A stretch of DNA of 64,000 nt. Origin: Roseibium alexandrii DFL-11 (lineage in GTDB: Bacteria; Pseudomonadota; Alphaproteobacteria; Rhizobiales; Stappiaceae). The stretch covers positions 3,257,203 to 3,321,202 of the forward strand of contig NZ_CM011002.1 in NCBI RefSeq assembly GCF_000158095.2. Reading direction: 5' to 3'. This document shows positions 1 through 64,000 of the stretch, one piece after another. Numbering within the stretch: position 1 is the stretch's first letter; each line of letters begins with the position of its first letter. A program made the position numbers and the translations under genes. A model generated the notes under the pieces. That model did not search any database and was not told where the DNA came from. It was given only the letters and a program-made list of their open reading frames with translations.

Positions 1-1321
1 AAGCCGCCTGATAACGTGAAATTACATGGGCAAACGACCCCATAACGTTTTCGACACGCAAGCCCATATCGGGCAAGCCGTTCCCGGAAGTATCACTTGC
101 CGAAAATAGCCGGTCGACGGCGCCCTCACTCACAACACTGGCATAATGAAACTCGTGAGCCGCGAGCTCCCCTGGCCATGGCGCACCGGTTTTTGAGGTG
201 ACCTTCCGATAGCCGAGATGCCGTTTGCGGGTTTGGAACGATGTTTCCAGCGGCAAGAGCCCAAGCATCTTGTGCCGGCAACCATCAGCGTCAACCAGCC
301 CGTCACCGAGGATCATGTAGCCGCCGCATTCGCCATAGATCAGCGCACCGTTTTCAGCTACTGCTTGTACCCCGGAAAGGAACGTCTGCGCCTCTGTGAG
401 TTTGCCGGCATGGAGTTCGGGATATCCGCCCGGCAGATAGATTGCATCGGCATCAGAGTCCGGCGCTTCGTTGGCAAGCGGCGAGAAAAACGAAATCTCA
501 GCCCCCATGCGCCGCCAGTATTCCAGCAGATGCACATAGGAAAAGGCAAAGGCAACATCATTTGCGACCGCAATCCTTTGCCCAAATGGCAATGGCAGAT
601 TGCGAGCTTCAGCCGCAGGCGTTGCAATTTTATGCGCCAAGGTCTTTACGGCGGCGAAATCCAGATGGTCTTCACAGATGCGCGCCGCTGCGTCCAAAAA
701 TACATCCAGATCGGGATGCTCATGCGCCTGGACGAGGCCGAGATGGCGCTCCGGAAGGATCAAGTCGTCCTTGCGCGGGATGGCGCCAAGGACATCAATC
801 TCAAGGCTGGTCAAGGCTGCGCGCAGCATTACTTCATGCCGCGCACTGCCGACGCGATTAAGAATGACACCGGTCACCTGCACATCGGACCGGAAGTGTT
901 TGAAGCCACTGACGAGAGCGGCCACCGACTGCGCCTGTTTCGCACAATCGACCACAAGGATTACAGGAAGCTGGAGAGACCTTGCCAGATCTGCGGCAGA
1001 CCCTCTCCCGTTTGCAGCACCGTCGAACAGGCCCATAGCTCCTTCGGCGATCAGAAGATCGTGTCCAGCAGCGTGGGAACCGGCCAGCGTTCGTAAAGTT
1101 CCTCCGTCCATTGCCCAGGCATCAAGGTTGATACAGGGTGTGCCACTTGCAGCTTCATGGAACTTCGGATCGATGTAATCGGGTCCGGACTTTGCCGAAA
1201 CAACAGAGAGACCCGCGTTCTTGAAGGCCCGTAGCAAGGCCAGCGTGACGGTCGTCTTTCCAGCGCCGGAGGATGGCGCTGCGATCAAAAGTCCCTTTGG
1301 TCCGTCTGAATTAACCTGCAT
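1..1321 (-). CDS. cobB: cobyrinate a,c-diamide synthase (partial at window edge)
   Basis: This enzyme amidates the a and c side chains of (hydrogeno)byrinate in the corrin pathway, using glutamine and ATP. I translated 440 codons; the frame runs off the left edge, but the family is usually about 430-460 residues, so little is missing. The N-terminal ATPase has the P-loop GAGKTT at residues 19-24. The C-terminal class I glutamine amidotransferase has the nucleophile Cys332 in GECGGYM and a His432 in SFAHVI. The ATG at 1321 overlaps the stop of cobA by 11 bases, so the two are translationally coupled. CobQ is related but longer and lacks this arrangement. Assignment to CobB/CbiA is firm; whether it follows the hydrogenobyrinate or cobyrinate branch is not visible. 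Confidence 0.93.
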   Translation of the reverse strand, partial: MQVNSDGPKGLLIAAPSSGAGKTTVTLALLRAFKNAGLSVVSAKSGPDYIDPKFHEAASGTPCINLDAWAMDGGTLRTLAGSHAAGHDLLIAEGAMGLFDGAANGRGSAADLARSLQLPVILVVDCAKQAQSVAALVSGFKHFRSDVQVTGVILNRVGSARHEVMLRAALTSLEIDVLGAIPRKDDLILPERHLGLVQAHEHPDLDVFLDAAARICEDHLDFAAVKTLAHKIATPAAEARNLPLPFGQRIAVANDVAFAFSYVHLLEYWRRMGAEISFFSPLANEAPDSDADAIYLPGGYPELHAGKLTEAQTFLSGVQAVAENGALIYGECGGYMILGDGLVDADGCRHKMLGLLPLETSFQTRKRHLGYRKVTSKTGAPWPGELAAHEFHYASVVSEGAVDRLFSASDTSGNGLPDMGLRVENVMGSFAHVISRYQAA

Positions 1322-2177
1322 CGGCCTGTCGGGTAGCCTCGCGCAGCCCGAGTGGATCGTGTGTCAGAACCTTCCCAGACATGGCGCCCAACCAGTCGAG
1401 TCCGGCGCGCAAACGGACAACTTCACCGACACAGACAATGGCCGGTGGGCTGAGACCAGCCTGCTTTGCTTCTTCTGCGCACTTTCCGAGCGTTGTCTCC
1501 AAGACTTCTTGTCCGGCTAAAGACCCGTTGCACACGATGCCCACAGGCTCATCCACAGAGCGTCCACCGGCAATCAGTTTGCCGGCGATCGTCTCAAGAT
1601 GCTTCATTGCCATGTACATCACGATGACTGGAGACCCTTGAGCGATACCCTCCCAGTTGATCGCATCCGGCGTCAGCCCGGTCTGATCATGTCCAGTAAG
1701 AAACGTCACAGCCTGATTGCAGTCCCGGTGGGTCGCAGGGATACCCGCGTAGGCCAGCCCGCCAATCCCGGCAGTAATGCCCGGTATAATCCGAAAATGA
1801 ACCCCGGCTTCGACCAGGCCAAGCGCTTCTTCGCCGCCCCGCCCAAACACAAAAGGATCGCCGCCTTTAAGCCGCAAGACACGCTTTCCCGCACGCGCAT
1901 AGTCAATGAGCTTCAGGGTGATGTCCCGCTGTTTCGGGCTCGGCTTGCCTCCGCGTTTACCGGCATAATCGAGCACAGCTCCGGGTCTTGCCCAGCTGAG
2001 AATGCTCTGATCCACAAGTGCGTCGTAAACAACCACATCCGCCTGCCGCAATCCATTGACGGCGTGCAGCGTCAAAAGGCCTGGATCCCCGGGCCCCGCT
2101 CCGGCCAGCCAGACCCATCCGGCTTCGAATTCCGGCAGGGACTGCGCAGGCAATGTCATGTGTTGTTCAGACTGCAT
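1311..2177 (-). CDS. cobA: uroporphyrinogen-III C-methyltransferase (SUMT)
   Basis: SUMT transfers methyl groups from S-adenosylmethionine to C2 and C7 of uroporphyrinogen III, giving precorrin-2, the branch point to cobalamin and siroheme. The 288-residue protein begins with the tetrapyrrole methylase signature GAGPGDPGLLT, followed by VVVYDALV and the glycine-rich RLKGGDPFVFGRGGEE block. It is a stand-alone SUMT, without the CysG oxidase/ferrochelatase part. It is the first gene of a leftward cobA-cobB pair and is divergent from cbiD across 120 bases. No strong Shine-Dalgarno precedes the ATG at 2177, and a second ATG six codons in is possible. Function is certain at the family level. Confidence 0.95.
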   Translation of the reverse strand: MQSEQHMTLPAQSLPEFEAGWVWLAGAGPGDPGLLTLHAVNGLRQADVVVYDALVDQSILSWARPGAVLDYAGKRGGKPSPKQRDITLKLIDYARAGKRVLRLKGGDPFVFGRGGEEALGLVEAGVHFRIIPGITAGIGGLAYAGIPATHRDCNQAVTFLTGHDQTGLTPDAINWEGIAQGSPVIVMYMAMKHLETIAGKLIAGGRSVDEPVGIVCNGSLAGQEVLETTLGKCAEEAKQAGLSPPAIVCVGEVVRLRAGLDWLGAMSGKVLTHDPLGLREATRQADAG

Positions 2178-2297
2178 GAATCTTGTTTACAGCGGGGATA
2201 GAAAGGCGCCAAGTCCTTCGCCGGTATAAAGCTCTCCGAATGCGACATTTCATATCCGGATCTGCGCATTTTTGAAAAACTCGGTTATAGACATCTT

Positions 2298-3392
2298 ATG
2301 GTCAGACCTGACGGCAAAGAATTGCGGCGTGGCTGGACGACGGGGGCATGTGCCACGGCGGCGGCGAAGGCTGCCTACCATGCTTTGCTCACGGGCACGT
2401 TTCCGGATCCAGTCGAGATAACCCTGCCGCAAGGTCGAACGACAGACTTCGTTCTGACGCGTCACGCATTGGCTGACGGATGCAGCTCAGCCACGATTAC
2501 GAAAGATGCGGGCGATGATCCGGATGTGACCCATGGCGCCGAAATCACTTCAACTGTCAGGCTTTTGCCGGAGGGGAGCGGAGTCCAGTTCAAGGCCGGG
2601 GCCGGAGTTGGCACCGTTACCCGGCCCGGCTTACCGATCCCGCCTGGCGAACCTGCAATCAATCCTGTGCCCCGCCAGATGTTGCAATCAGCGATCGGGG
2701 AAGTGACCCACCTCCACGGCGGCACAGGGGATGTGGAAATTGAGATCTCGATAGCAGGCGGCGAGGAATTGGCTTTGAAAACGATGAACCCGCGCCTTGG
2801 CATCGTTGGCGGGTTGTCGGTTCTTGGAACCACCGGGATCGTGCGCCCGTTTTCCTGTGCTGCCTGGATCGCTTCCATCCATCGCGGGATCGATGTAGCG
2901 CGTGCAACCGGGCTAGAGCATGTCGTGGGCGCAACGGGCGCCATGTCAGAAAAGGCCGTGCAATCCCGTCATGACCTTGACGACAGCGCCTACCTCGACA
3001 TGGGGGATTTTGCCGGAGGGTTGCTGAAATACCTGCGCAGCCATCCGGTCCCAAAGATTACTATGGCTGGAGGCTTTGCCAAGTTCACTAAGCTTGCACA
3101 AGGCGCACTTGACCTCCACTCAGCCCGGAGCTCGGTCAGTTTTGAGTTCCTCAAGGACCTGCTTGCCGAAACCGGAGCACCGGCCGGCCTCATCGACCGC
3201 GCTGTAACATCAAACACAGCCAAGGAAGTTCTTGATATGGCAGCGGCAGAGGGTATCAATCTGAGCGCCCCCCTTGCAATGCGCGCAAAGACAGCGGTTC
3301 GGACAGTTCTGCGCGATGCGCCTATCGACTTGGAAGTCCTCATCGTGGACCGTCAGGGCAACATCATTGGGGAGTGCGGATTTGACGACTGA
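2298..3392 (+). CDS. cbiD: cobalt-precorrin-5B (C1)-methyltransferase
   Basis: CbiD methylates C1 of the corrin ring during ring contraction, the step done by CobF in the classical aerobic pathway. The 364-residue protein opens with the family hallmark LRRGWTTGACATAAAKAA and has the later GGLSVLGTTGIV block. The gene starts an operon with cobK, overlapping it by 11 bases. The ATG at 2298 has no purine-rich ribosome site directly upstream; a TATAGA hexamer lies only 6 bases before it, so a leaderless or near-leaderless mRNA is possible. Using CbiD rather than CobF in a presumably aerobic alphaproteobacterium points to a hybrid pathway, although the remaining genes are outside the window. Confidence 0.95.
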   Translation: MVRPDGKELRRGWTTGACATAAAKAAYHALLTGTFPDPVEITLPQGRTTDFVLTRHALADGCSSATITKDAGDDPDVTHGAEITSTVRLLPEGSGVQFKAGAGVGTVTRPGLPIPPGEPAINPVPRQMLQSAIGEVTHLHGGTGDVEIEISIAGGEELALKTMNPRLGIVGGLSVLGTTGIVRPFSCAAWIASIHRGIDVARATGLEHVVGATGAMSEKAVQSRHDLDDSAYLDMGDFAGGLLKYLRSHPVPKITMAGGFAKFTKLAQGALDLHSARSSVSFEFLKDLLAETGAPAGLIDRAVTSNTAKEVLDMAAAEGINLSAPLAMRAKTAVRTVLRDAPIDLEVLIVDRQGNIIGECGFDD

Positions 3393-4137
3393 TCAACCGC
3401 ATATTCTGCTGCTGGCCGGAACCTTTGAGGCGCGCGTGCTTGCAAAAAAACTCGAGGAAAAGTTTTCTAGTGTTCGCCTGACAGCGTCTTTCGCGGGCAC
3501 CGTGAAAGACCTGCCCGATCTTGGCGTTCCGACACGCATTGGCGGGTTTGGCGGCATCGAGGGGCTTTGCCAACACCTTCAAACCGAAAAGGTTTCGCTC
3601 ATCATCGATGCAACACATCCGTTCGCAGCCCAAATGAGCTGGAATGCCTTCCATGCAACGGAGCGCGAGAACACTGCTATCCTCCGGCTCGAGCGACCGG
3701 CTTGGCAGCAGGCACCGAATGATCTTTGGCATCCGGTTGCCTCCATGGGTGACGCCGCCGATGCAATTCCCGAAGGGGCCCACGCCTTTCTGGCTGTCGG
3801 ACGCAAGGAAATCGCCACGTTTTACCGGCGCGGCGATATCATCGGAACCGCGCGGATGATCGAACCGCCTCCCGTTCCGTTGCCAGATCATTGGTCGCTC
3901 GTGCTCACTCGTCCCCCTCAATCGGCTGAAGAAGAAGTCGAGTTGTTCAAGGAAAAAGGCATCACCCACGTCGTGACCAAGAACAGCGGCGGAACGCGGG
4001 CCTATGCAAAAGTCGAAGCCGCGCGGCAGATGCAGCTTCCAGTTATCATGGTGGACCGGCCTGAACTGCCGTCAACGGATACTGCAGCTACGGTCAATGG
4101 CGTGCTCGACTGGACCGACAGGTTAATGAATACGTGA
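3382..4137 (+). CDS. cobK: precorrin-6A reductase (CobK/CbiJ)
   Basis: The enzyme reduces the macrocycle of precorrin-6A (or cobalt-precorrin-6A) with NAD(P)H. I chose the TTG at 3382 as start. It is preceded by GGGGAG at a good distance, overlaps the cbiD stop and gives 251 residues, the normal size; no ATG lies near the conserved N-terminus. Visible family features are the N-terminal ILLLAGTFEA nucleotide-binding start, the DATHPFAAQMS segment and the near-terminal VVTKNSGG motif. CobK and CbiJ cannot be told apart from sequence alone; the neighbour cbiD makes either name defensible. Confidence 0.92.
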   Translation: MTTDQPHILLLAGTFEARVLAKKLEEKFSSVRLTASFAGTVKDLPDLGVPTRIGGFGGIEGLCQHLQTEKVSLIIDATHPFAAQMSWNAFHATERENTAILRLERPAWQQAPNDLWHPVASMGDAADAIPEGAHAFLAVGRKEIATFYRRGDIIGTARMIEPPPVPLPDHWSLVLTRPPQSAEEEVELFKEKGITHVVTKNSGGTRAYAKVEAARQMQLPVIMVDRPELPSTDTAATVNGVLDWTDRLMNT

Positions 4138-4263
4138 TTCCGCTGCCGAGGTTCCCAAGTGAACCAGCGAGCTTGGAATGACAGGTTTTTCTTGCAGTTG
4201 CCCCCATAATCGCGCTTTAGTTGTATTTCGATGCCCTGATACAACATCACGACGATCCGCAGC

Positions 4264-5340
4264 ATGATCAGCAGATGTTTGATGAAAGCGCTGAGTGCCA
4301 TCGCGGCGAATGCTGCGCTCTCGTTCTTGATATTGATCAGCACTTTTGCGGTTACAGGCGCTCAGGAACGGACTTGCCTGCGCGGCGTCAATATCGCGGG
4401 CGCCGAGTTCGGCGGCTATGAAGGGCCCTATGGGGAAAGCTACATCTATCCTTCAGATGCAACGCTGACATGGGCCGCCTCCAGGCAAATGACCACAATC
4501 CGCCTTCCGTTCCGCTGGGAACGTCTCCAGTCGAAGCTGCATTCGGCACTGGATCCGGCCGAGCTTGCCCGCCTCAAGCAGACGGTGGCCAAAGCGAAAC
4601 AGCACGATCTGACCATCATTCTGGATCCGCACAATTTTGCCGAATACCGCGATGTGAAAATTGGTCAAGGGTCCGTGACGGTGGAGGCCTTCGCAGACTT
4701 CTGGCGCAAACTTGGCTCGGAGTTTTCCGGTGACCCGCGTGTCCTCTATCTTCTGATGAATGAGCCAGAAGGTGTCACGGCCACCACGTGGTTCAAGGCC
4801 GCCCAGGCCGCAATCCTTGCGATTCGGGGCGTTGGTGCAGACAACCTCGTTCTTGTTCCCGGCACTATTTGGACCGGGGCATCTCACTGGTTCGACGACC
4901 AGCCCGGCGGATCGAACGCTGAGATTTTCAAGGGGATCGCGGATCCGGCCAACAACTTCGCCTTTGACATTCACCAGTACCTCGACGCGGATTTTTCTGG
5001 CCGGAACGCCACCTGTCCGCGAACCGGTGATGCCCTGAAAGCTCTTGAAGCCGTCACAAAATGGATGCGGCAGTACGGATATCAGGCCCATCTTGGCGAG
5101 TTTGGCGGAACTGCGTCGCACGATTGCCTCGACGGCCTTGCGCAAGTGGCGGCTTACATCAATGACCAGAGTGACGTCTGGATCGGTTGGACAGCCTGGG
5201 CCGCCGGCGATTGGTGGGGGGACTACGCCTTGTCCCTCCAGCCACAGGACAGTATCGACACTCTGCAGATGACGGTCCTAGAGCGGTTTATGACAGCGTC
5301 AGATGGGTCCCGCGCGATCTGCGGCGCAGCTTCAAACTAG
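4264..5340 (+). CDS. secreted glycoside hydrolase family 5 (endoglucanase-like)
   Basis: A 358-residue exported glycosidase. Residues 1-33 form a signal peptide (basic start, hydrophobic run about 12-30, cleavage probably after TGA). The mature part is a GH5 (beta/alpha)8 barrel: RGVNIAG near the start, LPFRWERL, DPHNFAEY at 121-128, the acid/base Glu167 in LMNEPEG, and the nucleophile Glu279 in HLGEFGG. GH5 enzymes of this type cleave beta-1,4-glucans, but substrates vary widely, so cellulose should not be assumed. It stands alone after the cobalamin genes and is convergent with the methyltransferase gene 15 bases away. An internal ATG at codon 7 is an alternative start. Confidence 0.9.
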   Translation: MISRCLMKALSAIAANAALSFLILISTFAVTGAQERTCLRGVNIAGAEFGGYEGPYGESYIYPSDATLTWAASRQMTTIRLPFRWERLQSKLHSALDPAELARLKQTVAKAKQHDLTIILDPHNFAEYRDVKIGQGSVTVEAFADFWRKLGSEFSGDPRVLYLLMNEPEGVTATTWFKAAQAAILAIRGVGADNLVLVPGTIWTGASHWFDDQPGGSNAEIFKGIADPANNFAFDIHQYLDADFSGRNATCPRTGDALKALEAVTKWMRQYGYQAHLGEFGGTASHDCLDGLAQVAAYINDQSDVWIGWTAWAAGDWWGDYALSLQPQDSIDTLQMTVLERFMTASDGSRAICGAASN

Positions 5341-5355
5341 GTTTGCGAGACGGCC

Positions 5356-6150
5356 TCAAGCAGGCAGCGCGACAAAATCCAGATGGCCGACTGTCATGGT
5401 GAACGCGCCATCCGAGATCTGCGAGCGGCGGGTTTGCAGCCAACGGTCGGCTTTGGACTTCTCAACGCCCTGTTTGACGCCAGCGCCAACCCAGCCGGGC
5501 AGGAATTCCGCCAGAAAATCCTCATGCTGCGGGCCAATGATCCAATCAGACTTACCGCTGACAACCCTGTATCCCTTGGCCCTAAAGAGCGCAATTGCCT
5601 GTTCGGCTGCCTTGGGCCCCAGCGCCGGACCAAAGCCCTTGTCGGTCTGCTGGTCGCGGTTCATCGCATCACAGAGATCCTGATCGAGTGGTTCAGCGGG
5701 TGCAAATCCCGTCCGGCCATCATAAGTCAGGCTGGCCAAAAACGGTTTTCCGGACGAGACGATTGCTTCGACAAGTTGCATCAGGAATTCTTGCGAGACC
5801 AGATCAAGGAACGCTGATGTCGTAATCGCATCGACCTCATGAAACGGAAGCTCCTTGAGGTTTGCCGCAAGATCGATTTCTTGAGTTTGAAGCGATGCAG
5901 GTTTAGTCGCGTAGTCACGGCTGGCCGCCAACGAAAGAAGGTCGGCATCGTAGTCGGACAAGATCCAATGAATGTCCGGTTTTGTACCTGCCAGAGCAGC
6001 AACGGTCGAGCCTGCACCGCTAGCAAGGTCCAAGACCTTCACGGTCTCAGCCGGCAAGGCCCCAAAAAACGCAGCTTCGACATCACTGTTCCGGGCCGCA
6101 AGGTCCAGAGGTTCGCGCAAGGCCAACCAAGTTGCTGAAAATCCGCTCAC
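5356..6150 (-). CDS. class I SAM-dependent methyltransferase of the pterin-like operon
   Basis: A 264-residue Rossmann-fold methyltransferase. Motif I is VLDLASGAGS at about residues 38-48, followed by the acidic motif II region LSDYDADLL and a post-I segment (DAITTSAFLDLVS) of the type seen in small-molecule methyltransferases. No signal peptide or membrane segment is seen. It is the last gene of the four-gene leftward operon and its ATG overlaps the glycosyltransferase stop by 4 bases, indicating coupled translation and a shared pathway. The substrate is unknown; given its neighbours it may methylate a sugar or a pterin-like product. This is inference from context only. Confidence 0.85.
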   Translation of the reverse strand: MSGFSATWLALREPLDLAARNSDVEAAFFGALPAETVKVLDLASGAGSTVAALAGTKPDIHWILSDYDADLLSLAASRDYATKPASLQTQEIDLAANLKELPFHEVDAITTSAFLDLVSQEFLMQLVEAIVSSGKPFLASLTYDGRTGFAPAEPLDQDLCDAMNRDQQTDKGFGPALGPKAAEQAIALFRAKGYRVVSGKSDWIIGPQHEDFLAEFLPGWVGAGVKQGVEKSKADRWLQTRRSQISDGAFTMTVGHLDFVALPA

Positions 6151-7205
6151 TGCGCCACCTTTTCCATGACTGTCTCAAAGACTTTAACAGCGTCCTCCCA
6201 GCGTGGCAGGGATTGAGCGGCATTCCAGGCCGCGTCGGCAAGACGTTGCCGGGCCTCGGCATCAGACATCAGGGTGGAAAGGGCAGCGTTCAAAGCCTGC
6301 ACATCTTCCACGCCGCAATAGATCGCACCTCCGACCGAGAGGGTGTCTTTGACTGCTCCGGCGCCACTGCCGATCACCGGCAAACCATGCGCAAGCGCTT
6401 CCGTATACGCCATGCCGTACCCCTCATAGCGGCTCGCCAGAACGAAAACGTCCGCCGAGCAATAATAATCGCTAAGCTTTTCTTGCGGCACCGCCCCATG
6501 GAACGTGATGCGGCCGGTGAGCGCAAGAGTGTCTAACTGGTTCTTCAGAGCTACGACACAACCTGGATCTGCTTCGAGTCCGCCAACGATATCCAGATGC
6601 CAATCCATCTCTTTCAAGTGGCCCAGCGACTCAAAGAGAAGATCGTAGCCCTTCCTCTGTGTCACAGTTCCAATGGATAGCAACCGTATTGCACCCTCTG
6701 ACGCATTGCGCCTCTGCTCTAGAACCTCTGTTCCCGGAAGTGCAATGCTAATAGTATCCTTTGGGGTCCCGAACAGGTCCTCGATTTGAACGGCCGTCGC
6801 CGGACTTGTCACGATCACGTGGCGGGCATGGCTGAGAGCCGCACCTTCACTTGCAAGCAGGCGCTCAGCAACGTCCTTGGACAAGCCGTTTTCCCGGCAG
6901 AGCGGGTGATGAACAAGGGCGATCAGCCTCAGTCTCTTGCCGTGCTTTCCGGCGGCCTGATCCACAACGCCGTAGGCCAAGCCATCGATAATGACCACAG
7001 TATCGTCCGGGAGAGCGGAAAGAGCTTCGTCGACGGTCTGAAGGGTTTTCCGTGATGGGAAAGGAAATCCCGGTCCAAGCGATAGCAGCCTTACGTCCCA
7101 ACTGTTGGCAGCAAGACCCGCGATCACGCGCCGATCGTACCCATATCCGCCTGTCAGTGTTTCGAGATCACCGGGATAAGCAAAGACAAGCCGTTTATCC
7201 GGCAT
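6147..7205 (-). CDS. glycosyltransferase family 4
   Basis: A 352-residue GT-B fold retaining glycosyltransferase. The N-terminal domain has the GGYGYDRR loop typical of GT4 acceptor/donor sites, and the C-terminal domain has the E-x7-E motif in EGYGMAYTEALAHG, which binds the nucleotide sugar. I chose the ATG at 7205 because it follows the stop of the upstream gene by one base and begins the conserved domain; the frame is open 12 codons further upstream. It overlaps the downstream methyltransferase by 4 bases. No membrane segment is seen, so it is probably a cytosolic enzyme acting on a soluble acceptor or at the membrane surface. Its place beside a pterin-synthase homologue suggests glycosylation of a pterin-like metabolite, but this is unproven. 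Confidence 0.88.
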   Translation of the reverse strand: MPDKRLVFAYPGDLETLTGGYGYDRRVIAGLAANSWDVRLLSLGPGFPFPSRKTLQTVDEALSALPDDTVVIIDGLAYGVVDQAAGKHGKRLRLIALVHHPLCRENGLSKDVAERLLASEGAALSHARHVIVTSPATAVQIEDLFGTPKDTISIALPGTEVLEQRRNASEGAIRLLSIGTVTQRKGYDLLFESLGHLKEMDWHLDIVGGLEADPGCVVALKNQLDTLALTGRITFHGAVPQEKLSDYYCSADVFVLASRYEGYGMAYTEALAHGLPVIGSGAGAVKDTLSVGGAIYCGVEDVQALNAALSTLMSDAEARQRLADAAWNAAQSLPRWEDAVKVFETVMEKVAQ

Positions 7206-7206
7206 G

Positions 7207-7605
7207 TCAGATCTTTGCCTCGTGCCACGCGCGGGCAACATGGGATTCAGAGATCGTCACCCGTATGGCCGCAAGCTCGCCGCCCTTGCGGCCGAGCCGG
7301 TCCTGCCGCGCTGCCTCGGCCAAATAGCCATGAATGTGTTTGGTCAGGAATTCCGTGGTCGTATTGATCCCGGCAAACTCGGGCACCTCATCAAGGTTCT
7401 TGTAGTTGAGCGGTGCCAGCACTTCCTTGAGCGCTTCATGCGCCCGGCCGATATCGATCACAACCCCGTTTTCATCCAGATCTTCGGACAAAAAAGACGC
7501 ATCTATAACAAATGTCGCGCCGTGCAGCGCCTGTGCCGGACCAAACAGCTCCCCTTTAAAGGAGTGGGCAATCATCACGTGATCGCGAACTTCTACAGCA
7601 AACAT
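7207..7605 (-). CDS. divergent 6-pyruvoyl-tetrahydropterin synthase / QueD homologue
   Basis: A 132-residue T-fold protein of the PTPS/QueD family. QueD turns dihydroneopterin triphosphate into 6-carboxytetrahydropterin with three zinc-binding histidines, a nucleophilic Cys and a Cys/Asp/His relay. Here the N-terminal zinc histidine is kept (His14 in IAHSFKG). The C-x3-HGH motif is replaced by AQALHGATF, so one zinc histidine (His28) remains, the other is Ala30, and no Cys precedes it. The LDHxxLN relay reads LNYKNLDE. The TTTEFL motif and a C-terminal Glu120 (ISESH) that usually anchors the pterin ring are kept. The ATG at 7605 has AGGA 8 bases upstream. It probably binds a pterin- or purine-like ligand but is unlikely to do standard QueD chemistry. 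Confidence 0.85.
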   Translation of the reverse strand: MFAVEVRDHVMIAHSFKGELFGPAQALHGATFVIDASFLSEDLDENGVVIDIGRAHEALKEVLAPLNYKNLDEVPEFAGINTTTEFLTKHIHGYLAEAARQDRLGRKGGELAAIRVTISESHVARAWHEAKI

Positions 7606-7646
7606 ATTTGTCTTCCTAAGTTCCTGGGTTTTCTGCCAAGCTGGCA

Positions 7647-8660
7647 TCACGCCTCGTCGGCTTGGTCATAAACGATGACCGCAGCCAAGACATCTGATGC
7701 CTTGTTCAATATTTCGGGAACGCGCACCGCGGCGTCTTCAAATGGAATCTTGTGGCTGATCAGAAGATCCAGACGTGGATCATCCAGTAGGGAAAGCGCC
7801 AATTCCAATCGCCGCCGGTAAGTCCAGCGCGCCTGCCGTTCAGCCGGAATTGTGCCCACTTGGCTTGAGATCAATTTGATCCGGCGGCTATGAAAATCCG
7901 CTCCGAGCGGCACCCCGACGGTCTGATCGCCGTACCAACTCATTTCTATGACCGAGGCGCCATCACCAGCGCTGGAAAGCGCCGTTGTCAGCCCGGCTGC
8001 GCTCGCACTTGTGTGGAATACAAGGTCTTGGTCTCGCGGCGCATCCCCTGGAAGGCTGAAACGAAATCCAAGGGCGGATGCGATCTCAGTGCGGGCCGGA
8101 TTGATATCCACCAAAGTCACAGTTGATCCGGGGATACGGTTGCACACGTAAGCTGTCAGTAGTCCGACGACACCGCCGCCGACCACGCAGATGTGATCCC
8201 CAGGTGATGGTTTTCCATCCCATAAAGCATTGAGAGCGGTTTCTAAATTGGCCGCAAGCGTCGCCCGCTTGGCCGGAATGGAAACAGGCACAGGGACACA
8301 GGCATCCGACGGGAGAGTGTAGAGATCTTGATGCGGAAAGAGCGAAAAGACGAGCTTACCTGCAAGTTCAGCGTCTCCGTCGATAACGGTTCCAACGCTG
8401 GCGTAGCCGTACTTGACCGGAAAGGGAAACTGTCCCTCCTGAAAAGGCGCACGCAAGCGATGCCATTCTGTTTCCGGAACCGCATCGCGAAGCACAAGCC
8501 CTTCAGTTCCCCGGCTGATCGCACTGTTCAAGGCCTTGATCAGAACCTCTCCCGGCTGCGGATGCGAGAGCATAGCCGGCTTCACCGCGCACTCGCCGCC
8601 GCCGACATACCAAATGGCATGAGCTTCATGGCGATCAGCTTCTTTAGAGGAAGTTGGCAT
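7647..8660 (-). CDS. MDR-superfamily (zinc-less) alcohol dehydrogenase-like protein
   Basis: A 337-residue medium-chain dehydrogenase/reductase, first gene of the leftward operon. The NAD(P)-binding motif is VVGGGVVGLL around residues 170-180. The catalytic-zinc region, normally containing a Cys, reads NSAISRGTE with Ser49 in its place, and the four-Cys structural zinc lobe is absent. It therefore belongs to a zinc-independent MDR branch despite the usual annotation as a zinc-binding alcohol dehydrogenase. The ATG at 8660 is preceded by GGAG at 10 bases; the frame is open upstream but unconserved-looking. It is divergent from opgH across 97 bases and is separated from the PTPS-like gene by 41 bases. 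Substrate unknown. Confidence 0.87.
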   Translation of the reverse strand: MPTSSKEADRHEAHAIWYVGGGECAVKPAMLSHPQPGEVLIKALNSAISRGTEGLVLRDAVPETEWHRLRAPFQEGQFPFPVKYGYASVGTVIDGDAELAGKLVFSLFPHQDLYTLPSDACVPVPVSIPAKRATLAANLETALNALWDGKPSPGDHICVVGGGVVGLLTAYVCNRIPGSTVTLVDINPARTEIASALGFRFSLPGDAPRDQDLVFHTSASAAGLTTALSSAGDGASVIEMSWYGDQTVGVPLGADFHSRRIKLISSQVGTIPAERQARWTYRRRLELALSLLDDPRLDLLISHKIPFEDAAVRVPEILNKASDVLAAVIVYDQADEA

Positions 8661-8757
8661 TCTGCAATTTCTCCGAACCCTGACACGCTTTTGCCACCAC
8701 ACCCAATTATCGCTACGCCCATTCATGCCATGTTTGCAAGGATTGAAAGTCCGAAAA

Positions 8758-10590
8758 ATGTTGCAAGTCTTTGATAAAACTAACCCGGCATTGACCAAAA
8801 CGTCCATGACCGGTCGCAGGGTTCTGTTCGCCTTCCTGTTGGCGGCAAGTTTCGTTGCCTTGTCGGCGTTAATGTTCGTGACATTATCTCCCGGCGGTCA
8901 CACGCCCTTGGACTTCTTCATCCTTGCCTGTTTCATGGTCACACTTCCGTGGACCATTATTGGCTTTTGGAACGCTGTGATCGGTCTGCTGGTCATGCGT
9001 TTTTCCAAGGACCCTGTCGCAGCCGTATGCCCGATTGGCGCCGGAGACGCGTCTCAATCGATCTCCAGTTCCACAGCGCTTCTCTCCTGTATCAAGGATG
9101 AGGACGTCGACGCGCTGGAGACCAATCTCACCGCGATGGCCAGCAATCTGATCCGTGCAGGCTCCGGCCATAACTTCACGCTCTATGTTTTAAGCGATAC
9201 GTCCCGGGACGACACAGCGCAGCAAGAACAGCAAATGGCGGCCCGGCTGTCTGCACGGTTTTCTGGGCAAATGGATGTCGTTTATCGTCGCCGGGCCGTA
9301 AACACCGCGTTCAAAGCCGGCAACATCGAAGATTTTTGCGAACGTTGGGGAGATCGCCACGAGTTTGCGATCGTCCTGGATGCGGACAGCTACATGTCTG
9401 CCTCAGCCATAATCGATCTGGTACGGCGCATGGAAGCCAATCCGCAGATCGGCATCCTTCAAAGCCTCGTGGTTGGGTTGCCGACAGACAGCGCCTTTGC
9501 ACGGGTTTTCCAGTTTGGGATGCGTCTCGGAATGCGCTCCTACACGATCGGCAGCGCGTGGTGGCAGGGAGATTGCGGGCCCTATTGGGGGCACAATGCC
9601 ATCTTGCGGCTAAAGCCGTTCAAGGAGCACTGCAAGCTGCCAATTCTGCCCGGAACAGGCCCGTTGAGCGGTCCTGTTCTATCGCACGACCAGGTTGAGG
9701 CTGTTCTGATGCGCCGCGCCGGATATGAAGTCCGTGTCCTGCCGCAAGAAAGTGGGAGTTATGAAGCCAACCCACCGCATCTCTTGGAGTTCATCCGACG
9801 TGATCTTCGCTGGTGCCAGGGCAATCTGCAATACCGCAAACTGCTCGGTCTCAAGGGCCTCAAGCCCGTTAGCCGGGCTCAATTGGTGCTCGCCATCCTG
9901 ATGTTTCTCGGCTCACCCGCATGGATCGGATTTATGGTTGGCGCCGCAACCCTTGGAATGACCACGGATTACGCCCCTTACCGGGCGGACACCGGCGCAG
10001 TTTTGTTTTTCTCTGTGCTGACGATGGTTTTCGCTCCGAAGCTGGCGACTGTCGCGGACATCATTGCACGCGCGGATCTTCGAAAAGCGTTTGGCGGGCC
10101 TATTCGGATTCTGCTCAGCGTGATGGCTGAGATCGTCTATGCGGCCATGCTTGCGCCAATCATGGCGGTTGCTCACACCGTTTTCATGGCTGGTCTTGCT
10201 TTCGGAAAGTCTATTGGTTGGGGTGCGCAAGCGCGGGGTGTTGCCCGCTTACCTGTTATGCTTGTCGCTTCCAAACTCTGGCCGCAGACCCTTTTCGGGG
10301 CAGCTGGCCTTGCCTGGATCGTTCAGCAGCCAATCGGCCTGGTTTGGCCGGTTATCCCTGTCGCAGTGGGGCCTCTGCTTGCAACGATGCTTGCTGTGAT
10401 GACGTCGACAAAAACGCTAGGCACCCTGGCAATACGGTCCACACTCTGGCGGATCCCGGAGGAGACCACGCCTCCTGCGGAATTGTTGCAGCTTCATCTG
10501 CCGGCTTTGCAAAAGGGCAAAGGGGCCGAATTTCAGCCGCAGGACTTGCAAACAGCTGCAGCAGAACCTGAAACGGCGGAAGCCCGCTGA
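8758..10590 (+). CDS. opgH: osmoregulated periplasmic glucan glucosyltransferase H
   Basis: OpgH (MdoH) is the inner-membrane GT2 enzyme that polymerises UDP-glucose into the backbone of osmoregulated periplasmic glucans. The protein is about 610 residues with two N-terminal membrane segments, the cytosolic GT2 domain containing LDADSYMS (DxD), LSHDQVEAVL and the RRDLRWCQGN (QxxRW-like) motif, then several C-terminal membrane segments. The start is uncertain: ATG at 8725, 8758 or 8806; I favour 8758. OpgG, the usual partner, is not adjacent. An OpgC-type acyltransferase begins at the right end of the window. The C-terminus ends in a low-complexity Glu/Ala/Gln tail. Confidence 0.92.
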   Translation: MLQVFDKTNPALTKTSMTGRRVLFAFLLAASFVALSALMFVTLSPGGHTPLDFFILACFMVTLPWTIIGFWNAVIGLLVMRFSKDPVAAVCPIGAGDASQSISSSTALLSCIKDEDVDALETNLTAMASNLIRAGSGHNFTLYVLSDTSRDDTAQQEQQMAARLSARFSGQMDVVYRRRAVNTAFKAGNIEDFCERWGDRHEFAIVLDADSYMSASAIIDLVRRMEANPQIGILQSLVVGLPTDSAFARVFQFGMRLGMRSYTIGSAWWQGDCGPYWGHNAILRLKPFKEHCKLPILPGTGPLSGPVLSHDQVEAVLMRRAGYEVRVLPQESGSYEANPPHLLEFIRRDLRWCQGNLQYRKLLGLKGLKPVSRAQLVLAILMFLGSPAWIGFMVGAATLGMTTDYAPYRADTGAVLFFSVLTMVFAPKLATVADIIARADLRKAFGGPIRILLSVMAEIVYAAMLAPIMAVAHTVFMAGLAFGKSIGWGAQARGVARLPVMLVASKLWPQTLFGAAGLAWIVQQPIGLVWPVIPVAVGPLLATMLAVMTSTKTLGTLAIRSTLWRIPEETTPPAELLQLHLPALQKGKGAEFQPQDLQTAAAEPETAEAR

Positions 10591-10613
10591 TCAAACACAC
10601 ACGGCCGCTCTGA

Positions 10614-10636
10614 GGTCGCAGTTTCTCAGTGCGACC
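10614..10636. other. stem-loop between convergent opgH and ptsN
   Basis: A perfect 7-bp stem (GGTCGCA / TGCGACC) with a 9-base loop sits 23 bases after the opgH stop and 12 bases after the ptsN end. No T-run follows on either strand, so it is not a classical intrinsic terminator. It may be a 3' stabilising hairpin or take part in Rho-dependent ending. Confidence 0.4.
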
Positions 10637-10648
10637 ACGCATGGCCGA

Positions 10649-11116
10649 TCAGGCAGCGTTGGACGATGCTATTGGCTGGGTGAGAAGTTCGTAGATGTTT
10701 TCAGCTTCGGCTGCAGACCGGATCCCTTCAGTGACCGTTGCATCGCGCAATTGCCTCGCAATGCGGGCAAGGGCCTTTAGGTGGTCAGCTCCAGCCCCTT
10801 CAGGCGCCAGCAGCAGGAACACAAGATCCACCGGTTCTTCGTCAAGTGAATCAAAATCAACAGGTTTGTCCAGACGCGCGAATACTCCGACAAGGCGATC
10901 TAGACGGATAAGTTTGCCGTGTGGAATTGCGATACCTTGCCCGACGCCGGTGGAGCCAAGCCGCTCACGCTGCAGCAACGTATCAAAGACTTCCCGCTCA
11001 GAAAGACCGGTCAGTTCAGCCGCCTTGGCCGCCAACTCCTGGATCGCCTGCTTTTTGCTCTTGGCTTTAAGCTTGGAGATTACCGCGTCTTTGCTCAGAA
11101 GATCACTAAGATCCAT
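10649..11116 (-). CDS. ptsN: PTS IIA-like nitrogen regulatory protein (EIIA-Ntr)
   Basis: EIIA-Ntr is the terminal phosphoryl acceptor of the nitrogen-related phosphotransferase system and regulates potassium, nitrogen and stress functions rather than sugar uptake. The 155-residue protein has the phosphorylated His66 in GIAIPHGK and the usual EIIA (mannitol/fructose type) fold length. It is the last gene of the rpoN-hpf-ptsN string, the normal order in proteobacteria, 68 bases after hpf. A 9-bp hairpin lies in that gap. Partner NPr and EI-Ntr genes are outside the window. Confidence 0.95.
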   Translation of the reverse strand: MDLSDLLSKDAVISKLKAKSKKQAIQELAAKAAELTGLSEREVFDTLLQRERLGSTGVGQGIAIPHGKLIRLDRLVGVFARLDKPVDFDSLDEEPVDLVFLLLAPEGAGADHLKALARIARQLRDATVTEGIRSAAEAENIYELLTQPIASSNAA

Positions 11117-11140
11117 TCCTTCGCCTATCCGTTTCGGGCG

Positions 11141-11167
11141 CCGGCTTCCCGCTTACAAGGAAGCCGG
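11141..11167 (-). other. intercistronic hairpin between hpf and ptsN
   Basis: Nine perfect base pairs (CCGGCTTCC / GGAAGCCGG) around a 9-base loop lie in the 68-base gap between hpf and ptsN. There is no T-run, so full termination is unlikely. It could protect the hpf transcript end or set the hpf/ptsN expression ratio. Confidence 0.45.
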
Positions 11168-11184
11168 ACCCTAGCGCAACAGTG

Positions 11185-11772
11185 TTATTCTGCGGCGGCG
11201 TTTGCCACCAGTGCAGGGTCTATCCACCCTATATTGCCATCCGCCCTGCGGTAGACAACGTTGACACCACCATTTGCCGCATTTTTGAACATGACAACCG
11301 GCGCTTCCGTTAGATCAAGCTCCATAACGGCCATGCCCACGGTCATCGTTTTCACTTTTGCAGATGTCTCTGCAATTACCAGCGGATTGAAATCTGCCGG
11401 GACTTCCTCGTCTTCCTCCGGCGAGGCCAACACGTAGGACGCTGCTTCGAACGCCTCGCGGCCATTGCCGTTGTGACTGTGATGATCCTTCAGTTTACGC
11501 TTGTAACGGCGTAATCGTTTTTCGATCTTGTCAGCAGCTTGATCAAAGCTGTTTCTTGGATCCTGATCCTGAGCTGACACTTGCAGCACAATTCCAGTGT
11601 CCAGATGCACGGTGCACTCGGATTTAAAACCCGTGCCCTCCCTACTCAGCGTGACGTGGCCAGTGAAACCGCCCGTGAAGTATTTCGAAAGGGCGTCTTC
11701 GATTCGGTCTGTGATATGGACACGCATTGCGTCACCAACATCAACATTTTTACCCGAAATCCGCAAAGCCAT
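11185..11772 (-). CDS. hpf: ribosome hibernation promoting factor, long form
   Basis: HPF binds the 30S decoding site and, in the long form, dimerises 70S ribosomes into inactive 100S particles in stationary phase. The 195-residue protein has the N-terminal HPF/YfiA domain (about 1-105, MALRISGKNVDVGDAM onward), a variable linker rich in acidic residues (about 108-130), and the C-terminal dimerisation domain (about 135-195, with VMFKNAANGGVNVVYRRADG-type core). The ATG at 11772 has AAGAGG just upstream. It lies between rpoN and ptsN. A good sigma-70-type promoter is at 11907-11935 and a strong leader hairpin at 11806-11825. Confidence 0.95.
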   Translation of the reverse strand: MALRISGKNVDVGDAMRVHITDRIEDALSKYFTGGFTGHVTLSREGTGFKSECTVHLDTGIVLQVSAQDQDPRNSFDQAADKIEKRLRRYKRKLKDHHSHNGNGREAFEAASYVLASPEEDEEVPADFNPLVIAETSAKVKTMTVGMAVMELDLTEAPVVMFKNAANGGVNVVYRRADGNIGWIDPALVANAAAE

Positions 11773-12074
11773 GGGGACCTCTTCTTTTTCTATTGACCGA
11801 CAGGTCACCGGCGGAACCGCCGGTGCGGAAACGAGAAACGTTTCACGCCTACACAATGGACCAGTCAGCGCTAAAGTGCCATCCCCCTCATAGTCACAAG
11901 GGCGGTCCTATAATCGGCGCCTGCATGAGAGTCAATCGTCTCATGAAATGGGAAAGAATCCGACAAAACCAATAAAGAAAACGGGGTAATATTGCGAGAA
12001 ATGCAAAAGAAACTGACGTTTCTTACAGTTCAGGCTGACAAAACCAGAAGGAGTTCGGCTGATCCCTCGGACGG
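11773..12074 (-). promoter_or_regulatory. hpf upstream region with promoter and leader hairpin
   Basis: No gene is visible in these 302 bases. On the minus strand a near-consensus promoter is present: TTGACT (11935-11930), a 17-base spacer and TATAGG (11912-11907). Transcription would start near 11900 and give a leader of about 130 bases. That leader contains a 9-bp hairpin, CACCGGCGG / CCGCCGGTG with a 2-base loop (11806-11825), about 34 bases before the hpf ATG. The rest (11936-12074) is the tail after rpoN; no terminator was recognised there. Confidence 0.6.
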
Positions 12075-13637
12075 TCACATCTTTGCGTTTTTTTCCCGCC
12101 GCCGTTGAACGGAAGAGCCGATTTTCATGGCCTCGCGATATTTTGCGACCGTGCGGCGCGCAATATCCACGCCCTCGTCTTTGAGGACTTTCACGATGGT
12201 GTCATCGGAGAGAATCGCCTTCGGATCTTCCGCGTCTATCATCTGTTTAATCTTGTGGCGCACAGATTCGGCCGAATGCGCGTCGCCGCCGACTGTCGCG
12301 GAGATTGCCGAGGAGAAAAAGTACTTAAGTTCAAAAATGCCACGCGGTGTCGCCATGTATTTGTTGGACGTCACCCGGCTGACCGTCGACTCATGCATTT
12401 CGATCGCTTCAGCAATCGTTTTCAGATTTAGCGGGCGGAGGTGCGCAATTCCGTAAGTCAGGAAACCATCCTGTTGACGCACGATCTCGGTGGCGACCTT
12501 TAGAATTGTCTTGGCCCGCTGGTCTAGGCTTTTCGCGAGCCAATTCGCCGTCTGTAGCGACTCAGTCAGGTATTCTTTCTCGGTTTCATTGCGGGCAGTT
12601 TTCACAACACGCGCAAAATATGTCTGATTGACAAGAACCTTCGGAAGCGTGTCGGAGTTAAGTTCAACCGCCCAAGTGCCATCGTTGGCCGGGCGGACGA
12701 AAACATCCGGCACCATTGGCTGGACCAAAGCACCGCCAAATACAGAGCCGGGTTTTGGATCAAGGGCTCTGATCTCGTGGATCATGTCCTTCAGGTCTTC
12801 CTCGTCCACGCCGCATATTTTCTTCAGTGCTGCCAGCTCGCGTTTGGCAAGCAACTCGATATTGGCGATCAAAGCTTCCATCGCCGGGTCGTACCGGTTC
12901 TTCTCAATCAACTGGAGCTTGAGACACTCAGCCAGGTTTCGGGCAAAAACGCCGGCCGGCTCGAACGTTTGCAAGATACTCAGAACACTCTCAACCCGTT
13001 CCGGCTCAACACCGAGTTGCTCGGCGGCTTCAATCAAATCGATATAGAGATATCCGTTTTCATCCAATGAGTTGATCAGGTGTCCGGCAATCAACTTGTC
13101 CACGTCATCGGATATAGCGAGGTTCATCTGCTCCTCCAAGGAGGTGGTCAGAGACCCCTCTTCGGCGACAAACGCTTCAAGATTATAGTCTTCTGAGGCT
13201 GCGCTTGATCCGGCATTCTTGTAGCTGTCACCACCCTTCAGCTGAGCCGGATCCGGAGAGGCCGGCACGCCAGGCTCATCCGGATATACGTTGCTGAGAT
13301 CTGTGTCCATCCGCGAGGCGATAGCCTCCGCACCGGTTTCCAAATCGCTCTGCATCCAGTCGCCGCTGCCAGGTTCGCTATCGCCGCCCGGAGGTTTTTC
13401 TGACCGTTCCGAGCGGGCATCACCGGGTGCTTCGGACTGGGTATTGGCGTCGCTGGGAGCGTTGTAAACTGCATCGGCCTCCCCTTTTTCCAGAAGCGGA
13501 TTGCGTTCCAGCTCAGCCTCGACATAGGCAACCAGATCAAGATTGGACATCTGCAGCAACTTGATCGCCTGCATCAACTGCGGCGTCATGACAAGAGACT
13601 GGCTCTGCCGCATCTCCAATTTGGTTGATATTGCCAT
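12075..13637 (-). CDS. rpoN: RNA polymerase sigma-54 factor
   Basis: Sigma-54 directs RNA polymerase to -24/-12 promoters and needs AAA+ activators. The 520-residue protein has the glutamine-rich region I (MRQSQSLVMTPQLMQAIKLLQ-type start, residues about 9-50), an acidic variable region II (about 55-130), the core-binding region, the DNA-binding helix-turn-helix, and the RpoN box ARRTVAKYRE near residue 500. It lies between lptB and hpf, the usual order. The frame is intact, and no second copy is in the window. Confidence 0.97.
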   Translation of the reverse strand: MAISTKLEMRQSQSLVMTPQLMQAIKLLQMSNLDLVAYVEAELERNPLLEKGEADAVYNAPSDANTQSEAPGDARSERSEKPPGGDSEPGSGDWMQSDLETGAEAIASRMDTDLSNVYPDEPGVPASPDPAQLKGGDSYKNAGSSAASEDYNLEAFVAEEGSLTTSLEEQMNLAISDDVDKLIAGHLINSLDENGYLYIDLIEAAEQLGVEPERVESVLSILQTFEPAGVFARNLAECLKLQLIEKNRYDPAMEALIANIELLAKRELAALKKICGVDEEDLKDMIHEIRALDPKPGSVFGGALVQPMVPDVFVRPANDGTWAVELNSDTLPKVLVNQTYFARVVKTARNETEKEYLTESLQTANWLAKSLDQRAKTILKVATEIVRQQDGFLTYGIAHLRPLNLKTIAEAIEMHESTVSRVTSNKYMATPRGIFELKYFFSSAISATVGGDAHSAESVRHKIKQMIDAEDPKAILSDDTIVKVLKDEGVDIARRTVAKYREAMKIGSSVQRRREKNAKM

Positions 13638-13719
13638 TGATGTCCCGGGCGCTCGTCAGGTTCGGTTGGTCTGCTTCTTGCTTATGATCACAAGATACAA
13701 ACTTGCACGCCCGTTGTCA

Positions 13720-14502
13720 TCAAAGGGTAAACTGCTCACCAAGATAAAGTCGACGGACATCTGGATTTGACACAATGTCCCGCGGAAGCCCTTCGGTCAG
13801 AACTTCTCCGGCAGCAATAATATAGGCGCGGTCGATCAGACCGAGCGTCTCCCGGACATTGTGATCCGTAATCAAGACCCCGATACCGCGCTTTGTGAGG
13901 TGACGTACAAGCTGCTGAATGTCACCGACAGCGATTGGATCGATCCCCGCAAACGGTTCATCGAGCAGCATGAATGATGGACGGCTTGCCAGAGCGCGGG
14001 CAATTTCCACACGTCGGCGCTCACCACCAGAAAGTGCTATACTTGGAGATTTGCGCAAGTGGGTCAGACCGAATTCCGCCAGTAGGGAATCCAGGTCTTC
14101 CTTGCGCTGTTTCCGGTTCGGCTCGATCACCTCAAGGACCGCACGAATGTTTTCTTCCACCGTCAATCCACGGAAGATAGAGGCTTCCTGGGGCAGATAC
14201 CCAATCCCAAGCCGGGCCCGGCGGTACATCGGCATACGGGTAATGTCGAAGCCTTCAAGATAGATCTTGCCCTGGTCGGGCCGGATCAAGCCCGTGATCA
14301 TATAAAAGGTCGTTGTCTTGCCGGCACCATTCGGGCCGAGCAGACCAACCGCTTCCCCAGGGCGAACCATCAAGCCAACATTCTTTACCACCTGACGGCG
14401 GCCATAGGTTTTGCCAATACCGTCAACCACGAGTGCGTTGGACAGATCTTCAGCTGGTGCCACGGCACCAGTAAGGCCATGTTCAAATTCGTAATTGTCC
14501 AT
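13720..14502 (-). CDS. lptB: LPS export ABC transporter ATP-binding protein
   Basis: LptB is the cytosolic ATPase of the LptB2FGC complex that extracts lipopolysaccharide from the inner membrane. The Walker A motif GPNGAGKTT, the ABC signature [15 protein letters not shown], Walker [11 protein letters not shown] and the switch histidine LITDHNVRE are all present. About 260 residues, slightly longer than usual because of an N-terminal extension before [10 protein letters not shown]. The start is uncertain: ATG at 14502 or in-frame GTG at 14538; neither has a good ribosome site. Between lptA and rpoN, as in most alphaproteobacteria. Confidence 0.95.
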
Positions 14503-14597
14503 AGGAGGCCGGTTCACTGATGGTCTATCCGTTTGCACCGCAATCGGGTGCTGTTGAAGTCATTAGATACGACAAATGTTACCGGTGACATCCGGCA

Positions 14598-15179
14598 CTA
14601 CTGCTGCGTGCTGGGCGCTGAATTGGGAAGGATACGCACCCTTACACGCCCATCGTCAGCGGGGGCGTTCAAATTGGCCTGACCGGTCTTCAGGTTTACC
14701 GTCAAACGATTGCCAACGACAACATTGCCGCCTTGTTTCAAGACGACTTCCTTGCCCGTCATAACCATGACTTCGGTTTTCATATCGAAGTTTGCTTCGT
14801 CTCCTGTTGCCGTCTGATCTTCAGAGGAGATATGAACGCCACCACTCGCCTCGAGCCGCGAAATTTCCTGCTGGGCTGGAACAGCGCCATTGCTTGTGTC
14901 CGCGCCCTCAGAACTCTGACCATCGCCGTCGTAGAAAACCTTCAGCTGCGACGTTTCAAGACGGGTGTCTCCCTGGATCACCACGACATCGCCGATAAAA
15001 GTCGCGACTTTGGTCTGGTCTTCAACCTTGAGTTCGTTTGACTCGATCTCGATTGGCTGACCGTCGCTTGACCCAAATCCGGCGAAAGAATCCGAAAAAG
15101 TTTGCGCGGAAAGAGGCGCAATTGCCAGCATCAACGCTGAAAAAGCGACCAAGCCGCGTTTAAAGACCGGTTTCATCAT
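14598..15179 (-). CDS. lptA: LPS export periplasmic protein LptA
   Basis: LptA forms the periplasmic bridge that carries lipopolysaccharide between the membranes. 193 residues: a signal peptide (hydrophobic run about 9-22, cleavage after PLSA), then the OstA/LptA beta-jellyroll repeats with IEIESNELKVEDQTK and the GDVVVIQGDTRL and VVVGNRLTVNLKTGQ blocks. The linker around residue 88 is Ser/Asp/Gly-rich. The ATG overlaps the lptC stop by 4 bases, so the two are coupled. Confidence 0.93.
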   Translation of the reverse strand: MMKPVFKRGLVAFSALMLAIAPLSAQTFSDSFAGFGSSDGQPIEIESNELKVEDQTKVATFIGDVVVIQGDTRLETSQLKVFYDGDGQSSEGADTSNGAVPAQQEISRLEASGGVHISSEDQTATGDEANFDMKTEVMVMTGKEVVLKQGGNVVVGNRLTVNLKTGQANLNAPADDGRVRVRILPNSAPSTQQ

Positions 15180-15847
15180 TGGTTTTCGTCCTCGGTCGCC
15201 GGGTAAAGGATCAGCTTGACGCCCTCTTTAAACCAAACGATTTGCTTGTCTTTGTCGTAATCGATTTTGCCGGCGGTCAACTGAGCCTCGCCGGAACCAA
15301 TGGTAATAGGATCGTCGGACGATATCGCGCCTGTTTTAAGGTCAACGTCGACCGTCTCAACATCCACTGTATACCCTTCGCTCCAGTTCAGCTGCACCCC
15401 CTCATATAGGCGCAAGGTTTCCGCAGCGTTATTATATATGCCTTTAAGGGAAATTATCCGCGCGCCCTCGTCCGGTGCAAGCACGATATCGGCGCGAATT
15501 TCCTCCAAATCGATGATCCTCGGATCGGTAAGGCGCTGGATCGCCTTGCGTGCTGTCACTTGATAGGAGCGCTCGCCATCATTGCCGGACAGTTTTGGGT
15601 GATCCATCACGATCCCGTCGCTGGTCAAAACGAGATTGGCAGCGCCGAACGACCCGAGAACATTGAACAACACCACAGCGCCGATCATGCCGGCCAAGAT
15701 GAGCAGCCCTATTGCGGGAAACAGAAAGCGCAGAACGCGCACAAGAGTGCTGTGCCGCCGTGCGGATCTCTGGACCCGGCTCTCCATGTCGCGTGGTCTT
15801 AGCCCGCCGAACTGTTGGTTTACTGCGCTCAAAGGCAACTCCAGCAC
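15176..15847 (-). CDS. lptC: LPS export protein LptC
   Basis: LptC is a bitopic inner-membrane protein that receives LPS from LptBFG and passes it to LptA. 223 residues with one membrane segment at about 40-62 (LFPAIGLLILAGMIGAVVLF region) and a periplasmic LptC/YrbK domain rich in beta strands (ITVGSGEAQLTAGKIDYD-type end). The cytosolic N-terminus is longer than in enterobacteria, as is common in alphaproteobacteria. Coupled to lptA by a 4-base overlap; 41 bases downstream of rnd. Confidence 0.9.
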   Translation of the reverse strand: MLELPLSAVNQQFGGLRPRDMESRVQRSARRHSTLVRVLRFLFPAIGLLILAGMIGAVVLFNVLGSFGAANLVLTSDGIVMDHPKLSGNDGERSYQVTARKAIQRLTDPRIIDLEEIRADIVLAPDEGARIISLKGIYNNAAETLRLYEGVQLNWSEGYTVDVETVDVDLKTGAISSDDPITIGSGEAQLTAGKIDYDKDKQIVWFKEGVKLILYPATEDENQ

Positions 15848-15888
15848 TCCCGAACTCAGTAACGCAGCTTTCCGGCGGCGAAGGCTCC

Positions 15889-16509
15889 TCAGGAATGAGC
15901 AAAAATGTCGTTTTCTTCCCAGCCCTTCAGATCGAGTTCCGCACGAACCGGCAAGAAGCTAAAGCAGGCCTCAGCAATATTCGTACGCTCCTCGCGCTCA
16001 AGCATCATCTCAAGCTTCGCCTTCAGATCATGCAGATGCAATACGTCTGATGCTGCATAGGCCAATTGCGCATCCGATAGTGTTTCAGCAGCCCAGTCTG
16101 AGCTCTGCTGCTGCTTCGACAATTCAACCCCTAAAAGCTCGCGGGTGATATCTTTCAATCCATGACGGTCTGTGTAAGTGCGCACCAGTTTCGAAGCGAT
16201 TTTGGTACACCAGACCGGAGTTACATGAATCCCCAGATAGTGACGAAGAACAGCCACGTCAAACCGCGCGAAGTGGAAAATCTTCGGTTTGGCCGCATCG
16301 GTAAACAGTGCCGCCAAATTGGGCGCTTCCGTTTGCCCGCGAGCAATCTGCACCACATCGGCAGACCCGTCGCCGGGTGAGAGCTGCACAACACACAAAC
16401 GGTCCCGGTGGGGGTTCAATCCAAGCGTTTCTGAATCTACTGCCACGGCGGATGCCGTCTCATAGGCACTCAAGTCCGGCAAGTCGCCTTTGTGGTAGCG
16501 GATTGTCAT
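15889..16509 (-). CDS. rnd: ribonuclease D, single-domain form
   Basis: A 206-residue DEDDy 3'-5' exoribonuclease. Metal-binding motifs seen: Exo I VDSETLGLN, Exo II around HFARFDVAVL, and Exo III YAASDVLHL. The HRDC domains found in enterobacterial RNase D are missing, which is normal for the short alphaproteobacterial form. The ATG at 16509 has AAGGAA upstream; the frame is open 17 codons further but without a ribosome site. It heads the leftward lpt-rpoN string, a conserved neighbour order. Confidence 0.92.
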   Translation of the reverse strand: MTIRYHKGDLPDLSAYETASAVAVDSETLGLNPHRDRLCVVQLSPGDGSADVVQIARGQTEAPNLAALFTDAAKPKIFHFARFDVAVLRHYLGIHVTPVWCTKIASKLVRTYTDRHGLKDITRELLGVELSKQQQSSDWAAETLSDAQLAYAASDVLHLHDLKAKLEMMLEREERTNIAEACFSFLPVRAELDLKGWEENDIFAHS

Positions 16510-16647
16510 AACGCCATTTCCTTCTGGAGTTTTCTCGGACCGAATACGCGCACAAATCATACGCGCATGCCATCACTTCCCGTCACGTAAAACATGCCGC
16601 GAACGGGCGCAAGTGGCAGGATGATACGTCGACCGAAAACTGTTGTG

Positions 16648-17109
16648 TTATTTCTTGACGCGAAACGTCTCGTGGCAAGTCTTGCAGGTTTGGGCGAGAC
16701 GACCAAACGCGGTTGCTATCTGGTCACGGTCCGCACCCCCTTGAACTGCATCCGCAACGCTCATCGCCGCGGTTTCCATATCATTTGCAGTGCCTGAGAA
16801 CTGTTCCCATTTCTCCCAAATGAGCGGGCTCGCTTCAGTTGGCGGCATCAGGCTTTCCGACGGGAATTGCCGTGTCAGATTGTCACCGCTGTGGCCCGCG
16901 ATTATCCCTGCAGCACCAACGATTTCCGATGCATCAAAGGGCTTCTGACCCCGAAGCATCTGCCCAATTTGTTTCATGCTGGCGCTGATCTCCTCCATGG
17001 CCTCCATCCGCTCTTTGACAATTCCCGTCGCGCCCCCATGCGCAAATGCCAGTACAACACTTACGGCCAACATCACCGCGGAAATGCCTGCAGTCTTTCT
17101 GACAGTCAT
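16648..17109 (-). CDS. cytochrome c' (class II c-type cytochrome)
   Basis: A 153-residue exported heme protein. The signal peptide covers about residues 1-23 (cleavage near FAHG). The single heme site CKTCH at 142-146 is at the C-terminus, as in four-helix-bundle cytochromes c', which bind NO and protect against nitrosative stress. The ATG at 17109 has GGAGGG 7 bases upstream; an in-frame GTG five codons earlier overlaps that site and is unlikely. The gene lies 121 bases downstream of the CueR-like regulator and in the same direction. I saw no MerR-type operator in the gap. Confidence 0.92.
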   Translation of the reverse strand: MTVRKTAGISAVMLAVSVVLAFAHGGATGIVKERMEAMEEISASMKQIGQMLRGQKPFDASEIVGAAGIIAGHSGDNLTRQFPSESLMPPTEASPLIWEKWEQFSGTANDMETAAMSVADAVQGGADRDQIATAFGRLAQTCKTCHETFRVKK

Positions 17110-17230
17110 TGATGAGCCCTCCACTTTCTAACTCTATCAGCTCGCTAAAGGGCGGTGTTTCGTCGGTGGAATTGACATGATACCCACCAAAGACTGCTGC
17201 CACCTTGCAACTATTGCTATCGGTTTCTGT

Positions 17231-17629
17231 TTAACCGGTCGAAGTTGCACCCGCCAAGTCATCAATGATCGGACAGTCCGGACGATCATCACCCTGGCAA
17301 CTCGCCACCAGGGATTTCAGGGTTTTCTTTAAGGATTTGAGTTCGTTGATCTTGGCATCAATTTCGTCGATCTTCAGGCGTGCGATTGCTTTGACATCTG
17401 CGCTCGCCCGATTGCGATCATCATAAAGTGACAAGAGCTCACGGCATTGATCAATGGTGAAGCCGAGACCTCGCGATCGCTGTATAAACGCCAAACGCTG
17501 GACATCCGTCTCCGAGTAATCCCGGTAGCCATTTTCAGAGCGCATTGGTGCGACCAACTTGATGTCTTCGTAGTATCGGATCGTTTTCGTGGGCAGCCCG
17601 CACTGTTTTGCAGCATCACCAATGTTCAT
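17231..17629 (-). CDS. MerR-family regulator, CueR-like (Cu(I)-responsive type)
   Basis: A 132-residue MerR activator. Residues 1-70 form the winged helix (MNIGDAAKQCGLPTKTIRYYED start), followed by a long dimerisation helix and a metal-binding loop with Cys111 and Cys119 (CQGDDRPDC). The C-x7-C spacing is that of CueR/HmrR, sensors of monovalent copper, silver or gold. No copper ATPase or multicopper oxidase is adjacent, which is unusual. The closest gene it could control is the cytochrome c' downstream, or its target lies elsewhere. Confidence 0.9.
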   Translation of the reverse strand: MNIGDAAKQCGLPTKTIRYYEDIKLVAPMRSENGYRDYSETDVQRLAFIQRSRGLGFTIDQCRELLSLYDDRNRASADVKAIARLKIDEIDAKINELKSLKKTLKSLVASCQGDDRPDCPIIDDLAGATSTG

Positions 17630-17941
17630 GAATGCACCCTCACAACTTATACCATTTATGACGCAAACCTTCTGGCGACCTCGAGTGTTGGCCAGAGCCT
17701 CATAGTGTTTCCGGCCGGTTTTTGAAACGCCAACAGCTGCGTTGGGACCGGCGTCATTGACTTGCTACGTTAGCCCTTAAATGCAACTTCACTTTCTATT
17801 TTTAAACCCTCCAGCCACGGGAAGGTCAAGCACTCCGCTCGGCTGATCGAGGGTGCTTTGAAAACATCGACCGCCTGGGTCGATGTAAACAAAACGGCCG
17901 GGCAGTGCCCGGCCGTTTCAACGTTCTAGAGCTCTCTACAA
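17630..17941. other. gene-free interval with inverted repeats
   Basis: No gene is visible in these 312 bases. An inverted repeat TCTGGC/GCCAGA (17671-17676 and 17691-17696) lies upstream of the MerR gene and could be an operator, though it does not match a known CueR box. The right part holds two hairpins: ACATCGACC/GGGTCGATGT (17864-17886) and the strong terminator described separately. Confidence 0.4.
17892..17918 (-). terminator. intrinsic terminator of the nuclease/nucleotidase gene
   Basis: A 12-bp perfect stem (AAACGGCCGGGC / GCCCGGCCGTTT) with a 3-base loop starts 24 bases after the stop codon at 17942. On the minus strand it ends in TTTTG, giving a U-rich tail. Confidence 0.85.
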
Positions 17942-20900
17942 TCAGCCAAGGAACTGGATCGTATCCGCGGTCAAATCCAGGCCAATGAGCATCGGATTGT
18001 GGTCAGATGCCCGGTACTGATCTGCGGCGTAGAGATCGGAGATCTGGCTATCCGGTTTGAAGTTCGTATTGTAGTCCAACGCCGAAGCTTCAAACGCGTT
18101 GATGTTCCACTCTTCAGCACCAGTGACTTGGTCTAGCAGACTGTTGCTGGCCAGCGCGAAGTCAAGCGCACCGAAGGACTGAACAGACGGCGCCGTACCC
18201 AGATCGACCGGGAAACCAAACGATGTCTGGTTGTCACCACCCAACAGATTGAAGTCAATCAATCCGTCGTCCTGGCTCAGAAGGTACTGGATTGGATCTT
18301 CCATGAGGTAGGAGTTCAGATCTCCCAAGATCAGGATATCCGTGTCATCGGATCCGGTAGGATTGGTCGCAAGCCAAGCATCGAGAGCCTCTGCAGCCTG
18401 CAGGCGTGCCTCGTTGTTGTTTCCAGTGCCATCGCCAATACCTTCGTTGTTGCCGAACGGGCTTACCGAGCCTTTCGACTTGAAGTGATTGACCGCTACT
18501 GTGATGTCCCCGCCGGTTTCCAACTCCGTGAAAGTGACAGCGAGCGGTGCGCGGCTGGTGCCAGCACCATCGAACACTGCATGGCCCGGATCGACATTCA
18601 GATCAGTGAGGTTTTCCAAGCCAGCAAGGTCCGCGTCGGTCAATCTGGCGACAGAAGTGCCATCAGCAATCTCGACCGCGTCAGCATCGTAGATCATGCC
18701 AACCATGATCGCATCGCTGGTGTCGCCATAATTGACACCTGGATCAACGAAGGTGTAGTTCCGGCCAGTTGCCTCGTTCAGGGCATTCACCAGATACTGA
18801 AGTGCGAACTGACCGTCACCGTTCTGGTCACCATACTCGTTTTCCAGTTCCTGAAGCCCGATGATGTCGGCATCCATTTCGGCGAGGGCTGCAATCATCT
18901 TGTCAACTTGGCGCTCGAATTCGGCAGCACTTTCTGCACCACGCGGATCCAAACCGCTCGGTCCAGATGTGTTACCCGTCTGATCAAGCGTGGTGAAGAA
19001 GTTGAGCAGGTTGAATGAGCCAACTTTCAATGAGCCACCAACATCCGGCACCTCAGAGTCACGTGGCGCAGTGTCCGCGAATTCTGGTGTTTCCGTTGGA
19101 TTGATGCGGAAGGCAGCATCTCCGAACTCACCGGATCCAGTACCGAAGCGGAGCACGCCCGTCAGGCCAGAAACGGTGTCGCCAGCACTTAATGCATCGC
19201 CTGCATCGAACTGACCGGCAATATTGCCATTTTCACCAAAGATTTCGAACGGGATTGTGTCCGGGTTCTGTGTGGTGAAGCCATCATCCAGAAGGATGGA
19301 GTTGCTGACGGCCTCTTGGATGAATGCATTGAACCCTTCCACACTTGGCGTATTGCCTTGCGTGTAGGTTTCGAGCAGTCCGTCTGCTTGAAGACCAATA
19401 TCACCGAAACGGCCCAGGGTGAACAGATCTGCAACGGTCATCGTTTCCGGGATCGTCACCAGCATACCCTCATAAGCCTCGAGGTCCGGAATGAACTCGC
19501 CATCGCTGTTCTGGATAACATCTGCGACCGGGAAGGTGATTTCAGCGGCCGTCGGCTCCGTATTTTCGGCACTCACGACTTGGATATCGGTGACATCGCC
19601 AATTTGCGTTTCACCAAAGAACTCCGTGACCGTCCCGGTAACACGAACAAGGTCGCCAACTTTAACATCGAGACCCGGTTCAAATCCGTCGAAGACGAAG
19701 ACGCCCTCGGACGTTGCGGCATTGTCATCCGCATCCTTGTCTTCTTCCTGAAGGAAGAACCCGTTGAGGTCACCGTCGACACCATTGCCACCGTCTTGGA
19801 AGTCGCCAACGACAATCGCCTCGACAGTCACTCGCTGACCTTCCAGCAGAGATCCTGTGGCTGTGCCCTGGATGGACGAAATCAGCTCAAACGTTGGCTC
19901 TTCACCACCGTTGTCTCCGCCTGGTGTGTTGGCAGTGCCTTTAGTCTCCTCTGTGGGGGCCGACCAAGAACCGTCATCCAAACGCTGCAGGGACTGCCCG
20001 GCAGGCGTTGAACCTGGTTCAGACACACCAATGTCCGTGGACGTCAGGCCGTTGGCAGTGCCATTCGTTGCGGTCATGGCGCCCTCATAGCTGAGGAACT
20101 CAATGACTTCAGTTCCGTCGACAAGAGCAAGTCCGTCCGGGCTTCCGTTCTGGATGCCGTTGGCCGGCAGTTCCATCACATAATAATCAAAGGTGTCATC
20201 AGAAAACTGAGTGCCGGACGAGACGTCAATAGTACGGTATTCAGTGCCATTGCTGCCGTTGTACAACTCGACCGAGAGCGTTGAGACGTCGTAACCATTG
20301 TCCACCCGCACCTCGATGAACTCTCCCACATCTCCACCATCGTTGTCGTAATGGAATTCGTTGATCCGCGGTGCGGTCTCCTGGGGAAGCACATCGTCTT
20401 CACGGAATGTCAGGTTCTGGATACGGTCATCGGAGGAAGGACCGCTGTCGGCTTCGTTGAAGGCCGTTCCGCCTTTTTCCGGGTTGTGGTTGTCTTCCAG
20501 GTATTCGGCCAGAGCATCTTGCTCACTGCCATTGACAGCGAAGATCGCATCACCTGAGAACAGGCCATCGTTTTCGTCGTCGCCGTCTAGGTCGATCAGA
20601 TCCACCCGGTTCGGATCGGACAAGTTGGACAGAACCGGATCGCCGCTGTTGGCCAGGAAGTTGAGTGTCACAATGCGGAAGCTCTCTGAACCGTCACCGA
20701 CGATATCTCCGTCGCGGACCAGCTCAGCAACCAGTTTGTCGCCGTCGAAGATCCCGGCAGAGACCACGCGGCTTCCTTCTGGCTGTGTTTCGTCAAAGGA
20801 GAACTTCAGGCCGGAGATCTGCGGGAAGCCGCCAGAGGCGTTGCCCGGCAGTGCGCCGACGGCGCCTTCCAGGAAGTCCACCAGTTCCGTTTTGGTGATA

Positions 20901-23095
20901 TCCAGTAGCGTCAGGCCGTTGTTGAAGGCCAGTGTTGTGGCAATGTCGTTTTGGCTGATACCGCCGGTCGGCTTGACGACCTGATTGTTCTCATCAAGAA
21001 CCTGCGAGTTCGGCAAACGGATGGCTTCCGTGCCGCCAGCAGGAACAACGATCTCACCGATGTTGGCGCGAATGCCGCCACCGTTCTTGATCGATACCAC
21101 AACCGCTTCACCCAGATTATTTTCTGCAATCATCTGGTTGGCATAGGCAAGGTTCGCATCTGCAGTCAGGTTGCCAAGGTTGGTTTCCTGGGTGCGGACA
21201 CCGTCCGGATCCTCTTCGGTGAAGGTGCCGGAGCGGTTGCCGTTCAGGAACACATCGGAAACACCGAACACATTCGATTCTGTCGCCACGATCTCCGCCT
21301 GGATGGCGTCCGTGATCGCATCGACTTCAGCATCGATCAGGTTCTCAGCGCCGAGAGCTGCAACACCGGCATCATCGGTGGCATAAGCACCGGAAACCAA
21401 TTCATCATAGCTGTCCGCAATGATGTGACCGTCTTCGTCAAAGTCGACAACAAGGCGTCCGACATATTTGTAATTGCCGTCGGTGTTGACGACCGCCGTC
21501 GTGGTGCCGCCAGCATTTTCGACCATTATCGGGTACTGGCCCTGATCGCTGTCGCCGTCACGCGCACGGTCATTGTCATCGAAGAGGCGGGTGTTCGAGC
21601 CACCAGCAACGATGATGTCAACGTCGGTCAAACGAGCAGCCAACTCCTGCTCGATGGAGATCTGCTGCATGTGGCTGAGCAAGATAACCTTGTTCAGGCT
21701 CGGGTTTGCAGCCAGCAGCGCATCCACTTCGCTCTGCAGAACTGCGGCCAGCGCATCCAATTGCTCTGGTGTCGGATTGCTGTCGAAGTCTTCTGGCAAG
21801 ATACCCAGATCCGCGCCCGGGCTGGAAATTGCGCGGATTGTCGGAACGGTCGCACCGACGATACCGACGAGCTCGCCGTTGACATCGGAGACGCTGGACG
21901 ACGTCACGACGTGTTCAAGAGTTGCCGTGTCCTGGCCACCTTCAACGGCAAGCGGAGCAAGGTTGGCATCGGTTGAGAAGTCGAGGTTCGCGGAAAGGTA
22001 CGGGAACATCGCGCCACCGAAATCAGCACCTTCCAGATCCGTTCCGCTGAATAGCGGATTGCTGAAGTTCGGGACGGCCGGAGAGACGACGTTGTTATCA
22101 TCATCAAGCTCTTGGCCAAAATTCTGCCCTGCCGAACCGTCAATCAGGCCCGCCAGCAAGCCAGTCCCGAGATCGAACTCGTGGTTGCCAAGCGCGATCG
22201 CCTGAACACCAAGTTCGTTTTGGATCTGGATATCCGCAATACCCGCAGATCCGAAGACCGCTTCCGACGCATCAAAAAACAGGCCCGGGATGATGGCATC
22301 GCCGGAGGATAGTGTCAGGGTGTTGTCAACCTCGCCGTCGTTCCCAAGGTCTTCTTCACGCAGGGCATTCAGAACCCCGGAAAGATTATCGATGTTGTCG
22401 ATGGTTGCAGCGTTTGCTTCCTGATCCGTGAAATGCAAAAGCTCGAGCGTAAATGGTTCCGGGGTTGGCGTGCCGCCACCGCCGCCGCCTCCGGTTCCAC
22501 CGTCCTCATCACCTGGTGCGGCATCAGGATTATCTCCCGGGGCGCCGTCACCAATTGAAATCACATCACCATTTGTGTTTTGGGCGCCAGACCGGTCTTC
22601 TTTGAAACCAAACAGGCCCCAGTGCTCATAGGCGGATGCGAACAGGCCGTTTTCAATCGCCGCGGCGACATCCGGGTTCGCAGCCAGATAGGCTTCGGTA
22701 TCAAAACCGCTTTCGAGCTGGGACGCGATGCTTGCATTCGGCGAACGCCCCTCGGACGCGCCAAAATTGATAAAATGTTCAAACAGGCTGACACCGGCCG
22801 CAGCGACATCCGGGTATTGCTCTGCATAAAAAACAGGGTCGAATAAGGAGTTTGGGCTCCGGCCTTCGCTCTCACCCAACAGATTGTAGTGATCGAACGG
22901 ATTCACACCTGCAGCCGCAACATCCGGGTTCTGCCCGAGATAGAATGAGGTGTCGAAGTGAGCATTTGGATCACGACCTTCTTGAAAACCAAAGAGGTTG
23001 AAGTGCTCCTCGGCGCTGCCGATCACGCCAGCTTCAATGGCCGCGGCCACGTCCGGATTTTGGGCTTGGTAAAAAGATTCATTAAACTGCAACAT
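17942..23095 (-). CDS. giant secreted bifunctional 5'-nucleotidase / ExeM-NucH-type nuclease
   Basis: A 1717-residue protein with several enzymatic parts. Residues about 4-168 hold four copies of a roughly 40-residue repeat with NPDVAAA and an EGR(S/D)PN end, common in type I secreted alphaproteobacterial proteins. A Gly/Pro linker follows (200-214). Next is a metallophosphatase/5'-nucleotidase (LLHFTDQEA at about 219, SSGDAI, ALGNHEFDLG) with its C-terminal nucleotidase domain. A lamin-tail domain (INEFHYDNDGGD), an OB-fold segment and a C-terminal endonuclease/exonuclease/phosphatase domain (LKVGSFNLLNFF, ILGDLNSY, SDHNP) complete it. There is no Sec signal peptide and the C-terminus is short and hydrophobic, suggesting type I secretion. 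The ATG at 23095 has AGGGGA 7 bases upstream. Likely role: degrading extracellular DNA and releasing phosphate and nucleosides. Confidence 0.88.
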   Translation of the reverse strand: MLQFNESFYQAQNPDVAAAIEAGVIGSAEEHFNLFGFQEGRDPNAHFDTSFYLGQNPDVAAAGVNPFDHYNLLGESEGRSPNSLFDPVFYAEQYPDVAAAGVSLFEHFINFGASEGRSPNASIASQLESGFDTEAYLAANPDVAAAIENGLFASAYEHWGLFGFKEDRSGAQNTNGDVISIGDGAPGDNPDAAPGDEDGGTGGGGGGGTPTPEPFTLELLHFTDQEANAATIDNIDNLSGVLNALREEDLGNDGEVDNTLTLSSGDAIIPGLFFDASEAVFGSAGIADIQIQNELGVQAIALGNHEFDLGTGLLAGLIDGSAGQNFGQELDDDNNVVSPAVPNFSNPLFSGTDLEGADFGGAMFPYLSANLDFSTDANLAPLAVEGGQDTATLEHVVTSSSVSDVNGELVGIVGATVPTIRAISSPGADLGILPEDFDSNPTPEQLDALAAVLQSEVDALLAANPSLNKVILLSHMQQISIEQELAARLTDVDIIVAGGSNTRLFDDNDRARDGDSDQGQYPIMVENAGGTTTAVVNTDGNYKYVGRLVVDFDEDGHIIADSYDELVSGAYATDDAGVAALGAENLIDAEVDAITDAIQAEIVATESNVFGVSDVFLNGNRSGTFTEEDPDGVRTQETNLGNLTADANLAYANQMIAENNLGEAVVVSIKNGGGIRANIGEIVVPAGGTEAIRLPNSQVLDENNQVVKPTGGISQNDIATTLAFNNGLTLLDITKTELVDFLEGAVGALPGNASGGFPQISGLKFSFDETQPEGSRVVSAGIFDGDKLVAELVRDGDIVGDGSESFRIVTLNFLANSGDPVLSNLSDPNRVDLIDLDGDDENDGLFSGDAIFAVNGSEQDALAEYLEDNHNPEKGGTAFNEADSGPSSDDRIQNLTFREDDVLPQETAPRINEFHYDNDGGDVGEFIEVRVDNGYDVSTLSVELYNGSNGTEYRTIDVSSGTQFSDDTFDYYVMELPANGIQNGSPDGLALVDGTEVIEFLSYEGAMTATNGTANGLTSTDIGVSEPGSTPAGQSLQRLDDGSWSAPTEETKGTANTPGGDNGGEEPTFELISSIQGTATGSLLEGQRVTVEAIVVGDFQDGGNGVDGDLNGFFLQEEDKDADDNAATSEGVFVFDGFEPGLDVKVGDLVRVTGTVTEFFGETQIGDVTDIQVVSAENTEPTAAEITFPVADVIQNSDGEFIPDLEAYEGMLVTIPETMTVADLFTLGRFGDIGLQADGLLETYTQGNTPSVEGFNAFIQEAVSNSILLDDGFTTQNPDTIPFEIFGENGNIAGQFDAGDALSAGDTVSGLTGVLRFGTGSGEFGDAAFRINPTETPEFADTAPRDSEVPDVGGSLKVGSFNLLNFFTTLDQTGNTSGPSGLDPRGAESAAEFERQVDKMIAALAEMDADIIGLQELENEYGDQNGDGQFALQYLVNALNEATGRNYTFVDPGVNYGDTSDAIMVGMIYDADAVEIADGTSVARLTDADLAGLENLTDLNVDPGHAVFDGAGTSRAPLAVTFTELETGGDITVAVNHFKSKGSVSPFGNNEGIGDGTGNNNEARLQAAEALDAWLATNPTGSDDTDILILGDLNSYLMEDPIQYLLSQDDGLIDFNLLGGDNQTSFGFPVDLGTAPSVQSFGALDFALASNSLLDQVTGAEEWNINAFEASALDYNTNFKPDSQISDLYAADQYRASDHNPMLIGLDLTADTIQFLG

Positions 23096-23804
23096 CGTGC
23101 GATCCCCTACGCGAGACAAAAAGAGACCGGCAGCTTCGATAAGAATGCGAGCCGCCGGACCGTTTCATTAACGGTTTATTAACTTCTGACTGGAGAGTTA
23201 CAATGTAGTATTTTTTGAATTTTTGATGAATAATTTCATGTAATATTACCATCTTATCAATATTACATCAAAAATATGACAATTAATTTGCCGACTATTT
23301 AAATTGAACAGCGTTCTTGCGACTTCTTGTCGAGATTTATGTTTTAATTTTTTGCATTTTTATATTTTTTACGATTTTTCTAATTTTTTTTTGTTTTATA
23401 CTTCGCTGCATTTCGCAAACGGACATTCTACCTAGTTCGTCAAGGTGAACCTTAAAAATACTTTTTTCATCAACTCATGATTGCCTTGGAACGGCAGACC
23501 GCGTCACCGTACTGCCACATCACATGACCAAGCAACGGTTGGGCAGATCGACGTTTTCTCCCCTTACGGAACATCGAGCCCAGCGTCCGAAACCCGTCAA
23601 AAACAAGATATGACTGAACACTCGATGCCTAAAACAAAAGCGCATGCGGGGTACACATTGCATACCCTGCAAGACACAAAACGTGTTCAAAATGCTGCTG
23701 AAAGTGCTGCAAGAAAAATCCGACTATCATGGAGCCGGCGGAAGCCAGGCGAACATTGTTCCCGATACCTGAACAAGCAGAGCGAAAACCGGACGCTGAA
23801 AACG
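23096..23804. promoter_or_regulatory. AT-rich control region upstream of the secreted nuclease
   Basis: No convincing gene lies between the nuclease start and the tRNA-Leu terminator. From about 23180 to 23420 the DNA becomes strongly AT-rich, with long T-runs, in contrast to the GC-rich surroundings. It contains a nested inverted repeat (23220-23274): outer TTTTTGAT/ATCAAAAA and inner GTAATATT/AATATTAC. AT-rich stretches like this commonly bind nucleoid-associated silencers. The segment 23481-23864 has an open + frame with no ribosome site or recognisable domain and is not called as a gene. Confidence 0.55.
23220..23274. repeat. nested inverted repeat (candidate operator)
   Basis: Two 8-bp arms lie one inside the other: TTTTTGAT (23220-23227) with ATCAAAAA (23267-23274), and GTAATATT (23240-23247) with AATATTAC (23259-23266). 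The inner arms are 11 bases apart. It sits about 125-180 bases upstream of the nuclease ATG. In AT-rich DNA some symmetry is expected by chance, but two matched pairs sharing one centre is less likely. Confidence 0.5.
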
Positions 23805-23833
23805 AAAAAAGCCCCGGAAACCGGAGCTTTTTC
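23805..23833 (-). terminator. intrinsic terminator of tRNA-Leu
   Basis: A hairpin GCTCCGG/CCGGGGC (one G-U pair, 3-base loop) followed by TTTTTT on the minus strand, 42 bases downstream of the tRNA-Leu 3' end. Confidence 0.8.
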
Positions 23834-23874
23834 GATGTGTTTCGGATCGAACTGGATGATCTGAAACGTATGTT

Positions 23875-23961
23875 TGGTGCCCAGGAGAGGACTCGAACCT
23901 CCACGCCCGTAAGGGCACTAGCACCTGAAGCTAGCGCGTCTACCAGTTCCGCCACCTGGGC
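23875..23961 (-). tRNA. tRNA-Leu (CAG anticodon)
   Basis: An 87-base tRNA including an encoded CCA. The acceptor stem is GCCCAGG/CCTGGGC, the anticodon loop TTCAGGT gives CAG, and there is a long variable arm (TGCCCTTACGGGCGT) as expected for a class II tRNA. The T arm has GGTTCGAGTCC. It reads CUG, a common leucine codon here. Confidence 0.97.
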
Positions 23962-23972
23962 CGTGAGGGGGG

Positions 23973-24001
23973 CTTTTAAGGGGCAGCCCACAGGTTGTCA
24001 A
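23973..24001 (-). promoter_or_regulatory. promoter of tRNA-Leu
   Basis: On the minus strand: consensus TTGACA (24001-23996), 17-base spacer, TAAAAG (23978-23973). The tRNA 5' end is 12 bases beyond, so the leader would be only about 5 bases. A C-rich discriminator follows the -10. Confidence 0.65.
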
Positions 24002-24136
24002 TCGTCGTCTTATACTTTTTTCGTTCCTTTTCCTCCAGCCCTTCACACACCGGACGCAACGGTCTAAGAGACTGTTGGAAAGTCCCGGCCTTTTTGCCGG
24101 GTAAAGCTTTTGGACGCGACAAAGGGCCTTCTCACG

Positions 24137-25117
24137 ATGTCCACACCCCTTAACGGAAAACTCGTCACAGTCTTCGGTGGATCCGGCTTCCTCGGCCGGC
24201 ATATCGTTCAGGCATTGTCCAAACGCGGCTACCGCGTGCGGGCGGCCGTGCGGCGGCCCGATCTCGCCAACCATCTACAGCCGCTCGGCGCACCGGGGCA
24301 AATCATGGCGGTGCAGGCCAACTTGCGGCACCGCTGGTCCGTCGATCGCGCCGTTCAAGGGGCCGACGCTGTTGTCAATGCGGTCGGCATCCTCGCCCCA
24401 ACCGGAAAGCAGAGTTTCGATGCCGTTCAGGCCTTCGGGCCCCGCGCCATCGCCGAGGCTGCCCGTGCGGCCGGACTGAACGGCATTACCCACATTTCAG
24501 CAATTGGCGCGGATCCCGAGAGTGCATCTGCCTATGCACGGTCCAAAGCCGTCGGCGAAACCGGTGTTCTGGAAACGCTGCCCGACAGCATCATCCTGCG
24601 GCCCTCGATCGTCTTTGGGCCGGAAGACAATTTCTTCAACCAGTTTGCCGGGATGGCCCGAATTTCTCCGGTCCTACCCTTGGTTGGCGGCGGTGAGACC
24701 AAATTCCAGCCGGTCTATGTCTGTGACATCGCCGAAGCTGTTGCCCGTGCGGTTGACGGCACTCTTCAGCCCGGCTCCGTTTATGAACTCGGCGGACCGG
24801 AGATCAAGAGTTTCCGGGACTGCCTGGAAGACATGCTGGAGGTTACACAGCGGTCCCGCGTTCTGCTGCCGATCCCCTTCCCTGTTTCCGAAGTCATGGG
24901 CAAGGTCATGCAGTATATGCCCGGCTCCCCGCTCACGGCAGATCAGGTGGAATTGCTCAAGAAAGACAATGTGGTGTCTGAAGCTGCGATCTCCGAAGGC
25001 CGAACCCTTTCCGGCATTGGCATCGAACCGACGACCCTGGCCGCCATTCTGCCGTCTTATCTCGACCGGTTCCGGGAACATGGCCAGTATGACGCCCACA
25101 AGGCCAATCGCACCTAA
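24137..25117 (+). CDS. NDUFA9-like NAD(P)-binding protein (complex I accessory family)
   Basis: A 326-residue extended/atypical SDR. The nucleotide-binding motif is VFGGSGFLGRHI near the N-terminus and the family-typical PSIVFGPEDNFFN segment lies mid-protein; the Tyr-x3-Lys pair appears as YARSKAVGE. This is the alphaproteobacterial homologue of mitochondrial complex I subunit NDUFA9, which binds NADPH and stabilises the complex without catalysis. I chose ATG 24137; an in-frame TTG at 24110 is less likely. The gene is close to uppP, GST and queG, the usual order, here separated by four inserted genes. Confidence 0.9.
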   Translation: MSTPLNGKLVTVFGGSGFLGRHIVQALSKRGYRVRAAVRRPDLANHLQPLGAPGQIMAVQANLRHRWSVDRAVQGADAVVNAVGILAPTGKQSFDAVQAFGPRAIAEAARAAGLNGITHISAIGADPESASAYARSKAVGETGVLETLPDSIILRPSIVFGPEDNFFNQFAGMARISPVLPLVGGGETKFQPVYVCDIAEAVARAVDGTLQPGSVYELGGPEIKSFRDCLEDMLEVTQRSRVLLPIPFPVSEVMGKVMQYMPGSPLTADQVELLKKDNVVSEAAISEGRTLSGIGIEPTTLAAILPSYLDRFREHGQYDAHKANRT

Positions 25118-25145
25118 AGCCGGTCAGGCTTCAAGCACACGATGA

Positions 25146-25169
25146 GGCGGGCTTGGCCCGCCTTTTTTT
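25146..25169 (+). terminator. intrinsic terminator after the NDUFA9-like gene
   Basis: Perfect 7-bp stem GGCGGGC/GCCCGCC, 3-base loop, then seven T. It starts 29 bases after the stop codon. Confidence 0.9.
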
Positions 25170-25230
25170 GTTTTCAATGCATTGCGGTCATCCTGTGCTG
25201 CACATAGGCTGACTAAGTGGAGGCGGATTC

Positions 25231-26484
25231 ATGCCGGTTGTTGCCAAGATCACCTTGTTGTTTGTCGTGTTTGTCGACTTGCTCGGACAAGGCTTGGTGT
25301 TTCCAATCATCAACAACCTGATCATGAACCCCGATACGGCACTGCTCCCGGCCGCAACCTCTGAGGCCACTCGGCATTTTGATTATGGCCTGATCATTGG
25401 CGTCTTTTTCTTGTGCTGGTTTTTCGGAGCTCCCTACATCTCGAAACTTTCCGACAGCATCGGCCGCAAAAACGCAATCCTCATCTGCCTCGTCGGAGCA
25501 CTTGCAGGCTACGCGCTGACCATTGCTGCGCTTTACATGAAGAGCTTCACTCTTCTGATTGTCGGCAGAGCGATCACGGGATTGACCGCCGGCAATCAGC
25601 CGATTGCGCAAGCGGCCATGATAGATGGCAGCGTTGATGAAGAGGATCGCAACCGGAACATGGGCTACATCATTACCGGCGTCAGTTTCGGCTTGGTCGG
25701 AGGCCCCTTGATCGGCGGATTTCTCTCAGACCCAGTTATCCTGGGGAGCTACGCCAGCTTGCAGATGCCGTTTTATGCCTGCTTTGTCCTGGTCGCGATT
25801 GCCATTGTCCTGGTTCTTTTCTTCTTTAAGGATGAAAAGCAGGATCTTGCGCCGTTTGTTTTCAAGCCGTCAGAGATTTTTGAATTGCTATGGAGGATCA
25901 AAAACTATCCCGTTGTTGTCCGGCTTTCAGTGGTGTTCCTGTTCTTCCACATCGCGAACCTGTCCTTCTACATCTTCGTCGACAACTATCTGACAAGCCG
26001 CTTTGGATATGGGACGCTAGGTGGCAGCATGATTATGCTGACGATCGGTGTGGCGCTGGCCTTTTCCAGCACGTTCCTTGTTGTTCCGGTCCAGAAAAGA
26101 CTAACCAAAGAGGCCATTTTGAGCGTGACGTTTGTCGTCTGGGCGATATCGGCAGCTGCGTTTGTGGCGGCGCCTCACCCAATTTTGACGTTCGTACCGG
26201 TTTTCTGTTTCTATTTCGTCTTCGGTATCGCCTATCCGACGTTCCTCGGCCTGTATTCGGCGGCGGTGACTGACGAAGAACAGGGCTGGATCATGGGTGT
26301 CACAATCGCCGTCTTCACATTGGTCGCTGGAGTTATCTCACTCTTGGGCGGCCGGTTGATTGCGATTGATCTGGACTTGCCATTCTTCACCGTGATGGCC
26401 GCGTCCATTATCGCACTCATCGTCATGTTCATTGTCTGGAACCGGCCCGAGATCAAATCATTGACACGGAAGTCCGGCGCATGA
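25231..26484 (+). CDS. MFS transporter
   Basis: A 417-residue major facilitator with about 12 membrane segments. The loop 2-3 motif is SDSIGRKNAILI (DxxGRK type), and motif C-like glycines occur in GVSFGLVGGPLIGGFLSD, typical of drug/H+ antiporters of the TetA/DHA1 kind. The start region VFVDLLGQGLVFPIINN also fits that group. The last five sense codons and the stop form part of a terminator hairpin. Substrate unknown; efflux of a small organic compound is the likely role. Confidence 0.9.
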   Translation: MPVVAKITLLFVVFVDLLGQGLVFPIINNLIMNPDTALLPAATSEATRHFDYGLIIGVFFLCWFFGAPYISKLSDSIGRKNAILICLVGALAGYALTIAALYMKSFTLLIVGRAITGLTAGNQPIAQAAMIDGSVDEEDRNRNMGYIITGVSFGLVGGPLIGGFLSDPVILGSYASLQMPFYACFVLVAIAIVLVLFFFKDEKQDLAPFVFKPSEIFELLWRIKNYPVVVRLSVVFLFFHIANLSFYIFVDNYLTSRFGYGTLGGSMIMLTIGVALAFSSTFLVVPVQKRLTKEAILSVTFVVWAISAAAFVAAPHPILTFVPVFCFYFVFGIAYPTFLGLYSAAVTDEEQGWIMGVTIAVFTLVAGVISLLGGRLIAIDLDLPFFTVMAASIIALIVMFIVWNRPEIKSLTRKSGA

Positions 26485-26510
26485 AATAGCGCCGGACTTC
26501 TTGTTTCTTC
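26469..26510 (+). terminator. intrinsic terminator overlapping the MFS stop codon
   Basis: A perfect 12-bp stem GAAGTCCGGCGC/GCGCCGGACTTC (26469-26480 and 26489-26500) with an 8-base loop that contains the TGA stop, followed by TTGTTTCTTC. The terminator therefore lies partly inside the coding region. Confidence 0.85.
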
Positions 26511-26745
26511 AGTCATTCCAATAGCTCGCGCCAAGGCGGTCATGGTGCAGCTCGCGATATCCGCGATTCGTTCGCACAAGACCGATGTCATCAAGTTCCT
26601 GATTGCTCAAGCGCGCAAGAGCGCGCTCAGATGACCTGCGGCGCAGATACAATTGAACGCTTGCGGCCAAAGTACGAATGGCAGTGAGGAACAGACTGCG
26701 GTTATGGGCACGGCGGCGGAAAACGGTATCAATCTCAAGGCTCAT
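26509..26745 (-). CDS. DUF1127 small protein
   Basis: A 78-residue basic protein. The C-terminal part has the DUF1127 pattern ERALARLSNQELDDIGL followed by Arg-rich residues. Small DUF1127 proteins in alphaproteobacteria affect phosphate/carbon storage, stress and RNA turnover, probably through RNA binding by their Arg-rich helix; this is known for a few members only. Convergent with the MFS gene and 148 bases from the divergent WYL regulator. Confidence 0.85.
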   Translation of the reverse strand: MSLEIDTVFRRRAHNRSLFLTAIRTLAASVQLYLRRRSSERALARLSNQELDDIGLVRTNRGYRELHHDRLGASYWND

Positions 26746-26893
26746 CTCTCTTCTCCGGGATCATTGTCACCCCGTCTGTTCCGGGGATGAAACCATCCTG
26801 GCAGGGCAATCCTGACAGCAGGGAGTCAGGTTTGATCTTGTTCTGTTCTCAGGATATGATTTTTTTCGCTACAACTCTGAAGAGTCTTGTTTC

Positions 26894-27919
26894 ATGAACC
26901 CGATTGAACGCGCACTCGGCATTTTGCTGCTGTTGACCGGCGGCAAACTCGTCCCCGCGACTGTTCTGGCTGAACGGTTTCACGTCTCCTTGAGAACGGT
27001 CTACCGTGATATCGACCGGCTGATCGCCCTTGGTGTGCCGATTGACGCAGAACGCGGGGCTGAAGGCGGTTACCGGCTGGCCAAGGGATATTTGCAGCCG
27101 CCTGTCGCGCTTACCCGGAACGAGACAGCGGCACTTCTCACAGCAATGGCCCTCGTCCGGTCAAGCAGGACCGTTCCGTTGGCAAACGACCTCTCCTCAG
27201 CGGAACAAAAACTTCTGGCGACACTTCCAAAGGCGGTCCACGGACTATTGAAGGATGCCGAACGGATTGTCGGGATCGAACCGATCCCGCCCGATATCTT
27301 TCACTCCGGTACAAAAGCCGAAGCAACCGACGCATGGCAAAGCGCGCTCGACGGGTTCATGACGGGCATCCTGGAGGCAAGACGGGTGCGGTTCGATCAC
27401 GTCAATCCGTCGCGGCAAACGCGCAAGTCCCATGATGTCGAGCCGCAAGGCGTCATGTTTGACCGGGATCTTTGGTATCTTGCCGGCCGCTGCGTCGACA
27501 CAGATACCTTGAAAGTTTACCGCGCAGACCGTGTTCATGATCTTGAAATCAGCGGTTTGCGGTTCCGCCCGCCAAAAGACTTTTCGATCCAGTCCCTCTT
27601 GGGCGGTGCGTGGCTGTCACATGCAATGCGGCGCTGGGAACAGGAAGACAAGATCAGCAAGATCCGTTTGACTGCAAGGCAAGCCAAACGACTGAGTGCG
27701 GACTGGTATTACCGCCACGCGGTTTTCACACCGATTGCCAACGGTGAAATCCTGATCAGCATCCCGAGTGTCGACCCGGGACGGATCCTGCCACTTGTCC
27801 GTTGGTTGGGACCCGGTGCTGAACTGTTCGAACCGGCGCACCTGCGCCAGAAAATCGCATCGGAGTTTGCGGCGCTAGCAAACGAGCACAGCTCATCCCG
27901 GCTTGAAAAATCAGCCTAG
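26894..27919 (+). CDS. YafY-family HTH regulator with WYL domain
   Basis: A 341-residue transcription factor. An N-terminal DeoR-like winged helix (residues about 1-60, [19 protein letters not shown]) is followed by a conserved linker ([11 protein letters not shown]), a WYL ligand-binding domain (about 140-220; [22 protein letters not shown]) and a WCX C-terminal extension. WYL domains bind nucleic acid or nucleotide ligands. No obvious target gene is next to it. Its 3' end overlaps the convergent uppP gene by 9 bases. Confidence 0.92.
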
Positions 27920-28717
27920 AAAATAAAGGCCCGCAAAACCGGCTAGGCCGACAAAAATGCGCCACCAGGCAAAAGGTGCAAAACCATGACGGGAGACAAA
28001 ATCGAGGAGCCCTTTGACAACAAAAAAGCCCGCGATGAAGGAGGCGACAAATCCGATGCTGATCAGGACAACATCGTCCGTCGAAATCACATTCCGGTTT
28101 TTATAAAGATCATAGGCAAAGGCCCCGGCCATGGTCGGCATGGCGAGGAAGAAGGAAAACTCGGCCGCAGACCGCTTGTCCGTGCCCATCAACAGCGATC
28201 CGGCAATGGTTGCTCCTGACCGGGAAACACCGGGGACCATTGCCAGGCACTGGCAGAACCCGATCTTCAGGCAAAGAGACAACGGATAGTCCATCACGTT
28301 GGTGTATTTCGGTGAAAGCTCGAGGCGGTCGATCCACAGCAAGATGATACCGCCAACCAACAATGTCGTGCAGACGAGTGCTGGGGTTTCAAACAGCACC
28401 TCTTTGATGAAGCCATGCGCCATGACCCCGATGACCGCGGCCGGAAGAAAGGCAATCAAAATGCCAAACACAAACCTGCGGCTGGTCGCATCGCTGGGCA
28501 AAGACGTCGCGAGCTGCCACAGGCGCGCCGAATAAACGGAAAGAATCGCCAGAATCGCTCCAAGCTGGATCAGCACCTCAAACGTCTTGCCGGTGCTCTC
28601 GAACCCTAGAAAATGACCAATGAGGAGCAAATGCCCTGTCGAGGAAACCGGAATAAACTCGGTCAGACCCTCAACCACTCCCAAAATGAGAGCATTTACA
28701 ATCGTTTGGCCATCCAT
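27911..28717 (-). CDS. uppP: undecaprenyl-diphosphatase
   Basis: UppP (BacA) dephosphorylates undecaprenyl diphosphate to recycle the peptidoglycan and glycan lipid carrier; overproduction gives bacitracin resistance. 268 residues with about eight membrane segments. The catalytic motifs are [16 protein letters not shown] near the N-terminus and [11 protein letters not shown] in the middle. Overlaps the convergent WYL gene by 9 bases and is divergent from the GST gene. Confidence 0.96.
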
Positions 28718-28908
28718 TGTGTATCAGGTCTCCAAAAGCCTTGATGACGGGCGGGTTGATCCGCTAACTGTCGCGACGCATTCCGACCGCCTATTTGCCG
28801 GACCCGGAGACCTCCGTCAAACCCTTGATAACCAGTTCTGAGGCAAACTTCTCGTCTGCCACGGCCATCGGGCATAGTCTTGCCACAGTTCAGGCTCTAT
28901 ACGCTTTC

Positions 28909-29601
28909 ATGCTGACCCTTTATCACCACCCGTTTTCACCTTCCTCCCGGTTTATTCGCCTGATCTTGAGCGAGTATGGCGCGGCGTTCGAGGAGCGGCA
29001 TATAAACCCGTGGGAGCGGCCTCAGGAATTGCTCATCCTGAACGCTGCAGGCACAATTCCGGTGATGGTCGAGAATGAAGGTCCGGCAATTTGTGGCCCT
29101 GGTCCGATCATGGAGTACCTTGATGAGACCCGCGGATATGCAATCGGCGATCGCAGGCTGATGCCGGATCATCCCGATGCACGTGCGGAAACCCGCAGAC
29201 TGGTGGATTGGGCACTGGCAAAATTCGACGTCGAAGTAATCGGTCATCTGGTGCGGGAGCGGATCTACAAACAGATCATGCCAAAATCCGCCGGTGGGGG
29301 CGAGCCTGATTCTGCGGCCCTTCGAGTCGCCCGGGCCAACATCGACCATCACCTGAAATACTTTCATTACCTCGTTGCGTCCCGCCGCTGGCTTGCCGGC
29401 GACCGCCTCTCTTTTGCGGATTTTGCGCTGGCTGCGGCGCTATCTTGCGCCGACTATCTCGGCGAGGTGAAATGGAACAACGAAGAGGATATCAAGAACT
29501 GGTATGCGCGGGTAAAATCGCGCCCCAGCATGAGGCCTCTTCTGGGAGAAAAGGTACTGGGCATGCCACCCGCATCGACCTATGCGGATCTCGACTTTTG
29601 A
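28909..29601 (+). CDS. glutathione S-transferase family protein
   Basis: A 230-residue GST. The thioredoxin-like domain starts at MLTLYHHPFSPSSRFIR, where Ser residues occupy the active-site turn, and ends at a PMEYLDE-like EYLDET motif; the alpha-helical domain follows with the LAGDRLSFADF N-capping box. I took ATG 28909 because the domain begins there; the frame stays open 38 codons upstream without homology-like sequence. It lies 18 bases before queG, a common gene pair in Hyphomicrobiales. Substrate unknown. Confidence 0.9.
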   Translation: MLTLYHHPFSPSSRFIRLILSEYGAAFEERHINPWERPQELLILNAAGTIPVMVENEGPAICGPGPIMEYLDETRGYAIGDRRLMPDHPDARAETRRLVDWALAKFDVEVIGHLVRERIYKQIMPKSAGGGEPDSAALRVARANIDHHLKYFHYLVASRRWLAGDRLSFADFALAAALSCADYLGEVKWNNEEDIKNWYARVKSRPSMRPLLGEKVLGMPPASTYADLDF

Positions 29602-29619
29602 GCACCGTTGGGGCCTCAG

Positions 29620-30759
29620 TTGGATACCAAGACGCAAAAACTTGTTACTGCTTTGGAAGCAAAGGCAACCGCACTCGGGTTTGATGCCTTAAACATTACA
29701 GCCGCCGACAGCATTCCAAACGCGAAAGAGCGGCTGAACGCGTTTCTTGAAAAAAACTACCACGGTTCGATGGGCTGGATGGCCGAAACTGCCGAACGCA
29801 GAGCGGCACCGAAAGCGCTTTGGTCTGAGGTGAATTCCGTCATCATGCTGGCCATGAACTATGGCCCCGACGATGCCCCGGAGAACCATCCACTGGCGCA
29901 TCTGAGCGACAAGGGCGCTGGCGGCATTTCGGTTTATGCCCGACATCGCGATTACCACGACATCATCAAAGGGCGCCTTAAGGAGCTTGCCAGTTTTCTA
30001 ATCTCGCGTGCGGGCGGAGATGTGAAGGTGTTCGTCGATACCGCGCCCGTCATGGAAAAACCTTTGGGTCAGGCGGCCGGGCTTGGCTGGCAGGGCAAAC
30101 ACACCAATCTGGTCTCCCGGGAGCTCGGATCCTGGTTTTTCCTCGGCTCTATCTTTACGACACTGGAATTACCCGAAAGCGGCGCGGAGACCGATCACTG
30201 CGGGTCCTGCAAGGCGTGCCTCGATGCTTGTCCGACAGATGCTTTCCCGGCGCCTTACCGGCTGGATGCGCGGCGCTGCATTTCCTATCTCACCATCGAG
30301 CATGCCGGTCCCATTCCAGATGAATTCCGAAAACCCATCGGCAACAGGATCTATGGCTGTGACGATTGCCTGGCGGCCTGTCCCTGGAACAAATTCGCTC
30401 AAGCGGCAAGCGAGGCAAAACTGGTGGCCCGGGAGGATTTGAAGTCTCCGCGGCTCGCCGACTTGTTAAGACTGGACGATCCAGCGTTCCGGAAACTCTT
30501 TTCCGGATCTCCGATCAAACGGATTGGCCGAAACCGGTTCCTGCGCAATGTTCTGATTGCAGCAGGGAACTCAGCAAAGCCGGAGCTCGTGAACTCTGTT
30601 GAGCGGCTACTGGATGATCCGGATGAAACCGTGCGTGGCACCGCGGTCTGGGCCTGGCGCCAACTTGTTTCAACCGACAGGTTCAAGCAAAAGAGCCACG
30701 CCGCGCTTCTATCTGAAACCAGCGCTGAAGTTCGCACAGAGTGGCAAAAGCAAGGATAA
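29620..30759 (+). CDS. queG: tRNA epoxyqueuosine(34) reductase
   Basis: QueG performs the last step of queuosine synthesis, reducing epoxyqueuosine at the tRNA wobble position with cobalamin and two [4Fe-4S] clusters. The DUF1730 domain lies at the N-terminus; the ferredoxin-like part has [16 protein letters not shown] and [13 protein letters not shown], and a HEAT-like repeat end. I favour TTG 29620, which has GGGG 6 bases upstream; TTG 29608 is the alternative. The family is cobalamin-dependent, consistent with the cobalamin genes at the left end. Confidence 0.95.
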
Positions 30760-30884
30760 AAAGTGATCGCCAGCTTTGGGCCATCTTCTCGTGAGTATGG
30801 TCTATAGTTTATTGAAAGGTCATCACGGCAAGAGGTGTTTTTCCTCGGATATGCCGGACCTCTATCCCGGATACCGGAGCCAAG

Positions 30885-33053
30885 ATGTTGTATTTTTCCA
30901 GCCCTCTCTCCAAATGCCCCCGCCCCGCCTACCTGGCGCCCATGAGAACGACCGTGCTTTCGGCCGGTTTTGCTCTCGCGATTGCGCCTGGAATGGCCAC
31001 CGCACAAACATCCGGGCTCGAAGCCTATAACGCTTATGTTGCCGGCCTGAGGGATCTTGGGTTTACCGTTGAGGACGGTGCCATCAACTATGACGGCACC
31101 ACAGATACACTCACGATCTCGGACGCCAGTCTCGGGTTCAAAGGCGTTATCACAGACCTTCCTGCCGAGGGATTTGACGGTGATAACGCTGACGCAGATG
31201 CCTCCGAAAACACGAACCTTTCCTACGACCTGTCCTTGTCATCGGGCACGGTGACAATTGAAGGTTTGAGCGAAGACAACAACGTTCTCTCCGCGAGCCG
31301 CTGGTCATATTCAGACGACACGAGCCTCAGCATATCAGCCGCCATTGACGGTGAAGGCCGTTTTTTGGCTGACGCACGGCTGGCCGGGGCAAAAGCTGAA
31401 AACTACAGTTTCACCATACCGGCACTGCCTGCCGAAGAACCGGATAAACAAGCCAGCCGATGGTTGCCGTTTTTCAAAACCCTCCTGCAAGCTTCCTATG
31501 ATGAAGTTCGGGTCGAAACGACAGCCATGACGCTGGAAGCATATGCTGACGAAGACGGGACCGAAACTCAGGTCATGTCTGGAACCGTTCAACTGGACGG
31601 GTACCTCATGGCCGGTGCGGTCAACGGAAAGATCGCACGTTATTCGCTCGACAAGATGACCCAGACCCTCGAAACCCGCGATGAGACCAGCGGGCAGGCG
31701 CTCACCCAAAAAACGTCCCAGGGAAAGACTGTCTACGAGGACATGGATGCCAACGCCCTGATTGCGCTGCTCGATCCGGATGTTCCGGAGACCGGTGATG
31801 AAGTCACAGTTATCAGAACAGCTTCTGCGGTTGATTATGCCAGCCGGCAGGATCTGGGCGATGGGACCACAATCGCCTTCAAGATCAATCGAACCTCGAT
31901 GGATGATCTGACCTTCGTTAAACGCGAAAATGATTTCCTCGACCTGATGGACAATATGATCGCCGGAGATCGGCCGGAGCCTGTCGACATCATCACCAAT
32001 GTTTTCCAGATCTACCGCTCATTTGCTATCGCAGACGCGCGTGTTTCCGGAGTTGACGTCAGCATTGAGCAAGCAGGCGTGGACACACCGGCAAAGGTGG
32101 CCATCAAAGAAGCCGCGCTGACAAATGTCAGTTCTGATGGCATCGGGGAAATGATGCTTGTCGGTGTTGCCGCCCCTGATCTGCCGGAGGGCGCAGCCAT
32201 GTCTCTGGAGTGGGCCGCGCTTGGCGATATTGAATTTGCCGACTTCGCTCCGATGGAAAGCATGATCGCAACCTTGATCGACAATCCCGATTATGGCGAG
32301 GAAAACCCTTTGGACGTCCTTCGGGCCTTCATGCCGCACTCGATTTCGTATGAAGTGGAGGGGCTTAAGGTCGCGGTGCCGGATGCCGGTGTCACAAGTG
32401 TGAACCGTGCCGAAATGCGAATGTCGTCAACGGTGCCACCCATCCCTACTAGCTATTATGCCAAGAACGACGGTATTCAGATCCCTGCGAAGGCTTTGGG
32501 TGATCCGGAAGTGGAAGCATTTTTGGAAGCGCTCGGGATCTCCGAGATCATCTGGTCTGATGAAACGCGTCTTTATTGGGACGAAGCCACAAAGGAACTC
32601 AACCTCGAACGGCTTACTTTCGAAATGCAAGGTGTTGGACGGGCAGAAGCTTCGGCGCGGTTCGGCAATGTTCCGAAAGAGCTTTTTGAAGATCCTGAGG
32701 GCCAGGGTCAGATGGCATTGATCGTTGCCCAGTTCATCGACGCACGCATCCGGTTTGTCGACGACGGCGTTACCGAAAACGGTCTCGCTCACATCGCCAA
32801 TGACCAGAACATTCCGGTCAATATATTCCGCGAGGCTCTGACGGAGCAGGCAGCTGAAATGACGGCGCCAATCCAAAATGCTGCTTTCACCGAGATGGTT
32901 CGATCGGCGGTTTCAGAGTTTCTTGAAAATCCAGGCGAGATCACTTTGAGCCTCAAACCTCAGGCACCTGTCCCGCTGGCGCAAATTGTCGGCAGCTTGG
33001 CAGCACCTCAGACCCTGCCGAACCTCCTGAACGTCCAGGTCAAGGCAAACTGA
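30885..33053 (+). CDS. large exported protein of unknown function
   Basis: I do not recognise this 722-residue protein. An extended signal peptide is visible: about 20 residues, then a hydrophobic run (TVLSAGFALAIAPG) and a cleavage site after MATA. The mature part is acidic (many Asp/Glu) with repeated beta-like stretches (LTISDASLGFKG, GTVTIEGLS, GTVQLDGYLMAG) that resemble a large beta-rich periplasmic protein. ATG 30885 has GGAG 6 bases upstream; ATG 30942 would give a shorter signal peptide without a ribosome site. No Cys lipobox and no C-terminal anchor are seen. It stands alone between queG and the formate dehydrogenase genes. Confidence 0.75.
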   Translation: MLYFSSPLSKCPRPAYLAPMRTTVLSAGFALAIAPGMATAQTSGLEAYNAYVAGLRDLGFTVEDGAINYDGTTDTLTISDASLGFKGVITDLPAEGFDGDNADADASENTNLSYDLSLSSGTVTIEGLSEDNNVLSASRWSYSDDTSLSISAAIDGEGRFLADARLAGAKAENYSFTIPALPAEEPDKQASRWLPFFKTLLQASYDEVRVETTAMTLEAYADEDGTETQVMSGTVQLDGYLMAGAVNGKIARYSLDKMTQTLETRDETSGQALTQKTSQGKTVYEDMDANALIALLDPDVPETGDEVTVIRTASAVDYASRQDLGDGTTIAFKINRTSMDDLTFVKRENDFLDLMDNMIAGDRPEPVDIITNVFQIYRSFAIADARVSGVDVSIEQAGVDTPAKVAIKEAALTNVSSDGIGEMMLVGVAAPDLPEGAAMSLEWAALGDIEFADFAPMESMIATLIDNPDYGEENPLDVLRAFMPHSISYEVEGLKVAVPDAGVTSVNRAEMRMSSTVPPIPTSYYAKNDGIQIPAKALGDPEVEAFLEALGISEIIWSDETRLYWDEATKELNLERLTFEMQGVGRAEASARFGNVPKELFEDPEGQGQMALIVAQFIDARIRFVDDGVTENGLAHIANDQNIPVNIFREALTEQAAEMTAPIQNAAFTEMVRSAVSEFLENPGEITLSLKPQAPVPLAQIVGSLAAPQTLPNLLNVQVKAN

Positions 33054-33075
33054 GACTTCGGGAAACGCAGAAACG

Positions 33076-33105
33076 AAAAGGGCGGCCGCAGGGCCGCCCT
33101 TTTTT
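33076..33105. terminator. bidirectional terminator between convergent genes
   Basis: A 12-bp stem AAAAGGGCGGCC/GGCCGCCCTTTT with a 4-base loop, with T-runs on both strands. It lies 23 bases after the 722-residue gene and 18 bases after fdhA. Confidence 0.9.
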
Positions 33106-33122
33106 GTTTGGTGTTTGGAGTT

Positions 33123-35891
33123 TTATTCTGCAGCTTCCTGGTGTTCGGCCGCGGAAATCCGGGCCGCGCAGAACTTGAATTCCGGGATCTTGCCAAACGG
33201 ATCGAGCTGCGGATTGGTGAGGAAGTTCGCCGGCGCCTCATAAAAACAGAAGGGCACAAACATCATCCCTGTCGACACGTCGCGGTCTGCTCGAAGTGTC
33301 AGGGTGATCGCCCCCCGGCGTGTTTCCACAGTCACCTGTTGGCCGATCTCCAGGCCTTGAAGCTTGATGTCGCGCGGGTTCATCGAGACAACCGGTTCCG
33401 GCTCGATCGCATCCAAAACTGCCGCCCGGCGGGTCATCGCACCGGTATGCCAATGCTCCAGCATCCGGCCGGTGGTCAGGACCATCGGGAAGTCCGCATC
33501 CGGCGTTTCATCCGGCGGGACCAAGTCTGTTGGCACGATCTTGCCTCGGCCATCAGCCGTCGGGAACGACTGACCGAACAGGATCTCGTTGCCGGGCTTG
33601 TCCGGGCTGTCTGCCGGATAGGTCACCGTGCCTTCGCGCTCCAGACGCTCCCAGGAGATATTCTGGATGGACGCCATGTGGGAGCGCATTTCTTCGTAGA
33701 TCGCAGGAACACCATCATAGGACCAGTCGAGACCGAGACGGTTGGCGATTGCGATGATCAGCTCCCAATCAGCGCGGGCTTCGCCCGGCATCGGCACGCA
33801 AGGGCGGCCGATTTGAACCTGACGGTTGGTGTTGGTGTAGGTGCCGAGCTTTTCCGCGTGTGCGGAGGCTGGAAGGATCACATCGGCATGCCAGGCGGTT
33901 TCGGTCAAAAAGATGTCCTGAACCACCAGATGCTTCAGGCTGGAAAGAGCCTTTCTAGCATGGTTCTGGTCCGGATCGGACATTGCCGGATTTTCGCCCT
34001 GGATGTACATGGCCTCAATGCCGCCAGCCAGGATGTCGTCCATGATCTCAACGACGGTCAGACCGCGAACCGGGTCCAGTGTACGGCCCCAGGCATCTTC
34101 ATATTCTGCCCGGATATCTACGTTTTCCACGGACCGGTAGTCCGGGAAAACCATCGGGATAAGACCCGCATCGGAGGCGCCTTGCACGTTGTTCTGGCCA
34201 CGCAGCGGGTGGAGCCCGGTGCCCGGACGGCCGATCTGACCAGTCGTCAGAGCCATGGCGATCAGGCAGCGGACATTGTCGGTGCCATGAACGTGCTGGG
34301 AAACGCCCATGCCCCAATAGATAATCGAGCGCGGGCTGGTCGCATAAAGCCGGGCAACTTCGCGCAAGGTGCCTGCATCAATGCCGCAAACCGGTTCCAT
34401 CGCTTCCGGGGTGAAGTCCTGGATCTTTTCCTTCAGAGCTTCAAAGCCATCCACATGCGCCGCGATATACTGCTCATCATAGAGCTTCTCGGTCACGATG
34501 ACATTCAGGATGGCGTTGAGCATGGCAACGTCCGTCCCGGGCTTGAACTTGAGCCCGTAATCGGCGTGGCGCATGAGCCCCTGACCGCGCGGATCCATAA
34601 CGATCAGCTTGGTGCCGTTCTTTGCCGCCTGCTTGATGTAGGTCGCGGCGACCGGATGGTTCTGTTCGGGCCTTGCGCCGATCACGATCATGCAGTCAGC
34701 ATCTTCCGCCGCGTTGAATGGTGCCGTGACTGCCCCGGAGCCGATGCCTTCCATCAACGCCGCAACAGACGAGGCATGGCAAAGCCGAGTGCAGTGATCG
34801 ACGTTGTTCGTCTGGAACCCTTGGCGGATCAATTTCTGAAAAAGGTATGCCTCTTCATTTGAACCTTTTGCAGACCCGAATCCGGCGATGCCCGCACCGC
34901 CTTTTGTTTCAAAGGTTGCCTTCAGGCCGATTGCCGCCCGATCCAACGCTTCGTCCCAACTCGCTTCCCGAAAGACCTCGAGATAGTTATCGATGGTCAG
35001 CGAAATGCCAACATCCTTCGGGGCATCATCCCGGCGGACCAAAGGTTTTGTCAGACGCTCCGGGCTCGACACGTAGTCAAATCCGAACCGGCCCTTAACG
35101 CACAGCCGGTTTTCATTGGCTGGGCCGTTGCGGCCCTCAACGCTCACGACCTTGCCGTCTTTGACCGAAACGGATGTCAGACAGCCCACACCGCAGAACG
35201 GGCACACACTGTCGATGGTTTTGTCCGCATAGACTTCCCGGGTCTTCGCGTCCGCATCGAGAAGGCTCTTCTCCATCAGCGCGCCGGTCGGGCAGGCCGA
35301 GACGCACTCGCCGCAGGCAACACAGGTGGACAGGCCCATGGGATCGGCAAGGTCAAAGACCGGAGTCGTATGGGACCCGCGATCTGCCATACCGATAACG
35401 TCGTTCACCTGAACTTCCCGGCAGGCTCGCTCGCACAAATTACAGGCGATACAAGCGTCGAGATTGACGGCAATTGCGGGATGAGACACATCCTGAGCCG
35501 GCTTTTCGCACGGCGCGAAACGGCTGGAGGTGACACCAATCGCATCGGACCACTTGAAGAAATCGCTCTGCGGGTCCGGGTGCTGATCGCGGCTCGGCTG
35601 ATCAGACGCGAGCAGCTCGAACACCATCTCGCGCGCCTTGGACGCGCGCTCCGTGGCCGTCTGGACAACCATGCCTTCGGAGGGTGTGCGGATACAGGAC
35701 GCAGCCAAAGTGCGCTCGCCCTCAATATCGACCATACACGCCCGGCAGTTTCCGTCAGACCGGTATCCCGGCGCATCTTTGTGGCAGAGATGCGGAATGC
35801 CAACGCCTTCGCGTTTGGCGACTTGCCAGATGGTTTCGCCGTCTTCGGCCGTTACGGTTTTCCCGTCGAGTGAGAAGGTGATGTTGCTCAT
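33123..35891 (-). CDS. fdhA: NAD-linked formate dehydrogenase, alpha subunit
   Basis: The catalytic subunit oxidises formate to CO2 at a Mo or W bis-MGD centre and passes electrons through iron-sulfur clusters to the NAD-reducing subunit. 922 residues: an N-terminal [2Fe-2S] domain (Cys36, 49, 52, 66), two ferredoxin clusters (Cys147/150/153/157 and Cys190/193/196/200), the proximal cluster (Cys230/233/237/264), and the molybdopterin domain with the active-site Cys371 in CTRLCHAS. It uses Cys rather than selenocysteine. It is coupled to the fused beta subunit by a 4-base overlap. Cytosolic, no Tat signal. Also called fdsA or fdh1A. Confidence 0.95.
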   Translation of the reverse strand: MSNITFSLDGKTVTAEDGETIWQVAKREGVGIPHLCHKDAPGYRSDGNCRACMVDIEGERTLAASCIRTPSEGMVVQTATERASKAREMVFELLASDQPSRDQHPDPQSDFFKWSDAIGVTSSRFAPCEKPAQDVSHPAIAVNLDACIACNLCERACREVQVNDVIGMADRGSHTTPVFDLADPMGLSTCVACGECVSACPTGALMEKSLLDADAKTREVYADKTIDSVCPFCGVGCLTSVSVKDGKVVSVEGRNGPANENRLCVKGRFGFDYVSSPERLTKPLVRRDDAPKDVGISLTIDNYLEVFREASWDEALDRAAIGLKATFETKGGAGIAGFGSAKGSNEEAYLFQKLIRQGFQTNNVDHCTRLCHASSVAALMEGIGSGAVTAPFNAAEDADCMIVIGARPEQNHPVAATYIKQAAKNGTKLIVMDPRGQGLMRHADYGLKFKPGTDVAMLNAILNVIVTEKLYDEQYIAAHVDGFEALKEKIQDFTPEAMEPVCGIDAGTLREVARLYATSPRSIIYWGMGVSQHVHGTDNVRCLIAMALTTGQIGRPGTGLHPLRGQNNVQGASDAGLIPMVFPDYRSVENVDIRAEYEDAWGRTLDPVRGLTVVEIMDDILAGGIEAMYIQGENPAMSDPDQNHARKALSSLKHLVVQDIFLTETAWHADVILPASAHAEKLGTYTNTNRQVQIGRPCVPMPGEARADWELIIAIANRLGLDWSYDGVPAIYEEMRSHMASIQNISWERLEREGTVTYPADSPDKPGNEILFGQSFPTADGRGKIVPTDLVPPDETPDADFPMVLTTGRMLEHWHTGAMTRRAAVLDAIEPEPVVSMNPRDIKLQGLEIGQQVTVETRRGAITLTLRADRDVSTGMMFVPFCFYEAPANFLTNPQLDPFGKIPEFKFCAARISAAEHQEAAE

Positions 35892-37564
35892 ACTTCAAAC
35901 TCCTCAGAGAAGAATTTTAGCACGGACGCCACCGGGTTGCTGGCGGCTTGTCCAAGACCACAAATGGACGCTGAGCGCATGACTGCGTCCAGATCAGCAA
36001 TCTTGTCCGTATCCCAATCGCCATCAGCGAGCAGCTTTTCCATTTTCTCGGTGCCAGATCGGCACGGTGTGCACTGGCCGCAGCTCTCATGCTTGAAGAA
36101 CCGCATCAGGTTGAGGGCCGCATCGCGCATGTCATCCTGATCGGAAAAAACGACAATCGCGTGGCTGCCAATGAAGCAGCCATGCTTGTCGAGCGTGCCG
36201 AAATCAAGCGGTTCATCTGCGAGCGAAGCTGGCAGGATCCCACCGGATGCGCCGCCCGGCAGATAGCCCTTGAAGATGTGGCCGTCTTCCATACCACCGC
36301 AATACTCTTCGAGCAGTTCGTTCATGGTGATCCCCGCCGGAGCCAGTTTCACGCCCGGCTCCCTGACACGGCCCGATACCGAGAAAGACCGGAAACCCTT
36401 GTGACCCCGACGCCCTTGTTCGGCAAACCATTCCGGCCCTTTTTCGACGATGTCGCGGATCCAGAAAAGTGTTTCGATATTGTGGTTGAGGGTTGGGCGG
36501 CCAAATAAACCGACTTGGGCAATGAACGGCGGGCGATGACGGGGCAAACCACGCTTGCCTTCGATCGACTCAATCATCGCACTTTCTTCGCCGCAAATGT
36601 ACGCACCAGCTCCCCGTCGAATCTCGATGTCGATCGTAGTTATGATCCCGGCTGACCGCAGTGCCTCGATTTCCGTGTTCAAAATCTCCAGAACGGCAGG
36701 GTACTCGTCCCGCATGTAGAGATAGATCCGATCAGCAGAAATCGCATGGGCAGCAACCAGAGCTCCTTCCAGGAGCCGGTGTGGATCGCTCTCCAGGTGG
36801 TACCGGTCCTTGAAAGTCCCCGGCTCACCTTCGTCGCCGTTGATCGTCAGGAATTTCGGCCCTGGAAGATCGTGGACAATTTTCCATTTGGTGCCGGTCG
36901 GAAAACCAGCGCCACCAAGGCCGCGCAGACCGGCGGCCAGAACCAGATCTGCCACGGATACAGCGGTCAGCTCGCCAGACCTTACCCGCTCCAGAACCTT
37001 GTAACCGCCTGATGCACGATAGGCCTCAAAGCCGGTGTATTGCGGGATATCCGGTGCAACAGTTCCCTCAAACAAAAGAGAGCGGACAGACATCTCATTT
37101 GCATGATCAACGGCGCGCTTACCCACTTGAGCGGCCGGGGCTGCTGCACAGCGACCGATGCACGGCACTTTCTGGATCCGAACCTTGCTCGGATCGACGC
37201 CACTTTCCAAGGAAGCCGCCAAGGCATCCGCGCCTTTGAGCGAGCACGTGATGCTGTCGCACACCCGGACAGTCACCGGTGCTGGTTTTACCTCTCCTTC
37301 GCGGACAATGTCGAAGTGGTGATAAAAGCTCGCGACCTCATAGACCTCGGCCTGAGAAAGACGCATTTCCTCTGCCAGCGCACGCAGACGGCGCGCCTCC
37401 AGACACCCATATGCGTCTTGGATCTTGTGCAGATGCTCAATCAACAGATCGCGGCGGCGCGGCTCCTCTCCAAGCAGCGCCTGCACTTCTGTAAGTGCCG
37501 CATCCTCCAATTGACGCCCTTTTGGCTGGGACGGCTTGCGTGATAGCCCCTTGCCGAAAGACAT
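35888..37564 (-). CDS. fdhB: NAD-linked formate dehydrogenase, fused gamma-beta subunit
   Basis: This 558-residue protein joins two NADH-dehydrogenase-like modules. Residues about 20-165 are a NuoE/FdsG domain with [2Fe-2S] ligands Cys102, Cys107, Cys135 and Cys139. Residues about 170-558 are NuoF/FdsB with the FMN/NADH site (GLRGLGGAGFPTG, NGDEGEPGTFKD, GAGAYICGEE) and the [4Fe-4S] motif ESCGQCTPCRSGT. The same fusion is known in Fdh1B of Methylobacterium, a tungsten enzyme. Separate fdsG, fdsC and fdsD genes are not adjacent. Upstream (37565-37702) no regulator gene is seen. Confidence 0.94.
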   Translation of the reverse strand: MSFGKGLSRKPSQPKGRQLEDAALTEVQALLGEEPRRRDLLIEHLHKIQDAYGCLEARRLRALAEEMRLSQAEVYEVASFYHHFDIVREGEVKPAPVTVRVCDSITCSLKGADALAASLESGVDPSKVRIQKVPCIGRCAAAPAAQVGKRAVDHANEMSVRSLLFEGTVAPDIPQYTGFEAYRASGGYKVLERVRSGELTAVSVADLVLAAGLRGLGGAGFPTGTKWKIVHDLPGPKFLTINGDEGEPGTFKDRYHLESDPHRLLEGALVAAHAISADRIYLYMRDEYPAVLEILNTEIEALRSAGIITTIDIEIRRGAGAYICGEESAMIESIEGKRGLPRHRPPFIAQVGLFGRPTLNHNIETLFWIRDIVEKGPEWFAEQGRRGHKGFRSFSVSGRVREPGVKLAPAGITMNELLEEYCGGMEDGHIFKGYLPGGASGGILPASLADEPLDFGTLDKHGCFIGSHAIVVFSDQDDMRDAALNLMRFFKHESCGQCTPCRSGTEKMEKLLADGDWDTDKIADLDAVMRSASICGLGQAASNPVASVLKFFSEEFEV

Positions 37565-37650
37565 TGGCGTTTACTCCCAGAATGATTTCGTTGGCCGGAT
37601 GTTATCCAGCGATCTCAGGCCTGTCTGTTTGAAAAACGACAACCGCGATC

Positions 37651-37668
37651 CCAAAGCTGACGCTTTGG
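37651..37668. other. inverted repeat between rppH and formate dehydrogenase
   Basis: A perfect 7-bp inverted repeat CCAAAGC/GCTTTGG with a 4-base centre lies in the 138-base gap. No T-run follows. It could be an operator for the formate dehydrogenase operon or a weak end signal of rppH. Confidence 0.35.
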
Positions 37669-37702
37669 AACAACAGACCCGACGAAAACATGGGCTCTGG
37701 GT

Positions 37703-38233
37703 TTATATCGTCAGATGCGAAAAGGCGGCGACAACCTTCTCGTAAACCGGGCGTTTGAAGGGGACGATCAGTTCTGGCAGCCGGGCTACATCCTCCCAGC
37801 GCCATTCTTCAAACTCGGCTGAATGCCCATCGGGTGGGGTCAAGACGTTGATCTCGCCATCTGATCCTTCAAACCGGTAGGCAAGCCAGCGTTGAGCCTG
37901 CCCCCGATACTTGCCCTTCCGGCTCGAACGCGCAATCTCGTCCGGATAGTCATAGGTGAACCACTCCGGCGCTTCTTCCAACAGCGTCACGGAGTGAATA
38001 GACGTTTCCTCATAGAGTTCCCGCCTGGCGGCCTCTTCCGGCGTTTCACCGGCATCGATCCCGCCTTGGGGCATCTGCCACTTGTAATCGTAGCCATTTT
38101 TGTTGGCTTCCGGAGACCGGCTGCCGACCCAGACTTTTCCGTCCCGATTGATCAGCATGATCCCGACGCAAGGGCGGTAGGGCAGGCCATCCACGCTTTC
38201 AGGATAACCCGGTCCAAGATCCAGTTTTGTCAC
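37703..38233 (-). CDS. rppH: RNA pyrophosphohydrolase
   Basis: RppH removes pyrophosphate from the 5' end of mRNA and so starts RNase E-dependent decay. 176 residues with the Nudix box [25 protein letters not shown] motif, preceded by [11 protein letters not shown] and QMPQGG, all diagnostic. The start is probably GTG 38233, which has GAGG 6 bases upstream; a GTG at 38245 overlaps that site. It is the last gene of the conserved proB-to-rppH string, 56 bases after yibQ. Confidence 0.94.
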
Positions 38234-38289
38234 GAGAAACCTCACTCAATACGCTAAAGAAAACCGTGGATTCGACGCTGCCGCGTATA

Positions 38290-39441
38290 CTACTCGTCGC
38301 GATCGATCGTCGCACTTACTGGCACAAGCTGCAAACCGCGCTGCTCGAGATCCTGCACCCATTCTTGCAGCTGTCGGACGGTAACAGGTAGCGCAGACCC
38401 AGCAGCCACGGCATATCCGCGCGCACGGGCGACACTTTCAAGCTGCAAAAGTTTGGCGTCGATATTGCTTTCCCGCGGCACTTCATCGAGCACAACGTCG
38501 ACACCGCTGAACGGCATTCTGAGCTCACCAGCAACCTCGTCAGCAATACTGCGCGAGGTCGTACCGTTGTCGACGAACATCAGACCTCGGGTTTCAAGTT
38601 TCTCCAGAAGGTACTGCATGGACGGCCGGGTCGAAGAGAAGCGGGCTCCCATTTCGCCAATCACGCCGACATAGTTAGTGGCGCGGGTCAGCAAAAACGC
38701 CAGCCGGTCTAAGAGCTCGGTCGGTTGAAGGCTGACAAGGAGGGTGTGCGGGCCAGGATCGTTGTCGGGGAAATCAAATGGTTCCAACGGCAGCTGGAGA
38801 AGTAGCTCGTGCCCTTTCATCCGGGCCTGCTGCATCCAGAGGTCCAGATCCGAACCATATGGCGCAAGCGCAAATGTGACATCAGCTGGAAGACTGTCGA
38901 TCGCGTTTTGCGTCCCCGCCTCACTCAGCCCAAGCCCGGTCACAACGACGGCGATTTTTGGAATAGACGTGAACTGCGTTTGAATTGGCCGCGCGTAAGC
39001 ATCCAGTGGCCGCACACCAGCGTCGCTGACCATCGGCAGGAAGCCGTAGTCGGAGCGTTCACTCACTCGTGGATCTGGATTGATTGCCAATCCGGTCACT
39101 GGCGCCTCCGGCCCCAACCCATCGGGACGGATGATCATTTCATAACGCGGACCAAGATAGTCACCGCTGGACTGTTGGCGGAGATTTGGGCCGAGATCAT
39201 CGCCCACGGTTGGGCGGATTTCGACGACCTCGATGTCCTGGGAGGTAATCCCTTCAACAACCTCATCAAGCGGCAAGACAGCAAACGGCTCCCCGCCATA
39301 CGGATCGTCAACCACCAGAATCCAAATAAGCGCCGTTGTTAAGACGACACTTATCAGTCCTGCGCCAATGAGGCCAAACGGCAGCCTGACAAGCCGCCGC
39401 TTTCCCATTCCTAAGGGAGCTGTGAGATCTTCGCTCGACAT
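38290..39441 (-). CDS. divergent polysaccharide deacetylase (YibQ family)
   Basis: A 383-residue protein with one N-terminal membrane segment (about 22-45, GLIGAGLISVVLTTALIWIL region) and a periplasmic NodB-like domain. Key blocks are IAVVVTGLGLSEAGT, LQLPLEPFDFPDNDPG and MFVDNGTTSRS, corresponding to the divergent family PF04748, whose catalytic residues differ from true chitin deacetylases. It follows envC and ctpA in a conserved string linked to peptidoglycan and cell separation. The exact reaction is unknown. Confidence 0.88.
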   Translation of the reverse strand: MSSEDLTAPLGMGKRRLVRLPFGLIGAGLISVVLTTALIWILVVDDPYGGEPFAVLPLDEVVEGITSQDIEVVEIRPTVGDDLGPNLRQQSSGDYLGPRYEMIIRPDGLGPEAPVTGLAINPDPRVSERSDYGFLPMVSDAGVRPLDAYARPIQTQFTSIPKIAVVVTGLGLSEAGTQNAIDSLPADVTFALAPYGSDLDLWMQQARMKGHELLLQLPLEPFDFPDNDPGPHTLLVSLQPTELLDRLAFLLTRATNYVGVIGEMGARFSSTRPSMQYLLEKLETRGLMFVDNGTTSRSIADEVAGELRMPFSGVDVVLDEVPRESNIDAKLLQLESVARARGYAVAAGSALPVTVRQLQEWVQDLEQRGLQLVPVSATIDRDE

Positions 39442-39511
39442 ATCGTCCAGTGCCTTTACGCCGGCAACGCGCCGGCATGATCATTGTTTTTGGATACGCA
39501 GAACGAGTGAG

Positions 39512-39535
39512 AAAAGTGCGCCGTGTCCGGCGCAC
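39512..39535 (-). terminator. terminator downstream of ctpA
   Basis: An 8-bp stem GTGCGCCG/CGGCGCAC with a 4-base loop ends in TTTTC on the minus strand, 10 bases after the ctpA stop codon. It separates the envC-ctpA pair from yibQ. Confidence 0.75.
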
Positions 39536-39544
39536 CTTGAAGTT

Positions 39545-40876
39545 TTAGTTCTTCGGGACCGACGCAGTGTCAGCAATCGGTGGAAACGCGCTGTTCACCT
39601 GAACGCCGCGAAGAAGATCAAGCGCCAGGTTCAACTGGGTGTCGTCCTCCGGGTCCGGCGGAATATAAGCCTGGCTTCCGGACTGTTCTTCACCCTCGGC
39701 TTCAAGGTGGCCGCGAAGACCTGCCTCACCGCGGGTTTCTACCCGGCCAACGAGTTCTTCTGGAAGTTCCTGAAGAGCTTCGATGTCCGGGACGATGCCC
39801 TTGGCCTGAATTGAATTCCCTGATGGCGTGTAGTAGCGCGCCGTGGTCAAGCGGATCGCTCCATTGGCACCCAGCGGAATGATTGTCTGGACGGAGCCTT
39901 TCCCGAAGGAGCGGGTCCCAAGAATTGTTGCCCGCCGGTGATCTTGCAATGCACCCGCAACAATTTCAGACGCTGACGCGGAGCCGCCATTAACCAGTAC
40001 GATAACGGGTTTGCCTTCTGTGATGTCACCGGCGCGCGCGTTATAGCGCTGGGTTTCATCTGCTTCCCGGCCTCGGGTGGAGACGATTTCACCACGATCA
40101 AGGAACGCGTCGGACACAGCAATTGCTTGGTCCAAAAGGCCACCCGGATTGTTTCGAAGATCGATCACGAAGCCCTTGAGGTTTTCTTCGCCAATATTTT
40201 TGGCGGTTTCCTCAAGTCCCTTTTTCAGGCCATCAAAGGTTTGCTCGTTGAACTGGGTTACACGAACGTAGCCAACATCATCCTCTTCCCGCCAACGTAC
40301 CGAACGGATGCGGATGATGTCACGGGTAATCGTGATATCAAGCGGCTGTGTTTGACCTTCGCGGCGGATGGTGACCACGATATCCGTGTTGACCGGACCA
40401 CGCATTTTTTCAACAGCTTCGTTCAGGGTCAAACCCTGAACCTGTTCGCCGTCGATATAGGTGATCAGGTCACCCGCCAACACACCAGCCTTGGCCGCAG
40501 GTGTTTCGTCGATCGGAGAAACGACCTTCACCAGACCGTCTTCCATGGTCACTTCGATACCAAGACCGCCGAACTCGCCGCGGGTCTGCACCTGCATGTC
40601 GCGAAAGCTTTTCGGTGACATGTAACTGGAATGCGGGTCAAGCGATGTCAGCATGCCATTGATGGCGCTTTCGATAAGCTGTGCATCGTCGGGAACTTCA
40701 ACATAATCCGACCGAACCCGCTCGAACACATCCCCAAACAGATTCAGCTGCCGGTATGTGTCTGTGGCCGCAGCATTTGCTGCGCCTGACACATGGAATG
40801 GCATTTGGGACAGGGTTGTCACAGCCGCGGCCCCCAAAAGGGCACCTGCCAGCAGCAAGGAAGCTTTCCGTATCAT
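39545..40876 (-). CDS. ctpA: S41 carboxy-terminal processing protease
   Basis: CtpA cleaves C-terminal tails of periplasmic proteins, including cell-wall hydrolases. 443 residues: a signal peptide (about 1-35), an N-terminal helical part, a PDZ domain (about 85-165; GLGIEV, GVLAGDLITYIDG), then the S41 core with the nucleophile in GGSASASEIV and the general-base Lys in GTRSFGKGSVQ. The C-terminal tail is Glu/Gln-rich. The ATG at 40876 overlaps the envC stop by 4 bases, so the two genes are coupled. Confidence 0.95.
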   Translation of the reverse strand: MIRKASLLLAGALLGAAAVTTLSQMPFHVSGAANAAATDTYRQLNLFGDVFERVRSDYVEVPDDAQLIESAINGMLTSLDPHSSYMSPKSFRDMQVQTRGEFGGLGIEVTMEDGLVKVVSPIDETPAAKAGVLAGDLITYIDGEQVQGLTLNEAVEKMRGPVNTDIVVTIRREGQTQPLDITITRDIIRIRSVRWREEDDVGYVRVTQFNEQTFDGLKKGLEETAKNIGEENLKGFVIDLRNNPGGLLDQAIAVSDAFLDRGEIVSTRGREADETQRYNARAGDITEGKPVIVLVNGGSASASEIVAGALQDHRRATILGTRSFGKGSVQTIIPLGANGAIRLTTARYYTPSGNSIQAKGIVPDIEALQELPEELVGRVETRGEAGLRGHLEAEGEEQSGSQAYIPPDPEDDTQLNLALDLLRGVQVNSAFPPIADTASVPKN

Positions 40877-42279
40877 CCGCGAGCCTTTTCTTCTTCTGTG
40901 CGTGCCCACCATGGTGTGGGATCGACCGCACGGCCGTCCTTCCGAAATTCAACATATAATATCGGCTGGGTCGAGCCCATACCGAATGTTGATGCGCTTG
41001 CCCATTGGGTAGCGCCCATTACACCGACCGGTTCTCCGGCCAAAACAAATTGTCCAAGCTCCGCATCGATCCGGTCCATTCCGGCCAGGAGCACATGGTA
41101 GCCGTCACCTGTGTTCAGGATCAAGAGCTGGCCATACGACCTGAAAGGACCAGAATACACCACCCATCCATCTGCTGGCGATGTGACATTCGATCCGGGG
41201 CGCGTGGCGATTGACTGGCCTTCCGTCACACCGCCAAACTCATCTTCTTGACCGTAATCCTTCAGCACAGTGCCGGATACGGGTTGAGGAAGACGCCCCC
41301 TGGCATCCTCAAAAGCAATTGCAGGCGCCAAGCGGCCAGGATCCGAGAACGGATCGGTATCTCGCGGCGTCCTGTTTTGATCCAAAGCAGCCTGCCGGGA
41401 TTTCTCAGCAGCCACGCTGGCGCTTTCGATCTCTGATTCCAAGTCTGCAATCAGTTCCTTGAGCGAACCTGCCCTTGCCGCCAATTCTGCTGCACGTCGC
41501 TTTTCATCCTCAAGGCTGCGGACAGTTTCGGTATGTTCCAGCCTTTTGGCGCTCAAGAGAAGTTCCAGCCGTGACTTTTCCTCAGCCAATCGCATGGCAT
41601 CACCGCGAAGTCGGCGTTCCTCATCTGCGATGACCGTTTTCAAGCGCTGAAGCTCCTCCAAATCAGCGGCCAATGCCTCCGTCTCCACCCGCAGCTCCGG
41701 CATGACTGCATTTAAAAGAATCGCGCTGCGAACCGCGGACAGAGCGTCACTCGGGCGAACTGCCAATGCTGGTGGCGGCCGGCGGCCAATCCGCTGCAGT
41801 GCCGCCAACACTTCAGCTAGGACATCGCGGCGCGCGATCAAGGACAAGCGGACAGCATCTTCATTCTCGCCGAGACTGCGCAGCCGTCGTTCGGTGTCTG
41901 TCAGCTCTGTTTCAAGCCCGCGGATTGTGTCTGCTGTGTTGATGATCTTCGCATTAAGGGTGTCGCGGTCCCGGTCAAGAGACTGAATTTCGCGGGCGAT
42001 TGCCGCTTGTCGATCCGAAGAGACAGTAATGTCTGACGTGAGTGCAGCGAGTTCCTGCTCCCGCTTCGCCTTTTTCTCAATTGCAGCTTCAATTTCCGGT
42101 GAGCTGACCGCAACCTCGGATGGATCTACCGTCTCGGTGACATACCCAGGCATCGGCCATAAAAACGCGCAGGCGAAAAAGCCGCTGAGAAATGCCGGAT
42201 GGCCGGCTTGCTTCCAACGCCGTTTTCTAAATCCCCTGCCCGGATCTGATCTCAAGTTGCGCGATCTCCAATACGCCAT
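40873..42279 (-). CDS. envC: murein hydrolase activator EnvC-like (degenerate LytM)
   Basis: A 468-residue protein with an N-terminal membrane/signal segment (about 28-45), a long coiled coil (about 60-270, Arg/Glu/Leu-rich) and a C-terminal LytM/M23 domain. The zinc motifs are degenerate: the HxxxD region reads TRPGSNVTSP and the HxH region YHVLLAG. As with E. coli EnvC, it is therefore a non-enzymatic activator of amidases rather than a peptidase. Together with ctpA and yibQ it forms a cell-separation module. Confidence 0.9.
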   Translation of the reverse strand: MAYWRSRNLRSDPGRGFRKRRWKQAGHPAFLSGFFACAFLWPMPGYVTETVDPSEVAVSSPEIEAAIEKKAKREQELAALTSDITVSSDRQAAIAREIQSLDRDRDTLNAKIINTADTIRGLETELTDTERRLRSLGENEDAVRLSLIARRDVLAEVLAALQRIGRRPPPALAVRPSDALSAVRSAILLNAVMPELRVETEALAADLEELQRLKTVIADEERRLRGDAMRLAEEKSRLELLLSAKRLEHTETVRSLEDEKRRAAELAARAGSLKELIADLESEIESASVAAEKSRQAALDQNRTPRDTDPFSDPGRLAPAIAFEDARGRLPQPVSGTVLKDYGQEDEFGGVTEGQSIATRPGSNVTSPADGWVVYSGPFRSYGQLLILNTGDGYHVLLAGMDRIDAELGQFVLAGEPVGVMGATQWASASTFGMGSTQPILYVEFRKDGRAVDPTPWWARTEEEKARG

Positions 42280-42435
42280 ACGATCTGCGATACCGGCATG
42301 GCGTTAACGAAGTGTTTACCGTAGTGGCCAAATCGTTAACACCGCGCCCTTATCCACCAATCGCAGCATGATGAGCACTATCGGCAGAATGCGGCGATAT
42401 GCTGGCGCTGCGTTTCATGACTGAATATCTGTTTA

Positions 42436-42918
42436 TCAAACGCGGTGATAAGGATGGCCGGACTGGATCGTGATCGCCCTGTAAATCTGTTCCGCAAGAA
42501 GAATGCGGGCAATTTGATGCGGCCAGGTCATCGCCCCAAAGGCCAGCTTCAAATCGGCGCGGGCCAAAACCTCTTGCCCATGCCCATCGGCACCACCTAT
42601 GGCAAAAACGATATCCGGCGCGCCGTCATCTTTCCACTTTTCCAAACGCTCAGAAAAGGCCGGGCTGGTAAGGTTCTTGCCGTGTTCGTCCAGCACGACC
42701 AGCTTTGCGCCAGGCGATAGAGACGCCACAATCGCCCGGGCTTCATCTGCCTTGCGATCTTCGGCGCGCTGAGCGCGGCTTTCCTGCATTTCTGAAAGAC
42801 CGACATCCGTAATTCCGAGCGCGCGGCCAGACTTGCGCGCCCTGTCCATGTACCGGTCGAAAAGATCTTTGTCCGCACCAGCCTTCATGCGGCCAATGCA
42901 GATAAGTGAGAAGCGCAT
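42436..42918 (-). CDS. rlmH: 23S rRNA (pseudouridine1915-N3)-methyltransferase
   Basis: RlmH, a SPOUT methyltransferase, modifies helix 69 of the 70S ribosome. 160 residues, normal size. It shows the N-terminal MRFSLICIGRMKAG start, LVVLDEHGKNLTS, FAIGGADGHG and the C-terminal trefoil knot ending EQIYRAITIQSGHPYHR. It lies between rsfS and envC, 83 bases after rsfS. Confidence 0.96.
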   Translation of the reverse strand: MRFSLICIGRMKAGADKDLFDRYMDRARKSGRALGITDVGLSEMQESRAQRAEDRKADEARAIVASLSPGAKLVVLDEHGKNLTSPAFSERLEKWKDDGAPDIVFAIGGADGHGQEVLARADLKLAFGAMTWPHQIARILLAEQIYRAITIQSGHPYHRV

Positions 42919-43001
42919 CAGATCCCCGCCGGACGATTATCCGGTGCCACTACTGCTTCGACAATATCACGGAGCTCCTGGAAGGAACCCTCGTGCCCGG
43001 T

Positions 43002-43385
43002 TCAGCCGATATACTGCGGTGCGTCGTCTTCTTCCGGGGCCCACATCTTTTCCAGATTGTAGAAACCACGGACTTCCGGACGGAAGATGTGAACGATCAC
43101 ATCACCGGCATCGATCAAGACCCAATCACAGGTGGTTTGCCCTTCAACGGTCGCATTGCCGTGTCCTGCAGTTTTCAGGTCACGTTGCAAATGATCCGCG
43201 ATCGCCCCGACATGACGATGTGAACGGCCGGACACAATCACCATGTGATCGGCCAGGGAGCTTTTTCCTGCGATGTCGAGAGTAACAAGGTCCTCTGCCT
43301 TGGAGTCTTCCAGACTCGCGAGAACCGTATCGAGGAGGCCGGCCGTAAGGTCTGCACTTACGGAAGCCTTCAGAGGAGTGGACAT
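43002..43385 (-). CDS. rsfS: ribosome silencing factor
   Basis: RsfS (RsfA/DUF143) binds ribosomal protein uL14 and blocks subunit joining when nutrients are scarce. About 127 residues, with DLVTLDIAGKSSLADHMVIVSG, CDWVLIDAGDVIVHIF and YNLEKMW, all diagnostic. ATG 43385 is chosen; ATG 43412 adds nine residues and lacks a ribosome site. It is 208 bases downstream of nadD in the same direction. Confidence 0.95.
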   Translation of the reverse strand: MSTPLKASVSADLTAGLLDTVLASLEDSKAEDLVTLDIAGKSSLADHMVIVSGRSHRHVGAIADHLQRDLKTAGHGNATVEGQTTCDWVLIDAGDVIVHIFRPEVRGFYNLEKMWAPEEDDAPQYIG

Positions 43386-43620
43386 TTCTGTCCGCCCGCT
43401 TTCAAGGGACATGGTCAGGTGGAATGCCTTTCGCTGTCTTTATGGCCTGTGTCCAACGTCGTCACGAACATGATTGTCCGACTTTGCACGTCACCCGTTT
43501 TGGCTACAGGCCGGTTGACCAATGTGCGGCCGCCCCTTTAGCAGCCACACCACATAATACCGCGTCTGAGTTGGCAATTTCAAGACAACGGAAATTTCAC
43601 GAGGCTGATTGGCTTGTCTG

Positions 43621-44250
43621 TCACCTCTTGCGCCTCAACTCCGTGGACGAAGTCTGATCTAAGGGGGTGTGCAGAAACGTCCATACTGGAGGGTCCATAT
43701 CGGGAAGAAGACCCGCATCCTCTTCTGGAAGCCGATATTTTTCATAGGCTTTTGCCATTGGCGACGACAACACCGACAGCGATGCACCCGGTCTGTCGAC
43801 GACTGCGACCGGTACGGTGCCGAGAATCCCTCGCCAATCCTGCCAATGATGAAACCCTGCCAGATTGTCAGCACCCATGACCCAAACGAATCGGACCGAC
43901 GGGTTTCTAGACCGCAGTGCCTGCAGTGTCTTGGCGGTGTAGGGTGTGCCCAGCACCTTCTCATAAGCGGTGACTTTCATCCGCGGATGATTGGACAACG
44001 CACTCGTCAAGTGAAGCCGCATCTCAAGAGGCGCCAGCTCCGAATGGCTCTTCAGAGGATTACCCGGTGTGACAAACCACCAAACTTGATCCAACCCAAG
44101 ACGCTTCAGAACAGTGTCGGCAACCATCTTGTGACCGGAATGCGGCGGATTGAACGACCCACCGAAAACGCCGATCCGGTTACCCGCTTCACAATGGGGC
44201 AATTTCAACCAGTCCTGATGACGGCCCTGGCTGGAGGACAATTTGCTCAT
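43621..44250 (-). CDS. nadD: nicotinate-nucleotide adenylyltransferase
   Basis: NadD adenylates nicotinate mononucleotide on the NAD synthesis route. 209 residues with the nucleotidyltransferase signature [14 protein letters not shown] near residue 28 and the SSTELRRKR end (ISSTxIR motif). The ATG at 44250 overlaps the proA stop by 4 bases. The frame is open to 44577 inside proA but that extension is a shadow. Confidence 0.95.
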
Positions 44251-45527
44251 GGACGGATTTGGCCCGTCCCGTGCACTTTGTATTTGAAGCTTGTCAATTG
44301 CTCGACGCCAACGGGCCCGCGCGCATGCATCCGCCCTGTGGCGATCCCGATTTCCGCCCCCATCCCGAATTCGCCACCGTCCGCGAACTGGGTCGAGGCG
44401 TTGTGCAACACGATCGCCGAATCCACTTCCGCCTGAAACCGGTCCGCGGCGGCTTGATCCTCGGTGATGATGCAATCGGTGTGATTGGACCCGTATTTTG
44501 CAATATGCGCGATGGCAGCATCGAGATCCGGAACAATCATCGCAGAGAGGATTTTGTCCAGATACTCCGTTGACCAATCCTCTTCACTTGCTTCCAAGAC
44601 ACCTGAGCCAATGCTCTGGACTTCGGCATCGCCGCGGATTTCGCAGTCATTTGCGTTCAAGGCATCCAGAATTGCCGGCAAGTGGCTTTCAGCGACGTCT
44701 TTATGAACCAGCAGTGTTTCCAGAGCGCCACAGATCCCGGTGCGGCGCAGCTTGGAATTCGTCACAATCGACACGGCCTTTTCGAGATCAGCTGCCTTGT
44801 CGACAAAGATATGTACGAGTCCCTCCAAGTGCGCGAACACCGGAACACGCGCCTCTGTCTGAACCCGTTCGACCAGGCTGCGCCCGCCACGCGGAACGAT
44901 CACATCGAGGTTTCCGTTCAATCCCCGCAGCATTTCACCAACGGCTGCCCGGTCGGTTACCGGCACGATCTGGATCGCATCTTCCGGCAAACCGGCCTCA
45001 CTCAGACCATTTTGCATCGCTGCGTGAATGGCTTTGTTGGAGTTCACGGTGTCAGATCCACCACGGAGTACGACTGCATTGCCGGCCTTCAGGCACAGCG
45101 CTCCGGCATCGGCGGTCACATTCGGACGGCTTTCGTAAATCACACCGATCACACCGAGCGGTGTGCGGACCCGTTCAATCTTGAGACCGTTCGGCCGTTC
45201 CCATGCCGCAATCACGCTCCCAACCGGATCGTCCAGCGCGACAATGTCCTCTAGGGCTTTGGCAATCGCCTCAACGCGCTCTTCAGTCAGTGTGCCGCGG
45301 TCAAGAAAAGCAGCAGTCTGGCCATTGGCTTTCATCGCTTCGACGTCTTTGGCATTGCCTTCAAGGATTTCCGGCGTTGCAGCCCGGACCGCTTTCGCCA
45401 TCGCCATGAGGGCGTTGTTTTTTGCCTTGGTTGGAGCATTGGCAAGCACCCGGCCAGCTGCCCGCGCCCGCGTGCCGATCTCCGCCATCAAAGCTTCTGT
45501 CGACAGTGCCTCAACCTTGTCCAGCAT
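44247..45527 (-). CDS. proA: glutamate-5-semialdehyde dehydrogenase
   Basis: ProA reduces gamma-glutamyl phosphate to the semialdehyde in proline synthesis. 426 residues. The nucleotide-binding and active-site blocks are [32 protein letters not shown] and the catalytic Cys in [14 protein letters not shown] 45527 has GGAG 8 bases upstream; a GTG at 45551 is less likely. Coupled to nadD by overlap and 52 bases downstream of proB. Confidence 0.97.
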
Positions 45528-45579
45528 TCCTTCAACTCCCGTTTGGCGCACGTATCAGCGCCATCTTGAATTGGTGTTT

Positions 45580-46718
45580 TTAGCTAGTTCCGTTCAAAAA
45601 GCCATCTTCGAGCACAAGATCATCCCGGTGGATCATCTCGGCCCGGCCCGGATATCCGACAATTGCTTCGATTTCGCGGCTGTTGCGGCCAGCAATCAGC
45701 TGCGCTTCATCCATGTCATAGGCAATGAGACCACGCCCGGCCACTGCACCGTCCGGCGCGAGGATCTTAACCGCGTCGCCACGGCTGAACTGGCCGGAAA
45801 CGCTGGTCACCCCGGCAGGCAACAAGCTTTTTCCGGACTTCAGGGCACGAACGGCACCCGCGTCCAGAACGATTTCGCCGCGTGGCTCCAACGTCCCGCC
45901 AATCCAGGCTTTCCGGGCGCTTGCCGGTGTCGCCAATGCGGGGAACCAGGTGGCCCGTGCGCCCTCGTTCAGGCGTTTCAGCGGGTTGAGTTCCTTGCCC
46001 GATGTGATGACCATCGTTGTGCCAGCGGCTGTTGCGATTTTCCCGGCATCGATTTTGGTCTTCATTCCGCCACGGGAAAGTTCGGACCCGGCACTTCCGG
46101 CCATTGCCTCGATCTCTGGCGTAATCCGGGAGACTTCCGGCAAGAACACCGCGGACGGATCCAAATGCGGCGGCGCGGTGTAAAGACCATCAATGTCCGA
46201 TAGAAGAACCAGGCAATCGGCACTCGCCATGGTCGCCACGCGGGCGGCCAGCCGGTCGTTGTCGCCATACCGGATTTCGGACGTCGCAACGGAATCGTTT
46301 TCGTTGATGATCGGCACCGCACCGAGCTTCAACAGGGTTCCAATGGTGGCCCGAGCATTCAGGTAGCGGCGGCGCTGTTCTGTGTCTCCGAGCGTCAGAA
46401 GAATCTGACCCGCTCTTCGATTGTGCGCGTCCAGCGCTTCCGCATAGGCCTTGGCCAAGGCGATCTGCCCAGTCGCTGCCGCCGCCTGGCTTTCTTCCAG
46501 CTTGAGCGGTCCGTTGGGCAAACCAAGGATGCCGCGGCCAAGCGCAATTGACCCAGACGATACCAGAAGCACTTCACCACCGGCATCGATCAAATCAACC
46601 ACATCGGCGACCAGGGCTTCCAGCCAGTCTTTCCTAAGCGCACCATTGCCCACAAGCAGCGCCGAGCCGATCTTGACCACGATCCGGCTGTGGTTCTTAA
46701 GAGACCGCTGCGCCGACA

Positions 46719-46719
<1 letters not shown>
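45580..46719 (-). CDS. proB: glutamate 5-kinase
   Basis: ProB phosphorylates glutamate and is the proline-inhibited first enzyme of the pathway. 379 residues: the amino-acid kinase domain ([10 protein letters not shown] start, [28 protein letters not shown]) and a C-terminal PUA domain (about 285-360; [20 protein letters not shown]). The ATG at 46719 shares one base with the obgE stop (TGATG), so translation is coupled. Confidence 0.97.
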
Positions 46720-48353
<1,634 letters not shown>

Positions 48354-48357
<4 letters not shown>

Positions 48358-48923
48358 GCCACTTGCCGTCTGGCTTCGTAGTCAGACCGCTCCAGGCAGA
48401 CGACGACATTCGAGACCTTCCGGTCAAGCGCCTTGGCATACCGCTCGGTCATGGCATAGGGCTTGAACCCGAACTTGCGCAACAAACCGCGGGACCGGGT
48501 GTTCTCTTCAAATGCCCGCGCCCCAATCGCATCGGATTTATAAATTTCAAAACCCCACTCCAGAACGGTCTCAACAGCTTCCGAAGCATAGCCATACCCC
48601 TGAAAGGCCCGCCCGATCCAATACCCGATTGAAGGCGCATCCGGCAGTTCATCGAGATCACCAGGCGCAATGACGCTGACAACACCGATGAAAACACCGC
48701 CCAGGGTGATCGCGAAGGCCGCTTCGTGTGTAAGCGGATCCACGCCCACAACCGTATCCAGATAGGCTTCTGCCTCGCCTTCCGCAAACGGCCAGGACAC
48801 ACCGCTCAGCCAGCGCACAATTTCAAAATCCTTGCCGCCAAGCTGTGCAATTGCCGAAGCGTCTTCGGCGGTCAGCGGCCGAAGAACCAGACGGCGTGAC
48901 TTCAATTCTGGCAACGTAATCAT
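48354..48923 (-). CDS. GNAT N-acetyltransferase (second of tandem triplet)
   Basis: A 189-residue RimJ/RimL-like acetyltransferase: SRRLVLRPLTAEDA start, acetyl-CoA loop IGYWIGRAFQGYGYASEAV, and ENTRSRGLLRKFGF. The ATG at 48923 overlaps the upstream GNAT stop by 4 bases, and its own stop overlaps the next GNAT gene by 4 bases. It is clearly paralogous to both neighbours but diverged. Confidence 0.88.
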
Positions 48924-49525
48924 CGGCCCTGCCCCCATCCTTTCAGAGATTTCCAAACAGCTTTTTCAAGGGTGTACCGCTCGATCGGCACAGACCCGCC
49001 CGCCCCAAGCGACCGGATCATCGACTGATCGCGATACTGGAAACCCGATTTGATCAAAACCCTGCGCGAGGCCGGATTGGTCACCCGGCAAGAGCCCTGC
49101 AATTCTTCGGCGTCTGTATGCGTGAAGGCATGATCAACGAGTGCATGAACCGCTTCGGTTGCATAGCCCCGTCCCCAGAAGGGTTCGCCGAGCCAATAAC
49201 CAATATGCAAAGGGCCATCCGGCTCTACATTGGCATAGCGGGTCAAGCCGATGAGGCGGCCCGTGCTTTTCAACCGGATCGCAAACCCGGCGTTCAGCGG
49301 ACGGTTGCGCTCAGCCTTTTCGATCAGCGCGCGGCCATCCTGCGCCGTGAAAGGATGCGGCATGGTGGACAGATTCGCCGCCACCTGTTTGTTGTTCGCC
49401 AGGAACACCAAATCTGCCAAATCGTCCACACGCGGCGTGTCGAGCCGCACATGAACCGCTTCCTGCGGCAACGGGGCCGCGTACAAACTGCTCTCGTCTA
49501 ACAGACCATCACTTTCAACAACCAT
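48920..49525 (-). CDS. GNAT N-acetyltransferase (first of tandem triplet)
   Basis: A 201-residue RimJ/RimL-like acetyltransferase with acetyl-CoA loop IGYWLGEPFWGRGYATEAV and NPASRRVLIKSGF. ATG 49525 has a very strong ribosome site (GGAGG, 6 bases), which decides against the longer open frame starting at 49570. It lies 141 bases after rpmA and leads a three-gene GNAT cluster before obgE. Confidence 0.88.
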   Translation of the reverse strand: MVVESDGLLDESSLYAAPLPQEAVHVRLDTPRVDDLADLVFLANNKQVAANLSTMPHPFTAQDGRALIEKAERNRPLNAGFAIRLKSTGRLIGLTRYANVEPDGPLHIGYWLGEPFWGRGYATEAVHALVDHAFTHTDAEELQGSCRVTNPASRRVLIKSGFQYRDQSMIRSLGAGGSVPIERYTLEKAVWKSLKGWGQGR

Positions 49526-49666
49526 TTTTTCCTCCAGCCAAAACAAATCAAGGGAAAGATGGTGCCCCACCTTCCCCTTGGATCTTTGACTGGTCTTGGT
49601 TGCTGACCTGTCTCGAATTGCCGGGGTCTGGTTGGGACACCGGCGCTTCGAAACGTCACGTCGGCT

Positions 49667-49936
49667 TTACTCCGCAGCTTCCGCCACTGGGACCACATTG
49701 ATGAAAGTTCGTTTGTTGGCTTTCGCCTGAAACTCAACTTTGCCTTCAACGGTCGCAAAAATGGTGTGGTCCTTGCCCATGCCTACGCCGGTGCCAGGAT
49801 GCCAGGTGGTGCCACGTTGACGTGCAATGATGTTGCCCGGAATTACGGCTTCGCCACCATATTTTTTGATGCCAAGACGGCGGCCAGCTGAGTCGCGGCC
49901 GTTGCGGGATGAACCGCCTGCCTTTTTATGTGCCAT
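49667..49936 (-). CDS. rpmA: 50S ribosomal protein bL27
   Basis: bL27 lies at the peptidyl-transferase centre. 89 residues, starting [20 protein letters not shown], with LGIKKYGGE and the [17 protein letters not shown] block. No N-terminal cleavable extension. Follows rplU by 56 bases. Confidence 0.98.
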
Positions 49937-49992
49937 CGTTAGAACTCCTCGTTCTTCGAATAGTTAGACGTCAGGATTTAAGAAACAGCGGC

Positions 49993-50589
49993 TCAGTTGC
50001 CTGCCAGTTCTTTCGCCTGCTCAACCCAGTTACCGCGTTCGAACTTGCCCTTCAGGCCGGTTTCTTCTTCAACGCGAGCGATGTCGTCAGCGCTCATGGC
50101 TGCGATCTGAGCGAAGGTCGTGATACCAGCTTCGTTCAGTTTTTTCACAGCAGCCGGGCCAGCGCCGTCCAGTTTCTTCAGGTCGTCCGCGCCAGCGTCT
50201 GCAGCCGGTGCGTCTTCCTTGGCTTCAGCCTTCGGCGCTGCCGTTTTCGGCGCAGCCTTCTTGGCCGGTTTTGCACCACCGGTCAGGATGTCGGTCACCT
50301 TAACGAGGGTGAACGCCTGACGATGGCCGTTGCGGCGGCGCGAATTCTGACGCCGGCGCTTCTTGAAAATGATTATCTTGCGGTTGCGGCCCTGATCGAC
50401 CACTTCTGCAACAACGCTGGCGCCTTCAACGGTCGGAGCACCAACAGTCGTGTCAGTCTCGCTGCCAACCATCAACACTTCGTCGAACGTTACGGTGCTG
50501 CCGGCTTCGGCGTCGAGTTTTTCGACCCTTAGCAGGTCGTCAGCGGCAACTTTATACTGTTTGCCACCAGTTTTGATCACTGCGAACAT
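49993..50589 (-). CDS. rplU: 50S ribosomal protein bL21 with helix-hairpin-helix tail
   Basis: 198 residues, about twice the length of E. coli bL21 (103). The first ~100 residues are the normal bL21 ([32 protein letters not shown]). An Ala/Lys/Pro-rich linker (about 112-133) leads to a C-terminal helix-hairpin-helix domain ([30 protein letters not shown]). Such tails recur in alphaproteobacterial bL21 and their role is unclear. ATG 50589 is chosen; the frame extends three codons further. Confidence 0.96.
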
Positions 50590-51026
50590 GTCTCGCACGT
50601 CCTTCTTTTCGTTTTTGAACAGACCTCAGCGGTATTGCTGTGACTGCCTATCTTGTCGAACCGAGGCGCCTGCCCAGTCAGGTTTCCCTGAGAGGAACAA
50701 GGACTTTACGCGGGGTTTGCTTGGATAGCAGAACAGCCCTGCAGGCCTTGAACGACGAACAAAGCCCGAGAAATGATCTTTCCCGAGCTGGCCGGAATAT
50801 ACTCGCAGAAAGCCTAGAGTCAACGCTTTAGTGCTAAGACTTGTTAAAGAACCCAGGCCCGCGCTGACGTCAGCTGACGCGGCCGTTGGTAGCTCAGCCC
50901 CTTTTGAGCGCTCCTTTTTATATTTCAGGAAAATATAAGGCCCGTTCACTCTGCCCCCTTGCGTCCACAGGATGGCTTGATTATGTTCCGCGCCACTTGA
51001 GCCCCAAGCAAACGTTCAAGTCTAGC
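50590..51026. promoter_or_regulatory. region between rplU and tRNA-Ser, with two promoters
   Basis: No gene is recognised. On the minus strand, TTGACT (50823-50818), a 16-base spacer and TATATT (50801-50796) form a strong promoter for rplU-rpmA; transcription from about 50789 would leave a 200-base untranslated leader. On the plus strand, TTGCGT (50959-50964), 17 bases and TATGTT (50982-50987) form a plausible tRNA-Ser promoter. A frame open on the minus strand (50626-50949) crosses the promoter and has no domain, so it is not called. Confidence 0.6.
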
Positions 51027-51116
51027 GGAGAGGTGCCGGAGTGGTCGAACGGGGCGGTCTCGAAAACCGTTGAGCGCGCAAGCGTTCCGAGGGTTCGAAT
51101 CCCTCTCTCTCCGCCA
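51027..51116 (+). tRNA. tRNA-Ser (CGA anticodon)
   Basis: A 90-base class II tRNA with encoded CCA. Acceptor GGAGAGG/TCTCTCC, anticodon loop CTCGAAA giving CGA, a long variable arm (GAGCGCGCAAGCGTTC) and T arm GGGTTCGAATCCC. It reads UCG serine codons. Confidence 0.97.
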
Positions 51117-51206
51117 TTCTTATCCTTGCGCTACCGCCTTTGGCTGCTTGAGCACGTGGTTCCAGGTACGGACTTTGCCCCCGTTCCCACGCAAATAAAT
51201 GCCGTG

Positions 51207-52268
51207 CTATGAATCAGCCAACCGATAGCTGCGTTCCAACTCGATCAGTTTTTGTTTGCGCCAGAGGCCTCCGCCATAGCCGGTGAGGGATCCGTCTGCG
51301 CCCATAACCCTGTGGCAGGGAATGACGACAGCGATCTGGTTGGCACCGTTTGCACGCGCAACGGCCCGCACCGCCTCCGGCCGCCCGAGCGCATGCGCCA
51401 CCTCCGAGTAGCTGCGAATACCACCTGCAGGAATTTTCAGGAGTTCACGCCAGACATCCCGGGTGAAGGGCGTGCCGTGCAGCGCCAAGGGTGTCTCGAA
51501 CACTGCTTTCCTGCCCTCAAAAAAACCCGTCAACTCATCCTGGATCTGGTCGATGATTTTCGTCCGGCCAAATCCAAGACTGCCGTTGGCATTGCGCTGC
51601 AGTTTCTTGACTTCCGAAGGTAAGGCCTTCCGGTCTAGAAACTCCAAGAGATGCAGTTTGGATTGATCCGCGATCGCGATCATGGGCCCGAGCGGCGTCG
51701 AAACCCAGTCAGCCTTTAAAAGCGGATCTGTCGAAAACGCACCTGGTGCCTGACCTAAGGTTTTTGCAAAGGCCTCCCGGAACGCGCTGGCAGAGTCAAA
51801 TCCGGCCGAGACCTGCGCCTCAATCACCTTGCCGCCATCCGCCAAGGCGGAGAAGCCTTCCTGAAGACGCCGCTGGCGCGCCATTTCCAGGAAGGTCATA
51901 CCGAAGTGCCTCTTGAATGACCGGCGCACAGTTGACGGGTCCAACCCCATCCGGTGCAAATCCGGTTCGCCCCAGCGATAGGCCGGGCGTCTTTCAAGTT
52001 CCGATATCAATGCCTTGATGACCGGATCCGCACTAGCCTCCGGAGTCGTCGGCTTGCAGCGCTTACAGGGCCGGAAACCGGCATCGATGCATTCAGCGAC
52101 AGTCTCATGAAATGTGCAATTTTCGCGCTTGGGTTTGCGGGCCGGACAGGTCAACCGGCAGAAGATGCCGGTGGATGCCACGCAGACGAACATCCGCCCG
52201 TCATAGGACGGATCCCGGTTCAGGAGCGCCTCATAAAGTGTATCGAAATCAGGTCTGATCTTCAGCAT
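51207..52268 (-). CDS. ada: bifunctional Ada: methylphosphotriester regulator / O6-alkylguanine-DNA methyltransferase
   Basis: Ada repairs alkylated DNA and activates the adaptive response. 353 residues: an N-terminal zinc domain with Cys37, Cys41, Cys68 and Cys71, where Cys37 corresponds to the self-methylating residue; an AraC helix-turn-helix (about 80-180); and the methyltransferase domain with the acceptor Cys318 in VIPCHRV. All catalytic cysteines are present. Downstream alkB or alkA genes are not seen. Confidence 0.95.
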   Translation of the reverse strand: MLKIRPDFDTLYEALLNRDPSYDGRMFVCVASTGIFCRLTCPARKPKRENCTFHETVAECIDAGFRPCKRCKPTTPEASADPVIKALISELERRPAYRWGEPDLHRMGLDPSTVRRSFKRHFGMTFLEMARQRRLQEGFSALADGGKVIEAQVSAGFDSASAFREAFAKTLGQAPGAFSTDPLLKADWVSTPLGPMIAIADQSKLHLLEFLDRKALPSEVKKLQRNANGSLGFGRTKIIDQIQDELTGFFEGRKAVFETPLALHGTPFTRDVWRELLKIPAGGIRSYSEVAHALGRPEAVRAVARANGANQIAVVIPCHRVMGADGSLTGYGGGLWRKQKLIELERSYRLADS

Positions 52269-52340
52269 TCCGGCACCATAAGACGAAGCTGGAAGCGGTG
52301 CAGCCGGAAATCGGGCGTTTATTTGAAACGCGGGGCCAGC

Positions 52341-53150
52341 TTAGCGGTAAACCTGTTTTTCTGACGGAAAGCTGCGGTCTTTGACCTCATCGGCATAGGA
52401 TTTCACTGCCGCTTCGATCTGGCCACCAAGATTGCCATAGACCTTGACGAATTTCGGCGGCGTGGGATTGAGACCCAGCATGTCTTCAAGAACCAGGATC
52501 TGTCCGTCGCATTCGGCCGAGGCGCCAATGCCAATCGTCGGGATTGGGATCTGCTTTGTGATCTTCGCTGCGAGCGGTTCGACCATGCCTTCCAGGACGA
52601 GCGCAAAGGCACCGGCCTCGGCCACCACTTTGGCGTCTTCTTCATGGATCGACCAGGTTTCTTCTTCCCGCCCTTGTGTCTTGAAGCCGCCCATGACGTT
52701 CACGGATTGAGGTGTCAGACCGATATGCGCCATGACCGGGATGCCGCGTTCGGTCAGGAAGCGGATCGTTTCCGCCATGCGCCTCCCGCCCTCCAGCTTG
52801 ACGGCACCGCACTGGGTTTCCTTCATAACTCGGGCTGCATTGCGAAACGCCTCGGCCGGGCTCTCCTCGTAGGTGCCGAAGGGCATATCGACAACGACCA
52901 GCGCGCGCTGTGTCCCGCGAACGACTGCCTTGCCGTGCATTATCATCAGGTCGAGCGAAACACCAACGGTGGACTCCATCCCGTGCATGACCATGCCAAG
53001 ACTGTCGCCCACCAGAATAAAGTCCGCGTATTTGTCGACAATCGCCGCAGTATGCGCGTGGTAGGAGGTCAAAGAGACAATCGGCTCCACGCCTTTGCGC
53101 TTGGCGATCTGCGGAGCGCTGATGCGGCGGATTTGTTTCTGAGTACTCAT
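52341..53150 (-). CDS. panB: 3-methyl-2-oxobutanoate hydroxymethyltransferase
   Basis: PanB makes ketopantoate from alpha-ketoisovalerate and methylene-THF, the first committed step to pantothenate and CoA. 269 residues, normal size, with [29 protein letters not shown] and VKLEGG blocks. It follows panC with a 38-base gap. Confidence 0.96.
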
Positions 53151-53188
53151 GGTCCGAGCTCCTTGAGAATAGCGACCGATTGCTGGAT

Positions 53189-54040
53189 TTAGGCTGCTGG
53201 TCTGACAACGCGTTGATCGATCAAAAGGACGGATCCGAAGCGGACGGCGAGAAGGATAACGGCAGGCCTGTCCAGCGCGCCGCTTAGCTCGGCAAGGGTC
53301 TCGGCATCGCCGATGTCAATGCTTTCAATCTGTCCGGACGGCGCGTCCGAAAGGACGCTGCGGACGGCCGCTTCAAGGTCATCAATCCGCGGTGCTGTCT
53401 CTGCCAGTTGCTCGGCCTTATCCAGGGACTGGCTCAGTGCCACCGCCTCTATACGTTGATCTTCCGTCAGCCGAACATTTCGCGAAGACATGGCGAGGCC
53501 ATCGGCTTCCCGCACCGTCGGATGTCCGAGTATTTCCAGTGGCGCATCGAGATCTCGTACCATTTGTTTGATCAGGATGAGCTGCTGGTAGTCCTTTTCG
53601 CCGAAAACGGCGATATCCGGCGTGACGATATTGAAAAGCTTGGTGACGACCGTTGAGACACCCCGAAAGTGTCCGGGCCTCAAAGCCCCCTGCAAGATGG
53701 CCGATAAACCAGGCACTTCGACATAAGTATCACCGCCATCGCCGTACATTTCATCGACGCTCGGCATAAATACAGCGTCCACGGTTTCGGCGCGCAGGAG
53801 CGAGAGATCGCGGTCTTCGTCTCGCGGGTAGGTCGCCAGATCCTCGTTCGGACCGAATTGGGTCGGATTGACGAAGATCGTAGTGACAACACGGTCCGCC
53901 TCGATTTTTGCCTTGCGAACCAGCGACAAATGACCTTCGTGCAGATATCCCATTGTCGGAACAACAGCCGTGGTTTCTCCGCTCTGTCTCCAGGCGCGCA
54001 CGAGGGCACGCATGTCCGCCTTGGTCCGGCAGATCCTCAT
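53189..54040 (-). CDS. panC: pantothenate synthetase
   Basis: PanC condenses pantoate with beta-alanine using ATP. 283 residues. Signature blocks: [15 protein letters not shown] (HIGH-type motif), [22 protein letters not shown] and SSRNVRL (KMSKS-like). ATG 54040 has GGGAGG 7 bases upstream, which rejects the GTG/ATG at 54055. Confidence 0.97.
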
Positions 54041-54154
54041 TGGCTCTCCTCCCAATCCCTTGTCGGGACCTTATTCTTTTCGCAGGTGCAACATAGCCAC
54101 CCCGCCTTGGAAGGTCCAGTATCCGTTAGTTGTCTAAAAAGTCAGGTTGCGTGC

Positions 54155-55771
54155 CTAAAATGCACCGTCATAGGATCGTTGCGCGATGCGGCACGCAAGC
54201 AATGTGAAGCCATCCCGCTCCAGGGCTGCCCCAGCTTCCTGACGCAAAACATCCGCACTTTCGATCCAAACGCCATAGCCTCCATAGGCCGCCGCGATAG
54301 CCGGGAAATCGGTTTCGCCAAAATCGACGCCGACATTCGGCCGCTGGCTGTTGCGCTGCTTGAGTTCGATGAGCGCAAGGCTGGTGTCCACCAGAACACA
54401 GATGATGACTGGGATTTTCAGGTCCCGAAGCGTAGAGAGTTCACCAAGGCACATCTCAAGCCCGGCATCGCCGACAAACGCGATCACCGGTGCCGTCTGG
54501 TCCACCAATCGATGGCCCATTGCGAGGGGAACGGCGCAGCCCATGGTGCACAAGGCGGACGACTGGAGCATCTGCCTTGGACCAGAGCAGCGCCAGATCT
54601 GACTGACCAAAATCCGGTGCGCGCCACTGTCGGCCGTCGCAACCGTGTTGTCAGGCATCACATCGCGCAGAACGTGGAAGGCTGTGCCCGGCCCCCAGCC
54701 TGATTGCTCCGGCGCGAAGGCTTCTGCAAGATCCTTGCGGACTGCGGCCGGCTCACCGCCTGACCACGATACAGCCGATGTGTCACGCACCTCGGCCAGA
54801 AGGTTCAACGCCGGAACGACGGCGCTGCGAAGCGTGGCAGCAGCCTCATGCATGCCATGAGTTCTCAAAACCGGCGTCACATCAATAACCGGAGCGTCAG
54901 AAGGCCAGGGATTTCGCCAATTGATGCGCATTTCAATTGGGTCATAGCCAAGCGACAGGATGCAATCGCTTTGATTGATCAGCGGCAGAAGGTGGCCGTC
55001 CGCCTTTGGCGACAGGCCCGCGCCGCCCAGCGCGAGCGGATCATTCTCATCCAGAAGCCCCTTGCCCTTGTAGCTGGTCACAAGCGGAATTTTATACGTC
55101 CGGCAAAACTCGGAAATGGCGTGCGAGGCGCCCTCATTCACTGCGTCCACCCCGGCAATGACGATAGGCCGCTCCGCCTTTGCAAACAACTCAAGTGCGG
55201 TTTCCAACCCCAAACCTGACACAGGTGCCGACCCGGCAGGGCTTGAGCGGAACTTTGAGGACCAAGCTTCCGACGTAACTGTTTCGGCGACCTTGATCGG
55301 GACGTCGATATGAACAGGACCGGGCTGACCGTCCAAAGCGATGGCCAAAGCCTTTTCCATCATCACATCAAGCGCTCCGAGGCGTCCGGAAAAGCTGGCT
55401 TTCACGATCGGGCGTAACAACTGCTGATGATCAAAGACCTGATGGGTATAGCTTTCCGCCTCGGCGTGATCGACGCAGCCAGTCAGAAAGATCAGCGGCA
55501 CACGATCCTGCCATGCATTGGCGACGACATTGATGGCATTTGCGGCTCCCGGCCCAAGTGTAGCGAGGAGCACTCCTGGTGCGCCGTCGGCATGCCAGCC
55601 GCCTTCCGCCATGAACCCGCCGGCATTTTCGTGCTTCACCAACACGAACTTCAGACCTGCTTCATCAAGCGCCTGCATTAGTGCAAGTACTTCGCCTCCA
55701 GGAATTCCGAAGGCATGACGGCAACCTGCACCGTGAAGTTTTTGTGCAATGATGTCAGCGCCGGTGGTCAT
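54155..55771 (-). CDS. thiamine diphosphate-dependent enzyme, acetolactate-synthase-like, unknown substrate
   Basis: A 538-residue ThDP enzyme with the three domains of the acetolactate synthase superfamily. The catalytic Glu lies in VKHENAGGFMAEG (about residue 48); the Mg-ThDP motif begins FVGDAGLEMC and continues to VLVDTSLALIELKQ, where the common Asn-Asn is replaced by Val-Asp, a variant used by decarboxylase/lyase branches. The YTHQVFDHQ segment resembles acetolactate synthase. It lacks the GDxx length and FAD-region signs of biosynthetic IlvB. It sits 7 bases after a type III CoA-transferase, so it may act on a 2-oxo or 2-hydroxy acyl substrate or its CoA ester. Function is not assigned. 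Confidence 0.82.
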   Translation of the reverse strand: MTTGADIIAQKLHGAGCRHAFGIPGGEVLALMQALDEAGLKFVLVKHENAGGFMAEGGWHADGAPGVLLATLGPGAANAINVVANAWQDRVPLIFLTGCVDHAEAESYTHQVFDHQQLLRPIVKASFSGRLGALDVMMEKALAIALDGQPGPVHIDVPIKVAETVTSEAWSSKFRSSPAGSAPVSGLGLETALELFAKAERPIVIAGVDAVNEGASHAISEFCRTYKIPLVTSYKGKGLLDENDPLALGGAGLSPKADGHLLPLINQSDCILSLGYDPIEMRINWRNPWPSDAPVIDVTPVLRTHGMHEAAATLRSAVVPALNLLAEVRDTSAVSWSGGEPAAVRKDLAEAFAPEQSGWGPGTAFHVLRDVMPDNTVATADSGAHRILVSQIWRCSGPRQMLQSSALCTMGCAVPLAMGHRLVDQTAPVIAFVGDAGLEMCLGELSTLRDLKIPVIICVLVDTSLALIELKQRNSQRPNVGVDFGETDFPAIAAAYGGYGVWIESADVLRQEAGAALERDGFTLLACRIAQRSYDGAF

Positions 55772-55777
55772 GGTATT

Positions 55778-57049
55778 TCAGTTTCCTTTTGCCGGTGTGT
55801 CTTTGCCAAGATCAAGGATGCCGCGCTCTGCCAGCTTCGCAATCTCGCTGTCACTCAATTCCAAATGCCTTTGCAAAACATCTTGCGTGTCCGCACCGAG
55901 CATCGGCGGTGCTTTGCGGTAATCTACCGGTGTCTTGCCCATCTTGATTGGAGATCCAATCAAATCCACCGCCCCGCTCACCGGGTGCGGCAACGTAATC
56001 TTCATCTCCCGCGCCAGAACCTGATGATCTGTAAACACCTGACCCAAATCGTTCACTGGGCCACAGGGCACACCAGCCGCTTCCAGATCCCGTATCCAAT
56101 CTGCAGCGTCGCGTTCGATTGTCAGACGCCGGATTTTTGGCACCAGTGTCTTCCGGTTTCGAACCCGATCTGCGTTTTTTGCAAAGAGTGGATCTGTGGC
56201 CAGTTCCGGTGCACCGGCAACGTCGCAAAACTTCTGAAACTGACTGTCGTTTCCAACTGCGAGAATGAAAGGTCCATCGGCCCCTGGAAACGTCTCATAG
56301 GGCACAATGGTGGGGTGCCCGTTGCCGAGCCGCCCAGGGACTTCACCAGAGACCAGATGCGCAACACCCTGGTTGATCAACCAGGAGACCTGAGCATCCA
56401 ACAGTGAGATGTCGATGTATTGCCCCTCGCCGGTCCGATGCCGGTGATGAACTGCGGCGAGGATCGAAACGGTTGCATACATGCCGCACATGACATCCGC
56501 GATCCCGACGCCGCACTTGGTTTGAGTGCCGCCATCCTCATCGTCAAAGCCGGTGAGCGACATGATCCCGCCCATACCCTGGATCAGAAAGTCATAGCCT
56601 GCACGGTGTGAATAAGGCCCGGTCTGCCCGAACCCGGATATCGAGCAGTAGATCAGTTTCGGGTTGATCGCCTTCAGCGTCTCGTAGTCGAGCCCACGCC
56701 GCTTGAGATCGCCAACCTTGAAGTTCTCGACCAGAATATCGGCCTTTTCAGCCAGCTTCCGGATCAGATCCTGACCTTCCTCGCTTGCCAGATCTATGGC
56801 CACCGAGTCCTTGTTGCGGTTGGAAGAGAGGTAGTAAGCACTTTCAGAGGTTTCTTCGCCATCCGCATTTTTTAAGAATGGCGGGCCCCAGCCACGGGTA
56901 TCGTCGCCGCGCACGGGCCGCTCTATCTTGATGACTTCGGCCCCAAGATCTCCGAGGATCTGTGTGCAAGTCGGCCCCGCCAAAATGCGAGATAAGTCGA
57001 GGACCAGAAGCCCGGAAAGAGCTCCTTTGGAAGGAACGGTCTGCTGCAC
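55778..57049 (-). CDS. CaiB/BaiF family (type III) CoA-transferase
   Basis: A 423-residue family III CoA-transferase. The N-terminal part has the family start GLLVLDLSRILAGP and the catalytic Asp region of these enzymes; later blocks include NFKVGDLKRRGLDYE, YCSISGFGQTGPY, and GIADVMCGMYA. Such enzymes move CoA between carboxylic acids such as oxalate/formate, carnitine or succinate/citramalate. It is the promoter-proximal member of a two-gene unit with the ThDP enzyme. The acid is unknown. Confidence 0.9.
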   Translation of the reverse strand: MQQTVPSKGALSGLLVLDLSRILAGPTCTQILGDLGAEVIKIERPVRGDDTRGWGPPFLKNADGEETSESAYYLSSNRNKDSVAIDLASEEGQDLIRKLAEKADILVENFKVGDLKRRGLDYETLKAINPKLIYCSISGFGQTGPYSHRAGYDFLIQGMGGIMSLTGFDDEDGGTQTKCGVGIADVMCGMYATVSILAAVHHRHRTGEGQYIDISLLDAQVSWLINQGVAHLVSGEVPGRLGNGHPTIVPYETFPGADGPFILAVGNDSQFQKFCDVAGAPELATDPLFAKNADRVRNRKTLVPKIRRLTIERDAADWIRDLEAAGVPCGPVNDLGQVFTDHQVLAREMKITLPHPVSGAVDLIGSPIKMGKTPVDYRKAPPMLGADTQDVLQRHLELSDSEIAKLAERGILDLGKDTPAKGN

Positions 57050-57178
57050 GGATCACCTTGTTGCTGATACTTCGGGAAAAGGGCATGAGTGCCATGCCGC
57101 CGTCAACTCCGGTGGTCCTGTGATCAGATCGCTTTGTCTCAATTTCCTGTCACCGCAAAGTGATGCGATCAGCTCATC

Positions 57179-58012
57179 TTAGCTTTCCCATCCGCGCATA
57201 TTTGACAAGAGTGACCATGCACGCTCGATCCATTCCGCACGCACACTGTGGCCGCCATCATGAAGACACAACTCCAGCAGTCCGGTGACTGGTTTCCATC
57301 TTTCACAAGACAAGGCCCCATCTGTGAAGGTCTCCGGTGCGGTCTCGGATAGGCCAGTCTGATTGCGCCAGATATCGAAACTTTCAAAAACATCCCCCTG
57401 TTTCCATTGCCCGCCGCCGAGCCAACGCCCTTCCAGGGGAACAACAGTGTCGGTGGTACCATGGACATGAAACAGGTACGGGGGCTCGGTTGGGCAGTCT
57501 TTCGGAAGCGGCTCCCAAAAGGCGCCAGCAATTGGCGCATAGCCTGAAAATCGCTCCGATTGTTCGCAGGCCAAATACCAGGTCATGAAACCGCCGGAGG
57601 AAAAGCCGGTGAGCATGGTGCGCTCACGATCAACTCCAAATCGCTCCGACAGATCTTCAAGGACGCTGTCGAAAAACACCGGTTCGTCCCTGAGATTTCG
57701 GGGGGCCGTTGGAAAAGACCAAGTCCCGTTGACGCCCTGCACAGCCACAAACGCCACACCCAACTCATCCGCCATGCGCTTGAAGCTCTCGTTTTTCAGA
57801 GCGTTGACGGCCTTGCCGCGATGTCCGTGGAGATAAAGGATTGCACCGAGCGGTTTTGACGGATCGCGCTCTTCCGGCACATGGACGTAATAGGCACCAT
57901 CACTCAACGTGCAGGGCGTTTCGCCGCCGCAGCTCGTCTCTAAGGCATAAGCAGGTGGGATCATGGCTGCAGCGACAGCAAAGCCAAGGACCCAGTTTCG
58001 TTTTTGCGTCAT
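57179..58012 (-). CDS. secreted alpha/beta hydrolase, PHB depolymerase / feruloyl esterase-like
   Basis: A 277-residue exported esterase. The signal peptide is residues about 1-23 (cleavage after AYA). The oxyanion strand is ILYLHGHRGKA; the nucleophile is in GFSSGGFMTWY (G-x-S-x-G); the Asp region is HVHGTTDTVVP and the likely catalytic His is LHDGGHSVRAEW. This is the LpqC/PHB depolymerase family, which includes feruloyl and acetyl-xylan esterases. ATG 58012 has GGGAG 7 bases upstream. Confidence 0.9.
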   Translation of the reverse strand: MTQKRNWVLGFAVAAAMIPPAYALETSCGGETPCTLSDGAYYVHVPEERDPSKPLGAILYLHGHRGKAVNALKNESFKRMADELGVAFVAVQGVNGTWSFPTAPRNLRDEPVFFDSVLEDLSERFGVDRERTMLTGFSSGGFMTWYLACEQSERFSGYAPIAGAFWEPLPKDCPTEPPYLFHVHGTTDTVVPLEGRWLGGGQWKQGDVFESFDIWRNQTGLSETAPETFTDGALSCERWKPVTGLLELCLHDGGHSVRAEWIERAWSLLSNMRGWES

Positions 58013-58113
58013 GAATGCGCTCCCGGCGATATTGGACGTTGCCAATTGGAGAGTGACCAAACGCGCGCAGATTTCCAGCACCTTCCGGATCACAAGCGCG
58101 CGATTGCGGAGAC

Positions 58114-58896
58114 CTAGTCCCAGGTTCCTTCCGTCGGGATGTTCAGTGTCCGCCCGCAATGCTTGCAATGCACGGCATCCGGATCGTGACGGCTCAGCCC
58201 GCAATCCGGGCATGGCAGATTGACCTTCGAGGGACGGAAAATAGTCTGGACGAGCCGCAGAAACAAAGCCACACCAAAAATCATGATCAGGACCGTCAGC
58301 AGGCGTCCGACCGTGTCGGTCATGGTAATGTCGCCGAACCCGGTCGTCGTCAGCGTTGTCACGGTAAAGTAGAGCGCATCAAGATAGTTGTTGATGTTCT
58401 CGTTCCGATCGTGCTCCAGCACAAATACGATCGCTGTTATGACGAAAATAAAAACAAACAAATTGACTGTCGACTGGAGGATTTCTTCGTTCCGTCGGAA
58501 CCATTTCGAAGTGTCCCGCAGCTCCTTCAAAAGGTGATAGGAGCGCAGCAACCGCAGCATGCGAATGACCCTCAGGAATGCAAAATTCTCAAAGAACGCT
58601 GGAATGATCAGCGAGATAACAACAACAACATCCGCCAGGGATGTGAAGCTCGCCATATACCGCCAGCGGGAGCCTGCTGCGATCAGGCGGGCCACATAGT
58701 CAAGCGCCAATACGGCAGCGATGGCGTAATCGACTTCGTGGTGATGGCGATCCGGGTCGGCAATCGCGGATACAATGAAATACGCAATTGTGATGAGATC
58801 GAAGGCCAATAGGACATATCGAAAGATCCGCGCGCTATAGGAATGGCCAAAATAGAGTTGACGCAATCGCGATTGCAGATCCGATTTTTCTGCCAT
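58114..58896 (-). CDS. voltage-sensor-type potassium channel with C-terminal zinc ribbon
   Basis: A 260-residue ion channel. About six membrane segments: S1-S3 (about 23-100), an S4-like helix with Arg109, Arg112, Arg115 and Arg118 at every third position, S5 and a pore with the selectivity filter TTGFGDI (184-190), then S6. The cytosolic tail has two CxxC pairs (Cys229/Cys232 and Cys244/Cys247) making a zinc ribbon. The filter is GFG rather than GYG, still a potassium type. The tail may be a redox or metal sensor of gating; that is inference. Confidence 0.9.
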   Translation of the reverse strand: MAEKSDLQSRLRQLYFGHSYSARIFRYVLLAFDLITIAYFIVSAIADPDRHHHEVDYAIAAVLALDYVARLIAAGSRWRYMASFTSLADVVVVISLIIPAFFENFAFLRVIRMLRLLRSYHLLKELRDTSKWFRRNEEILQSTVNLFVFIFVITAIVFVLEHDRNENINNYLDALYFTVTTLTTTGFGDITMTDTVGRLLTVLIMIFGVALFLRLVQTIFRPSKVNLPCPDCGLSRHDPDAVHCKHCGRTLNIPTEGTWD

Positions 58897-59111
58897 TCCT
58901 TAAGCCCGCCAACCTATTCCAAGACACATTTTCACCCGACAAGAGCGCAGATGAAATGTCAATTGACTGGCTGGTGCAACGCTGCTTTTTCCCAAGTCAT
59001 GAAGAAATTGCACGGCATCCATGACGGGAGACGGTTTATTCTGCGCTCGCTGCGCAGTAGGGTCGCGTCAACAAAACCTGCCCAATGCGGCGACAAGAAT
59101 GAGGTTCATGA

Positions 59112-59873
59112 ATGTTCGATCTGAAAGGCCAAGTTGCCCTGGTGACCGGTGCAAGCCGCGGAATCGGTGAAGCCGGCGCCCGCAACCTTGCCAAATATGG
59201 CGCGAAGGTTGTTCTCGCGGCGCGCTCCAGTGGCAGCATCACAAAGATCGCTGAAGAAATCTGCTCAGATGGCGGTGAGGCTGTCGCGGTAACTTGCGAC
59301 GTTGCAGTTTACGCAGACGTTGAAAAAGCGGTCCAAACCGCGATCGACACGTTCGGCGGAATCGACATCCTGGTGAACAACGCTGGCATAATCGAGCCGA
59401 TCAGTCGCATCGAAAGCTCCGATCCAGAGGCGTGGGGCCAAGTAATCGACATCAATGTCAAAGGTGTCTACCACGGCATTCGCGCGGTCGCCCCGCATAT
59501 GCTCGCAAAAGGATCCGGCACGATCGTCAACATCAGCTCCGGCGCCGCGGTTAGCGCGTTGGAAGGCTGGAGCCAGTACTGCTCGTCCAAGGCCGCTGCA
59601 CTCTCCTTGACCCGATGCAGCGACAAAGAATTTGGAGAAAAGGGCGTCCGGGTTGTCGGCCTTAGCCCTGGAACCGTTGCCACAAAAATGCAAGTCGACA
59701 TCAAGGCATCGGGGATAAATCCTGTCAGTCAGCTCGATCCGTCCGTTCACATTCCCGCAGAATGGGTTGGTGAAACGATTTGCTGGCTCTGCACCCCGGC
59801 AGGCGACACGTATCGCGGTATTGACTGTTCCTTGCGCGATGAAGATGTGCGCAAGGCTGTTGGCTTGATTTAA
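59112..59873 (+). CDS. short-chain dehydrogenase/reductase
   Basis: A 253-residue classical SDR. Cofactor motif TGASRGIG (12-19), NNAG in ILVNNAGII, the catalytic Ser in NISSGAA and Tyr/Lys in YCSSKAA, all in normal spacing. Asp/Arg residues after the second strand (VLAARSS) suggest NADP preference. The C-terminal part resembles FabG-like oxidoreductases, but the end EDVRKAVGLI is unusual. Substrate unknown. It begins 215 bases after the divergent K+ channel. Confidence 0.9.
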   Translation: MFDLKGQVALVTGASRGIGEAGARNLAKYGAKVVLAARSSGSITKIAEEICSDGGEAVAVTCDVAVYADVEKAVQTAIDTFGGIDILVNNAGIIEPISRIESSDPEAWGQVIDINVKGVYHGIRAVAPHMLAKGSGTIVNISSGAAVSALEGWSQYCSSKAAALSLTRCSDKEFGEKGVRVVGLSPGTVATKMQVDIKASGINPVSQLDPSVHIPAEWVGETICWLCTPAGDTYRGIDCSLRDEDVRKAVGLI

Positions 59874-59888
59874 GTCTTTGGAATCAAA

Positions 59889-59910
59889 AGAGGGCCGCTG
59901 AGCGGCCCTC
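59889..59910 (-). terminator. terminator downstream of the 31-residue ORF
   Basis: A stem GAGGGCCGC/GCGGCCCTC followed by TTTTG on the minus strand, 30 bases after the stop of the small ORF. The other side has no T-run, so it serves the minus-strand transcript. Confidence 0.7.
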
Positions 59911-59939
59911 CCATGAGATCGTTTGACCTTTGTTCCGGA

Positions 59940-60035
59940 TTATATCCCGGCGAAACTGTTCGATACCAGAGGCTGCTCTCGCACCGCTTCATCTCGCCCA
60001 GATACAAGGGCCAAATTCCGATACTCACTAGACAT
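59940..60035 (-). CDS. candidate 31-residue peptide with strong ribosome site
   Basis: A short frame (MSSEYRNLALVSGRDEAVRE start, ending NSFAGI) in the gap between the SDR and DUF302 genes. Its ATG at 60035 is preceded by AAAGGAGGTG with 6 bases spacing, one of the best ribosome sites in the window, and an intrinsic terminator closes the transcript. The peptide is hydrophilic with no signal or membrane part. I recognise no family. The promoter is not obvious in 60036-60150. It may be a stress peptide, regulator or leader. Confidence 0.5.
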   Translation of the reverse strand: MSSEYRNLALVSGRDEAVREQPLVSNSFAGI

Positions 60036-60150
60036 GGGCACACCTCCTTTCTCACGTTGAAGACACCCTGTAGTTTTCTTGAGAATCAGCGGCGACACAA
60101 GCTCAAAAACTGATCACACCTGCCTTCTAAACACGCAAATTCACAGACCG

Positions 60151-60630
60151 TTACTGAGGTGCAACAGCCGCGTCAGCAATGCTTTGGAAGACGCCATCGA
60201 GCTCCGCCGCCAAACCGGACAGTTTTTCGCCGCCCTCATCCATGTACGGCGCGAAGACTAAACTCGGCGTTTTCCAGGACAAGGTCGCTGTCTTGTCCGC
60301 ATTCTCGGTCACATAAAACCGGATTGGGGCCTCAATTCCAGCCGCGATGGACGCCTCCAACATTCGAACCGCATAATCATTCCGATACACGCCGAGAACA
60401 CGATTGCCCGGGATTGTCAGCCCCCTGCCCTTTGCACCGGCGGAGGCGCTTGCCTGTGTCACAAGCAGCATTCCGGCCTCTTTCACTGCTGCTTTAAGGC
60501 CGTCAACCAGCTCTTGGTAGGACTGGGATGTTGGTCGAACCTGCCACCCCTCACGAGGTGCAATGCTGTCAGCTTGAACGGGACCGAGCCCCAGGAAAAC
60601 CGTTAGCAAGATAGGAAACATAAAACGCAA
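60151..60630 (-). CDS. DUF302 periplasmic protein
   Basis: About 159 residues with a short signal peptide (hydrophobic run MFPILLTVFLGLGPVQA) and a DUF302 domain: SYQELVDGLKAAVKEAGMLLV and the IPGNRVLGVYRNDYAVRMLEA core. DUF302 often accompanies sulfur-oxidation or redox proteins; its function is not known. The start is probably TTG 60630, which has GGAGG 8 bases upstream; ATG 60621 is the alternative. It follows the YeeE/YedE transporter in the same direction by about 100 bases. Confidence 0.85.
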   Translation of the reverse strand: MRFMFPILLTVFLGLGPVQADSIAPREGWQVRPTSQSYQELVDGLKAAVKEAGMLLVTQASASAGAKGRGLTIPGNRVLGVYRNDYAVRMLEASIAAGIEAPIRFYVTENADKTATLSWKTPSLVFAPYMDEGGEKLSGLAAELDGVFQSIADAAVAPQ

Positions 60631-60729
60631 GGGCTCATCCTCCACTGGAAAACATCGAGTGGAGCGCACAATAGCCAGTGCTCTTTCACACACGTCTCAC
60701 AATCAGGTGTGCCGCTTGCGGTCTGACCC

Positions 60730-61881
60730 TCAACCCATCCCAAGTTTCAGGCGCAGCCGGACCCCCACCATCGACCCCAAAAAGCCAAACAACAGCCAGA
60801 GCCAACCGTGCAATGAGCCAGATACCAGCCCCCCAAGATAGGCTCCAATGTTACAGCCATAGGCGAGCCTTGCCCCATATCCCATCAACAAACCACCGGC
60901 GATCGCCGTCAAGACGTCGCGGCGGGTAAGCTTCCAGAGCGGCGCATATTTTCCAGCCAGTGCGGCCGCGGCCATCGCCCCGAAAATGATCCCGAAATTC
61001 ATGACCGATGTCGTGTCTCTCAAGACACTGTTTTCGAGCGCACCTTTCTGCCAGGTCCAATATGGCCAGGTTTCCACTGGGATCCCGACGAAATGAAATG
61101 CTTTCGCGCCCCAAAGGGCAAACGCTGACGTGATGCCCCAAGGGCGGCCAACCACGATAAATGTTGCAATGCCGACAACCGCCAACATGACCGCACCGAA
61201 CATCGGAGACCATGGGCCTTGCAGAACGGATTCTGTTTTACGTGCAGGCGCGATATCGCCGTGGGAGCGCCGCTCCAGCCAGACGGTCAGAAGTGCAATG
61301 AACCCGAGCACCAAAGCGGTCAGCAAGAATGCCCCTTGTGGACCAAACTCGCGGATCAGCGAAACCGGCTGCAATTTTGGCAATTGCCCCCACAAATGAA
61401 GATGCGCCGTCGCAAACACGGACCCGAGAATGAAAGCGGCCAATGTGATCATCATCCGCGTGGACCCACCGCCAGCGGTAAAGAGTGTCCCTGAGCCGCA
61501 TCCGCCTCCGAGCTGCATACCTGCGCCAAACATGAAGGCTCCAATGGCAGCGGCGATGCCGAACGGAAAGACGAAACCGCCCGCCGGCCATCCAAGAGTA
61601 TCGCCCCATGCGATCAGCGGATAGGAAACAGCGCTTGTAAGCAGGATGAGGACGAACTGCGCCCGCAAACCGCCGCCCCGTTTTTCCGTCACAATGCGCC
61701 GCCAGGCGGCGGTAAACCCGAAGCTCGCATGATACAGCGAAATGCCGGCAAGCCCGCCAATCAGGACAGCCATGCCCTGACGGGGCCCCGCAGCTGCATA
61801 CGCACCTACCGAGATCAGCCCGATGATACCAAACGCGACGACTGCAATCGCAGTTTGAGGACTTTTCAGTGACACGGCCAT
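60730..61881 (-). CDS. YeeE/YedE-type thiosulfate (sulfur) transporter
   Basis: A 383-residue membrane protein with about nine or more membrane segments. The conserved cysteines sit in GGGCGSGTLF (Cys128) and AYGCNIGAYLG (Cys343), the two halves of the pseudo-symmetric fold used by TsuA to pass thiosulfate along a cysteine path. It is the two-halved long form. It lies upstream of DUF302 and divergent from the TTC38 gene. A rhodanese or TusA partner is not seen. Confidence 0.9.
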   Translation of the reverse strand: MAVSLKSPQTAIAVVAFGIIGLISVGAYAAAGPRQGMAVLIGGLAGISLYHASFGFTAAWRRIVTEKRGGGLRAQFVLILLTSAVSYPLIAWGDTLGWPAGGFVFPFGIAAAIGAFMFGAGMQLGGGCGSGTLFTAGGGSTRMMITLAAFILGSVFATAHLHLWGQLPKLQPVSLIREFGPQGAFLLTALVLGFIALLTVWLERRSHGDIAPARKTESVLQGPWSPMFGAVMLAVVGIATFIVVGRPWGITSAFALWGAKAFHFVGIPVETWPYWTWQKGALENSVLRDTTSVMNFGIIFGAMAAAALAGKYAPLWKLTRRDVLTAIAGGLLMGYGARLAYGCNIGAYLGGLVSGSLHGWLWLLFGFLGSMVGVRLRLKLGMG

Positions 61882-62124
61882 GGTCGCTATCTCTTCAAAA
61901 ATCAGGGTACTCGGTCAAAACCAAGCACACACTCACTATCTTCCAAAAACGCTCAAGGAAAGCCCCACCATGGCAACACGCCGCCAACACCATTTTGTGT
62001 TTTGCAGTTCAGGACGCAGCTGCGGATCTTGGGCGCAATAGCGGTAACCTTCGTTGAGGCTCAGTGCTGCCACGTTTTCTTGCAAACGTCAGCGCGTTCA
62101 ACGGAACAGCAACAAAGGCTCAGC

Positions 62125-63510
62125 ATGCGTCTTAGCGATCAATTTGGATACGATCTCACCTTGACCAGCCCTGCAGCCGCAGAAGCGTGGGACAAGACGG
62201 TGCTGGCGTTTCTGGCCCACGGCAAGACAACCCCAGCCCATTTGGAAACCTGTTTGACCGAAGAGCCCAATTTTGCCCTTGGTCATGCGACACGCGGACT
62301 GTTTTGCCTTCTGCTGGGCCGCAAGGAATTGGTTGAGACTGCGCGGGAGTGCCTGTCGATCGCCCGATCGTCTGCTGCAAACAGTTCCGTGACCGAGCGC
62401 GAAACCGCGATGGTCGAAGCGCTGGCCGCCTGGCTCAACGGATTCCCGAGCCGGTCTGCAGATCTCCTGGACGCGGCCCTTTTGAAGACACCGCGCGATG
62501 CGCTGCTCCTGAAACTCGTGCATGCAATCCGGTTTGTGCTCGGCGATGCCACCGGAATGAGGTCCTCAATCGACGGCGTTTTTGATGCCTATGACCCGCA
62601 AAATCCGGCATATGGCTACGTTCTTGGATGCCGCGCCTTTTCTCTAGAAGAAACGGGCGAATACCGGTTCGCTGAAGCTGCCGGCCGACTCGGTCTCGAA
62701 CACGCCCGCGACGATGCATGGGGACTTCACGCTGTCGCGCATGTTCATGACATGACAGGCCGTACGGAAGAAGGCGCCGGCTGGCTCGAAAACCATCCGG
62801 ACGGGTGGGCGCATTGCAACAACTTCGGCTATCACGTTTGGTGGCATCTGGCGCTCATGTATCTCGATCAGGGGCAAGCCGAGAAGGCCTTGATGCTGTA
62901 TGACCGCGACATTCGCAAAGACAAGACCGACGACTATCGCGACATTTCGAACGCCGCATCGCTGCTGGCGCGCCTTGAGCTGGAGGGGATCGACATTGGC
63001 AGCCGCTGGGATGAGCTTGCGCTGATTTCGGACAAACGCGCAGAAGATGGCTGCAACGTTTTCGCGGACTTGCATTACTTGATGGCTCTATTGAACGGAG
63101 GACGCCGCATGGGGGCCGACCGGCTCATCGCCGGACTGAAGCAGCGCGCTGACCAGGAAACCGATATCGGGCACGTGTCATCTGAAGCTGGTCTGCCCGC
63201 CGGGCTCGGCTTGGAACAATATAGAAAAGGCAATTACGCATCGGCGTTTACACTGCTCACATCGGCCAGAAGCAACATGCCCCGGATTGGCGGGTCGCAC
63301 GCCCAACGCGATGTTTTCGAGCGGATTACCATTGATGCCGCCTTGCGTGCCGGATTGCCTGTAGAAGCAGAGACCCTTATCAAGGACCGATCCCGCAAAC
63401 GCGGTGCGCTTGATCGGTTCGCGGAACAACGCCTTGAAACTTGCCAGAAAATGCGGCGTGCAGAAAAGGTGATGCAGGCCGACAGCCTGCGTGCAACGAA
63501 CAGTTACTGA
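62125..63510 (+). CDS. tetratricopeptide repeat protein 38 (TTC38) family
   Basis: A 461-residue helical repeat protein, matching the TTC38 family in length and in its opening FGYDLTLTSPAAAEAWDKT and LAHGKTTPAHLE segments. It has no signal or membrane part and no catalytic motif that I can identify. ATG 62125 has AAAGG upstream; an earlier frame start (62002) is unlikely. Function unknown in bacteria and eukaryotes. It precedes the OpgC-type gene by 45 bases and could be co-transcribed with it. Confidence 0.88.
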   Translation: MRLSDQFGYDLTLTSPAAAEAWDKTVLAFLAHGKTTPAHLETCLTEEPNFALGHATRGLFCLLLGRKELVETARECLSIARSSAANSSVTERETAMVEALAAWLNGFPSRSADLLDAALLKTPRDALLLKLVHAIRFVLGDATGMRSSIDGVFDAYDPQNPAYGYVLGCRAFSLEETGEYRFAEAAGRLGLEHARDDAWGLHAVAHVHDMTGRTEEGAGWLENHPDGWAHCNNFGYHVWWHLALMYLDQGQAEKALMLYDRDIRKDKTDDYRDISNAASLLARLELEGIDIGSRWDELALISDKRAEDGCNVFADLHYLMALLNGGRRMGADRLIAGLKQRADQETDIGHVSSEAGLPAGLGLEQYRKGNYASAFTLLTSARSNMPRIGGSHAQRDVFERITIDAALRAGLPVEAETLIKDRSRKRGALDRFAEQRLETCQKMRRAEKVMQADSLRATNSY

Positions 63511-63555
63511 CGGTTCGCCAATGATCCGGCGGGCGATTTCATTTACACTTGCCAT

Positions 63556-64000
63556 GTGACAAACGTGACTTCCCAGCCTCATACCAAACGCCCCCGTGAC
63601 CCGCGGCTCGACTTTTTCCGCGGGATCGGGATGTTCATCATCTATATCGCCCACGTTCCCTGGAACTGGTGGACGCTCTGGATTCCGGCGCGATTCGGCT
63701 TTTCCGATGCGACTGAAATGTTCGTATTCTGCTCCGGGATGGCATCGGCTCTCGCGTTCGGCAAGATCTTCGATCTCCACGGCTTGGGGATTGGTGCAGC
63801 CCGAATTCTACACAGGATGTGGCAAGTCTACTGGGCGCATATCGGTCAGCTGCTGGTGATTGCGGTTGGCTTGGTGATGGTGCACGAAAGCGGCTACTTG
63901 CAGAGCTGCTGCGGCCTCACTCAGGACTATATTGTCTCCTTGAACCTGTGGCATCTGTTTAACAACACAGCCGTCGCATTGCCCGGCATCATGACACTGA
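63556..64000 (+). CDS. opgC: OpgC-type membrane acyltransferase (partial at window edge)
   Basis: 148 codons are visible before the window ends. The protein has the OpgC start DPRLDFFRGIGMFIIYIAHVP with a conserved active-site-like His in IAHVPWNWW, then membrane segments. OpgC adds succinyl groups to osmoregulated periplasmic glucans in Rhodobacter. The window also carries opgH at 8758, in keeping with a glucan pathway. The start is GTG 63556 (no ATG available in that frame nearby); a GTG three codons on is an alternative. Family call is good, substrate inferred. Confidence 0.82.
   Translation, partial: MTNVTSQPHTKRPRDPRLDFFRGIGMFIIYIAHVPWNWWTLWIPARFGFSDATEMFVFCSGMASALAFGKIFDLHGLGIGAARILHRMWQVYWAHIGQLLVIAVGLVMVHESGYLQSCCGLTQDYIVSLNLWHLFNNTAVALPGIMTL

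Follow-up and report, generated by a model that had tools for sequence, protein, structure and literature searches.

Among solved structures, the closest relative of the T-fold protein described here is SCO6650 of Streptomyces coelicolor (PDB 3d7j; 54% identity), which we take to hold no zinc and to have no PTPS activity. The neighbour of SCO6650, SCO6655, is presumably a cyclohydrolase II that stops at the formyl intermediate. Other systems that bear comparison are the PTPS/QueD enzymes proper (COG0720), the early riboflavin pathway (RibA, RibD/Rib7, BrbF/ArfB) and the opgGH-directed synthesis of osmoregulated periplasmic glucans. A literature search of open-licence papers found no title or abstract opening describing the gene set, and the available portion of PMC8305020 does not discuss it. 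In the plasmid records read, the set carries "queuosine biosynthesis" labels.

The window analysed, a 64,000-nucleotide stretch of the Roseibium alexandrii DFL-11 genome (contig NZ_CM011002.1, positions 3,257,203 to 3,321,202), contains a four-gene operon lying entirely on the minus strand. In the order of transcription, the genes specify an MDR-family NAD(P) dehydrogenase/reductase (7647-8660, 337 aa), a PTPS-like T-fold protein of the PTPS/QueD superfamily, related to SCO6650 (7207-7605, 132 aa), a GT4 glycosyltransferase of the GT-B type (6147-7205, 352 aa) and a class I SAM-dependent methyltransferase with a GTG start (5356-6150, 264 aa). The first two intervals measure 41 bases and 1 base, and the methyltransferase gene overlaps the GT4 gene by 4 bases. 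These spacings agree with the preliminary description, which rightly recognized the four-gene operon but missed the divergent gene for an OpgH/MdoH-like membrane GT2 glucosyltransferase (8725-10590, plus strand). The latter is separated from the MDR gene by a 64-base intergenic stretch (8661-8724) and belongs to the arrangement conserved in loci of the window's type. The remark that the operon contains no transporter is true of the four genes, yet a membrane enzyme is their regular partner. Gene starts are inferred, with the open frames of the MDR, PTPS-like and GT4 genes extending further upstream; the OpgH start may sit about 30 bases further in. A scan for promoters and terminators returned no more patterns than expected from shuffled sequence. 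The GH5 gene at 4264-5340 was considered as a member of the system and rejected, none of 80 loci carrying it.

The PTPS-like protein (PF01242, 1e-20) and the GT4 enzyme (Glycos_transf_1, PF00534, 5e-27) score above the Pfam cut-offs. The methyltransferase falls slightly under the cut-off of PF13649 (25 vs 27 bits), and the matches of the MDR protein are all below cut-off. The MDR protein is without a conserved catalytic-zinc Cys, Cys reaching no more than 58% in any alignment column of 73 gene-called relatives. The E-x7-E motif of the GT4 enzyme is present in 74 of 80 gene calls.

An AlphaFold2 model of the PTPS-like protein (pLDDT 94.5) adopts the T-fold of the PTPS/QueD family. Its best matches are 3d7j (TM 0.95), QueD and PTPS (TM 0.57-0.76 by query length to the QueD and PTPS chains). 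The likeness extends to the pterin-anchoring Glu, whose role is assigned by homology: it occupies the QueD Glu column in all 37 relatives sampled from class and phylum genome collections, and E120 is invariant (48/48). A quicker alignment had given Glu in just 13 of 78 sequences owing to gap placement and was superseded by the realignment. The active site, in contrast, has changed from HGH to HGA, from Cys to Ala and from LDH to LNY, with loss of the dyad His. The third zinc His is Ala in the 37 sampled relatives, as it is in all members of a set of 78 gene-called relatives chosen partly by this very pattern, whereas the His is retained in three weak-match controls and in the QueD of this genome itself. 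All 37 sampled relatives have Ala in place of the catalytic Cys, and Tyr (22 relatives), Phe (7), Met (5) or Leu (3) in place of the dyad His. In the named set of 78, the Cys position is Ala in 77 and Gly in one, the His position is Tyr in 77 and Phe in one, and the Asp is retained in two. As judged from these residues, the T-fold protein does not function as a PTPS or QueD; assignment of the gene to either function was rejected on loss of the active site.

PF01242 membership and the adjoining glycosyltransferase would suit a canonical glycosylated tetrahydropterin pathway of the cyanobacterial type, with 6-pyruvoyl-tetrahydropterin as the product of the PTPS-like protein. The loss of the catalytic Cys, the dyad His and a zinc ligand throughout the 37 relatives makes this scheme very improbable, as do the scores of the protein against TIGR00039 and the QueD models, which lie far under cut-off, and the nature of the front-end enzyme seen, a cyclohydrolase II (the search covered type II). 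Of the products suggested in the preliminary description, a glycosylated, methylated pterin-like compound stays plausible. A tetrahydrobiopterin/PTPS-type route to it must be given up, since the T-fold site is lost and the recurring upstream enzymes are of the riboflavin type. The deazapurine route suggested at the same time is not favoured, because canonical QueD is encoded by another gene of this genome, lying between the apparent ends of queC and queE (ends judged by eye). Working out the pathway would reveal the role left to a T-fold protein once its PTPS zinc site is gone.

Clustering of the four genes exceeds chance, as they also adjoin in relatives that belong to other orders and phyla. 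Of the 37 PTPS-like genes sampled, 36 have the MDR gene alongside, 35 the GT4 gene and 34 the methyltransferase gene. This co-occurrence supports the earlier proposal that the four genes serve one pathway, which had been made subject to PTPS-like homologues not occurring mostly without the other three; they are nearly always together, and orphan copies were seen on three Streptomyces plasmids. Two Streptomyces plasmids hold the same gene set, but in a locus of the CDP-alcohol-transferase type (see below), unlike the window's. The set is found in alpha-, beta- and gammaproteobacteria and in actinomycetes, and a haloarchaeal plasmid bears a divergent version. The PTPS-like gene is present in 26 of 397 other genomes of the phylum sample, and species representatives contain at least 593 matching stretches. 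A set this common, across bacterial phyla and with an archaeal version, may mean that producers number hundreds of species.

Genes not mentioned in the preliminary description recur beside the operon, the membrane partner being one and the others recalling the early riboflavin pathway. A RibD-type reductase without a deaminase domain occurs in the fetched stretch of 30 of the 37 loci; its nearest solved relative, 6p8c, is a 2,5-diamino-6-ribosylamino-4(3H)-pyrimidinone 5'-phosphate reductase. Genome-wide, a dedicated copy of the reductase was found in 11 of 13 operon genomes versus none of 7 operon-free genomes (class sample, own genome left out). GTP cyclohydrolase II lies near only 16 of the 37 loci (15 with the zinc motif, one a weak split match without it) and is therefore not an obligatory neighbour; the zinc-cysteine motif is intact in all 52 neighbouring cyclohydrolase matches above 150 bits. 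A creatininase-family protein is encoded near 6 of the 37 loci, and an IMPase-family gene is present in some Roseobacteraceae loci. On the S. fungicidicus plasmid, the cluster includes both a creatininase-family gene and a gene for a cyclohydrolase with Met at the switch position. In S. meliloti, a creatininase-family formamidase acting on the formyl intermediate has been reported (PMC9478397).

From these data we lean, with moderate confidence, towards the operon supplying the tailoring half of a pathway that is widespread and in which a GTP-derived, riboflavin-type pyrimidine or pterin is glycosylated, methylated and passed to the membrane. Conceivably, a finished flavin or lumazine is decorated instead, the extra cyclohydrolase II and reductase boosting flavin supply and the GT4 enzyme and methyltransferase yielding a secreted glycosyl-flavin; indeed, S. 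meliloti RibBA has been proposed to serve flavins destined for secretion (PMC9478397). This alternative also fits the window's genus, where a RibD and a RibBA-type match were all that was found. It strikes us as rather unlikely: flavin decoration has no need of a PTPS-fold protein, the extra reductase has no deaminase domain, and neither lumazine synthase, riboflavin synthase nor RibB turned up in those recurring neighbour clusters to which Pfam gave an identity (about 20 of the 48 clusters with at least four loci).

The riboflavin front end, reductase and cyclohydrolase, is not near the window's operon. No dedicated reductase copy was found in the window's genome or the 9 congeners tested. 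GTP cyclohydrolase II gave a single match each in this genome and 15 congeners, and the zinc-cysteine motif is missing from it in this genome and the 11 congeners read. Supply of the precursor would therefore need the housekeeping riboflavin genes in this genus. The missing dedicated reductase and zinc-motif cyclohydrolase count against the tailoring pathway proposed above, as do the orphan PTPS-like genes and the low number of loci, 16 of 37, with a cyclohydrolase nearby.

The membrane partner is either an OpgH-like glycosyltransferase, as in the window, or a CDP-alcohol phosphatidyltransferase; in the 37 sampled loci these occur 13 and 17 times, respectively. A flippase-like protein is often encoded as well. 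Where first-set loci hold both OpgH and MDR genes, the former lies on the opposite strand less than 600 bases upstream of the latter in 62 of 67. The OpgH-like protein passes two NCBIfam MdoH models. Unlike opgGH systems, the window's genome has no match to OpgG (PF04349), for which the E. coli control was positive; OpgG is absent from 10 of the 14 operon genomes searched, this one included. Further neighbours of membrane or lipid type are a sulfatase-family protein, an FkbM methyltransferase and an HGSNAT-type acyltransferase. At one Roseovarius locus, nine co-directional genes stand in a row: CDP-alcohol transferase, sulfatase, flippase-like, GT4, PTPS-like, methyltransferase, reductase, cyclohydrolase and MDR. 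Regular neighbours of this kind would also be expected if an envelope glycan or glycolipid (OPG-like or phosphatidyl-glycoside) were made or modified, the T-fold protein being a repurposed binding or regulatory subunit and the product having no heterocycle. We consider this improbable, as it leaves the RibD-type reductase (30/37), the cyclohydrolase and the creatininase unexplained and sits poorly with the conservation of the pterin-anchoring Glu.

OpgH and the CDP-alcohol transferase are usually alternative neighbours of MDR. Initially, none of 104 loci held both (p 2e-11 in a naive Fisher test over 95 tree rows). A tree-aware test, with 7 well-supported independent pairs, was not significant (sign test, median p 0.5), and 4 of 24 phylum-sample loci have both, hence the "usually"; strict mutual exclusion was rejected. 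In those four loci the OpgH match is weaker (334-524 bits) and away from MDR. Some panel OpgH matches antisense to MDR were artefacts of over-extended gene calls, and a neighbour cluster made up of proteins of about 340 aa (cluster 25) proved to be an artefact, produced by the first gene caller from the antisense strand. A secreted OpgH neighbour of about 330 aa was modelled at pLDDT 78.6 and matched no PDB entry at E <= 0.001.

Gene content, conservation, order and site loss are direct observations, from which we infer the reactions and product of the tailoring pathway. The probable task of the gene set is to convert an early vitamin-B2-type building block to a sugar-bearing, methylated, membrane-associated compound. 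First, 2,5-diamino-6-ribosylamino-4(3H)-pyrimidinone 5'-phosphate would be produced by GTP cyclohydrolase II or, alternatively, by a cyclohydrolase that halts at the formyl intermediate, with deformylation left to the creatininase-family protein. The RibD-type reductase would then form the ribityl compound; being deaminase-free, it would leave the pterin 2-amino group in place. A phosphatase, perhaps the IMPase-family protein in some Roseobacteraceae, would strip the phosphate. In the window's genus, these three steps would fall to housekeeping riboflavin genes. The T-fold protein may use its conserved Glu to bind the heterocycle and may, together with the MDR enzyme, shape it or adjust its redox state by means other than PTPS zinc chemistry. 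Addition of a sugar by GT4 and methylation by the methyltransferase would follow, and the OpgH-like enzyme (window) or the CDP-alcohol phosphatidyltransferase with the flippase-like protein (elsewhere) would attach the product to a carrier in the membrane or periplasm. That the two kinds of membrane partner may have unrelated functions is a further point against this scheme.

The gene set indicates a chemical class, through which the compound could be identified. As a tentative and rather doubtful specification, the product may represent a new class of membrane molecule, a lipid- or glycan-anchored, glycosylated and methylated ribityl-pterin (or pyrimidine) made from GTP. It would serve outside the cytoplasm as a redox carrier or pigment, in many cases jointly with cytochrome b561, and OpgH and the CDP-alcohol phosphatidyltransferase/flippase pair would act as interchangeable anchoring modules. 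Cytochrome b561 is encoded nearby in 9 of the 37 sampled loci and in 28 of 80 named loci.

Four minus-strand genes of the window (3257203-3321202 of contig 1; genome size 5.46 Mb) form a tight array, at the positions given in the preliminary description: an MDR dehydrogenase (8660-7647), a PTPS-like protein (7605-7207), a GT4 glycosyltransferase (7205-6147) and a methyltransferase (6150-5356). Successive genes are separated by 41 bases and then by 1 base, and the last two overlap by 4, which likewise agrees with that description. Divergently from MDR, 64 bases off, lies a gene for an OpgH/MdoH-like membrane glycosyltransferase (8725-10590), whose product exceeds the thresholds set for two NCBIfam models of MdoH. 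The genes past OpgH (10649-17629; PTS EIIA-type, S30AE (hibernation factor-type), sigma-54, ABC and LptA/LptC-type) make up an ordinary rpoN neighbourhood. Protein comparison identified Roseibium as the nearest relatives of the genome.

Conserved co-occurrence of the four families, proposed earlier as a check, was assessed in two genome samples. The PTPS-like query gave 14 strong matches (E <= 5e-30, own genome included) and 3 weak ones in 142 class genomes. In 398 phylum genomes it gave 106 matches at E <= 1e-3, namely 27 strong (>= 124 bits, own included) versus 79 genomes with weak matches only (<= 49 bits). All three weak-match proteins read carry the canonical HGH motif. Stretches of up to 20 kb were read around 37 strong loci, the window and two doubly counted genomes being excluded, and were searched with profiles derived mainly from a set of named loci (see below; cut-off 40 bits). 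MDR was found beside the PTPS-like gene in 36/37 loci, GT4 in 35/37 and the methyltransferase in 34/37. Also recurrent were a RibD-type reductase (30/37), CDP-alcohol phosphatidyltransferase (17/37), GTP cyclohydrolase II (16/37, with the zinc motif in 15 of the 16), OpgH (13/37, nine of these at >= 600 bits), a flippase-like protein (11/37), cytochrome b561 and FkbM methyltransferase (9/37 each), and sulfatase and creatininase (6/37 each). These counts are lower bounds because contig ends clip some stretches; that of locus L134, for example, stops shortly past the PTPS-like gene. By a rough estimate that assumes a few reductase copies per genome, chance alone would place one inside roughly 1% of such stretches.

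A scan of species-representative genomes confirmed at least 593 PTPS-like stretches, the best 80 of which constitute the named set. This set is skewed towards the window's locus type and was chosen partly on the HGAT pattern; motif statistics were therefore taken from the 37 sampled loci. Of the best 80 loci, 75 include MDR, 79 GT4, 72 the methyltransferase, 63 OpgH, 53 the reductase, 32 the cyclohydrolase and 28 cytochrome b561. An adjacent MDR is missing from three sufficiently flanked loci (L036, L065 and L069). A GH5 gene convergent with the window's methyltransferase (4264-5340) shows no conserved linkage (0/80).

The modelled PTPS-like protein (pLDDT 94.5) matches 3d7j (SCO6650 of S. coelicolor) with a TM of 0.95, and QueD/PTPS chains with TM values of 0.57-0.76. 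SCO6650 reportedly lacks both zinc and PTPS activity. Relative to the QueD of the window's genome, all 37 sampled relatives have Ala for the third zinc His, Ala for the catalytic Cys, and Tyr, Phe, Met or Leu for the dyad His. The Glu that anchors pterins in the T-fold superfamily is retained in 37/37 (accurate alignment). The protein thus belongs to the fold family and falls outside the enzyme family as catalytic residues define it.

The recurrent RibD-type protein consists of the reductase domain alone (PF01872) and, in the two proteins checked, scores too low to pass the named RibD/Rib7 models. For one representative, the best solved relative is 2,5-diamino-6-ribosylamino-4(3H)-pyrimidinone 5'-phosphate reductase. 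Genome-wide, a dedicated copy (a match > 140 bits or, in one genome, a split match) is present in 11/13 class-sample operon genomes versus 0/7 operon-free genomes, a tally that leaves out five further genomes of the search, one with a dedicated copy. All 52 neighbouring cyclohydrolase matches > 150 bits, from all loci, keep the zinc cysteines. Their switch position is Tyr in 50, Met in S. fungicidicus and unreadable in one. A Tyr-to-Met change is said to be the reason why SCO6655 yields the formyl intermediate. The S. fungicidicus Met-type gene adjoins a creatininase-family gene; creatininase also lies within the stretch for 7/50 Tyr-type cyclohydrolases.

Roseibium deviates from the dedicated-reductase pattern, since a genome-wide search of the own genome and nine congeners found only RibD-level matches. 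The own genome and 15 congeners have one GTP cyclohydrolase II family match each, in the former a RibBA-type protein (G000:C1:2746247-2746717, locus L102), and the zinc-cysteine motif is missing from this match and from the 11 congener loci read. Three creatininase-family matches in the own genome would fit the S. meliloti route described in passages of PMC9478397, where BrbF, a creatininase-family formamidase, deformylates the formyl intermediate of the cyclohydrolase.

With a reductase, cyclohydrolase, deformylase, phosphatase and membrane transferase, the four genes would form a coherent putative route, each of whose reactions we infer, from GTP through a glycosylated, methylated heterocycle to the membrane.

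In 36 sampled loci, the nearest profiled gene within 900 bases upstream of MDR is a divergent CDP-alcohol phosphatidyltransferase (12), a divergent OpgH (8) or a co-directional reductase (5); no profiled family occurs there in 8. The OpgH label changes at least seven times on well-supported branches of an MDR plus PTPS-like tree (95 rows, quick method), and OpgH has therefore been repeatedly gained by or lost from the locus. Neorhizobium OpgH is co-directional, 2 bases ahead of MDR. Exclusion between OpgH and CDP-alcohol phosphatidyltransferase is not absolute (both occur in 4 loci) and has no significance on the tree. The window's OpgH-like protein falls outside the standard opgGH pair, because a search of its genome gave no OpgG match; such a match is lacking in 10/14 operon genomes searched. 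Near the OpgH-like gene, a conserved, apparently secreted protein of ~330 aa is encoded in L056 (6053-7084, minus strand) and 14 other named loci, and also in L135, L199, L202 and L203. Comparison of its sequence with Pfam, NCBIfam and the PDB gave no match, nor did a fold search at E <= 0.001.

Gene order varies. Locus L092 and a Palleronia plasmid show a distinct Roseobacteraceae arrangement (GT4-IMPase-cyclohydrolase-MDR-PTPS-methyltransferase-reductase), with an FkbM gene on the opposed strand. In betaproteobacteria the methyltransferase is placed past OpgH; Roseovarius locus L094 has nine of the core and recurrent genes, all co-directional.

Sixteen of 21 matching plasmid records were read, two of them unannotated. 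Plasmids of Streptomyces fungicidicus, Thiodictyon, Methylosinus, Microbacterium, Agrobacterium, Neorhizobium, Peteryoungia and Rhizobium SL42 carry the four genes in the window's order, as does one of the haloarchaeon Natronorubrum (23-34% identity). All four are present on the Palleronia plasmid, in its different order, and, by profile, on one of S. globisporus; an Arthrobacter plasmid has three by similarity, and that of Rhodobacteraceae SC52 is without GT4. In Natronorubrum bangense (L151) the T-fold protein reads HSH rather than HGA, and Glu stands in for the catalytic Cys of PTPS, so this version may still work as a zinc enzyme. Three Streptomyces plasmids (L139, L146, L149) bear an orphan PTPS-like gene with no MDR, GT4 or methyltransferase relatives, which is evidence against strict linkage. 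These orphan paralogues keep the HGAT motif and have cupin, MBL-fold or MEKHLA genes close by.
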